Shown here piece by piece: positions 1-40,827 of a stretch of DNA of 40,827 nt (positions are counted from its first letter, which is position 1; each line of letters starts with the position of its first letter). Below the pieces are notes generated by a model. That model searched no databases. It was not told the origin of the DNA and saw nothing but the letters and a program-made list of their open reading frames with translations. The stretch comes from Actinomycetaceae bacterium (lineage in GTDB: Bacteria; Actinomycetota; Actinomycetes; Actinomycetales; Actinomycetaceae), in contig JAUNLN010000018.1 of the NCBI GenBank assembly GCA_030532245.1, positions 1 to 40,827 on the forward strand, read 5' to 3'. A program made the position numbers and the translations under genes.

Positions 1-2
1 GC

Positions 3-92
3 GTAACCGGCGACCAGGTTCGCATACGCCTCATCGAAGAGCTGCTCTGGGCGCTACCCTCACTTGGAACCTCGCGCACAAACACTCCCTAG
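3..92 (+). CDS. possible 3' end of a gene entering from the left (partial, unidentified)
   Basis: One plus-strand frame is open from the window edge to a TAG at 90-92 and gives about 29 residues ending ALPSLGTSRTNTP. Third codon positions are mostly G or C, as in the genes around it. The reverse-strand frame is also open here but hits a stop at once and has no start codon. The piece is too short to identify. It would lie about 170 bp upstream of glgX on the same strand. It may equally be non-coding. Confidence 0.25.
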   Translation, partial: VTGDQVRIRLIEELLWALPSLGTSRTNTP

Positions 93-262
93 AGAGGCTA
101 GAATCGCGTGCCCAACCACTCTCGAGAGGGGCCGGGTTTGCGTGCTAGAACACTTCCCAAGGCGGCGGCCATCTTTCAAAAATGTGCCGCAAACACGCAA
201 GAAAACTAACAAAACCGCGCAATCATGTGGCTCGATGCGCGAGATTATGAAACTCTTAAACC
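93..262 (+). promoter_or_regulatory. non-coding leader region before glgX
   Basis: No gene is visible in these 170 bp. The half next to glgX is A-rich compared with the coding DNA around it, as expected for a promoter region. TAGAAT at 99-104 could serve as a -10 box, but no good -35 lies at the right distance. No clear Shine-Dalgarno sequence precedes the glgX ATG. The promoter assignment is an inference from position and composition only. Confidence 0.3.
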
Positions 263-2380
263 ATGCAAATTTGGCCTGGAGAACCCTACCCGCTTGGAGC
301 CACCTACGATGGCGCGGGCACCAATTTCGCCGTATTTTCATCGGTAGCCGACTCAATCGAGCTGTGCCTACTAGACGAAGACCTAAACGAAAAACGCATC
401 GAGCTCACCGAAGTCGACGCCCACGTCTGGCACGCCTACCTACCCGGAATCCAACCCGGACAGCGCTACGGCTACCGCGTGCACGGCCCCTACGATCCAG
501 CAAACGGACACCGCTGCGACCCGACAAAACTCCTGCTCGATCCGTACGCGAAAGCAATCGACGGCCAGGTAACCACCTCCGAGTCGCTCTACTCCTACAA
601 GTTCGACAACCCCGAAGAACGCAACGAGACCGACTCTAAACACGACACGATGATCTCGGTCGTCATCAACCCCTACTTCGACTGGGGCCACGACAGGCCA
701 CCGAACCACGAGTACCACAACACCGTCATCTACGAAACGCACGTGAAGGGCATGACCGCCCTCCACCCCGAAATCCCCGAGCAGCTTCAGGGAACCTACG
801 CGGGCATGTCACACCCCGTCGTGATCGAACACCTAAAGAAGCTCGGCATCACCGCCGTCGAACTCATGCCCGTACACCAGTTCGTGAACGACCCCCACCT
901 GCAAGAAAAGGGCCTATCCAACTACTGGGGCTACAACACCATCGGCTTCTTCGCACCTCACAACGGCTACACCGCGTTCGGCGGAGGCGGCCAGCAGGTG
1001 CAAGAGTTCAAGCAAATGGTGAAGGCGTTCCACGCGGCAGACATCGAAGTAATCCTCGACGTCGTGTACAACCACACGGCCGAAGGCAACCACATGGGCC
1101 CCACCCTCTCGCTTCGAGGCATCGACAACGCCGCCTACTACCGCCTCGTCGACGACGACAAACGCCACTACTTCGACACGACCGGAACCGGCAACTCCCT
1201 GCTCATGAGCTCCCCGCACGTGCTCCAACTGATCATGGACTCGCTGCGCTACTGGGTAACAGAGATGCACGTCGACGGCTTCCGCTTCGACCTCGCCTCC
1301 ACGCTCGCACGCCAGTTCCACGAAGTCGACAGGCTCTCCGCCTTCTTCGACCTCATTCAGCAAGACCCCATCGTCTCGCAGGTAAAACTCATCGCCGAAC
1401 CCTGGGACGTCGGCGTCGGCGGCTACCAAGTAGGCGGATTCCCTCCCCTGTGGTCCGAGTGGAACGGCCAATACCGCGACACCGTACGCGACTTCTGGCG
1501 AGGCGAATTCTCCTCCCTCGCAGCATTCGCCTCCCGCCTCTCAGGCTCCGCAGACCTCTACGAGCACACCGGACGCCTCCCCATGGCCTCCGTAAACTTC
1601 GTGACCGCACACGACGGCTTCACGCTACGCGACCTCGTAACCTACAACGAGAAACACAATGAGGCGAACGGCGAAGATAACCGAGACGGCGAATCAAACA
1701 ACCGCTCCTGGAACCACGGCGTCGAAGGCCCGACCGACGACCCCGAAATCGTTGAGCTACGCCTGCGCCAACAGAGGAACTTCCTCACCACTTTGGCGGT
1801 CTCGCAGGGCGTGCCCATGATCTCGCACGGCGACGAACTCGGGCGCACTCAGGGCGGCAACAACAACACGTACTGCCAAGACAACGAAATCTCCTGGATC
1901 GACTGGGATCTTGGCACAGACCAAAAAGAACTCTTCGCATTCGCCGAACGCGTTCTGCGCCTTCGCCACGACCACCCCGTATTCAGGCGCCGCAGGTTCT
2001 ACAAAGGCCTCGCAAAACGTGGCGGCGAATCCGACCTAGGTGAAATCGAGTGGTTCAACTCCGCCGGCGAACACATGACCGAAGAAGAATGGGAGCAAGC
2101 CTGGGCGCGCTCCACCATGATCTTCCTCAACGGCCTGGCCATCAACGAGCCCGACGAGCGCGGCCAACGCATCGAAGATGACGACTTCATCGTGTGCTTC
2201 AACGCCTCACCGGACGACATCGACTTCGAAATCCCCGGTGAAACATACGGCAAACACTGGACCACAGTCATCAACACCGCCGACGTAGACGACGAAACAG
2301 AGTACGAAGCGGCAGCAACCATAACGGTGAAATCACGGTCGATCATGATCCTGACAAGTCACCGAGAGAGTGAAGAATGA
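263..2380 (+). CDS. glgX: glycogen debranching protein GlgX
   Basis: GlgX hydrolyses alpha-1,6 branch linkages, mainly on glycogen outer chains already shortened by phosphorylase, and acts in the cytoplasm. The 705-residue protein begins with a CBM48-like beta-sandwich (about residues 8-105), followed by a GH13 barrel with all four conserved regions: DVVYNH at 266-271, GFRFDLAS with the nucleophile Asp343, LIAEPWD with the acid/base Glu379, and TAHDG with Asp451. The block after Asp451 (TLRDLVTYNEKHNEANGEDN) is typical of GlgX/isoamylase-type debranchers. Length is normal for the family. The ATG at 263 places the start right before the CBM48, although no strong ribosome binding site is seen. 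The stop overlaps the start of treY by 4 bp (ATGA). With treY and treZ it would feed linear maltodextrin into trehalose synthesis. Confidence 0.95.
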   Translation: MQIWPGEPYPLGATYDGAGTNFAVFSSVADSIELCLLDEDLNEKRIELTEVDAHVWHAYLPGIQPGQRYGYRVHGPYDPANGHRCDPTKLLLDPYAKAIDGQVTTSESLYSYKFDNPEERNETDSKHDTMISVVINPYFDWGHDRPPNHEYHNTVIYETHVKGMTALHPEIPEQLQGTYAGMSHPVVIEHLKKLGITAVELMPVHQFVNDPHLQEKGLSNYWGYNTIGFFAPHNGYTAFGGGGQQVQEFKQMVKAFHAADIEVILDVVYNHTAEGNHMGPTLSLRGIDNAAYYRLVDDDKRHYFDTTGTGNSLLMSSPHVLQLIMDSLRYWVTEMHVDGFRFDLASTLARQFHEVDRLSAFFDLIQQDPIVSQVKLIAEPWDVGVGGYQVGGFPPLWSEWNGQYRDTVRDFWRGEFSSLAAFASRLSGSADLYEHTGRLPMASVNFVTAHDGFTLRDLVTYNEKHNEANGEDNRDGESNNRSWNHGVEGPTDDPEIVELRLRQQRNFLTTLAVSQGVPMISHGDELGRTQGGNNNTYCQDNEISWIDWDLGTDQKELFAFAERVLRLRHDHPVFRRRRFYKGLAKRGGESDLGEIEWFNSAGEHMTEEEWEQAWARSTMIFLNGLAINEPDERGQRIEDDDFIVCFNASPDDIDFEIPGETYGKHWTTVINTADVDDETEYEAAATITVKSRSIMILTSHRESEE

Positions 2381-4878
2381 CCAACCCACACCCGCACCTA
2401 CCCAAAGCAGACAAGAGAACACCCGTATCGACCTATCGCCTCCAACTAAACAAAGACTTCCCGTTTAGCAAGGCGCGCGAGGTGCTACCCTACCTCGTCA
2501 GGCTCGGGGTAACCGACGTCTACCTATCCCCCATCCTCCAAGCAGCTCCTGGCAGCATGCACGGATACGACGTGGTAGACCACAGGCATATCTCCAAAGA
2601 GCTAGGTGGGCGCGAAGAGTTCGAAGCATTCTCAAACCTCGCACACGAACTCGGCCTACACGTGATCGTCGACATCGTGCCAAACCACATGGCCGTGCCA
2701 ACACCCGTTTGGCACAACAAAGCCATGTGGTCCGTTCTAAAACACGGCACCGAGTCGGCGTACGCGAACTGGTTCGACGTGGACGTAGACAGCCCCATCC
2801 TCATGCCCGTACTCGGCGGACGCATCGGTCAGGTACTAGCCGACCAAGACATCAAGCTCGAAAAAATGGTGATCCCAACCGAGCCGCAATACGGAGAACA
2901 GTGGGTTTTGAAATACTACGACCACGTTTTCCCCGTAGCTAAAGGCACCGAATCACTACCACTGTCCGTGCTCCTCGAGCGCCAACACTACCGCCTCGCG
3001 CACTGGAAAGTCGCCGACGAGGAACTCAACTACCGCAGATTCTTCGACGTGGGCACGCTCGCCGGCCTCCGCATCGAACAAAAAGACGTTTTCGACGCAA
3101 CCCACGAGCTCATTCTCGACCTCGTAGCAGGAGGCTTCATCGACGGACTGCGCGTAGACCACCCCGATGGTCTTGCAAACCCCAGCCAATACTTCCGCAG
3201 GCTCTACCAAGCCACGGACGGCATGTGGATCGCAGCCGAGAAAATCCTCGAAGGCGACGAGGAACTGCCCTCCGACTGGGCGGTTGCAGGCACCACCGGC
3301 TACGACACCGCGTGGCGCCTCCACGCCCTCCTCACCGAACCTGCGGGAGCCATGACGCTCGGCGCCATCATGCACAACATGGCCGGCGACGCCCCCTCCG
3401 CGTTCCCGAACATCACGCGAGAGGCGAAAGCCCAAATCGTCGACACCTCCCTATCCGCCGAAGTGCGCCGAGTCGGCACCCTCATCTGGGAGATCTGTCA
3501 AGAAGACATTCGCCTGCGCGACTACACCTTCCGATCCCTCATCGACAGCTTCCGCGAACTCATCATCGAGTTTGACCGCTACCGCGGCTACGTCGTACCG
3601 GGCGAACCCACCTCGAACTTCACGCGAAGCCTCATCGAAGAAGCCGCCAACAGAGCGCGCGCGAACCTCGACGACGACCTTGGCGACGCGATGGACGTTA
3701 TCACCGCGCTCGTACTCGGCGACGAGATCGGCTCGGCAGGCCTCGACGTGTCTGACGAACGTCGCCGCGAGGTTATCGTGCGTTTCCAGCAGATTTGCGG
3801 CGCAGTGCAGGCCAAGGGCGTAGAAGACACGGCGTTCTACCGCTGGACTCACCTGACCTCCCTCAATGAGGTTGGTTCGACTCCGGAAGTATTCAGCCTC
3901 GACATCGACCGCTTCCACGCGTTCGAGTCAAAACTACAGTCCGCGTGGCCGGCGACCATGACGTGCGGCTCCACCCACGACACGAAACGCGGTGAAGACG
4001 TGCGAGCACGGATCTCGCTCCTCTCCCAGCGCGCAACGAAGTGGTCGAGCCTACTTACCCAAATGCAGGCCCTATCGAAGGAATACCGCCCGGCAAACCT
4101 AGATGGGCGCGCCGAAAACCTCATGTGGCAAACCATCGTAGGCACGTGGGCTAAGACCGATCGGATTACCCCTGCGCGCCTCACCGAATATTTGACGAAG
4201 GCTATCCGCGAGCAAAAAGAGTGGACCTTCTGGACGGCTCCCGACGAGCGTCGCGAAGAAGAGCTCCTCTCCTTCGCCACCGCTCTCATACAGGATCCGC
4301 AGATCACCGCGCTGCTGGACGACTGGATGGAAGAAACCGCAGACCTTTTGCGCTCCGTAGTACTTCCCTTGAAGGCGATCCAGCTGACACTCCCCGGAGT
4401 TGCAGACGTCTACCAGGGCAGTGAGATTACCTCGACCTCCCTCGTTGATCCTGACAATCGCCGCGCGGTGGACTTCGAATACCTTACGGACACGCTTCGC
4501 GCACTCTCCGAGCGCAGCCCGAAGAACCTAGATGAGGAAAAGCTCCTCATCACCTCCTCACTCCTTCGCCTGCGCCGCGAAATGCCAGACGTATTCGTCT
4601 CAGCCGACTCCGGATACGAAGCACTCCCAACGTCCTCTGGGCACTGCCTCGCTTTTGCGCGAACCCAGGGCAGTGATGCTCGCGTCGTAACCATCGCGAC
4701 CAGGCGCCAAGCCGCGCTAGAGGATATTGGAGGCTGGGAAGACACCTCCGTGGTTTTGCCCGAGGGCACGTGGGTGGACGTGTTCACCGGAAACACTTTC
4801 GAGGGCGGCACCGCGAAAGTCGGCGACATTCTCGAAACCTACCCCGTTGCAACCTTGAAGAAGACAATCGAAAGCTAA
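2377..4878 (+). CDS. treY: maltooligosyl trehalose synthase TreY
   Basis: TreY converts the reducing-end alpha-1,4 bond of a maltodextrin into an alpha,alpha-1,1 bond, giving maltooligosyl trehalose. This is the first step of the TreYZ pathway. The 833-residue protein opens with the family signature VSTYRLQLNKDFPF and the HGYDVVDH stretch. Region I is DIVPNHMAV. The presumed nucleophile is Asp261 in LRVDHPDGL, the acid/base is Glu288 in IAAEKILEGDEELP, and the third acid is Asp535 in GSTHDTKRGED. It is somewhat longer than the roughly 770 residues I recall for Arthrobacter and mycobacterial TreY. The start ATG overlaps the glgX stop (ATGA), so translation is probably coupled. TreZ starts 3 bp after its stop. 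Confidence 0.96.
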   Translation: MTNPHPHLPKADKRTPVSTYRLQLNKDFPFSKAREVLPYLVRLGVTDVYLSPILQAAPGSMHGYDVVDHRHISKELGGREEFEAFSNLAHELGLHVIVDIVPNHMAVPTPVWHNKAMWSVLKHGTESAYANWFDVDVDSPILMPVLGGRIGQVLADQDIKLEKMVIPTEPQYGEQWVLKYYDHVFPVAKGTESLPLSVLLERQHYRLAHWKVADEELNYRRFFDVGTLAGLRIEQKDVFDATHELILDLVAGGFIDGLRVDHPDGLANPSQYFRRLYQATDGMWIAAEKILEGDEELPSDWAVAGTTGYDTAWRLHALLTEPAGAMTLGAIMHNMAGDAPSAFPNITREAKAQIVDTSLSAEVRRVGTLIWEICQEDIRLRDYTFRSLIDSFRELIIEFDRYRGYVVPGEPTSNFTRSLIEEAANRARANLDDDLGDAMDVITALVLGDEIGSAGLDVSDERRREVIVRFQQICGAVQAKGVEDTAFYRWTHLTSLNEVGSTPEVFSLDIDRFHAFESKLQSAWPATMTCGSTHDTKRGEDVRARISLLSQRATKWSSLLTQMQALSKEYRPANLDGRAENLMWQTIVGTWAKTDRITPARLTEYLTKAIREQKEWTFWTAPDERREEELLSFATALIQDPQITALLDDWMEETADLLRSVVLPLKAIQLTLPGVADVYQGSEITSTSLVDPDNRRAVDFEYLTDTLRALSERSPKNLDEEKLLITSSLLRLRREMPDVFVSADSGYEALPTSSGHCLAFARTQGSDARVVTIATRRQAALEDIGGWEDTSVVLPEGTWVDVFTGNTFEGGTAKVGDILETYPVATLKKTIES

Positions 4879-4881
4879 GTT

Positions 4882-6633
4882 TTGACCACTACCGAATATT
4901 TTGAGACAAACCCAGGACGAGGCAACGTACCCGTGTGGTCTTCAACCGCAAAATCTGTGGTTTTGCACTACACGGTAGACGGCGAAGAAAAAACGCTCCC
5001 CATGCGACGCGAGGGCGGCTGGTGGGTCAGCCCCGAAGCGCTACCCGCAGGCACCTCCTACAGGTACAGCGTGGACGGAACTCTCGTTCCCGACCCGCGC
5101 GCCCTTCGCAGGCCCGAAGGCGTGCACGGCCCCTCCAAGGCGTGGGAGCCTCCCACTTTCAAGCCATTTGACGCGGGCAATCTTCTCGGCAAAGTGTTCT
5201 ACGAGCTTCACGTTGGAACATTCACACCAAAGGGCACGTTCGATGCGGCAATCGAGAAACTCCCGCACCTAGCTAGCCTCGGCGTGGAAGTAGTTGAGCT
5301 CATGCCGGTCGCCCCATTCCCCGGCTCCTTTGGCTGGGGTTACGACGGGGTAAGCCTCTACGCGGTTCACGAAACCTACGGGGGCCCCGACGGCTTTGCA
5401 CGCTTTGTAGAAGCCGCACACGATGCGGGCATCGCGGTTTGCCTAGACCTAGTGCTCAACCACTTCGGGCCAGTTGGCAACTACATTGCTCCGCTCGACA
5501 ACTACTACTCCGAAAAACACGAAACCCCGTGGGGCGCAGCCCTCGATCTAGACGGCAAAAATGCCCCGCACACCCGCTCCTTCCTGAAGGGCGCGGCCCT
5601 GCACTGGCTTCGCGACATGGGAGTCGATGCACTTCGACTCGACGCTGTACACGCCCTCGATGACGACTCCGACTATCACTTCCTAGCCGAGCTCTCCGAC
5701 GACGTTGCAAAACTCGAGCAGCAGGCCGGTAAGACGTTCACCCTCATTGCGGAGTCCGACCTCAATGATCCGATCATGGTCACCCCAACGGCAAAGGGTG
5801 GGCGCGGGATGGACGCGCAGTGGGACGACGACCTCCACCACGCCCTCCACGCCGCATTCACGGGCGAAACACACGGTTACTACGAGGATTTCGCGCCCCG
5901 CGAGGCCCTCGTCAAAGCATTTGAAAACGTGTTCTTCCACGCCGGCACGTACTCGACATTCAGGAAGAAAATATGGGGCCAGCCCGTAGCCGATGACGCG
6001 GATAGGCGACGTTTCGTGATCTCCTCGCAAAACCACGACCAGGTGGGAAACCGCGCCATTGGCGATCGTCCCTCACGCGCGCTTAGCGATGCCGAGCTTG
6101 CCTCGGTTGCCGCGCTCGTCCTACTCTCGCCCTACACGCCCATGCTGTTCCAGGGCGAGGAGTGGGCTTCACGAACGCCATTCCTGTTCTTCTCAGACCA
6201 AGAGGGGGATGAGGAAATGGCTCGCGCAATGCGTGAAGGCAGGCGCGCAGAGTTTGCCTCGCACGGTTTCGACTCGATTTACGGGTACAAGGTGGAAGTT
6301 CCAGACCCGACGGCTTCCGCGACTTTTGAGGCCTCGAAACTCGACTGGAACGAGGCCGCAGGCGAGACAAACAGACGCATGCTCGACTGGTATCGCGCGC
6401 TCATTTCTCTGCGACGCGAGTCTGACACGATCGGCGACGGAACGAAAATCCGCGTCGACTGGTCGGGAGATCTTCTAACCCTCCACCTTGCGAAGTTTGA
6501 CGTGGTCGTAAACTTCGGGCAAGAAGATGCTCCCATCGACGCGGATTCCGTGGTGCTCGCCTGGAGCGACGCCCCTACTGCAGGCGCACTACCAAAGCAC
6601 GAGGTAGTGGTTCTAAGAACGTCCGCGAACTAA
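4882..6633 (+). CDS. treZ: malto-oligosyltrehalose trehalohydrolase TreZ
   Basis: TreZ hydrolyses the alpha-1,4 bond next to the trehalosyl end made by TreY and releases free trehalose. The 583-residue protein has an N-terminal beta-sandwich (about 1-90) and a GH13 barrel. Visible motifs are VFYELHVGTFTPKGTF, GWGYDGVSLYA, region I LDLVLNHFGP, the nucleophile Asp254 in LRLDAVHAL, Glu291 in LIAESDLND, and Asp386 in QNHDQVGNRA. The start is TTG at 4882, 3 bp after the treY stop. No in-frame ATG lies near the N-terminal domain, so the weak start is believable and may lower TreZ relative to TreY. A short hairpin (TCCGAA/TTCGGA at 6634-6648) follows the stop but has no T tract. Confidence 0.95.
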   Translation: MTTTEYFETNPGRGNVPVWSSTAKSVVLHYTVDGEEKTLPMRREGGWWVSPEALPAGTSYRYSVDGTLVPDPRALRRPEGVHGPSKAWEPPTFKPFDAGNLLGKVFYELHVGTFTPKGTFDAAIEKLPHLASLGVEVVELMPVAPFPGSFGWGYDGVSLYAVHETYGGPDGFARFVEAAHDAGIAVCLDLVLNHFGPVGNYIAPLDNYYSEKHETPWGAALDLDGKNAPHTRSFLKGAALHWLRDMGVDALRLDAVHALDDDSDYHFLAELSDDVAKLEQQAGKTFTLIAESDLNDPIMVTPTAKGGRGMDAQWDDDLHHALHAAFTGETHGYYEDFAPREALVKAFENVFFHAGTYSTFRKKIWGQPVADDADRRRFVISSQNHDQVGNRAIGDRPSRALSDAELASVAALVLLSPYTPMLFQGEEWASRTPFLFFSDQEGDEEMARAMREGRRAEFASHGFDSIYGYKVEVPDPTASATFEASKLDWNEAAGETNRRMLDWYRALISLRRESDTIGDGTKIRVDWSGDLLTLHLAKFDVVVNFGQEDAPIDADSVVLAWSDAPTAGALPKHEVVVLRTSAN

Positions 6634-6657
6634 TCCGAAGACTTCGGACGCGATCCG

Positions 6658-8889
6658 CTACAGTTTCGCCGGCGGGTACTGGCGGAAGATACGGTGGAAA
6701 CGCACGTCACGCAAAGCTAAGTAGGCGTCGCGTTTCCACTGCGATTCCTTCTCATTCTTCAGCGGGTTGTACATGAGGCCCTTGGCTTCGAGCTCTTCCA
6801 TCTTCTTGGCAAGCTCTGGGTCGTCCGTCCACTTCCTAGCAACAGAACTCGGCACGAGCGTGTAGAAAGCATTCGTCGGAGCGAGCTTAAGCTTCGCGCC
6901 ATTGCCGAACACCACGTCGTTCACGAGCACGCGCATCGGATTGATACCAGCTGCAAAAACGTAGCCCGAGTTTCGGCCGATTCTAGGATTCACTTCCAGG
7001 AAGTACTCCGTGCCATCTCGCGGATCAACCTTGATGTCGAAGTTCGCAAAGCCCTGGTAGTCGACCTTTTCAAAGAACTTCTTCACCTTCTCAAAGATCT
7101 TCTCGTTCGGGCTCGTGAGCATCGCAACCGGGTTACCAACGAGGCTCGGGCGGTGATCTTGCAGAGCAACCTGCGCGTGCGAGAGCATCACGAGGTTCCC
7201 CTTCGTATCCACGTACGCCGTGACCGAACGGATCTGGCTATCGCCTCCGGGGATGTATTCCTCCACCACGAAAGCACCCTTGTAGCCGTGCTTTTCGAGC
7301 TCGCCGAGGAACTCCTGAAGCTCCGGCCTAGTGTCGAAGTAGTAGACCTTGTGCTTATTCTCCATTTCGAGCTCATCGAACTCAGCTGAAAGCGCGGGCT
7401 TTGCAACGACGGGGAACGTGAGGTCTTCAGTGAACGGCTCGCCCGCCTTCACCTCAACGTAGCGCGCCGTATCGATTCCGACCTGCTCGCAAATCTGCTT
7501 GAAGCTCGCCTTATCCGACACCGCATCCAGCGTCTCACGCGATGGGAACGCACAGGCGTAAGCCTCGGGTAGCTCCTCACGAATCGTAACCACGTTGTCG
7601 ATCATGGCGTCCGCGTTCGTCATGAGGACGAGCTTCTTATCGCTGTACTTAGCCGCAACTTCGCGAAGAACGGCGAGCACCCCTTCAGGCGTGGAGGCGT
7701 CTTCGGGAACAACCCAGTCGATGAAATCAGACAGGGCAACCGCCTGCGAGGGCGCCTTAGAAATACACACGACGCGGGTGTCGAACTCGTCGTTAAACTG
7801 GCGGGCAAGCGCGTAAGCCTCAATACCACCACCGATGATGACGGGCATGAACTTAGTCTCGCGAGTCGGCTCAGGGGCGCGGTAGCGGGCTAGCTTGTCG
7901 CGAACATCGCGGCGCAACTCAAGCAGCGCAGTAACCGGGCGGTGAAGCGCCAGATCGCGGGCGGGGCGCACGTGCGTGACCTCTTCAGAGAACTTCGTCT
8001 TGAACTCGTTTAGGCCCATGAGCGTCGGAGAAAGGTCCGAGCCGATTCCCATCAAATCGTACTTCTTGCAACCGCGGTCACGAAGGAACAGGGCCTCCTT
8101 GTAGACCATCAGGTCGTTTGCGCGCTGGGCTAGACCGGCCTCATTTGTGGCCGCGTAGAAGCGCTGCGCACCTCCGTCTGACATGGTGAGGAGCGACCAG
8201 GCTACGAGTTTCCCATCCTCACGGGCGGCCGCCAGCAAAGCGTGCTCGCGCCCCAAGCATGAAAGGAAGTGCTCGAAGTATTCCTTCTTAGGCGGGAAGA
8301 AGCCGTCACGCTTCGCGGTCTCAAGCATCACCTCGTAGTAGGGGCTGAAGTCCTCGATCACCTCATCCGTCTCGCAATCGATTTCAAGCGTAGATTCACG
8401 AAGCGCCTTGCGAACATCGCGGCGGCCGCGCGCCTTAAACTTGCCCAGAAGCTCCTCGTCGTCGCCCTCCAGGTCGATCACCACGGTTGAATCGAAAGTA
8501 ATCGTGGAAATGATCGGACGCGTATCCCGCGCCCCCACACGCGTGTGAAGCCTCAAGAATGCCGCGAGAGGAAACTCCTTCTTCACCGTCTTGCGCAAGG
8601 CGGCCAGAAGCTCGTCCTCCTGCTCAGCCGTCGGCTCCTCCACCCACACAGGGCCACTACGCGCCCACAGATATTGCACGCCCGAAGACTTCAGCTTCGT
8701 CGCGTAAAGAACGGCAACGGTTTCAGCCTTGCGCCTTGCCACAAAGTAGGCGCCAACCTCGCGGTCTTCAGTAATAGAGTCAAGCTTGGCCCAAGCCCTC
8801 GTCTGCTCAACCGGCAGGGCAATGCCTGCGAGTTCTACGGCACGTTGGTACTGCTCTGGCCGAACACGGCGAACAACAATCTGATCCAC
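6658..8889 (-). CDS. FemX-type peptidyltransferase fused to an ATP-grasp amino-acid ligase
   Basis: This 743-residue protein combines two peptidoglycan interpeptide-bridge chemistries. Residues 1 to about 345 form a FemA/FemB/FemX domain that uses aminoacyl-tRNA to add residues to lipid II stem peptides. Its signs are the FKARGRRDVRKALRE block and the C-terminal GLNEFKTKF stretch. Residues 348-743 form an ATP-grasp domain opening MPVIIGGGIEAYALARQF, which resembles the carboxylate-amine ligase family that includes Enterococcus D-aspartate ligase (Aslfm). Lys497 in FPVVAKP is a probable ATP ligand, and Glu632 and Asn634 in LEVNPRIGR are probable metal ligands. The start is GTG with AAGGAG 7 nt upstream. 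Met348 falls exactly where a free-standing ligase would begin, so gene fusion is likely. The added residues cannot be told from sequence. The gene ends convergently with treZ, 24 bp away. Confidence 0.85.
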   Translation of the reverse strand: MDQIVVRRVRPEQYQRAVELAGIALPVEQTRAWAKLDSITEDREVGAYFVARRKAETVAVLYATKLKSSGVQYLWARSGPVWVEEPTAEQEDELLAALRKTVKKEFPLAAFLRLHTRVGARDTRPIISTITFDSTVVIDLEGDDEELLGKFKARGRRDVRKALRESTLEIDCETDEVIEDFSPYYEVMLETAKRDGFFPPKKEYFEHFLSCLGREHALLAAAREDGKLVAWSLLTMSDGGAQRFYAATNEAGLAQRANDLMVYKEALFLRDRGCKKYDLMGIGSDLSPTLMGLNEFKTKFSEEVTHVRPARDLALHRPVTALLELRRDVRDKLARYRAPEPTRETKFMPVIIGGGIEAYALARQFNDEFDTRVVCISKAPSQAVALSDFIDWVVPEDASTPEGVLAVLREVAAKYSDKKLVLMTNADAMIDNVVTIREELPEAYACAFPSRETLDAVSDKASFKQICEQVGIDTARYVEVKAGEPFTEDLTFPVVAKPALSAEFDELEMENKHKVYYFDTRPELQEFLGELEKHGYKGAFVVEEYIPGGDSQIRSVTAYVDTKGNLVMLSHAQVALQDHRPSLVGNPVAMLTSPNEKIFEKVKKFFEKVDYQGFANFDIKVDPRDGTEYFLEVNPRIGRNSGYVFAAGINPMRVLVNDVVFGNGAKLKLAPTNAFYTLVPSSVARKWTDDPELAKKMEELEAKGLMYNPLKNEKESQWKRDAYLALRDVRFHRIFRQYPPAKL

Positions 8890-8915
8890 GTAAAAACTCC
8901 TTTTCAGTATTAGCT

Positions 8916-8946
8916 AGTTTATCGAGCTGCATACGCGTTGGCACAA
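8916..8946 (-). promoter_or_regulatory. candidate promoter of the FemX/ATP-grasp gene
   Basis: Read on the minus strand, TTGTGC (8941-8946) and TAAACT (8916-8921) are separated by 19 bp. That is slightly long for a sigma-70-type promoter. It would give a short leader containing the AAGGAG ribosome binding site just before the GTG start. The position fits but the match is only moderate. Confidence 0.35.
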
Positions 8947-8993
8947 AATACGGATTGCGGGGCGCGCCGCTAAGAAAACAAATCGGCTTGCCG

Positions 8994-9005
8994 TAGCCTA
9001 ATTGT
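8994..9005 (+). promoter_or_regulatory. -10 box of a likely leaderless promoter for the DUF3000 gene
   Basis: TAGCCT at 8994-8999 ends 6 nt before the GTG start at 9006, so transcription would begin at or next to the start codon. No Shine-Dalgarno sequence is present in between. No good -35 was found. Confidence 0.4.
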
Positions 9006-9620
9006 GTGTTAGCCCCCGTTAGTACGCCTCAAAGTACTCCCCCACAGGAGTTCATAGACGCACTCCTCAGTTTGCGCCGCGTGGAACAAAAGGGCGGCAT
9101 TGAGATTGAAGAAGTGCCCGCCCCGCGCAAAATCGCGCCCTACGCCGCCGCGCTTCGCGCCTACACGCTCGCCGAAGAAGACGAGCTCCCAATCGCGACC
9201 GGCCGCTTTGTGATCCTCTACGATCCAGCGTCTCAACCCGGTTGGCATTCAAACTTCCGAATCATTGTGCACGTGCGCTCCCAAATGGATCCCGAACTTG
9301 GAAACGATCCCCTAATAGGCGAAGTTGTCTGGAGTTGGGCTCACGACGCCCTGGATGAGGCTGGAGCTAACGCTAAGGCGATGAACGGAACCGTAACCCG
9401 CGAACTGTCCGAAACCTTTGGAGGGCTCGAACTTTCCGGATCGGACGTGGAGATTGAGATGCGAGCCTCCTGGTCGCCCGGCACCTCGGACCTCGGCCCC
9501 CACATGGAGGCTTGGCTTCGCCTCATCGAACGCACCGCAGGCACATACATCGACGACGACCTAGAAGACACAGAAGACCTCTCTTTTAACCCCGTACCGC
9601 ATGTCAAAACCAATGGCTGA
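9006..9620 (+). CDS. DUF3000 family protein
   Basis: This 204-residue protein belongs to DUF3000, a cytoplasmic family of unknown function found in actinobacteria. Family-like stretches are ATGRFVILYDPASQPGWHSNF, PLIGEVVWSWAHDAL, GTVTRELSETFGGL and the ending MRASWSPGTSDLGPHMEAW. No signal peptide or membrane segment is visible. The GTG at 9006 is the start because a -10 box lies 6 nt upstream and no other start is close. The last 20 bp overlap the ATG of the RNase D-like gene. As I recall, the same pairing occurs in other actinobacteria, which suggests co-expression and perhaps a link to RNA metabolism; no function is shown by the sequence. Confidence 0.85.
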   Translation: MLAPVSTPQSTPPQEFIDALLSLRRVEQKGGIEIEEVPAPRKIAPYAAALRAYTLAEEDELPIATGRFVILYDPASQPGWHSNFRIIVHVRSQMDPELGNDPLIGEVVWSWAHDALDEAGANAKAMNGTVTRELSETFGGLELSGSDVEIEMRASWSPGTSDLGPHMEAWLRLIERTAGTYIDDDLEDTEDLSFNPVPHVKTNG

Positions 9621-10833
9621 AAACAATCAAACTGAACAATCCCCAACGCTAATCGTTCACCCGCGCGAAGGAACACCCGATCCGGTCGACACTCCTGAGG
9701 CACTACGAGACGCAATCGAGCGTCTTCGCACCTCCTCCATGCCCGTCGCGGTGGATGTCGAGCGCGCCTCTGGCTTTCGCTACTCGGATCGCGCATACCT
9801 CATTCAGATCCGCCGCGAAGACGTGGGCACGTTCCTCATCGATGCTGACGCACTGCCTCACCTCGGGGAGCTGAACGAAGCACTCCAAAACGCCGTTTGG
9901 ATTCTTCACGCGGCCGATCAGGATCTGCCGAGCCTGCGCGGCGCCGACCTTCACGCGCCCGAAGTGTTTGACACGGAGGTGGCGGCCCAGCTGCTTGGGT
10001 TTGAGCGCATTGGGCTCGCCGCGGTTCTGGAGCAGACTCTTGGAGTCACGCTCGATAAGGAGCATCAGGCGTCCGACTGGTCTAACCGGCCGCTACCGCG
10101 GGCTTGGCTGCGTTACGCCGCGCTCGACGTGGAGCTTCTGACCGAGCTCTACCAGGTGCTAAGCCGCCAGCTTTTCGACGCTGACCGCTGGGAGTGGGCA
10201 GAGCAGGAGTTCCAGCACATCCTCCAAAAAGCGCCTAAACCGGCCGATCCGAACAAGTGGCGCACGATTCCTGGAGCCGGCAAGATCCGTAACCGCAGGC
10301 AGCTAGCCATTTTGGAAGAGCTTTGGACCGTGCGGGAGGAGCTCGCGGCCGCTAAAGACATTGCGCCGACTCGTTTGATCAGCAACCGGACGCTCGTTTC
10401 ACTCGCGTTCAAGCCGCCTCGCAACAAGCGCTCGCTTTTGAATATTCAGGAAATGAGGCGCCCTCGCACGCGCGGATTTACCGACCAGTGGATGAACGCG
10501 ATTCGCCGCGGTAAGTACCGACCCGACGCCGATCTGCCACCGCTTCGCCGCCCGCACCTGCCCGGCGAGCTCCCCAAGGCCTCCGGGTGGAAAATGGCGT
10601 ACCCGGAGGAGTTTGCAAGGCTTAGACGCGTTCGCGAAGCTATCGCTCCGGTTGCGCGAAAGCTCGGGATTGAACCCGCCGTGCTACTGGAGCCTCGCGT
10701 GCAAAAGCGCGTGGCTTGGGACGCCCCTGCACTGCGCGGTGAGGAGCTGGCCGCATACCTCATGCGTATTGGCGCGAGGAAGTGGCAGGTAGAAAACGTG
10801 CTCGCACCCCTCGAGGCTGCCCTGCGCGGCTAA
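9601..10833 (+). CDS. RNase D-like 3'-5' exonuclease with HRDC domain
   Basis: The predicted cytoplasmic 3'-5' exoribonuclease has a DEDDy nuclease domain (about residues 30-195): Exo I Asp52/Glu54 in VAVDVERASGF, Exo II Asp108 in HAADQDLPSL, and Exo III Tyr172/Asp176 in RYAALDVELL. An HRDC helical nucleic-acid-binding domain follows at about 215-290 (WRTIPGAGKIRNRRQLAILEEL). The rest resembles the second HRDC-like part of RNase D. The 410-residue length is normal for actinobacterial members. RNase D-type enzymes trim tRNA and other stable RNA 3' ends; the substrate here is unknown. The start could be ATG 9601 or ATG 9613, the second overlapping the DUF3000 stop. It ends 36 bp from the convergent dxs with no clear terminator between them. 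Confidence 0.9.
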   Translation: MSKPMAENNQTEQSPTLIVHPREGTPDPVDTPEALRDAIERLRTSSMPVAVDVERASGFRYSDRAYLIQIRREDVGTFLIDADALPHLGELNEALQNAVWILHAADQDLPSLRGADLHAPEVFDTEVAAQLLGFERIGLAAVLEQTLGVTLDKEHQASDWSNRPLPRAWLRYAALDVELLTELYQVLSRQLFDADRWEWAEQEFQHILQKAPKPADPNKWRTIPGAGKIRNRRQLAILEELWTVREELAAAKDIAPTRLISNRTLVSLAFKPPRNKRSLLNIQEMRRPRTRGFTDQWMNAIRRGKYRPDADLPPLRRPHLPGELPKASGWKMAYPEEFARLRRVREAIAPVARKLGIEPAVLLEPRVQKRVAWDAPALRGEELAAYLMRIGARKWQVENVLAPLEAALRG

Positions 10834-10869
10834 AGCGCAGAGTCGAGCCTTACCGGGGCGCGTAGACGT

Positions 10870-12762
10870 TTAGAGTTTTTGTAGTGCCTCTTTGACCTGC
10901 CCGACTAGGGAGTCGGCATCGAGGTGAATCTCATTTAGGATCTGATCTCGCTTTGCGTGCGCGAGGAACTTCTTCGGCACGCCCCTTGCAATGACGGGTG
11001 TGAAGTGCCCAGCCTTCGCAAGCGCGTCGCGCACGGAGGAACCAAATCCACCTTCCTCAAGGCCATCCTCGAGGGTGAGAACAAGCTTCGAGTTCGCGAT
11101 CTCATCAACGAGCTGCGGGTTCACCGGGATCAACCAGCGAGGGTCGATCACGCGAGTTGCAATACCCTCACCGGCGAGTGCTGAGCCGACCTCGAGGCCG
11201 ACTCCGGCGAACGCGCCGGTTGCAAGGATCGTGACCTCGGGGGCCTCAGTTGCCTGGAGCACGTCTCCCCAGTCGTGGCTCTCCGCCGCGGGAATCGGAT
11301 CGGGTAGCGCGCCCTTCGCGTAGCGCACGACGGTTGGAGCGTCTTCCACCGCAACTGCTTCGCGTAGCGCCTTGCGTAGCGTGTCGCCGTCACGGGGCGC
11401 GGCGAGTCGAAGACCGGGAACGATTGAAAGCATCGCAATATCCCACATGCCGTTGTGGGAGGCGCCGTCGTCGCCAGTTACACCGGCGCGGTCAAGGACG
11501 AACGTGACTCCCGCTTTGTGTAGCGCGACGTCCATCAGCACCTGGTCGAACGCGCGGTTCAGGAAGGTTGCGTAGACGGCGAACACGGGGTGTGCGCCAG
11601 CAAACGTCATGCCAGCTGCCGAAGTGACGGCATGCTGTTCCGCGATACCAACGTCGATCACTCGCTTCGGGAAAACTTCCTTCATGGGAAGGAGGCCAAC
11701 CGGAGCCATCATTGCGGCCGTAACGCCCACGACCTTCGGGTTTTCGCGCGCAATCTTCAAGATCTCGTCGGCAAATACTGCCGTCCAGCCAAAGCGTGAG
11801 GTGGCGACCGGCAGGCCCGTCTCAGGGTGGATACGACCAACCGCGTGGAAGCGGTCCGCAACGTCTTCCTCCGCCGGCGTGTAGCCGCGACCCTTCGTGG
11901 TGATCACGTGCACGAGGATCGGCTGCTTCGCAGCCTTCGCGCGGGTTAGAGCGAACTCGAGGGCAACCTCGTCGTGGCCGTCGAGCGGACCCACGTACTT
12001 GATGCCGAGGTCAGCAAACATAACGCCCGCACTGATCGCGTCGCGCATGCCCTCCTTCATGCCGTGAAGCGCCTCAAACGCAACCTCGCCGGGGCGCCCG
12101 TGCGCGAGGAGCTTCTTCTTGCCCCAAGCGAGAGCCTTCTCGTAGCTCTCGGACATGCGTAGCGCGTCGAGGTGATGCGCGAGGCCACCGATCGTTGGGG
12201 CGTACGAGCGGCCGTTGTCGTTCACAATAATCACGAGGTTGCCGTCCGCGTGATCGCCAATGTTGTTGATCGCCTCCCACGCGAGACCACCCGTTAGCGC
12301 TCCATCGCCGATCACTGCAACCACGTGATCTTCACGGCCCGTGCGCTGGTATTCACGGAGGATTCCTTCTGCCCATGAAAGTGCCGTTGAGGCATGCGAG
12401 TTCTCTACGACGTCGTGGGGAGATTCAGACCTCGACGGGTAACCCGAGAGGCCTCCTTCTTGGCGGAGCTTCGAAAAATCTGTGCGACCGGTCAAAAGCT
12501 TATGCACGTACGCTTGGTGCCCCGTGTCGAAAATAATCGTGTCTTTTGGAGACTCGAACACCCTGTGAATCGCAATCGTCAGTTCAACGACACCCAGGTT
12601 CGGGCCGAGGTGGCCACCCGTGCGCGAAACCGACTGTACGAGATATTCGCGTATCTGTGCCGCTAACTGCGCAAGCTCGGCGGAGGTTAAAGATCGAAGA
12701 TCCGACGGGCTCTTAATCGAAGCTAGTAGATCACCCGGTTTGGGCGCGGCTGGTTCACTCAT
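10870..12762 (-). CDS. dxs: 1-deoxy-D-xylulose-5-phosphate synthase
   Basis: Dxs condenses pyruvate and glyceraldehyde 3-phosphate to DXP using thiamine diphosphate. It is the entry step of the MEP isoprenoid pathway. With the start at MSEPAAPKPG the protein has 630 residues, close to the usual 620-640. Visible features are RTGGHLGPNLGVVELT, the ThDP signature from GDGALTGG (Asp153) to NNIGDH and VNDNGRSYAP, YVGPLDGHD, and the catalytic glutamate Glu375 in VGIAEQHAV, followed by the transketolase-type central and C-terminal domains (LDRAGVTGDDGASHNGMWD). AGGA lies 8 nt before this ATG. The frame stays open upstream to 12819 with another ATG at 12771, but that adds residues not expected in the family. 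The gene stands alone. Confidence 0.96.
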   Translation of the reverse strand: MSEPAAPKPGDLLASIKSPSDLRSLTSAELAQLAAQIREYLVQSVSRTGGHLGPNLGVVELTIAIHRVFESPKDTIIFDTGHQAYVHKLLTGRTDFSKLRQEGGLSGYPSRSESPHDVVENSHASTALSWAEGILREYQRTGREDHVVAVIGDGALTGGLAWEAINNIGDHADGNLVIIVNDNGRSYAPTIGGLAHHLDALRMSESYEKALAWGKKKLLAHGRPGEVAFEALHGMKEGMRDAISAGVMFADLGIKYVGPLDGHDEVALEFALTRAKAAKQPILVHVITTKGRGYTPAEEDVADRFHAVGRIHPETGLPVATSRFGWTAVFADEILKIARENPKVVGVTAAMMAPVGLLPMKEVFPKRVIDVGIAEQHAVTSAAGMTFAGAHPVFAVYATFLNRAFDQVLMDVALHKAGVTFVLDRAGVTGDDGASHNGMWDIAMLSIVPGLRLAAPRDGDTLRKALREAVAVEDAPTVVRYAKGALPDPIPAAESHDWGDVLQATEAPEVTILATGAFAGVGLEVGSALAGEGIATRVIDPRWLIPVNPQLVDEIANSKLVLTLEDGLEEGGFGSSVRDALAKAGHFTPVIARGVPKKFLAHAKRDQILNEIHLDADSLVGQVKEALQKL

Positions 12763-12892
12763 GTCCCCCATCCTAATGTCCAAACGCGTTAAGTGATAAC
12801 GCTCGAGCAAATAACCCACCCGGTCAACGCGGCCGGTTCGAACGGGCTAAATTAGTACGTGATTAATCGATTGTTCAGATTGGACCGTTACG

Positions 12893-14854
12893 ATGACTGA
12901 AACTCGACCGTTTGGCACATGGGATTCTCCGATTAAAGTCGCTGATTTGACCGCTCGCACGGTCACTCTCTCTCAGCTTCGCGTCGATGCGGACGCGACC
13001 ATGTGGGTTGAGGGGCGCCCGGGCCAGGGTGGCCGAAACGTGCTTTTGCGCCGTGGCCCCGGTGGAATTACTGAGGAAGTGCTCCCGATGATTGAGGGCA
13101 CGATCCTGCCCGATGTGCGCACCCGCGTGCACGAGTACGGTGGCCGCGCCTACGCGGTGCAAGACGGCATCGTCGTGTTCTCGCACGCTGGGGACGACCG
13201 CGTGTACAAGTACAACGTGAACAAGCCCGGCGATGGGATTGTGCCGCTCACCGAACTTGATGGCCGCCGTTTTGGCGACTTTGAGATTGCGGATGTTCGC
13301 GAGAGTGTTTACGCGGTCTGTGAGGATCACAGGGGCGAGGGTGAGGCGAAAAACTACCTGGTGTCTATCCCGCTTGACGGTTCGGGTGCGCGCGATCCAA
13401 AGCTTGTGAAGACGATCTTCTCGGGTACCGACTTTGTTATGGCTCCGACGCTTTCTCCCGATGGCACGAAGCTCGCTTGGATTACGTGGAACCACCCGCA
13501 TATGCCGTGGACTCGCGCTCAGTTGCACGTGGCGTCCCTCGATTTTGAGGGCAACATCGACCGCGACGTGGTGTTGATCGACGACGACGTTGCCGTCTAC
13601 GAGCCGCGTTGGACTCTTCGCGGAGACCTCATTCACGTGGATGATTCCAACGGCTGGGCGAACCTGTACCGCACCGAGGGCTTCACGTGGCTTGAGGGTG
13701 AGGACGTGAATGCTTGGGTTGACCGGCTGCGCACACGCCGCCTGCATCCGTCTGACAAGGCGTTCTCGCACCCGCACTGGCAGCTCGGCTTACACTCCTT
13801 CGACAACTTGGATGAGGATCACCTCATCTGCTCGTGGGCGGAGGGTGCCTACTGGCATCTTGGAACCGTGCGGCTCGATAACGGCCAGTTGGAGACTTGG
13901 GATACCGGCTGGTGGCCCGTTGGTAACGTTGCCGCCTACGAGGGTCGCGTTGTGATGCTCGCCGATTCTGCGGCTGAGACACCGGCAATCGTTGAGATCA
14001 GTAACGGCGAGGTTGAGGAGCTGCGTTCCTCGACTTGGACGGATCTACCCGAATCCATTGTTTCTAAGGCGCAGGCTATCGACTGGGAAACCCGCGATGG
14101 CGAGGTGTCCCACGGTTACTTCTACCCGCCCGCCTCCCCCGACTTTGTGGGGCCAGAAGACGAGTTGCCGCCGCTGATCGTCATGATTCACGGAGGGCCC
14201 ACCTCGGCTTCGAGGCCCGGCTTGAACCTGTTCAAGCAGTACTGGACGTCGCGCGGATTTGCGGTACTCGACGTTAACCACCGCGGTTCGACCGGCTGGG
14301 GTCGCCCGTACCGTGAGCGCCTCAACGGCAACTGGGGCGTAATGGACGTGAACGACGCGGCCGACGGCGTGCAATACCTCATCGACAAGGGCTTGGTTGA
14401 CGAAAAGCGCGTGGCGATCCGCGGCGGCTCCGCAGGTGGCTTCGCAACGCTTGCGGCACTCGCCTCCTCATCGGTATTCACGGCCGGCACATCGCTGTAC
14501 GGAATCGCCGACCTGCGTGCGCTGGCGCGAGATACTCACAAATTCGAGTCGCGCTACCTCGGCAGGCTAATCGGTTCGCACGACCTGTCTGACCCAATTT
14601 GGGACGAGCGCTCCCCCATTAACCACATTGAAAACATTGAGGCGCCGCTCCTGCTCTTGCAAGGTAGTGACGACAAGGTTGTTCCTCCTTCGCAGGCGCA
14701 GATGATGAAGGAAGCACTAGAGGCGCTCGGCCGCACTGTGGAGCTGAAGATTTACGAGGGCGAGGGCCACGGCTTCGTGCGCGGCGAAACGATCCGCGAC
14801 GCGTTCAAGACGGAGCTTGCCTTCTACCGCAACACGTGGGGGATCAAGAAGTAA
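12893..14854 (+). CDS. S9 family (prolyl oligopeptidase-like) serine peptidase
   Basis: This 653-residue cytoplasmic enzyme has an N-terminal beta-propeller (about 20-370, with RVHEYGGRAYAV and TLSPDGTKLAWITWNHPHMPW) and a C-terminal alpha/beta hydrolase. The oxyanion-side motif is VMIHGGPTSA. The triad is Ser513 in RGGSAGGFATL, Asp593 in QGSDDKVVPP and His626 in EGEGHGFVRG. This layout matches the acylaminoacyl-peptidase/oligopeptidase branch of S9. No signal peptide is present, so it probably cleaves short peptides or blocked N-termini inside the cell. The start ATG follows an AT-rich stretch but has no convincing ribosome binding site. The ClC gene begins 2 bp after the stop, so the two are probably co-transcribed, although a functional link is not obvious. 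Confidence 0.9.
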   Translation: MTETRPFGTWDSPIKVADLTARTVTLSQLRVDADATMWVEGRPGQGGRNVLLRRGPGGITEEVLPMIEGTILPDVRTRVHEYGGRAYAVQDGIVVFSHAGDDRVYKYNVNKPGDGIVPLTELDGRRFGDFEIADVRESVYAVCEDHRGEGEAKNYLVSIPLDGSGARDPKLVKTIFSGTDFVMAPTLSPDGTKLAWITWNHPHMPWTRAQLHVASLDFEGNIDRDVVLIDDDVAVYEPRWTLRGDLIHVDDSNGWANLYRTEGFTWLEGEDVNAWVDRLRTRRLHPSDKAFSHPHWQLGLHSFDNLDEDHLICSWAEGAYWHLGTVRLDNGQLETWDTGWWPVGNVAAYEGRVVMLADSAAETPAIVEISNGEVEELRSSTWTDLPESIVSKAQAIDWETRDGEVSHGYFYPPASPDFVGPEDELPPLIVMIHGGPTSASRPGLNLFKQYWTSRGFAVLDVNHRGSTGWGRPYRERLNGNWGVMDVNDAADGVQYLIDKGLVDEKRVAIRGGSAGGFATLAALASSSVFTAGTSLYGIADLRALARDTHKFESRYLGRLIGSHDLSDPIWDERSPINHIENIEAPLLLLQGSDDKVVPPSQAQMMKEALEALGRTVELKIYEGEGHGFVRGETIRDAFKTELAFYRNTWGIKK

Positions 14855-14856
14855 CC

Positions 14857-16689
14857 ATGGAGGAGGCGGAAGGCGAGGCTCCAGAGAGTCGATTAGTCGC
14901 GAGGATCAAGCATGACCTCGTGTATCGGCGTTCGGGTCAGGCTCTGCTTGCGGTAACCGCGGGCACGTTGACTGGCTTGGCGTGCGTCGCCTTCTACTAC
15001 CTGATCATCGGGTGGGAGTACCTGATGACGGGTTTCACAGACTACGCGGTGCAGGGCGGGGCTAGCCACGGCTGGCTCGGCCTTGGCTCGTGGTTTGTGA
15101 TTTTTGTGCCCGTGATCTCGGCGCTGATTTACGCTCCGATCGTGCAGAAGTGGGCGCCCACGACCCGCGGTCTTGGCATCCCGGAGGTTATGCTCGCGGT
15201 TCGTCGCAACGGCGGTAAGATTCCGCGCAACGTTTGGTTTATCAAGGTTCTCGCCGCAGCACTAACCATCGGTGGCGGTGGTTCTGTGGGTAAGGAGGGG
15301 CCGGTTGTTCAAACGGGAGCGGCGGTCTCTTCGCTAGTTGGTTCGCGCCTGAATATGCCGGCTAAGCGCGTGATGATTCTCGTCTCGTGCGGCGCGGCCG
15401 CAGGCGTGTCTGCGACGTTCAACGCTCCGCTAGCCGCCGCGGTGTTCGCGATGGAGGTTATCCTCGTGAAGTTCTCCGCGGAGATCTTCGGGATGGCTGT
15501 ACTCGCCTCAGTTTCTTCGGCGATAGTGTCGCGCGCGATTTTGGGCGACCGCTTCATTATTTCCCTGCCCGGCTCTTACGCGCTTGAGTCGCAGCTGGAT
15601 CTTTGGGCAGTTCCGATCGTCGGTCTCATTTGCGGTCTCGGTGGTGTTTTACTTTCGAAGACCCTGTATACGATGACGGATATTTTTGACAGGATCGACC
15701 ACGGCCCGGAGTGGCGCAGGCCCGTGGTTGGTGGTCTGATCCTTGGCGTTGGCCTGTGGATTTTCCCGGAACTCTACGGTACGTCGAGCGCGCTACAGGC
15801 CCAGGCACTGACCGGCGAGTTCACCGCCTCCGTGCTCCTCATGTACGCGGGGTTGAAGGTGCTGTTCACCTCCTACACGATTGCGATGGGCGGTACTGGA
15901 GGCGTTTTCGCACCCTCGCTGTTCATTGGAGCAACCACGGGAACGGCGATAGGTATTCTGATTGACCCGTTCACGGCCTCCGACCCTGCGGTATTTGGCG
16001 TGATCGGTATGGGTGCCTCGTTTGCGGGTGCGGCGAGGGCGCCGATGGCGGCGGTGCTCATCATTATTGAGATGACGGGCCAGTATTCGCTCGTGCTTCC
16101 CCTCATGCTTGCGATCGTCATTGCGACGGCTGCGTCGAGGTTCTTGACGCGTAAGACGATTTACACTGAGAAGCTTGTTCGCCGCGGCGATCGCCTCGAT
16201 GATCCTGTTGATGCAACTTTGATGGGACGCAACGAGGCTCGGGTGTTGATGGGGCCTGTTCCTGGCACGATTGAGATCACGAATACGGTTGAGGAAGCGT
16301 CCCAAATTATGCGCGCATCGGAATCGACGATGCTACCCGTTTTGGATGAGAACGGTAAGTTTGCGGGCACGATCTCGTCGCTGGAGCTTGCGAGCGCGAG
16401 CCTTGATGGCGAGGAGCCGAAGACGGTTGGCGATCTTCATTTGGAGACCGATTCTGTGTCGGCTTCGGTGATGCCTTCTGAGTTCATGCGGCGAATGCTC
16501 GCCTCGCGCACGGCGGGCTTGCCGGTGGTTGAGAACGGCGTGGTGATCGGCTGGCTATCGTCGGAGGATTTGGTTCGCAGGATGTATCGCGAGCAGCGCC
16601 GCGCGATTGAGCGAGCCGAGTCGGAGACTTCGTGGGGTTCGAGGTTGCAGGAGCGGCGCCGACACCGAGATACGCCGGACGGGCACTAG
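14857..16689 (+). CDS. ClC family chloride channel or transporter with CBS pair
   Basis: This 610-residue integral membrane protein has a ClC core (about 30-445) and a C-terminal CBS pair (about 460-590) that may bind nucleotides. Signature segments are GLGIPE (104-109), the gating glutamate Glu147 in GGGGSVGKEGP, FNAPLAAAVFAME, GGTGGVFAPSLFIGA and the central tyrosine Tyr436. Two positions differ from the E. coli antiporter. The serine of GSGIP is Leu106. The internal proton glutamate (E. coli Glu203) aligns with Val201, as in vertebrate ClC channels. It may therefore be a channel or a weakly coupled transporter, which is an inference. The ATG at 14857 is chosen because the frame's earlier GTG at 14836 lies inside the peptidase gene. 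Confidence 0.92.
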   Translation: MEEAEGEAPESRLVARIKHDLVYRRSGQALLAVTAGTLTGLACVAFYYLIIGWEYLMTGFTDYAVQGGASHGWLGLGSWFVIFVPVISALIYAPIVQKWAPTTRGLGIPEVMLAVRRNGGKIPRNVWFIKVLAAALTIGGGGSVGKEGPVVQTGAAVSSLVGSRLNMPAKRVMILVSCGAAAGVSATFNAPLAAAVFAMEVILVKFSAEIFGMAVLASVSSAIVSRAILGDRFIISLPGSYALESQLDLWAVPIVGLICGLGGVLLSKTLYTMTDIFDRIDHGPEWRRPVVGGLILGVGLWIFPELYGTSSALQAQALTGEFTASVLLMYAGLKVLFTSYTIAMGGTGGVFAPSLFIGATTGTAIGILIDPFTASDPAVFGVIGMGASFAGAARAPMAAVLIIIEMTGQYSLVLPLMLAIVIATAASRFLTRKTIYTEKLVRRGDRLDDPVDATLMGRNEARVLMGPVPGTIEITNTVEEASQIMRASESTMLPVLDENGKFAGTISSLELASASLDGEEPKTVGDLHLETDSVSASVMPSEFMRRMLASRTAGLPVVENGVVIGWLSSEDLVRRMYREQRRAIERAESETSWGSRLQERRRHRDTPDGH

Positions 16690-16745
16690 CATCCTCACCT
16701 GAAATAAAGACGCTTACTGCGACCCAACGGATCACACTTCGCCAA

Positions 16746-16787
16746 CGAGTGCCCGTGAAGAAAGCGCTGTTAAGCGAGTGCCCGTGA
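16746..16787. repeat. 13-bp direct repeat downstream of the ClC gene
   Basis: CGAGTGCCCGTGA occurs at 16746-16758 and again, identical, at 16775-16787. The copies start 29 bp apart in the non-coding DNA between the ClC gene and acnA. No open reading frame covers the pair. Function unknown; it could be the relic of a short duplication. Confidence 0.6.
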
Positions 16788-16811
16788 GTATGCCTTGAAT
16801 CTTGCACAAAA

Positions 16812-16843
16812 GTGGCGGCCCGACTCTCTTGTCGGACCGCCAC
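16812..16843 (-). terminator. intrinsic terminator of acnA
   Basis: A 13-bp stem with one mismatch (GTGGCGG-x-CCGAC against GTCGG-x-CCGCCAC) encloses a 6-nt loop. On the minus strand it is followed by CTTTTG, as expected for a rho-independent terminator about 40 bp after the acnA stop. A smaller CTAGCT/AGCTAG hairpin lies between it and the gene. It could also stop ClC transcription from the other side. Confidence 0.8.
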
Positions 16844-16883
16844 CTGCTAGCTCAAAGCTAGAGCTACCTACTGTTTGTAACCG

Positions 16884-19685
16884 TTACTTCACGAGTTCGC
16901 GAAGCACGTACTGGAGGATGCCACCATTGCGGTAGTAGTCAGCCTCGCCGGGGGTGTCGATACGAACGACGGCGTCAAACTCGATGACGTCACCGCCCTC
17001 CTTCGTAGCCGTGACCTTCACGGTCTTCGGGGTAACGCCCTCGTTTAGTGCCTCGATGCCCTCAATGTCGAACACTTCGGTGCCATCCAGGCCGAGCGAG
17101 TCAGCATTCTCACCCTCGGGGAACTGGAGGGGCATTACGCCCATGCCGATCAGGTTCGAGCGGTGAATACGCTCGAACGACTCGGTGATCACAGCCTTCA
17201 CGCCGAGGAGGCGCGTGCCCTTTGCTGCCCAGTCGCGCGACGAGCCGGAGCCGTACTCCTTGCCGCCGAGTACAACGAGCGGGATGCCGGCTTCGCGGTA
17301 GTTCTCGGTTGCCTCAAAGACCGTGGACTGCGGGCCGCCCTCGAGGGTGAAGTCGCGGGTGAAACCACCCTCAACGCCGTCAAGAAGCTGGTTCTTGATG
17401 CGAATGTTTGCGAACGTGCCACGGATCATGACTTCGTGGTTGCCGCGGCGCGAGCCGTAGGAGTTGAAGTCACGGCGTGCAACACCGTTATTCACGAGGT
17501 ACTGGCCGGCCGGCGTTTCGGAGCGGAACGAACCCGCGGGCGAAATGTGGTCGGTCGTGACGGAGTCGCCGAGCTTCAGGAGCACGCGCGCGCCCTTCAC
17601 GTCGGAGACGGGCTCCGGCTCCATCGTCATGCCCTCGAAGAACGGGGCCTTGCGAATGTAGGTGGAGTCTTCCGCCCAGTCGAACGTTGCGCCATCCGGG
17701 GTCTCGAGCGAACGCCAGTTGTCGTCGCCCGTGAAGACGTCCGCGTAGTCGTTTACGAACATTTCGCGGTCGATCGTGCGGTCGATCTCGTCTTGCACGT
17801 ACTGCGGGTCGGGCCAAATGTCGCGTAGGAACACGTCGTTGCCTTCGCCGTCTTGGCCGAGCGGCTCGGTTTCGAAGTCGAAGTCCATCGTGCCGGCGAG
17901 TGCGTATGCGATGACGAGCGGCGGGGATGCCAGGTAGTTCATCTTGACGTCCGGGTTGATGCGACCTTCGAAGTTGCGGTTACCGGAAAGTACGGAAACG
18001 ACGGTGAGATCCTCATCGTTTACTACCTTCGAAATCTCGTCGGGTAGCGGGCCGGAGTTACCGATACAGGTGGTACAGCCGTAGCCGACGAGGTTGTAGC
18101 CGAGCTCGTTGAGGTAGGGCCAGAGGCCTGCCTTCTCGTAGTAGTCGGTTACGACCTTGGAGCCTGGCGCCATGGAGGTCTTTACCCACGGCTTAACCTT
18201 GAGGCCCTTCTGGACGGCGTTCTTCGCGAGGAGTGCGGCTGCCATCATGACAGAGGGGTTCGAGGTGTTCGTACAGGACGTGATCGAAGCGATTACAACG
18301 GAGCCGTGATCGAGCGTGGTTTCGGTGCCGTCAGCGAGCGTGACGGGCACGCGGTGGTGCGGACGCTCCGCTGCCTGCTTTGGATCCTGCGGAGCGGTTT
18401 CGTCTTCCTGGCCGTCGGTGGTGATCGGGTCGGAGGCGATCATCGTGTCGGCCAGCGTGCGGTCGAGTTCGGACGGCTCGAGGCCCTTGCCGGAGATGAA
18501 GTCCGGGAGCGTGCCTGCGAACGAGGTCTTTGCCTCGGACAGTTCGACGCGGTCTTGGGGGCGCTTCGGGCCGGAGATGGAGGGAACGACCGTGGAGAGG
18601 TCGAGCTCCAGGTATTCGGAGTATTCGACTTCGCGGGAGGGGTCGTGCCACAGGCCCTGCTCCTTCGCGTAGACCTCGACGAGGCGAACTAGTTCCTCAT
18701 CGCGGCCGGTGAGGCGCAGGTAGTCGAGGGTTACGTCGTCGATCGGGAAGATCGCGGCGGTGGAGCCGAACTCGGGCGACATGTTGCCGATGGTTGCGCG
18801 GTTTGCGAGCGGAACCTCTGCAACGCCTTCACCGTAGAACTCGACGAACTTGCCGACGACGCCGTGCTCGCGGAGCATCTGCGTGATCGTGAGGACGACG
18901 TCGGTTGCGGTTGCGCCGGAGGGGATCGCGCCGGAGAGCTTGAAGCCTACGACCTTCGGGATGAGCATGGAGACGGGCTGGCCGAGCATTGCTGCTTCAG
19001 CTTCGATGCCGCCTACGCCCCAGCCGAGAACGCCGAGGCCGTTAACCATGGTCGTGTGGGAGTCGGTGCCGACACAGGTGTCGGGGTATGCGACGGTGTC
19101 GCCGTTTTCGTCCTTCGTGAAGACGGTGCGGGCCAGGTATTCGATGTTTACCTGGTGGACGATGCCGGTGCCCGGCGGTACTACGCGGAAGTTTTCGAAC
19201 GCTTCCTGGCCCCAGCGGAGGAACTGGTAGCGCTCGCCGTTGCGCTGGTATTCGAGCTCTACGTTGCGTGCGAATGCGGTTTCGGTACCGAATACGTCAA
19301 TCTGGACGGAGTGGTCGATAACGAGCTCAGCCGGGTTGAGGGGGTTGATCTTGTTCGGGTCGCCGCCGAGTTCTGCGACGGCCTCACGCATGGTGGCAAG
19401 GTCGACGACACAGGGAACACCGGTGAAGTCCTGCAACACTACCCTCGCGGGGGTGAACTGGATTTCCTTGTTCGGCTCTGCCTTCGGATCCCAGTTGACG
19501 AGAGCCTCGATGTGCTCCTTGGTTGTGTTCGCGCCATCTTCGGTGCGAAGTAGGTTCTCCGCCAAAACCTTTAGCGAGTATGGAAGCTTCTCTACTCCCG
19601 GCACGGCATCGAGCCGGAAGATTTTGTAAGTCTTACCATCTACGTCAAGATCGGCGCGGGCCTTGAAACTATCTAGGCTGCTCAC
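16884..19685 (-). CDS. acnA: aconitate hydratase (aconitase A)
   Basis: Aconitase interconverts citrate and isocitrate in the TCA cycle using a [4Fe-4S] cluster. The 933-residue protein has the full AcnA/IRP-type length and order. Cluster ligands are Cys471 in [12 protein letters not shown] and Cys537/Cys540 in [13 protein letters not shown]. Other signatures are [42 protein letters not shown] and [17 protein letters not shown] in the swivelling C-terminal domain. The GTG at 19685 is the start because AGGAG lies 5 nt upstream; the frame extends to 19721 but without such a site. An inverted repeat and three related half-sites upstream suggest repressor or activator control. A strong terminator follows, so it is monocistronic. 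Confidence 0.96.
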
Positions 19686-19723
19686 TTCAACTCCTATAGA
19701 TATGAGGGTGTTGATCGACAAAC

Positions 19724-19741
19724 TATCTTGATGTCGAGATA
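19724..19741. promoter_or_regulatory. imperfect palindrome in the acnA promoter region (candidate operator)
   Basis: The 18-bp sequence TATCTTGATGTCGAGATA is an imperfect inverted repeat (TATCT/AGATA arms, 14 of 18 positions symmetric). It lies 38 bp upstream of the acnA start codon, where a bound regulator would affect transcription. The regulator cannot be named from the sequence. Confidence 0.45.
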
Positions 19742-19776
19742 CTTAATGCTAACACTTTTCACGGATCATTCTAGTT

Positions 19777-19826
19777 ATTCAAGGTACGTGTCATCGGGAT
19801 TCAAGGAACTAACCGATATATCAAGG
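19777..19826. repeat. three TCAAGG half-sites spaced about two helical turns apart upstream of acnA
   Basis: ATTCAAGG at 19777-19784, ATTCAAGG at 19799-19806 and ATCAAGG at 19820-19826 are spaced 22 and about 20-21 bp apart. All lie in the same orientation, reading CCTTGA toward acnA. The core is close to the half-site of the palindrome at 19724-19741 (TCTTGA). This suggests cooperative binding on one face of the helix. The rest of 19827-19947 shows no gene. Confidence 0.4.
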
Positions 19827-19947
19827 TTTCGGCCTATATTGCGATGTGGCTAACATTTCTACCCCGCTTCGATTATCGCGAGCCTGAAGTTACCTAATTC
19901 GCTAGATTTTGCCATGTTGCTCGGTCAAGGTCTGCCCGGGCATACGT

Positions 19948-19981
19948 GTAGCCGCGAGTTTTGTTTGATTCTCGCGGCTAC
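19948..19981 (-). terminator. hairpin terminator downstream of the lipoprotein gene
   Basis: A perfect 11-bp stem (GTAGCCGCGAG / CTCGCGGCTAC) encloses a 12-nt loop, about 40 bp after the lipoprotein stop on the minus strand. The T run is weak on both sides (TTT on the plus side), so termination efficiency is uncertain. Confidence 0.55.
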
Positions 19982-20022
19982 TTTGCTGATTGCTTGCGTA
20001 AAGTTTCAGGTTTCCCACTCGT

Positions 20023-20727
20023 TTAGGGGTAGGTGAAGATGAACATGCGCGGCTGACCGTAGTAGTCCATCATGTAGTACTCGTGGCGGCCGAGTCGGAT
20101 GCTTAGATCTCCGTAGATTTGTTCCATGTTGTAGACCTCTTCTTCTGGCAGTGGAGGTGTTTTGAACTCCTCGACTAGCGGGATTTGGGAGAGTACTTCG
20201 TTGAACATGAAGACGTTGTCGAAATCTGAGCCGTAGTCTGACGCGAGTGTTATGTCGATGGTTACCGAGTAGCATCTGCTCTGCATGAGGGCGTAGAAAA
20301 CGCTGACTTGGGATCCGGCGACGTAGTTCATGTGTTCGAGTAGGACTCCGTCGTCAGATTCTGAGAAGCTCCAGTCGTCTGGGAGGTCGTAGAGGATCGT
20401 TTCGGGGACCATGCTGACGTAGGGCGCGTTTTCTAGATCCCAGTAGCCGTCGCCCACCTCTTCATAGTCTTCGGCCGCGTAGTCTTCGTATTGCTCATAG
20501 TCCGCCGGGTCTTCAACGGTTCTTGCGGGCTCTGTTGCAGGGGGCCGCTTCCGGGTTTCTTTCTCTGTTGTGGGTTCCGTTGTGGCTGACGTGGCTGTCG
20601 TCTCGCTCTCAACCGTTGTGGCTTTTGAAGCCAGTTGGTTAAGCGCGCTACTGGTGGATCCCAGGCATCCGGTTAGGCCCAGTGCGGCGACCATGAGGAG
20701 TGCCAGCGCTGATAGTTTCGTTTTCAT
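20023..20727 (-). CDS. predicted lipoprotein of unknown function
   Basis: I do not recognise the family. The 234-residue protein starts with a clear lipoprotein signal peptide: Lys2/Lys4, a hydrophobic stretch, and the lipobox LTGC with Cys21 as the predicted lipidated residue. A Thr/Ser/Glu-rich linker follows (about 25-65), then a highly acidic, Tyr-rich segment (EDYAAEDYEEVGDGYWD), and a C-terminal domain of about 150 residues ending RMFIFTYP. It should be anchored to the outer face of the membrane. The ATG at 20727 has GGAGG 7 nt upstream; the open frame begins 14 codons earlier without support. It has its own hairpin terminator and lies next to an unrecognised membrane protein, together forming a small accessory stretch between acnA and the rRNA methyltransferase gene. 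Confidence 0.75.
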   Translation of the reverse strand: MKTKLSALALLMVAALGLTGCLGSTSSALNQLASKATTVESETTATSATTEPTTEKETRKRPPATEPARTVEDPADYEQYEDYAAEDYEEVGDGYWDLENAPYVSMVPETILYDLPDDWSFSESDDGVLLEHMNYVAGSQVSVFYALMQSRCYSVTIDITLASDYGSDFDNVFMFNEVLSQIPLVEEFKTPPLPEEEVYNMEQIYGDLSIRLGRHEYYMMDYYGQPRMFIFTYP

Positions 20728-20807
20728 GACGACCTCCAGTTTGTGCGCGAATCTATGCAGTTCGCCCATTTAATTTGAGGTTACTCACACTTTCGCGGCG
20801 AAACATC

Positions 20808-20831
20808 AGCCAAAAGGGTGCTTTTTTGGCT
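20808..20831. terminator. possible bidirectional terminator between the membrane protein and lipoprotein genes
   Basis: AGCCAAAA (20808-20815) pairs with TTTTGGCT (20824-20831) around an 8-nt loop, with T-rich and A-rich flanks on both strands. It lies about 93 bp after the membrane-protein stop on the minus strand and just upstream of the lipoprotein gene. The stem is short and AT-rich, so it is only a candidate. Confidence 0.35.
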
Positions 20832-20923
20832 CAAATGAGGTTTTTAATCTTGGAGGTGTCTTTTAGACGTCTATGGCGGCAGGTTTCTGTTTTCCGAGTG
20901 CTGGTAGGCGGAACCTGGAGGGC

Positions 20924-21820
20924 TTAGAGGTAGCGGGTTTCGCGTTTGAGGTGAACTTCGAAGTAGGCGGCGAATAGGGCCATGAGGCTGAAGATGAACA
21001 CCTTGGTTATGAGTGCCGGCACGGGAATGTGAATGCCGGCGAATAGTTGAAACACCGTTTGGACCGGCAGCATGATGCCGATGATTAGGCAGGCTTTGAG
21101 GAGCATTCGTAGCAGCACGTAGCCGATGAAATCTTCGCGTTTTACCAGGTAGTAGGTGAGGAAGATTAGTGGGCTGATAATTCCCATGTCGAGCACGTAC
21201 GTGTTTTCGGTTGTGTACACCTCGATGAGTGCGAGCGAGTTGCCGCTTACGAGCGACAGGATGATGTCTGGAAGCCACGCTACAAAGAGCGAGACTCCCG
21301 CAATGATGAGAAATGTTTTGAGGCCCCTCGTGAAGTTGAAGGTGCAGACTTTACCGTTTAGCACGCTAACAGCGTGGAGTTTGGCGAGCAGCATGAATGA
21401 TACGAGGAGGCTTGAGGTGAATAGTGCGATGTACGCGAGGTGGAGCGCATTGTAGGTGACGCCGAATGCGAGGCTTGCCGCGTAGTAGAGGATGAGGCTG
21501 ACGATTCCGTAGGTGGCTATGTAGTTCTCGAGGGTCGGTTCTTTAAGGCTTTTTCGTATTGAAATGGCGGCCCAGGGTGCAACGAGTAGCAACATGGTGA
21601 GGTCTGAGCCTATGAATATTGGGGCTTTGAAGTAGGAGTCGTGGGCGTAGATGCCAGAGCCCCACATTTGCACGGTGTCGCCGTATTGGTTCACGAACTC
21701 ACGGGAGTGCGAAGTGTCGAAGGAGCTTACTCCCGTGATGGTGATGATCAGGAGTAGCGCCAAGATGAGTATGCTCGTCGCGCGGTAGATTACTCGTGCA
21801 TTTTTGTTGAACTGGAGCAT
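20924..21820 (-). CDS. multi-pass membrane protein of unknown function
   Basis: I do not recognise this 298-residue protein. About seven or eight hydrophobic helices are visible, including ATSILILALLLIITITGV, IFIGSDLTMLLLVAPWAAI, IVSLILYYAASLAFGV, TFLIIAGVSLFVAWLPDIIL, MGIISPLIFLTYYLV and VFIFSLMALFAAYFEV. The first helix is followed by an outside-type loop (DTSHSREFVNQYGDTVQMWGS). The C-terminus ends with basic residues (HLKRETRYL), which suggests a cytoplasmic tail. The ATG at 21820 has GAGAGG 9 nt upstream. An alternative GTG at 21865 has GATAAT 5 nt before it and could be a leaderless start adding 15 residues. Codons are more AT-ending than in the core genes around it. Confidence 0.7.
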   Translation of the reverse strand: MLQFNKNARVIYRATSILILALLLIITITGVSSFDTSHSREFVNQYGDTVQMWGSGIYAHDSYFKAPIFIGSDLTMLLLVAPWAAISIRKSLKEPTLENYIATYGIVSLILYYAASLAFGVTYNALHLAYIALFTSSLLVSFMLLAKLHAVSVLNGKVCTFNFTRGLKTFLIIAGVSLFVAWLPDIILSLVSGNSLALIEVYTTENTYVLDMGIISPLIFLTYYLVKREDFIGYVLLRMLLKACLIIGIMLPVQTVFQLFAGIHIPVPALITKVFIFSLMALFAAYFEVHLKRETRYL

Positions 21821-21865
21821 CGATGTCTGCCTCTCGTGGCAAGTTGAAAGTTCGGTGCTAGTCAC

Positions 21866-21998
21866 TTGTCATTATCGGGCACGGGCCGCTCCCCGGTAGT
21901 AGTTTTGTTGTTCCAGCGCATAGACAAACGTGCAGGAGGCTCCAGCCGCCAGGCTCTTCTAACCTCACTGCCTTCGAAGGATCATCGAGACGAGAGTG
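21866..21998. other. intergenic stretch without a recognisable gene
   Basis: No convincing gene lies here. On the minus strand it follows directly the McrB relic and precedes the membrane-protein gene. GATAAT, read on the minus strand near 21871-21876, is a possible -10 box for that gene. An mcrC remnant would be expected at this position, but none can be supported. Confidence 0.4.
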
Positions 21999-22212
21999 TC
22001 AAAAGGCATAGTTTGCTTCGGCTCTTGATCTAACGCCGAAAAAGTCGAAGGCGATCTCGTCCAGTTGAATGTTACTGAAATAACTGTGGCCAATCTGGAA
22101 GCCTTCGCCCAAAGATTCATCGTCAGCGATAGCCTCGTTCAGTTCTTTGACTAGGTCTATCAATTTGTTAAAGGGCACGCTTCGAAGCGGCTCTTGGTTT
22201 TTGAGGAATCCC
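21999..22212 (-). pseudogene. C-terminal remnant of a McrB-like restriction GTPase
   Basis: On the minus strand a frame ending in TGA at 21999-22001 encodes about 70 residues. It includes PFNKLIDLVKELNEAI, then DDESLGEGFQIGHSYF, ending SRAEANYAF. The LNEAI...LG.GF.IGHSYF pattern is the C-terminal signature I know from McrB, the AAA+ GTPase of McrBC-type modified-DNA restriction. No start codon or AAA+ Walker motifs lie upstream. In-frame residues before TEGF are Arg-rich and unlike McrB, and the rRNA methyltransferase gene begins 52 bp away. It is therefore a truncated relic, not a working gene. The reading of the motif is from memory and needs a profile search. Confidence 0.6.
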
Positions 22213-22264
22213 TCAGTCCTCCTCGCTCCCCTTCTCAGTCTCCTATGCGCACCAGCAGTGCTTT

Positions 22265-23548
22265 TTAAGCCGTCCTCGTCAGCATCGTCACGAACTCCAC
22301 GTGGTGCGTCTGGGGGAACAAATCCAACGCCCTAAACGAACGCACACGATAACCCGCCTCCAGCAGGGCACCAATATCGCGCGCACCCGCAGCCGCATCA
22401 CACGACACGAGCACAACCCTATCCGGACGCACCGCCCCAATCGCCTTCACCACATCCCGGCCCGCGCCCGAGCGCGGCGGATCAAGCACAATAGCGTTCG
22501 GCCTCTCCCCCAAATCCGACCAAGCCCGCAACACCGAGCGGCCATTCACCATTCCAGCCCGCAAATCGCGCTCAACCTCCACATCGCGAAGATTCTCCCG
22601 CGCGTTCGCCACAGCCTCCTTCGAGCCCTCAATCGAAATAATCGCGCCCCGCCTACCAAGCTCGCGGCCAAGGAACTTCGTGAACAAGCCCGCGCCAGAG
22701 TACAACTCAATCACCGAGTCACCCTCATTCACGTTCGCGGCAGCCAAAACCCGCTCAACCAAATCCGCCGGAGCCGACTTATGCGCCTGCCAAAAACCAG
22801 ACGCAGCAACAGAGAAATCCTCCCTCAAACCGCGCGCACTCACCTGCCACTGCGCAGAATCACTCACCTTGCGACCAGACGCGTTAAACACCTGATTACC
22901 AACCACCACGCGGCGGCCACCCGCATTCGGCGCCACCACGCGCACCTTACGACCCGGGCGGAAAAACTTCGACCACTCACTCTCACCAAACAAGCCCAGA
23001 TCCAAGATCGACTCCACCGCGAGCGGCATCGACTCAACCTCCACAAGCTTTGAGGAGGCCTCCACGTTCATCGCAAGGCGCCTCCTCGGTGACACTTCGA
23101 AGTCGACGCGGGTACGCCAGTTGAGCGCCGCACCATCCGAAGCGGGGTGTACGGTGAGGCCCTCCTCGCCGACCGCGTCTAGGACGTGCTCGAGGGTTTG
23201 CGCGCCGCCAACGCGGGCAAGCTGATCGCGAATGACGTCCTTTTTCCAAACCCGCTGGTAGTCCAGACTGACGTGGCCAAGATCAACACCACCGATACCC
23301 GCGGCCTCGCCTTCCGGCCACACGTGCGGGCGGCGATGCTCAGAGGCCTCCACCACGGCCGCGACCGTGCCGTAGGAGACCTTCGAGCGCCTGCTCCTCA
23401 CCTGCACGTCCACAACCTCACCCGGGATCGCGCCGGAAATGAACAGGGGCCTGCCATCGACGAGTGAGAAACAGGTGCCGCCGTGCGCCGGGCGCAGTGC
23501 CTTAACGCCCTTTACGATGTCGAGCTCTTCAGTCAAAACGTCAGTCAT
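22265..23548 (-). CDS. class I SAM-dependent RNA uracil-C5 methyltransferase (TrmA/RlmD family, TRAM domain)
   Basis: This cytoplasmic enzyme is predicted to methylate C5 of a uridine in rRNA or tRNA. The 427-residue protein has an N-terminal TRAM-type RNA-binding domain (about 5-65), a central region that lacks an obvious Cys-rich Fe-S cluster, and a Rossmann methyltransferase fold with VIELYSGAGLFTKFL, LDPPRSGAG, the catalytic Cys383 in VLVSCDAAAG, and the ending FPQTHHVEFVTML typical of TrmA/RumA enzymes. The ATG at 23548 is preferred because AAGGA lies 5 nt upstream; another ATG at 23554 is possible. The permease gene ends 8 bp upstream, so they form an operon. The same order (Rv2689c after Rv2690c) is known in M. 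tuberculosis. Confidence 0.88.
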   Translation of the reverse strand: MTDVLTEELDIVKGVKALRPAHGGTCFSLVDGRPLFISGAIPGEVVDVQVRSRRSKVSYGTVAAVVEASEHRRPHVWPEGEAAGIGGVDLGHVSLDYQRVWKKDVIRDQLARVGGAQTLEHVLDAVGEEGLTVHPASDGAALNWRTRVDFEVSPRRRLAMNVEASSKLVEVESMPLAVESILDLGLFGESEWSKFFRPGRKVRVVAPNAGGRRVVVGNQVFNASGRKVSDSAQWQVSARGLREDFSVAASGFWQAHKSAPADLVERVLAAANVNEGDSVIELYSGAGLFTKFLGRELGRRGAIISIEGSKEAVANARENLRDVEVERDLRAGMVNGRSVLRAWSDLGERPNAIVLDPPRSGAGRDVVKAIGAVRPDRVVLVSCDAAAGARDIGALLEAGYRVRSFRALDLFPQTHHVEFVTMLTRTA

Positions 23549-23556
23549 AATCATCC

Positions 23557-25398
23557 TTATTCAGACCACGGAACTATCGTGATCAAAACTCCAGGCTCCG
23601 CCAGAAGTGTCTTCTCCAAATGCTTAATCTCAGTGTTGTGCAATCGCCCGAGGAGGCGGTAGGAGAACACCACCTGCGGGAGTACCACGTTCACCAGGCG
23701 ATTCGGGTGTGCGGCTCGCACGCGCCTCACGTGCTCAATGATCGCCTCCGTGGGGCGTGCCGGGCCGGCATCCAAAATCGTGAGGTCAACGCCGAGGCCC
23801 TCCTCACGCCACGCGCGAAGCGCCTCCTCACTATCATTGCCACCCGTATCCACGTGCAAAAGCTCAATCGAGTATGGCCTCGTCGACTGAATCCACCTCG
23901 TCGCACGCGTGAGCACGGGGCCCATCGTCTGCGCCACGATCATGTAGTGTACGCGCCCTGGCGTAATCGGGTCTTCCGTAGTCTTCTCACCAGCGCCCAC
24001 ACCGTAGTTGAGGTAGTGGATCCTCACGGCGTAAAGGATCACGTACAGGAGGAGAATGAGGCCCGTTACAATCCACGCCCCCTGATACATGTCTGAGACG
24101 AACAGCAGGACGAGCGCTGCAAGACTAATCACAAGGCCGCCAAGGGCCATCAGCCGTGCGCGTTTCATGACTCTCCTTTCGCGAGAGTGACCCTCGTAGC
24201 GCAGCTTCGCATTCCAAAGACGCAAAGTTGACCAGCGCGTGAGCGTTAGCGAGGTGAAGCCCGATAGGGCGAGTGTAGGCACGATAAAACGGAACTGGGC
24301 CGAACCAATGAGGAGCAGCGCGCTTGCCCCCAGGCCGAACAGGAACGGCGTGAACATTCGCCGCGTTGGAGTGTTCATGAGGTGCACGGGTAGCAGGTGG
24401 AAGTTCGCGAGTTCCTCGCTGAGCTTCTCAGCACTGTACAGCACGGTTCGCGCCGCCGTGAGCGCCACCGCGATCATGATGATGGTCGACGCGATGAGCA
24501 TCCATTCGGGCATTCCAACCACGCGAAGCGCCGAATAGAACGTGTTTCTACGACCGATGAAGCGTGCTGAATCAACGTCCGCAATATTCAGCATCGTGAG
24601 CATCGCGGTCAGCGACGCCGCGATAGCGACCGCGAGTTTTGCAACGCCCGCGTTTTTCGCGTTCGGGTGCGAGAAGTAGGAAAGGTCCGCACTCAGGTGT
24701 CGAAGCAAAAGCGCGGGCGTGAGCACCACGCCAAGCCCCAGACCAAGCGCGGGCGCGATACCTCCCGCGAAGGGCGCGCGCTTCACCTCCTCAGACACGA
24801 TCGCCAAATCCTCAGGCGACGTTGGCGCAAAATACGGGGACGACCCGAGGATTCCAGCCGTGAGCACAAGCAGGAGGATGAAGCCGAGGACCACCCAAAA
24901 AGCGCCCGTACGCAGGGCTCTTGAACCCCTTTGCGTCCACTGGAACAGGGCAATCAGCATGGAGACGCCAATCGCTATCTGCGTTCTCACAGGCGAAAGC
25001 GATGGCCACATCGACCCGATCAAAAACGCGATGGAGGCTGCCGTGAGCGCGTACGTGGCAATGAACTCCACGAGCTGGCTTGCCGCGGTGAGCGTCGACA
25101 TGCGGGTGCCGAGGTATTCGTCAATGCCCGCAAAGTCGCCCACGTAGCGCCGCCTGGCCAAAAGCACGGGGATCTCCGAAATCGTAATCAGCGCGATGAG
25201 GGGTACGGCAAGAACGGTGAGCCACGACGAAATCGAAGCGTCTAAATATCCGAGTGGGGCTTGAACGTGCAGGAGGGCATCTGGCTGCCAAATCGGTACG
25301 AGCACGAGGAGAGCGGCAGACGCCGTAAACGCGGCGCCGCGCGCCACCGGATACGACGCGTTCTCGCTCGCACTATTCGTTTTCCCGTTTGATGCCAT
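23557..25398 (-). CDS. APC-superfamily-like permease, putative cation/K+ transporter partner of TrkA pair
   Basis: This 613-residue integral membrane protein has about 12 hydrophobic segments (about 20-460) and a C-terminal soluble domain of about 150 residues starting near YMIVAQTMGPVLTRATRW. It corresponds to the actinobacterial permease next to ceoB/ceoC (M. tuberculosis Rv2690c). The substrate is unproven. A divergently encoded RCK pair favours K+ or another cation, while the fold resembles amino-acid permeases. The ATG at 25398 is chosen because TAGAGT (25406-25411) ends 7 nt upstream, giving a likely leaderless mRNA; GTG 25404 is an alternative. The distance to the divergent trkA-like start is only 53 bp, so both promoters are packed together. 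Confidence 0.82.
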   Translation of the reverse strand: MASNGKTNSASENASYPVARGAAFTASAALLVLVPIWQPDALLHVQAPLGYLDASISSWLTVLAVPLIALITISEIPVLLARRRYVGDFAGIDEYLGTRMSTLTAASQLVEFIATYALTAASIAFLIGSMWPSLSPVRTQIAIGVSMLIALFQWTQRGSRALRTGAFWVVLGFILLLVLTAGILGSSPYFAPTSPEDLAIVSEEVKRAPFAGGIAPALGLGLGVVLTPALLLRHLSADLSYFSHPNAKNAGVAKLAVAIAASLTAMLTMLNIADVDSARFIGRRNTFYSALRVVGMPEWMLIASTIIMIAVALTAARTVLYSAEKLSEELANFHLLPVHLMNTPTRRMFTPFLFGLGASALLLIGSAQFRFIVPTLALSGFTSLTLTRWSTLRLWNAKLRYEGHSRERRVMKRARLMALGGLVISLAALVLLFVSDMYQGAWIVTGLILLLYVILYAVRIHYLNYGVGAGEKTTEDPITPGRVHYMIVAQTMGPVLTRATRWIQSTRPYSIELLHVDTGGNDSEEALRAWREEGLGVDLTILDAGPARPTEAIIEHVRRVRAAHPNRLVNVVLPQVVFSYRLLGRLHNTEIKHLEKTLLAEPGVLITIVPWSE

Positions 25399-25405
25399 GA
25401 ACACA

Positions 25406-25445
25406 ACTCTACAGCCCCGCGCGAGCGTATCGTTCTTGATAGTTT
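25406..25445. promoter_or_regulatory. paired divergent, likely leaderless promoters of the permease and first TrkA gene
   Basis: On the minus strand TAGAGT (25406-25411) ends 7 nt before the permease ATG. On the plus strand TAGTTT (25440-25445) ends 6 nt before the TrkA GTG. Neither gene has a Shine-Dalgarno sequence. The -35 regions would overlap within this 53-bp gap, so the two units could be co-regulated. Confidence 0.45.
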
Positions 25446-25451
25446 TGATCT

Positions 25452-26174
25452 GTGCACTTTGTAATCATGGGGGCTGGCCGCGTTGGAACAACGCTTGCCA
25501 CACTGTTAGACCAGCAGGGCCATTCTGTGGCCATTATTGATCAAAACCCCGACGCGTTCAGGCGTCTTGCTCCGACCTTTTCGGGCCGGAGAGTAACCGG
25601 CATTGGTTTTGACCGCGACACGCTACGCCAAGCAGGTATTGAAGACGCGTACGCGTTTGCCGCCGTATCAAACGGTGACAACTCGAACATTATTTCTGCG
25701 CGAGTCGTTCGCGAGACGTTCGGCGTGGAGCGCGTGGTTGCAAGGATTTACGACCCCTCCCGCGCGGAAGTGTACGAACGTCTAGGAATCCCCACGGTCG
25801 CAACCGTGCGCCGCACAACGCAGGCCGTACTCGAGTGGATGATGCCTCCCGACACACACAGGGTGTGGACGCACCCGGCCGGCGAAGTGTCCCTCATTGC
25901 CGCGCGGCCAAGTGAAGGCTGGTACGGCAAAAGCTTTGAGGTGATCGAGCAACTCACCAAACACCGGGTCGTTTTCGTCTCGCGGCAAGGCCACCTCGAC
26001 ATTGCCGTGCCCGACCTCGTTGTGCAAGAAAACGACGTGCTCTACTTCGGTGTTTCAAACCAGCAGGAAACGCAAAACACCTTGAAGGCAGCTTCGGGCG
26101 ACGAGAACCTTGGCGTCACTAGCGACCAGGCGATCCGTGAAATCTTGACGAACGATCCAGTGGTGGGGGCGTAA
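25452..26174 (+). CDS. TrkA/RCK family potassium uptake regulator (CeoB-like)
   Basis: The 240-residue cytoplasmic protein has an RCK_N Rossmann domain (VIMGAGRVGTTLATLL, then IIDQNPDAF) that binds NAD(H) or adenine nucleotides, and a C-terminal RCK_C domain (about 140-215, ending DLVVQENDVLYFGV). Such proteins gate Trk/Ktr-type K+ transporters. Here the divergent permease is the likely partner. GTG at 25452 is the start; no ribosome binding site is present and a -10 box lies 6 nt upstream. The next gene's ATG follows the TAA stop directly, so translation is probably coupled. About 25 residues after the RCK_C domain are polar and not assigned. Confidence 0.9.
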   Translation: MHFVIMGAGRVGTTLATLLDQQGHSVAIIDQNPDAFRRLAPTFSGRRVTGIGFDRDTLRQAGIEDAYAFAAVSNGDNSNIISARVVRETFGVERVVARIYDPSRAEVYERLGIPTVATVRRTTQAVLEWMMPPDTHRVWTHPAGEVSLIAARPSEGWYGKSFEVIEQLTKHRVVFVSRQGHLDIAVPDLVVQENDVLYFGVSNQQETQNTLKAASGDENLGVTSDQAIREILTNDPVVGA

Positions 26175-26843
26175 ATGCTTATCGTAATTGCCGGCGCAGG
26201 CTCAGTTGGCCGCTCAATTGCGCGGGAACTTCTCGGCAAAGGCCACGAAGTTACGCTCATCGACAGGCTCCCCGACCAAATGCGCGTCGCATCCGTTGCC
26301 GAAGCCGACTGGATTCTCGCCGACGCGTGCTCGCCAGAAGCGCTCGAAGCCGCACAGGTGAACGAATGTGACGTCATGGTTGCCGCAACGGGCGACGACA
26401 AGGCGAACCTCGTGATCTCCCTACTTGCGAAAACCGAGTTCGGCGTACCCCGCGTTGTTGCGCGCGTAAATAACCCGAAAAACGAGTGGATGTTCGACTC
26501 CGCGTGGGGCGTGGACGTACCCGTATCCACCCCGCGCGTTATGACCGCGCTCGTTGAAGAAGCCGTGAGCGTTGGAGCGCTCGTGCCGCTCTTCAGATTC
26601 CATGAGGCGGGTACCGCGATCTACGCGATCACGCTTCCCGCAGATTCTAAGGCCGCTGGCAAGACGACCGCGAAACTCGACATTCCAGCCGACGCGCGCA
26701 TCCTCAGCGTACTTCGCGACGACGCGCCGCTCGACAATCACCTCACCGTCGAACTTGAAGCAGGCGACGAGCTCGTGCTCATGCTCACTTCTTCAGACAA
26801 GACACTCCACCAGGATCTGGAGAAAATCTTCGGCTCGAAGTAA
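26175..26843 (+). CDS. TrkA/RCK family potassium uptake regulator (CeoC-like)
   Basis: This second RCK protein has 222 residues: an RCK_N domain (IVIAGAGSVGRSIARELL, LIDRLPDQM, VAATGDDKANLV) and an RCK_C domain (about 135-215, ADARILSVLRDDAPL then LEAGDELVLMLT). It starts at the base after the stop of the first TrkA gene, so the two form an obligate pair and may assemble as a hetero-oligomer. The duplication matches ceoB/ceoC (Rv2691/Rv2692) in M. tuberculosis. It converges with the DUF3159 gene; only a weak GCCC/GGGC hairpin lies in the 25-bp gap. Confidence 0.9.
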   Translation: MLIVIAGAGSVGRSIARELLGKGHEVTLIDRLPDQMRVASVAEADWILADACSPEALEAAQVNECDVMVAATGDDKANLVISLLAKTEFGVPRVVARVNNPKNEWMFDSAWGVDVPVSTPRVMTALVEEAVSVGALVPLFRFHEAGTAIYAITLPADSKAAGKTTAKLDIPADARILSVLRDDAPLDNHLTVELEAGDELVLMLTSSDKTLHQDLEKIFGSK

Positions 26844-26868
26844 ACGCCCTCGCTAGTGGGCTGCTGGG

Positions 26869-27639
26869 TCAGTTGTAGCTTTGCTGGCCCGGCTCTTCTT
26901 CGCCTGCCTCCTGCGCGGTAGCGTTCCTGGAGGAGGCCTGATCGGCCGCTGCTTTTGCTACCTCGCGGGCGACATCCCGGTAGGGGCGAAGCCGCGCCCA
27001 CGTGATCCATGCGATCAGGAGGAACGGGGGCAGGCCGAGGAAAATCTTCGTCGTTCCAAGGAGGGCGACCTCGCCGGCTGCCCACAGCGGAAGCTGGACG
27101 AGTGCACGCACGGCAAACAGGGCGAACCAAAGCCAAGACAGTCTGCGCGCCTCGCGGGCAAGCGGTTTCAAAACGTCAGCGCCTCGCCACCACTTCCACG
27201 GAAGCTCCCACACTGGCGTTAGCGCCATCGACACAACCGGGAAGCGCGCGAGGCTCGCGATCAGGATTGCAAGCCCATACACTCCGGCCATCAGGATGCC
27301 GAAAACAAAGAAGTTCTCGCCGCGCCCCGTTAGCAGCGCCCAGATGACGCCAATACCCACGCCGATAAATCCCGAAACAGAGTAGGTCACCGGCTGGCGG
27401 GCAATCAGCCTCGCCAAAATCAGCACCACTGAAACGCCTACGGCGCCGATCAAAGCCCACTTCAAAGTCAAAGTGAACCCGTAAATCGTCACAAAAACGA
27501 GTGCCGGGAGCACCGACTCCAGCGCTCCCCTCACGCCGCCTACCGCCTGCCAAGCATCAAACTTCTCAGCATTCAACTGGGCTGCAGCAGACTTATTTCC
27601 AGCGGCCCTATTTCCAGTGCTCTTAGTCGGTTCGCTCAT
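26869..27639 (-). CDS. DUF3159 family membrane protein
   Basis: The 256-residue protein belongs to DUF3159, an actinobacterial family of unknown function always next to trkA-like genes in the genomes I recall. The N-terminal 45 residues are polar (many Ala, Lys, Asn). Six hydrophobic segments follow, for example LPALVFVTIYGFTLTL, FFVFGILMAGVYGLAILIA and FLGLPPFLLIAWITW, then a charged tail. The ATG at 27639 overlaps the stop of the OB-fold gene (ATGA), so the two are translationally coupled. The open frame reaches back to 27678, but those codons lie inside the upstream gene. Confidence 0.85.
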   Translation of the reverse strand: MSEPTKSTGNRAAGNKSAAAQLNAEKFDAWQAVGGVRGALESVLPALVFVTIYGFTLTLKWALIGAVGVSVVLILARLIARQPVTYSVSGFIGVGIGVIWALLTGRGENFFVFGILMAGVYGLAILIASLARFPVVSMALTPVWELPWKWWRGADVLKPLAREARRLSWLWFALFAVRALVQLPLWAAGEVALLGTTKIFLGLPPFLLIAWITWARLRPYRDVAREVAKAAADQASSRNATAQEAGEEEPGQQSYN

Positions 27640-27938
27640 ATCTCTTCCGTAGCCAGCACCTGATAGTGCGGACTCCACATCAAATGCTCAGACTGGGATA
27701 GCGTGCCCTCCACAATCAGGCGGGCACCAACCCTCACCCCGGGTATATCCCTACGCCCCGGCCACGCAACAATCAGCGTTCCCGTGTGATCCTTCAAGTG
27801 AGCGCGAAGCTGCAGCACACCCTCCTCACTCGGATAAGTGATCGCCACAATCTTGCCCTCAACGAGGGCCTCCTTGCGCGGCTTCAACGCCGCAATCACA
27901 GTGCGCTGCCCCGTGCGCAGGCGAGACGGGAGGTTCAA
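27636..27938 (-). CDS. OB-fold nucleic-acid-binding domain protein (Rv2694c-like)
   Basis: This small protein (about 100 residues) carries one OB-fold: EALVEGKIVAITYP, VLQLRAHLKDHTGTLIVAWPG, RVGARLIVEGTLS and a C-terminal NPHY-like strand (WSPHYQVL). The KDHTGTLIVAWPGRRDIPG stretch is typical of the family found between DUF3710 and DUF3159 in actinobacteria. Ligand and role are unknown. Two TTG starts are possible: 27962, inside the DUF3710 gene and with GGAG too close, or 27938, 1 bp after the DUF3710 stop and with GGGG about 8 nt upstream. I prefer 27938. It overlaps DUF3159 by 4 bp. Confidence 0.75.
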   Translation of the reverse strand: MNLPSRLRTGQRTVIAALKPRKEALVEGKIVAITYPSEEGVLQLRAHLKDHTGTLIVAWPGRRDIPGVRVGARLIVEGTLSQSEHLMWSPHYQVLATEEI

Positions 27939-27939
27939 A

Positions 27940-28593
27940 CTACTGCCCCGCCTGAGAGGCAAGCTCCGCAGGAATCACAAACGGAATGATCGAAAGCGGC
28001 GGACGCGGCTCACTATCACGCTCCACAACCATGAGGTTAATGAGCGCAGCAACCGCCTCAAACGCCTTCTGATCCACAACCGCACCACCAACAATGTCGA
28101 TGCGAAGCACCCAACGGTTACCCTCCACACCAACAATGCGGGTCGGAGCAATAGCGTCTTGCCCCTCCGGAGTCTTCACCGGCATCTGCACGAGAAGCTC
28201 CTCACCCCACGGGCCGTTCTCGTTACGAATCACCTGACCGCCCTGAGCCTCAAACGACTTCTGCGTGCCGTCAAGAATCTGCTTCCACGCGCCACCCGAC
28301 TTCGGAGCCGCAGCCACAATCGTTTGCAAAACAGAGTTCCCAACAACAATGTTGAGACGCATAATCGTCTTCTTATCAGGCGCAAACAGCGGCTGAATCT
28401 GAATGCCAGCAATCGCAGGAAGCTTCAAAGGCCCAAGATCCAAGTAGCCCTTCGACACGTCGCGCTGCGAAATGTCGAACGGGCCGTGAGAGGGCGCGGG
28501 CGCCTCCTCCACCACGTCCTTAACTTCGGGCTTCGTCTCTTCCGCGCCAACTTCCGCGGAGGTTTCCTTCTTCTTCCTGCCAAAAAGTCCCAT
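27940..28593 (-). CDS. DUF3710 family protein
   Basis: The 217-residue cytoplasmic protein matches DUF3710, found in actinobacteria and of unknown function. It starts MGLFGRKKKE, has an acidic and Pro-rich linker (15-40), and then the family domain (GPFDISQRDVSKGYLDLG, QILDGTQKSFEAQGGQV, EGNRWVLRIDIVGGAV, FEAVAALINLMVVERD). No membrane segment or catalytic motif is visible. The ATG at 28593 is the only reasonable start. GATAGT (28600-28605, minus strand) ends 6 nt upstream and may give a leaderless mRNA. It heads a coupled unit with the OB-fold and DUF3159 genes. In mycobacteria and streptomycetes dut is the neighbour on this side, but here the terminator of the DUF4193 gene follows directly. 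Confidence 0.88.
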   Translation of the reverse strand: MGLFGRKKKETSAEVGAEETKPEVKDVVEEAPAPSHGPFDISQRDVSKGYLDLGPLKLPAIAGIQIQPLFAPDKKTIMRLNIVVGNSVLQTIVAAAPKSGGAWKQILDGTQKSFEAQGGQVIRNENGPWGEELLVQMPVKTPEGQDAIAPTRIVGVEGNRWVLRIDIVGGAVVDQKAFEAVAALINLMVVERDSEPRPPLSIIPFVIPAELASQAGQ

Positions 28594-28623
28594 AACGGTA
28601 CTATCTCACCTAACTAGAAAAAT

Positions 28624-28649
28624 GTGGGTTCGCGAGTTAGCGAACCCAC
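28624..28649 (-). terminator. intrinsic terminator of the DUF4193 gene
   Basis: A perfect 10-bp stem (GTGGGTTCGC / GCGAACCCAC) has a 6-nt loop. On the minus strand it is followed by ATTTTTC, a good rho-independent terminator directly after the DUF4193 stop. It separates DUF4193 from the DUF3710 unit downstream. Confidence 0.85.
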
Positions 28650-28653
28650 CAGA

Positions 28654-28953
28654 CTACTCGGCACACTCAGTGCAAACAGGTAGCCCATCCTGCTCGTAAG
28701 CCAACTGGGAAATGTGGTGTACCAAGAAGCACTCAGAACACGTGAACTCGTCATCCTGGCGAGGAACAACGCGAACCGTTAGCACCTCATCCGACAAGTC
28801 AGCGCCGGGAAGCTCAAAATCTTCCGCAACATCATTTTCGTCTTCATCAACCACATTCGAGCCCTGGTCGTTGTGGCGACTCTTTAGTTCTTCAAGCGAA
28901 TCCTCGGAAATGTCATCATCGTTCTTACGAGGTGCGTCGTAATCTGTAGCCAT
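28654..28953 (-). CDS. DUF4193 family zinc-ribbon-like protein
   Basis: This 99-residue acidic protein matches DUF4193 in length and ends. It starts MATDYDAPRKNDDDISEDSL and carries two CxxC knuckles near the C-terminus (FTCSECFLVHH and PVCTECAE) that should bind one zinc ion. About a third of the N-terminal residues are Asp or Glu. The family is actinobacterial and uncharacterised; Rv2699c is the mycobacterial member. The ATG at 28953 has an AGAGG site 5 nt upstream, while the open frame runs 10 codons further without one. It is monocistronic, with its own terminator, and divergent from sepH. Confidence 0.9.
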   Translation of the reverse strand: MATDYDAPRKNDDDISEDSLEELKSRHNDQGSNVVDEDENDVAEDFELPGADLSDEVLTVRVVPRQDDEFTCSECFLVHHISQLAYEQDGLPVCTECAE

Positions 28954-29135
28954 GATTACCTCTTCGTGTCCAATTGATTTCAACGACTTTCGGGCCGTGT
29001 ATGCATATTAGTAGCCGCGCCCGGATATTAACACTATTTTCTGCAGTGAGCTCAAATTGAGGAGCGACACGCGCATAATGTAGCACGATGTACACCTTAT
29101 AGGTGCCATGCTTCAATGTAAGGACGGAGGGACAA
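28954..29135. promoter_or_regulatory. divergent promoter region between the DUF4193 gene and sepH
   Basis: These 182 bp are AT-richer than the flanking genes and hold no gene. On the minus strand TTGAGC (near 29047-29052) and TTAATA about 18 bp later form a moderate promoter for DUF4193, and TAATAT is another -10 candidate. On the plus strand TATAGG lies about 37 bp before the sepH start. None of these matches is strong. Confidence 0.35.
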
Positions 29136-30077
29136 ATGATTGAGCTCGAACTTTTAGGCGCCCACGGCGACGGATCACAGTTAGTTTTCACCGACAAAGA
29201 CGGGGAACGGTACCTAATTACGATCGACGACGCCCTAAAAGCCGCGATTCGGCGGGGCGAGATGAAACTCGAATCGATTCCCCAGTCCGGCGCGTCGCTC
29301 AGCCCTCGAGAAATCCAGCAGCTCCTGCGTGCAGGAATGCCGGCCGCCGACATTGCCGTTAACTACAACGTCGAAATTGAGCGGATCAACAGGTTCCTAA
29401 GCCCCGTCATTGCAGAACGCAACTACATTGTGAACTCCGCGCTCGACTCCCCCGTTGGAGGAGAATCCGACGCGCCCCGCCTCGGCGAACTCGTAGTTGA
29501 CCGTCTCGCGACAAGGAGCGTAGACCCGCACACCCTCACCTGGACGGCCCTTCGCGAAGGCACCAACCCCTGGGAGCTACACCTCACGTTCATTCAGGCA
29601 GCCAAAGAATACCGCGCCTCCTGGGAGGTCACGAACCGCGGTAACCTCATTCGCGCCCTGGACGAGGAGGCGCGCTGGCTCACCGAAACGACGACGCCTG
29701 CAACTCCGACGAACGTGACGGCGTTCCCAGAGGCCGCGCAGATGAGTAACACGCCCGGCGAGCCCGCCACGGGTGACGACATCGACAAGATCCTCGAAGA
29801 CCTCTCCGCCCAGCGCGGCAAGAGGCGGACGCCGAAGGAGGGCGATCAGCCCGCCAAGTCCCCGCTTCTAGCCTTTCCCAGTCCTAAGCAGGCGAAGAAA
29901 CCCGAACCTGAGGCTGAGCCTGAGAAGGTCGAGCCGCGCGTTAGCGAAGACAAAGACTCCCTCCCCGGTTTTGAGACCCTCCAGGTTGAAGAGCCCGAGA
30001 AGAAGACCTCGCGCACTTCAAAGCGCCGTTCCGTACCCTCCTGGGACGAAATCGTCTTCGGAACCCGCGGCGACTAA
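29136..30077 (+). CDS. sepH: cell division protein SepH (DUF3071)
   Basis: SepH binds FtsZ and promotes its assembly in actinobacteria. The 313-residue protein has the conserved N-terminal DUF3071 domain (about 1-180): MIELELLGAHGDGSQLVF and a helix-turn-helix-like segment LSPREIQQLLRAGMPAADIA, then VIAERNYIV and TWTALREGTNPWEL. A long acidic, Pro/Lys-rich linker (190-290) leads to the conserved C-terminal peptide RRSVPSWDEIVFGT. The ATG at 29136 has GGAGG 5 nt upstream; the frame's earlier start is unsupported. The membrane-free, linker-rich layout agrees with a cytosolic Z-ring factor. It ends convergently with the phosphatase-like gene, with a degenerate repeat array between them. Confidence 0.9.
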   Translation: MIELELLGAHGDGSQLVFTDKDGERYLITIDDALKAAIRRGEMKLESIPQSGASLSPREIQQLLRAGMPAADIAVNYNVEIERINRFLSPVIAERNYIVNSALDSPVGGESDAPRLGELVVDRLATRSVDPHTLTWTALREGTNPWELHLTFIQAAKEYRASWEVTNRGNLIRALDEEARWLTETTTPATPTNVTAFPEAAQMSNTPGEPATGDDIDKILEDLSAQRGKRRTPKEGDQPAKSPLLAFPSPKQAKKPEPEAEPEKVEPRVSEDKDSLPGFETLQVEEPEKKTSRTSKRRSVPSWDEIVFGTRGD

Positions 30078-30131
30078 AAGGCCCGGCATCACCAGCTACA
30101 TGATCGCGGCGTGCGCGCGGAAAATCGTGCC

Positions 30132-30243
30132 CTGCTAGTGGTGAATGTTGCGAATAGTCAATGCTGCGAATGGTGAATACTGCCAGCGGTGAATGCCTCG
30201 AGTGGCGGATACCGCGGATCGCGAACTTCGCGAGCGGTCTAGG
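30132..30243. repeat. array of seven degenerate 16-bp tandem units
   Basis: Seven consecutive 16-bp units can be cut in register from 30132 to 30243. The first four read CTGCTAGTGGTGAATG, TTGCGAATAGTCAATG, CTGCGAATGGTGAATA and CTGCCAGCGGTGAATG. Units 5-7 are more diverged (CCTCGAGTGGCGGATA, CCGCGGATCGCGAACT, TCGCGAGCGGTCTAGG). The array fills the gap between sepH and the phosphatase-like gene, and the last unit includes that gene's stop codon. No coding frame explains it. The unit length is not a multiple of three. Confidence 0.6.
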
Positions 30244-31393
30244 CGAAACGCAGGATCGGGATAGAAAGCTCGGCATGGGAAAACGAGCCGTGAACTCCCT
30301 TTAGATTCACCATGCCCTGAGGCTGCGTGCGCGAATCAACCGCCACCCAGTTGCCATGCATGTAGGCGGTTGCGTGACCGACAAGTCTTGCCCCCGGCTC
30401 CCCTCCGAGCACACGGGCATTTTCCTCCACACCGCGCACGATTGTTGCCCGCTCCCCTAGTGCCCTCTCCCAACGGTCGAGTAGCTCCTTTGCACCATCC
30501 TTTGCGTGGATGTGCACGGCCCTGCCCTCGCCCGCGATAATCTCTAGCCCCTGCTGCAGCGGCGGGTACTGCGCTACATCTACGCGCGTAGCTTTGCTCG
30601 TGTTCACCATGCCGTGATCGCCCGTCACAATCGCCGAGGCGCCCTTTGGAAGCTCGCGCGCAATGCGGGCAAGCGCGGAGTCCACGATCTCGAACTGGGC
30701 TAGCCAAGCGTTCGAATCAACGCCCTCACCGTGACCGTCGTGGTCCAGGTCCGACCAGTACAGGTAGACCACAGGCGCGCCCTCGCGCAGCTTCTGGATC
30801 GCCGCTGTGATTCGGTCATCAAACGTTTCAGCACCTACGTGGGTGGTGCCGCGCAGCGCCGCCCTAGTTAGGCCAGAGCCAGCAAACTTAGCGGGCATCA
30901 CCGCAAACGAGGCAGTGCCTGCCTCCCTCGCCTTTTCAAACAGTGTCGGATTCGGCTGCCACTGCTCGGGGGTCGCCGTGGCACCTTCGAAAGTGATGAG
31001 CGAGGTGACCTCCTGCCCGTCTTTCACAGACCAACCCACCATGCGGGTTAGCCCCGGCAAAAGTCCCGTGCCAAACGCCGTGATAGCCGCGGCCGTCGTT
31101 GAAGGTAGCACCGTGCAGCCCTCCAAAATGTCGGCGCGCCTTGATCGCAAGAAGCTCGCGTAGGGAAGGTGGTCCATGATGAGCTCGTAGCCAAGTCCGT
31201 CAATCAAAACAACGAGAACCTGAGCCTCCTGCTCAAGATTCAGATAGCTCTCCAGGTGCTCGCGCTGAGCCCTCACCTGCGGCGCCGGCCCCTCCACGCC
31301 CCAACTTTTCATAACCACCGGCATGATGTCCGCAATACTCGGGTGGCTACCCCTGTATGCAAGCGCGCCTTCCAAAGAAGAAAAATCGGCCAC
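30239..31393 (-). CDS. alkaline phosphatase superfamily protein (nucleotide pyrophosphatase/phosphodiesterase type)
   Basis: This 384-residue protein has the metal-binding pattern of the phosphodiesterase branch of the alkaline phosphatase superfamily: Asp65 in VVLIDGLGYE, a nucleophile Thr99 or Thr100 in TVLPSTTAAAIT followed by FGTGLLPG, SDLDHDGHG, VTGDHGMVN and a last His in GVHGSFSH. It should hydrolyse a phosphodiester or phosphomonoester with two metals; the substrate is unknown. No signal peptide is seen. The start is GTG at 31393 with AAAGG 8 nt upstream. Streptomycetes carry a similar gene beside sepH, so the context is conserved. Its start region is divergent from parC with about 60 bp between. 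Confidence 0.87.
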   Translation of the reverse strand: MADFSSLEGALAYRGSHPSIADIMPVVMKSWGVEGPAPQVRAQREHLESYLNLEQEAQVLVVLIDGLGYELIMDHLPYASFLRSRRADILEGCTVLPSTTAAAITAFGTGLLPGLTRMVGWSVKDGQEVTSLITFEGATATPEQWQPNPTLFEKAREAGTASFAVMPAKFAGSGLTRAALRGTTHVGAETFDDRITAAIQKLREGAPVVYLYWSDLDHDGHGEGVDSNAWLAQFEIVDSALARIARELPKGASAIVTGDHGMVNTSKATRVDVAQYPPLQQGLEIIAGEGRAVHIHAKDGAKELLDRWERALGERATIVRGVEENARVLGGEPGARLVGHATAYMHGNWVAVDSRTQPQGMVNLKGVHGSFSHAELSIPILRFA

Positions 31394-31452
31394 CAGACAC
31401 GCCTTTCAAATCAAAATTTTGGTTGAGGCAAGTTTTTGACACAATGAGACCT

Positions 31453-33867
31453 ATGCCGAAAACCGTTGATACCAGCGTAGACGAACACATTGTAGAGATT
31501 GACGTTTCAGAGGAGATGAGAGGCTCCTTCCTCGAATACGCATACTCTGTTATTTACGCGCGCGCACTACCCGATGCGAGGGACGGTGCGAAGCCGGTAC
31601 AGCGGCGAATACTCTACCAAATGGCGCAGATGGGACTTCGCCCTGAAAAGGGGCACGTCAAGTCTCAAAGCGTTGTCGGCGAAGTCATGGGTAAGCTCCA
31701 CCCCCACGGTGACGCCGCGATCTACGACGCGCTCGTGCGACTCGCGCAAGACTTCAACCTGCGCGTACCCCTCGTCGACGGACACGGCAACTTCGGCTCC
31801 CTCGACGACGGCCCCGCAGCCGCGCGCTACACCGAAGCGCGCCTCGCACCCGCCGCCCTCGACATGGTCAAAGACCTGCACGAAGACACCGTGAACTTCG
31901 TGCCAAACTACGACAACCGCCTCACCCAACCCGAAGTACTGCCCTCCGGCTTCCCGAACCTCATCGTGAACGGCGCATCCGGCATCGCCGTCGGCATGGC
32001 AACCAACATTGCGCCGCACAACCTCGGCGAAGTCGTCGCGGCCACCGCACACCTCATCGACAACCCGGACGCAACCGTGGAAGACCTCATGAGGTACGTT
32101 CCCGGCCCGGACTTCCCAGAAGGCGGCATCATCGTCGGCCAAGACGGCATTGAGGAGGCTTACCGTACCGGCCGCGGGTCGTTCAAGGTGCGCGCAAAGA
32201 TGAGCGTTGAGCGAGTGACACCGCGAAAGCGCGGCCTCGTCGTAACCGAACTGCCCTACATGGTTGGCCCCGAACGCGTAATCGAACGCATCAAAGACCA
32301 GGTGAACGCCAAGCGCCTGCAGGGAATCTCGAACGTCACGAACCTGACCGACCGCCACCACGGCGTGCGCCTCGTGATCGAAATCAAGAACGGCTTCAAC
32401 CCCGAAGCCGTTATGGCGGAGCTGTACAGGCTGACGCCCCTCGAAGACTCCTTCTCAGTTAACGCTGTCGCCCTCGTCGACGGCCGCCCCCGAACTCTTG
32501 GCCTGAAGGAAATGCTCGAGGTCTACCTCGACCACCGCTACTCCGTTGTTCGCCGCCGCTCCGAATACAGGCGCGCGAAAGCGCTCGAGAGGCTACACCT
32601 CGTAGAAGGCCTGCTAATCGCGATCCTCGACATCGACGACGTGATCGCCATTATTCGCTCCTCCGAAGACGTGGAGGAGGCGCGCAGGCGCCTCATGACC
32701 GCATTCGACCTCGATGAGATCCAAGCCGACCACATCCTCTCGCTACGCCTGCGCAAGCTCACCAAGTTCTCGCGCATCGAGCTTGAAACCGAGAAGGCTG
32801 AACTTGAGGCAACCATCGCCGAGCTTGAAGAAATCCTCGGCTCCGACCAGGTGCTGCGCTCGGTTGTACAAACCGAACTTCTAGAGGTTTCCGAGCGCCT
32901 CGCCACGCCTCGGCGCACCACCCTGCTCTCCGTCGACCCCTCGCAAATCGCGACCGCCTCCAAGGCCGCCGTGCCCCTCGAGATTCCCGACGGCCCCGCA
33001 ACCGTAGTGCTCACCCCGGACGGCGGCCTCATCCGCGTTGAGGGTGACGAGCCCCTAGAAAAGACCGACTCGCGCTCCATCTCCGACACGTACAGGGTTG
33101 CGATCCCCACGACTACGCGCGGCGAAATCGCGGTAATCGACGCCTCCGGCACCGCACACCGCCTTAGCGTTGTTGACCTGCCCGGAGTTCCGCGCACGGC
33201 ATCCAACGCCTCCTTCGCGGGCGCAGTTGCTGTGAGCCACCTCCTCGGACGCGAAATCACGCCCGTTGGCCTCATCGACCTTGAAGCCGAGACGATCACC
33301 GGCATCGTCACTAAACAGGGCACGATCAAACGCATGCGCCCCGAGTTCGCAAAATCCGACGAGTTCGAGGTCATGATCCTTGCCGACGGCGACGAAGTCA
33401 TGTACGCCGCACCCTGCCCCGACGAGGCGGACGTCGTGTTCATCACCTCCAACGCGCAGCTGCTACGCACGCCCGCCGGCAAGATTCGCCCGCAGGGACG
33501 CGTTGCAGGCGGCGTAGCCGGCATCAAGCTCCTCGATGGCGCCTCCGTTATCGAAGCGGCATTCACGAGCCTCGACGAGGCAGAAGTTGTGACCGTTGCG
33601 GCCGCCGACGACGGCATGCTCTACCCCACCCAAACCTCATTCAAGGTGACCCGCGGAGCCGTGTTCCCCGAGAAGGGCCGCGCAACCCAGGGCGTGCGCT
33701 GCCAGAGGTTCCTAAAGGGCGAAGACGCGCTCGCACTCGCGCGCGTCTGCCCCGGCCGAGCAATCGCCTCCTCCGCAACCGGCTCGCCAATCGACCTCCC
33801 CGAAGCCGACGAGCGACGCGACGGCTCCGGAAGCCCGATTACCGCGGCCATCGCCTCACTGGCTTAA
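31453..33867 (+). CDS. parC: DNA topoisomerase IV subunit A (ParC)
   Basis: ParC is the DNA-cleaving subunit of topoisomerase IV, which decatenates daughter chromosomes. The 804-residue protein has the winged-helix cleavage domain with catalytic Tyr126 in AARYTEARLAP, followed by the tower and coiled-coil arms (LRKLTKFSRIELETEKAELE) and a beta-pinwheel C-terminal domain. No GyrA-box (QRRGGKG) is found and parE is nearby, so it is ParC and not GyrA. In the quinolone-determining helix (HPHGDAAIYDALVRLAQ) the GyrA Ser83 position is Ala88 and the acidic position is Asp92. ATG 31444 is an equally possible start. The frame stays open upstream to 31357, but that part overlaps the divergent gene and is not ParC-like. 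Confidence 0.95.
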   Translation: MPKTVDTSVDEHIVEIDVSEEMRGSFLEYAYSVIYARALPDARDGAKPVQRRILYQMAQMGLRPEKGHVKSQSVVGEVMGKLHPHGDAAIYDALVRLAQDFNLRVPLVDGHGNFGSLDDGPAAARYTEARLAPAALDMVKDLHEDTVNFVPNYDNRLTQPEVLPSGFPNLIVNGASGIAVGMATNIAPHNLGEVVAATAHLIDNPDATVEDLMRYVPGPDFPEGGIIVGQDGIEEAYRTGRGSFKVRAKMSVERVTPRKRGLVVTELPYMVGPERVIERIKDQVNAKRLQGISNVTNLTDRHHGVRLVIEIKNGFNPEAVMAELYRLTPLEDSFSVNAVALVDGRPRTLGLKEMLEVYLDHRYSVVRRRSEYRRAKALERLHLVEGLLIAILDIDDVIAIIRSSEDVEEARRRLMTAFDLDEIQADHILSLRLRKLTKFSRIELETEKAELEATIAELEEILGSDQVLRSVVQTELLEVSERLATPRRTTLLSVDPSQIATASKAAVPLEIPDGPATVVLTPDGGLIRVEGDEPLEKTDSRSISDTYRVAIPTTTRGEIAVIDASGTAHRLSVVDLPGVPRTASNASFAGAVAVSHLLGREITPVGLIDLEAETITGIVTKQGTIKRMRPEFAKSDEFEVMILADGDEVMYAAPCPDEADVVFITSNAQLLRTPAGKIRPQGRVAGGVAGIKLLDGASVIEAAFTSLDEAEVVTVAAADDGMLYPTQTSFKVTRGAVFPEKGRATQGVRCQRFLKGEDALALARVCPGRAIASSATGSPIDLPEADERRDGSGSPITAAIASLA

Positions 33868-33885
33868 AAGCTACGCGGACACAAA

Positions 33886-33917
33886 AATGGGGATTTGGCA
33901 CCTGCCAGATCCCCATT
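33886..33917 (+). terminator. intrinsic terminator of parC
   Basis: AATGGGGAT pairs with ATCCCCATT and an inner TGGC/GCCA adds to the stem. On the plus strand AGCTTTTTC follows, giving a good terminator 18 bp after the parC stop. A-rich sequence on the other side could let it serve the convergent GNAT gene too. Confidence 0.85.
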
Positions 33918-34008
33918 AGCTTTTTCAGACCTCGTTACGAGGCCGGCCCCAGAGCGGAGGCCACGTTGAGTTCCATACCTAAATAGGCGCGAACGAAACG
34001 ACGAGTTC

Positions 34009-34983
34009 TTACGACAGTACGAGCGAGTAGACGCGCGAAGTCGACACCGTCGTAAACCCAAGCGAGTCATACACCGACATCATCGAAGTCGCCGATGAGG
34101 ACGACAAGCCGGCCACAACAGCCTCCATCCCCTTTTCGCGCTGGGCCTGCATAGACGCCGAAATGAGAGCCGAAGCAACGTCCGTCGTACTGAAATCAGG
34201 CAAAACCGCGAGCATGTCAATCGTGCCCTCACGCCAGCCGAGCACCGACCAGTCCTGAGAATACTTCGACGCCATAATAAGGCCCGCAACCTCAGGGCGA
34301 TCAGCCCTGTGAGACATCGCGACAAACGACCACTCCGGCACGAAACCAGCACGATCCTGAGCCGTCCACTTCGACGTCTCCGTACGCCCCTCCTCGGCCG
34401 AAATCACGCGGTTCATCGCCTTCTCGATCTCCGTCTCATCCACGCTATCCCACGGCTCAATCGTCGTGAAAGCATCCAGCTCTACAGCGGAAGGCTCCTC
34501 CTCCAATGAAGCACGAACATCAAAATACGAGCGGTTCCACTGATAACCCCAGTCCAGCAAATGCGTCTCGAGGCTGCGATGACCCTCCTCGACGTTAAAG
34601 ATGATCTGCTTAGATTCCGCCTCAATCTCCTGAAGCGCAAGCGTTGCAGTACGCGTGTGCCACTCCACGAGCGCCGAGCCAAAACCAAGACCGCGGAACT
34701 TCGGATCCACACCGCCCTGACACGAAGCCACAACCGGCTCATCATCGAAAATACGGATGTATCCGAACGCCCGCAGGCGCCCCTCAACAAATCCGCCCAT
34801 CCCCAAAAAGCCATCCGAGGTGCTAAACAACTCGCGGACCTCATCCTCCGAAGTCCGATAAGGGATGCCATCAGCCTTTTCAATCCTGTGCTGAAGGTCA
34901 GCAACAATCCTCGTGTCAGCCTGATCCAACACGCGCCACTCAAAATCGAGCGCAGGGTCAAGCTGCGAGGGAACGTCTGGCAA
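34009..34983 (-). CDS. tandem-GNAT acetyltransferase (copy 1; N-terminal domain intact)
   Basis: The 324-residue protein holds two GNAT folds, as in mycothiol synthase-like tandem acetyltransferases. The first has a complete acetyl-CoA motif, RGLGFG at 97-102 (GGVDPKFRGLGFGSALVEW). In the second the same position reads FSTTDVA (264-270), with no glycines, although the closing MMSVYDSLGF pattern is kept. The first domain is therefore the probable catalytic one. The acceptor is unknown. The start is TTG at 34983; no good ribosome binding site is seen and no in-frame ATG lies before residue 62. It follows copy 2 by 77 bp on the same strand and is probably co-transcribed with it. Confidence 0.8.
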   Translation of the reverse strand: MPDVPSQLDPALDFEWRVLDQADTRIVADLQHRIEKADGIPYRTSEDEVRELFSTSDGFLGMGGFVEGRLRAFGYIRIFDDEPVVASCQGGVDPKFRGLGFGSALVEWHTRTATLALQEIEAESKQIIFNVEEGHRSLETHLLDWGYQWNRSYFDVRASLEEEPSAVELDAFTTIEPWDSVDETEIEKAMNRVISAEEGRTETSKWTAQDRAGFVPEWSFVAMSHRADRPEVAGLIMASKYSQDWSVLGWREGTIDMLAVLPDFSTTDVASALISASMQAQREKGMEAVVAGLSSSSATSMMSVYDSLGFTTVSTSRVYSLVLS

Positions 34984-35060
34984 GAATAAAAAGATGACGA
35001 AACCTTTCTAGAAAAATTGGTACCTAAAGGATACCGGACTAAACGCAAAGGGTTCCAAGA

Positions 35061-36074
35061 TCAAAGTCTCAGACCGTAAATACTGTAGTCACCAACGGAC
35101 TCAAATCCGAGACGCTCATAAAATCCCCTAGCGCCGTGCGGATTTTCAACATCCACGTCGAGGCCGAACCGCTCCACCGATGACTCCTGCGCCGCGCGCA
35201 TCGCCTTCGTGATGAGCGCCTTCGCAACGCCTCCCCCGCGAATCTGCGGATCCACGCCGAGCAGTTCCGCGTAGGCCGTGCTCACGCCCTCACGCAGCCA
35301 CTGCGCCGGATGACGACCAACCAGAATGTAGCCCGCAACCCTGCCCTCAGGCGAAATCGCGACGAAAGACCAGCGCTTTTGCAAGGCCCGAAGAGCCCCG
35401 TCCCACCAAAGCGCAATATCGGACGCGCTCCCCCAATGATCCTTAAACGCGCGCATGTGGAGCTCACGCACCTGCGATTCAAGCTCGGCAATCCACGGAA
35501 CGATCGCGAAACCGCCGCGCGGCCTGGAAACCTCGAGCGGCTCTCCGCCAAGATTTCTGTACATGACGTCGAACGTACGAACCTTCTCGAAACCCGCGGC
35601 GCGTAGCAGCTCGCGCTGGGCGGTCATGTGCCCGTCCATCTCCGTGTGTATCACCACGGGAGTGTCGATACCCGCGCGAGTTGAGGCGAGCTCACGCACG
35701 CTTTTCTTTTGCCACTCTAAAATCGCGGCACCAACCAGATCAGTACGGCACTCAGGGTGAATGTAAGCGCCTACCTGCGCCTGCAACTCACTACCTTTTT
35801 GCGCAAGCACCTCGACCGAAGCAACAGCCTTGATAGCTCCGCGATTGCGAGCAACGACCGTCTCAGAGTTGCCGCCACCCGATTCGAGCAGATCAGCAAG
35901 CTGATCCTCACTCATCGAAAATAACGAGGAGTTTTTGCTCTCGCATTCGCGAATCAAACGAAGCGTCTCGGCGCCATCACTTGCCCTAATCGGCGACCAC
36001 TCGAGCGACCCCGAAGGCACGCGCATTGAGGCGGCCTGGAGCCCTCCTAAACGATCCTCAAACGATATCGGCAT
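35061..36074 (-). CDS. tandem-GNAT acetyltransferase (copy 2; C-terminal domain intact)
   Basis: This 337-residue protein has the same two-GNAT design as its downstream neighbour. Here the C-terminal domain keeps the acetyl-CoA motif (LGVDPQIRGGGVAKALI, Arg279 to Ala284) and the closing NPHGARGFYERLGF. The N-terminal domain has RTDLVG (110-115), lacking the first glycine. The pattern is thus the reverse of copy 1. Substrate unknown; mycothiol synthase is the best-known actinobacterial relative of this layout, but I do not claim that function. The ATG at 36074 has TACACT (36082-36087, minus strand) ending 7 nt upstream, a likely leaderless promoter. No ribosome binding site is present. Confidence 0.8.
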   Translation of the reverse strand: MPISFEDRLGGLQAASMRVPSGSLEWSPIRASDGAETLRLIRECESKNSSLFSMSEDQLADLLESGGGNSETVVARNRGAIKAVASVEVLAQKGSELQAQVGAYIHPECRTDLVGAAILEWQKKSVRELASTRAGIDTPVVIHTEMDGHMTAQRELLRAAGFEKVRTFDVMYRNLGGEPLEVSRPRGGFAIVPWIAELESQVRELHMRAFKDHWGSASDIALWWDGALRALQKRWSFVAISPEGRVAGYILVGRHPAQWLREGVSTAYAELLGVDPQIRGGGVAKALITKAMRAAQESSVERFGLDVDVENPHGARGFYERLGFESVGDYSIYGLRL

Positions 36075-36081
36075 AGCGCCA

Positions 36082-36087
36082 AGTGTA
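36082..36087 (-). promoter_or_regulatory. -10 box of a likely leaderless promoter for the GNAT pair
   Basis: TACACT, read on the minus strand, ends 7 nt before the ATG of the upstream GNAT gene, so the mRNA would start at or next to the start codon. The -35 region is not well conserved. About 90 further bp up to parE show no gene. Confidence 0.45.
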
Positions 36088-36178
36088 CGGTACCCGCGCC
36101 CAGTCGAGACACTCTAGACGAACCCGTTGAAGTTCGTAGAAGGTTGCAAAACCAAGGCTTTAGACTTGCCAGCCGCCC

Positions 36179-38296
36179 TTAAGCATCCAGCTTTTCACGG
36201 TCGAAATCGTCAGCTCCCTCAACGATGAACTCGCGCCTTGGAGCGACCTCCGAGCCCATGAGCAGCTCAAAGACTTTCTCCGCCTCAATGAGCGCCTGCT
36301 CATCTTGAAGCGTGATGCGCCTCAGCGTGCGGTGAGCCGGATCCATAGTGGTCTCCGCAAGCTGATCCGCATCCATCTCACCAAGACCCTTGTAGCGCTG
36401 GATAGGCTCCTTGTAGCTACGCCCCTGCCTCTTCAGCTTCGCAAGCTCGCGGGAGAGCTCCTCCTCGGAGTACGTGTAGATGACTTCTCGCGGCTTCTTA
36501 CCGTGCCTTGGCACCTCAATGCGATGTAGCGGAGGAACGGCCGCATACACTCGCCCAGCCTCAATGAGGGGGCGCATGTAGCGGAAGAACAGGGTGAGCA
36601 GGAGGGTGCGGATGTGAGCGCCGTCGACGTCAGCATCGGTCATGAGGATCACCTTGCCGTAGCGCGCCTGCGACAGGTCAAACGTGCGGCCCGAACCAGC
36701 GCCAATAACCTGAATAATCGCCGCAGACTCAGCGTTTGCCAGCATGTCGGCCGTCGACTTCTTCTGCACGTTCAAAATCTTGCCGCGAATCGGGAACAGA
36801 GCCTGATACTCCGAGTTCCTCGCAAACTTCGCGGTGCCAAGAGCAGAGTCGCCCTCCACGATGAAAAGCTCAGAAGAAGACACGTCGTTTGAGCGGCAAT
36901 CCGCGAGCTTAGCAGGCAGCGAGGAGGTCTCAAGCGCATTCTTTCTGCGCGAAATCTCCTTATGCACGCGCGCCGAAACGCGCGCCTTCATCTCCCCCAC
37001 GATCTTCTCAAGGAGCGCATCGTTAGTCTGCTTGAGGTCACGTTTCGTGGACTTGAACCGGTCTTTAAAGTACTCCGTCACCACGCGGTTCACTACCTGG
37101 CGGATCTGCGGCGTGCCAAGAACTTCCTTCGTCTGGCCCTCAAACTGAGGTTCCGGGAAGCGAACGGTGATGACCGCCGTCATGCCGGCGAGAACATCTT
37201 CTTTCTCAATACGCCCGTCGTTCTTCGACACCTTGTAGCGGCGCTGGTTCTTCTCAACCTGATCGCGAACCACCTTAAGCAGTGCCGTCTCGAAGCCCTG
37301 CACGTGCGTACCGCCCTTAGGCGTCGCAATAATATTCACGAACGCGCGCTGTGTCGTGTCGTATCCAACGCCCCAGCGAAGCGCAATGTCGACCTCGCAC
37401 GTGCGCTCAATGTCTACCGGGCGCAGGTGGCCATCCTCATTCAGGCGCTGCACGGTCTCCATGTAGGAGCCCTCACCCGTAATGTGCATCGTGTCGGTTA
37501 CCGGCCCATCTGCGGCTAGGAAATCTACGAAGTCGACGGAACCACCGTCGAAACGCATGGTCTCCTGGGCTACTTCCTCACCGCGCTCATCAATACACGT
37601 GATCGCAAGCCCTGGAACGAGGAACGCCGTTTGGCGAGCGCGACCAAGGAGCTGTTCAAAATCGAAACCCTCAGTGCGCGGGAAGATCTGGAAATCCGCC
37701 CAGAAACGCACGCGCGTGCCCGAAACGCCGCGCTTCGTTTTACCGACAATGTCGAGCTCGGACGCATCCGTAAATGGAACGAAAGGCGAGTTCGGCGTGC
37801 GCGAAACCGAATCGTCAAAACGGCCCGGCTCCCCTCGCAAGAACGACATCTGGTGAGTCTTCCCGCCACGATCAACCTGCACGTCCAACCTTGCAGACAG
37901 TGCATTCACAACGGAGGCGCCTACGCCGTGCAAACCGCCCGCAGACCCGTAGGAGCCTCCACCAAACTTGCCGCCCGCATGGAGCTTCGTGAACACCACT
38001 TCAACGCCCGACAGGCCAACACCCTTCACCTGATCCACGGGAATACCGCGGCCGTTATCCTGCACGGACGCCGAATGATCCGGGTGCAAAGTCACCGTAA
38101 TGTGGTCGCAGAAACCCTCCAACGCCTCATCGACAGCGTTATCGATAATCTCCCACAGACAGTGCATAAGACCGCGCGAATCGGTTGAACCGATGTACAT
38201 GCCCGGTCGTTTACGAACGGCCTCCAACCCCTCCAAAACGGAAAGATGACGAGCCGTGTATTCTGTCGCGCTGGTTTCTGTCTTCTTATCTGCCAC
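36179..38296 (-). CDS. parE: DNA topoisomerase IV subunit B (ParE)
   Basis: ParE is the ATPase subunit of topoisomerase IV and partner of ParC. The 705-residue protein has the GHKL ATPase domain with Glu49 (likely general base) and Asn53 in WEIIDNAVDEA, DNGRGIP, GGLHGVGASVVNALS and the QTKEVLG lysine loop. The Toprim domain follows with VEGDSALGTAK and MTDADVDGAHI, and then the tail (YKGLGEMDADQLAETTMDP). The Toprim loop reads PIRGKILN where many family members have PLRGK. The start is GTG at 38296; TAACAT (38303-38308, minus strand) ends exactly 6 nt upstream and no ribosome binding site is present. It lies about 100 bp upstream of the GNAT pair on the same strand. Confidence 0.95.
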   Translation of the reverse strand: MADKKTETSATEYTARHLSVLEGLEAVRKRPGMYIGSTDSRGLMHCLWEIIDNAVDEALEGFCDHITVTLHPDHSASVQDNGRGIPVDQVKGVGLSGVEVVFTKLHAGGKFGGGSYGSAGGLHGVGASVVNALSARLDVQVDRGGKTHQMSFLRGEPGRFDDSVSRTPNSPFVPFTDASELDIVGKTKRGVSGTRVRFWADFQIFPRTEGFDFEQLLGRARQTAFLVPGLAITCIDERGEEVAQETMRFDGGSVDFVDFLAADGPVTDTMHITGEGSYMETVQRLNEDGHLRPVDIERTCEVDIALRWGVGYDTTQRAFVNIIATPKGGTHVQGFETALLKVVRDQVEKNQRRYKVSKNDGRIEKEDVLAGMTAVITVRFPEPQFEGQTKEVLGTPQIRQVVNRVVTEYFKDRFKSTKRDLKQTNDALLEKIVGEMKARVSARVHKEISRRKNALETSSLPAKLADCRSNDVSSSELFIVEGDSALGTAKFARNSEYQALFPIRGKILNVQKKSTADMLANAESAAIIQVIGAGSGRTFDLSQARYGKVILMTDADVDGAHIRTLLLTLFFRYMRPLIEAGRVYAAVPPLHRIEVPRHGKKPREVIYTYSEEELSRELAKLKRQGRSYKEPIQRYKGLGEMDADQLAETTMDPAHRTLRRITLQDEQALIEAEKVFELLMGSEVAPRREFIVEGADDFDREKLDA

Positions 38297-38302
38297 GCAA
38301 AC

Positions 38303-38308
38303 ATGTTA
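38303..38308 (-). promoter_or_regulatory. -10 box of a likely leaderless promoter for parE
   Basis: TAACAT on the minus strand ends 6 nt before the parE GTG. The distance fits a transcript that begins at the G of the start codon. The -35 region has no clear match. The remaining 100 bp up to the divergent zinc-protein gene hold nothing else recognised. Confidence 0.45.
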
Positions 38309-38416
38309 GGCGAAAAGCGGGCGCGGTCTCCATTCCCGCGCGGGAGACCTTACGCTAGTGGCGAAAAGAAGCGTTTAAAAGAGGTCTTACCAAGGTGCTT
38401 AGGCAACAATGGAGCC

Positions 38417-38629
38417 ATGACGAACGAAACGAACGTAACTGAAACCATGGGCTTGAAAGTATCCGACAGGTGTGACCTGTGCGGAGCGCAAGCATTCGTA
38501 GAAGTCGTAATGGAATCCGGGTCGCTACTATTTTGCGGGCACCACGCTAGGGCCCTACGCGACTCCTACTCGAAGACCGCCAAAGAGATTCGCGACTTCA
38601 CCGACCAGCTATACACGGCAGCTGACTAA
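38417..38629 (+). CDS. small zinc-knuckle protein of the DUF7455 type
   Basis: The 70-residue protein carries CDLCGAQAFVEVVMESGSL followed by FCGHHARAL. Two Cys from CxxC and a Cys/His pair from CGHH would bind one zinc. This pattern matches the short actinobacterial DUF7455 proteins found beside the principal sigma factor gene. No function is established. ATG 38417 is taken as start with GGAG close before it; ATG 38447 (MGLKVSDRCD) is an alternative that keeps the whole zinc motif. The frame is open far upstream into parE, but that part is antisense. It ends convergently with sigA at a strong shared terminator. Confidence 0.8.
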   Translation: MTNETNVTETMGLKVSDRCDLCGAQAFVEVVMESGSLLFCGHHARALRDSYSKTAKEIRDFTDQLYTAAD

Positions 38630-38644
38630 CTAAACGTAAAACCG

Positions 38645-38661
38645 GCCGGAACTGATCCGGC
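38645..38661 (+). terminator. small GC hairpin before the main terminator
   Basis: GCCGGA (38645-38650) pairs with TCCGGC (38656-38661) around a 5-nt loop, directly next to the larger terminator hairpin. It may be an auxiliary pause or stop signal for the zinc-protein transcript. No T tract of its own. Confidence 0.35.
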
Positions 38662-38703
38662 ATAAGTTTGAGGGCCAAGCGCTTGCTTGGCCCTCAAACT
38701 TAT
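38662..38703. terminator. bidirectional intrinsic terminator between the zinc-protein gene and sigA
   Basis: A perfect 19-bp inverted repeat (ATAAGTTTGAGGGCCAAGC and its complement) has a GCTT loop. The AT-rich stem ends provide U-rich tails on both strands. It lies between two convergent stop codons, so it can end both transcripts. Confidence 0.85.
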
Positions 38704-38732
38704 TCTCAAATCCTCTTGGCTACCACGCCCGA

Positions 38733-40652
<1,920 letters not shown>

Positions 40653-40750
40653 GAAGTTTGCCTTTCCACGGGAACTAAAAACTTACACTCACCTGCGTGC
40701 GTAGGGATAACTACAGATCAGATGGTCGGTGGGGTGAGTAACTGCTAACA

Positions 40751-40781
40751 ATTATAATCGGCTCTTGTAATCTTCGCCCAA
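40751..40781 (-). promoter_or_regulatory. candidate sigA promoter
   Basis: On the minus strand TTGGGC (40776-40781) and a perfect TATAAT (40751-40756) are 19 bp apart, giving a leader of roughly 90-95 nt that ends with the AAAGG ribosome binding site. The spacer is a little long. No other gene is visible from 40653 to the end of the window. Confidence 0.5.
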
Positions 40782-40827
40782 TTGAGGTAACAAAAAAGAC
40801 TGCGAATCTATTCCCAAGCTGAAAAAT

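Follow-up and report, generated by a model that had tools for sequence, protein, structure and literature searches.

A single gene joins a Fem domain to an ATP-grasp ligase domain

The window, i.e. the whole stretch of DNA analysed here (40,827 nucleotides; contig JAUNLN010000018.1 of assembly GCA_030532245.1, from an Actinomycetaceae bacterium), contains a long open reading frame, free of internal stop codons, that encodes a transferase of the Fem kind and a ligase of the ATP-grasp kind in one polypeptide (Table 1). An earlier note on this DNA had assigned residues 1-345 and 348-743 to these two domains, and Pfam matches in both halves bear the assignment out. The N-terminal half matched FemAB with 40.6 bits (cut-off 24) and Acetyltransf_6 with 35.7 bits (cut-off 22), and the C-terminal half matched CPSase_L_D2 with 30.8 bits (cut-off 19.8) and ATP-grasp_3 with 27.1 bits (cut-off 23.2). 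A PHROGs search gave no match at E 0.001. A residue check together with the ligase alignments found Lys497, Glu632 and Asn634 in the places where they had been noted; the latter two we take to be the metal ligands of the ATP-grasp fold. Besides these residues, the ligase half also carries D618, K620, R636 and R639.

Table 1. Positions in the window of the fused gene, its parts and its two flanking genes.
Feature	Position	Strand	Remarks
Fused Fem transferase and ATP-grasp ligase open reading frame	6658..8889	-	743 aa, GTG start
Fem (FemAB/FemX-like GNAT-fold) domain, residues 1-345	7855..8889	-	Pfam FemAB; FemX structure profile match
Codon of Lys297	7999..8001	-	Aligned with FemX Lys305; invariant in 18/18 Fems
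C-terminal end of Fem domain and linker, about residues 318-347	7849..7938	-	Linkers compared; without conserved internal start
Predicted Asl-type ATP-grasp D-amino-acid ligase domain, residues 348-743	6661..7848	-	Pfam, alignments, profile comparison
Codon of Lys497 (ATP-grasp lysine)	7399..7401	-	Invariant in ligase alignments A1 and A4
Codons 632-634, with Glu632 and Asn634	6988..6996	-	Ligase alignments, residue check
TreZ neighbour (unrelated metabolism, marks the locus)	4882..6633	+	TIGR02402, 604.1 bits
DUF3000 gene, neighbour on the other side	9006..9620	+	PF11452, 192.1 bits

The fusion is genuine

The 743-codon gene was present in three assemblies, i.e. the window genome and the two MAGs Actinomycetaceae S30M_St_11 (G127, locus L050; 79% identical) and Actinomyces sp. 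AS08sgBPME_431 (G147, locus L051; 78% identical). Over codons 301 to 360, the comparison with S30M_St_11 revealed 11, 4 and 31 changes at codon positions 1, 2 and 3, respectively, and the comparison with AS08sgBPME_431 revealed 10, 6 and 41. Because the gene recurs in these two genomes and the changes fall mostly on third positions, we consider the fusion genuine. A frameshift near codon 348, or any other sequencing or assembly error that merged two genes, is so improbable that we regard it as ruled out: the gene is intact, with identical architecture, in three separate assemblies, and its domain order recurs in another actinobacterial class (see below). Met348, noted earlier to sit where a separate ligase would begin, is not a conserved start (codon ATG in the window, GTG in S30M_St_11 and CTC in AS08sgBPME_431).

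Of 200 genomes surveyed in the same family, 187 gave a match. Among the matches listed, three, those of the assemblies named above, extended over residues 1 to 743; matches were ranked by E-value, so that full-length ones were expected first. A phylum-wide draw of 396 genomes, scored with at most two candidates per genome, gave 26 genomes with a match at E 1e-50 or better, the window's own being the only full-length one among the matches listed. We rate the domain architecture as new, although the enzymes that it combines are known. It was absent from the literature found; most subscription journals lay outside that search, which is therefore no proof of absence.

The Fem half resembles FemX over nearly its whole length

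A profile built from 18 Fem sequences, the window's included, matched FemX structures over nearly the whole domain (4ii9 at E 6.5e-32), with lipid II:glycine glycyltransferase and FemA as further structure matches. Lys297, invariant across the Fem alignment (A2), occupies the position of FemX Lys305, which we take to be the catalytic lysine. While the near-full-domain profile match and the retained lysine constitute the likeness to FemX of Weissella viridescens and to FemABX proteins, the window protein differs from them by its fusion to a ligase and by Asp37 and Pro200, which the profile alignment places at the positions of FemX Lys36 and Arg211. These two FemX residues presumably contact the UDP-precursor, which is perhaps a trait of FemX and not a hallmark of the family; their replacement counts against the bifunctional reading given below. 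Identity of the Fem half to the 15 other Fems of alignment A2 outside its two fused relatives ranged from 17 to 41%. In a Fem tree of 69 of the 79 domains (duplicates and near-duplicates left out), the Fem half was placed in the Fem1 clade with Schaalia Fem1, Bifidobacterium and Atopobiaceae (100/99), apart from the Fem2 clade.

The ligase half is of the Asl kind

Cross-links made of D-amino acids (D-Asp, D-Glu) are formed by ATP-grasp ligases, and those made of glycine or L-amino acids by Fem ligases (PMC2922099, excerpt). In Lactococcus lactis the operon of AslA, an ATP-grasp enzyme that ligates D-Asp, also contains racD; D-Asp is amidated by AsnH (PMC4155827, excerpt). A plasmid search revealed homologues of the ligase half in Lactobacillus crispatus (26.5% identical over 98% of the query, E 1e-34; adjoining asnB), in Limosilactobacillus fermentum and in Subdoligranulum, and the ligase homologue of Latilactobacillus curvatus adjoins a racemase gene (238.7 bits to TIGR00035) and lies near aspS. 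Comparison of the ligase half with three lactobacillar ligases by hhalign showed full-length homology (probability 100% over 404 columns, E 1e-61), and the motifs IPGxDS and GxxNxDxKxD...NxRxGR were common to the window and the three lactobacillar proteins. In a 13-sequence alignment that included four Firmicutes ligases, K497, D618 and N634 corresponded to the invariant columns K150, D271 and N287; E632 was replaced by Asp in two of the four. Both the alignment and the hhalign comparison thus place the C-terminal half among Asl ligases and not, as had been considered, in an unrelated ATP-grasp family without a wall role.

The likeness to Aslfm of Enterococcus faecium and AslA of L. lactis is drawn through these lactobacillar ligases, which stand in racemase or asnB contexts. 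The window's ligase differs from the lactobacillar ones in being only 22-27% identical, in being fused to a Fem domain and in having no racemase or asnB neighbour that we could see, and from the D-Asp ligases Aslfm and AslA in its likely substrate, D-Glu (see below).

Gleimia europaea (G023, L052), 'Actinomyces urinae' (G053, L053) and the two MAGs with the fused gene all belong to the window's genus. In a tree of 78 of the 119 ligase domains (duplicates and near-duplicates left out), the lone ligase of G. europaea and A. urinae formed the sister group of the fused Gleimia ligase (100/100), whose deeper placement is unsure (87/61).

A probable bifunctional enzyme of cross-bridge synthesis

Comparison supports the earlier reading of a Fem half and a putative Asl-type ligase half with a role in the wall, and a bridge in which an L-residue would be followed by a D-residue. 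The fused protein is probably bifunctional and works in the cytoplasm on the synthesis of peptidoglycan cross-bridges. The Fem domain would use aminoacyl-tRNA as donor of an L-amino acid, the acceptor being either the stem-peptide lysine, at its side-chain amino group, or an existing bridge residue. In the Asl-type ATP-grasp domain, a D-dicarboxylic acid would be converted into its acyl phosphate and then joined to the bridge at the free amino group. With D-Glu supplied by MurI as the D-residue, an A5alpha-type bridge would result. Both activities, and likewise the order of addition, are predicted from sequence. The fused gene represents a concrete candidate for D-Glu addition to the A4/A5 cross-bridges of actinobacteria, and as a single gene it would allow the L-adding and D-adding steps to be tested together.

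It appears very improbable that the protein serves something other than the wall, such as a pathway to a small peptide metabolite that uses tRNA and ATP-grasp chemistry. Such pathways do contain Fem-related and ATP-grasp enzymes (PMC2922099, excerpt), and the PDB matches include aminoacyl-tRNA-dependent peptide synthases. However, the genes scanned around the fused one have housekeeping roles (trehalose genes, DUF3000, ribonuclease D, dxs and others), and we saw no metabolite cluster among them. Moreover, a separate Fem gene occupies the DUF3000-side locus in some relatives (e.g. L040, L044 and L046, by synteny, with a crude gene caller that misses genes where DNA is GC-rich), and the ligase occurs in genera whose bridges contain D-dicarboxylic acids.

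Fused Gleimia genomes encode a second Fem

Across the genus, the ligase was detected in seven of 11 Gleimia genomes (E 1e-20) and a Fem-like protein in ten (E 1e-10). All three genomes with the fused gene encode a second Fem, which falls into one Gleimia clade of the Fem2 group; in the window genome its gene is found immediately upstream of thrS. In G. europaea and A. urinae, a single Fem goes with a lone ligase that is 65-66% identical and sits where the fused gene does, flanked by the trehalose genes on one side and DUF3000/ribonuclease D on the other; the Fem of G. europaea belongs to the Fem2 clade. No remnant of a lost Fem half was recognised by eye within 330 bases upstream of the two lone ligase genes in the three forward frames. 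Given that these two species manage with one Fem and a lone ligase, a Gleimia wall does not depend on the fused Fem half. Actinomyces, Schaalia, Trueperella and Winkia have separate genes of both families, often adjacent on one strand; these encode two polypeptides, mostly in the order ligase gene, then Fem of the Fem2 clade, whereas in the window protein a Fem1-clade domain comes first.

Both the second Fem of the three fused genomes and the single Fem with a lone ligase in G. europaea and A. urinae would suit a protein of which only the ligase half acts on the bridge, the Fem half being a docking or binding module devoid of transferase activity and the second Fem adding the L-residue, as presumably in G. 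europaea. We hold this to be rather improbable, because the Fem half retains Lys297 and other invariant Fem positions, because its changes are biased to the third codon position, and because 11 Atopobiaceae-family genomes with a fused gene have no other Fem at E 1e-15. If the fused protein is bifunctional, as we favour, the second Fem probably shares the bridge work in Gleimia, and the fused Fem may either contribute one more L-residue or divide the task with the second Fem. The idea that one enzyme makes a mixed bridge stands as a prediction for the L-adding and D-adding halves; with a second Fem in all three genomes, the fused protein need not build the whole bridge.

The D-residue is most likely D-Glu

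The wall type reported for Gleimia is A5alpha, in line with the fit to Actinomycetaceae walls that had been expected; the same paper equates this type with Lys-Lys-D-Glu in Winkia neuii and Varibaculum (PMC6113628, excerpt), as do others in Arcanobacterium haemolyticum (PMC3035375, excerpt) and Actinotignum schaalii (PMC5720513, excerpt). The sole PF01177 match of the window genome, which is 89.75% complete, was MurI (TIGR00067, 223.7 bits). D-Glu and D-Asp had both been named as candidates for the D-residue; the two observations that favour D-Glu, which we consider the most likely D-residue in the window organism, are the genus wall type and MurI as sole PF01177 match. The L-residue that the Fem half would add is most likely Lys. 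Four of the 11 Gleimia genomes gave no ligase match at E 1e-20, so that the genus label A5alpha may not fit every member, nor the window genome.

That the D-residue is D-Asp or another D-amino acid is unlikely, although characterised Asl enzymes use D-Asp (PMC4155827, excerpt) and the racemase scan covered the PF01177 family in an incomplete genome. Across the loci collected, several homologous ligases also neighbour aspartate-racemase-like genes, namely in the Atopobiaceae-family genomes G329, G333, G335 and G339, in G550 and G636, beside a Promicromonospora paralogue and on the Subdoligranulum plasmid. Against D-Asp stand the description of Gleimia as A5alpha, a D-Glu type in relatives (sources as above), MurI as the only PF01177 match, and the lack of an aspartate-racemase-like gene within the window, L050 or L051. 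The missing adjacent racemase weakens the case for a D-Asp ligase and leaves that for a D-amino-acid ligase untouched.

Fem genes accompany the ligase in some genera

We next consider 37 ligase-bearing genomes, picked by hand and not at random from 80 named-record loci (L083 and L084, which bear doubtful names, were left out). Using the Fem profile at E 1e-15, no Fem was detected in the 20 genomes of Cellulomonas (16), Actinotalea (3) and Pengzhenrongella (1), and one or two were detected in each of the 17 others, which belong to Oerskovia, Promicromonospora, Gleimia and other Actinomycetaceae, and Bifidobacterium. The contrast mostly follows clade boundaries, even though Oerskovia is classed in Cellulomonadaceae. 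Cellulomonas and Actinotalea bridges consist of Orn-D-Glu or Orn-D-Asp, and those of Oerskovia and Promicromonospora of Lys-Thr-D-Asp and Lys-Ala-D-Glu, respectively. Orn-D-Glu walls are described for Pengzhenrongella phosphoraccumulans and P. sicca (PMC11165906, excerpt), the genome tested here being that of P. frigida. At the level of gene content, the co-occurrence supports a division of labour between Fem and ligase. As no Fem was found in the examined genomes of genera with a D-residue-only bridge, presence of the ligase with or without a Fem could serve as a genomic wall-type marker for uncultured actinobacteria.

Trueperella pyogenes, with a wall of the Lys-Ala-Lys-D-Glu type, had one Fem match, so that Fems and L-residues do not correspond in number in any simple way. 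Pseudoclavibacter sp. 13-3 carries the ligase; its relatives have group-B walls, and this occurrence counts against the bridge reading.

The fusion recurs in an Atopobiaceae family

The earlier note knew of no described enzyme with this fusion, but the fusion is not unique: among 140 genomes of an Atopobiaceae family, at least 11 have a two-domain fused open reading frame, a lower bound that was checked on 30 loci. The Atopobiaceae-family fusions (L093, L139-L149) have the domain order of the window protein; that of L093, an Atopobiaceae MAG, is an open reading frame of 805 aa, 40% identical over 738 residues. Among the 140 genomes, the ligase was detected in 126 (E 1e-40) and a Fem in 81 (E 1e-15), with 77 genomes having both, 49 only the ligase, four only a Fem and ten neither; in one of the four Fem-only genomes (G305), a partial match extends into the ligase. 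The ligase-only and Fem-only genomes count against the bifunctional reading. In all 11 genomes with the two-domain fusion, the fused protein was the sole Fem match (E 1e-15) and the sole ligase match (E 1e-40), whereas fused Gleimia genomes have a second Fem. Walls with a D-residue alone in the bridge are described for Olsenella uli (Orn-D-Asp; PMC3035265, excerpt) and Atopobium parvulum (Lys-D-Asp; PMC3035223, excerpt).

A single clade of all fused ligases from Gleimia and Atopobiaceae was rejected (AU p 6e-39), and a single recent transfer of the fused gene between the two groups was dropped as an explanation on this ground. One clade of the Gleimia and 22 Atopobiaceae-family ligases was not rejected (p 0.31), in view of which an old transfer of the gene between Gleimia and Atopobiaceae may have occurred. 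A plausible pre-fusion state is seen in G329, G333, G335 and G339, where 6-15 bases part a Fem gene from a ligase gene of the same strand and the gene order is that of the fusion. Fem is likewise followed by ligase on one strand in G475, G486, G583 and G604, which belong to one genus, perhaps Bifidobacterium.

The recurrent fusion suggests that the two steps are coupled. Larger fusions were also found in the Atopobiaceae family: proteins of 1204 aa (G267) and 1193 aa (G232) comprise a divergent Fem, a DegT/DnrJ-type PLP domain and a ligase, and a 1252-aa open reading frame (G260) has the order PLP, ligase, Fem. We raise as a tentative possibility, which we hold to be somewhat doubtful, that Actinobacteria repeatedly fused bridge steps, i.e. 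Fem with a D-amino-acid ligase in Gleimia and Atopobiaceae and Fem with a DegT-like PLP enzyme and a ligase in two orders, into multi-domain synthases that would pass the precursor from site to site and build the whole L-X-D-Glu or L-X-D-Asp branch. The PLP domain of the triple fusions may make the D-amino acid. If this were true, multi-domain bridge synthases would constitute a small cell-wall assembly line. The window contains no DegT/DnrJ-type PLP gene at E 1e-10; at the same threshold, separate genes of this type were present in four of the 80 named ligase loci (L098, L106, L118 and L123).

A PLP domain beside Fem and ligase genes

Loci L185, L186 and L193, all from Atopobiaceae-family genomes, each hold one ORF of 1193-1252 aa that joins Fem, PLP (DegT/DnrJ type) and Asl-type ATP-grasp domains; two differing domain orders occur among the three. 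The PLP domain of these three-domain ORFs may make the D-amino acid. Homologues of this domain also lie near Fem and/or ATP-grasp genes (loci L098, L106, L118, L123, L037, L179, L180, L183 and L184). Bifidobacterium and Actinomyces account for two of the host genomes each and Gleimia for one (G095, locus L037), alongside several others; the homologues are possibly a third partner of the Fem and ATP-grasp genes.

Coordinates of the three-domain ORFs and of the region with the second Fem gene
Feature	Locus	Position	Strand
Three-domain ORF, Fem/PLP/ATP-grasp	L185	793-4407	-
Three-domain ORF, Fem/PLP/ATP-grasp	L186	3044-6625	+
Three-domain ORF, Fem/PLP/ATP-grasp	L193	1174-4932	+
Region with the second Fem gene, which lies directly upstream of thrS, window's own genome	L032	9125-12276	-

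Fem genes in Gleimia and related genomes

A Fem gene adjoins the same gene cluster (cl5) as the second Fem gene at loci L040-L043, L045 and L047 as well. Two or three distant Fem proteins each are encoded by the Gleimia genomes G077, G108 and G141, and a search of these three genomes gave no match to an Asl-type ligase; this combination suggests that their bridge differs from the A5alpha type given for Gleimia.

Loci L083 and L084 are on contigs whose titles name Xylanimonas cellulosilytica (352_XCEL) and Sanguibacter keddieii (250_SKED). Their ligase and Fem genes are equal in length to those in Schaalia sp. ORNL0103 and Schaalia odontolytica, and the species names on both contigs look doubtful.
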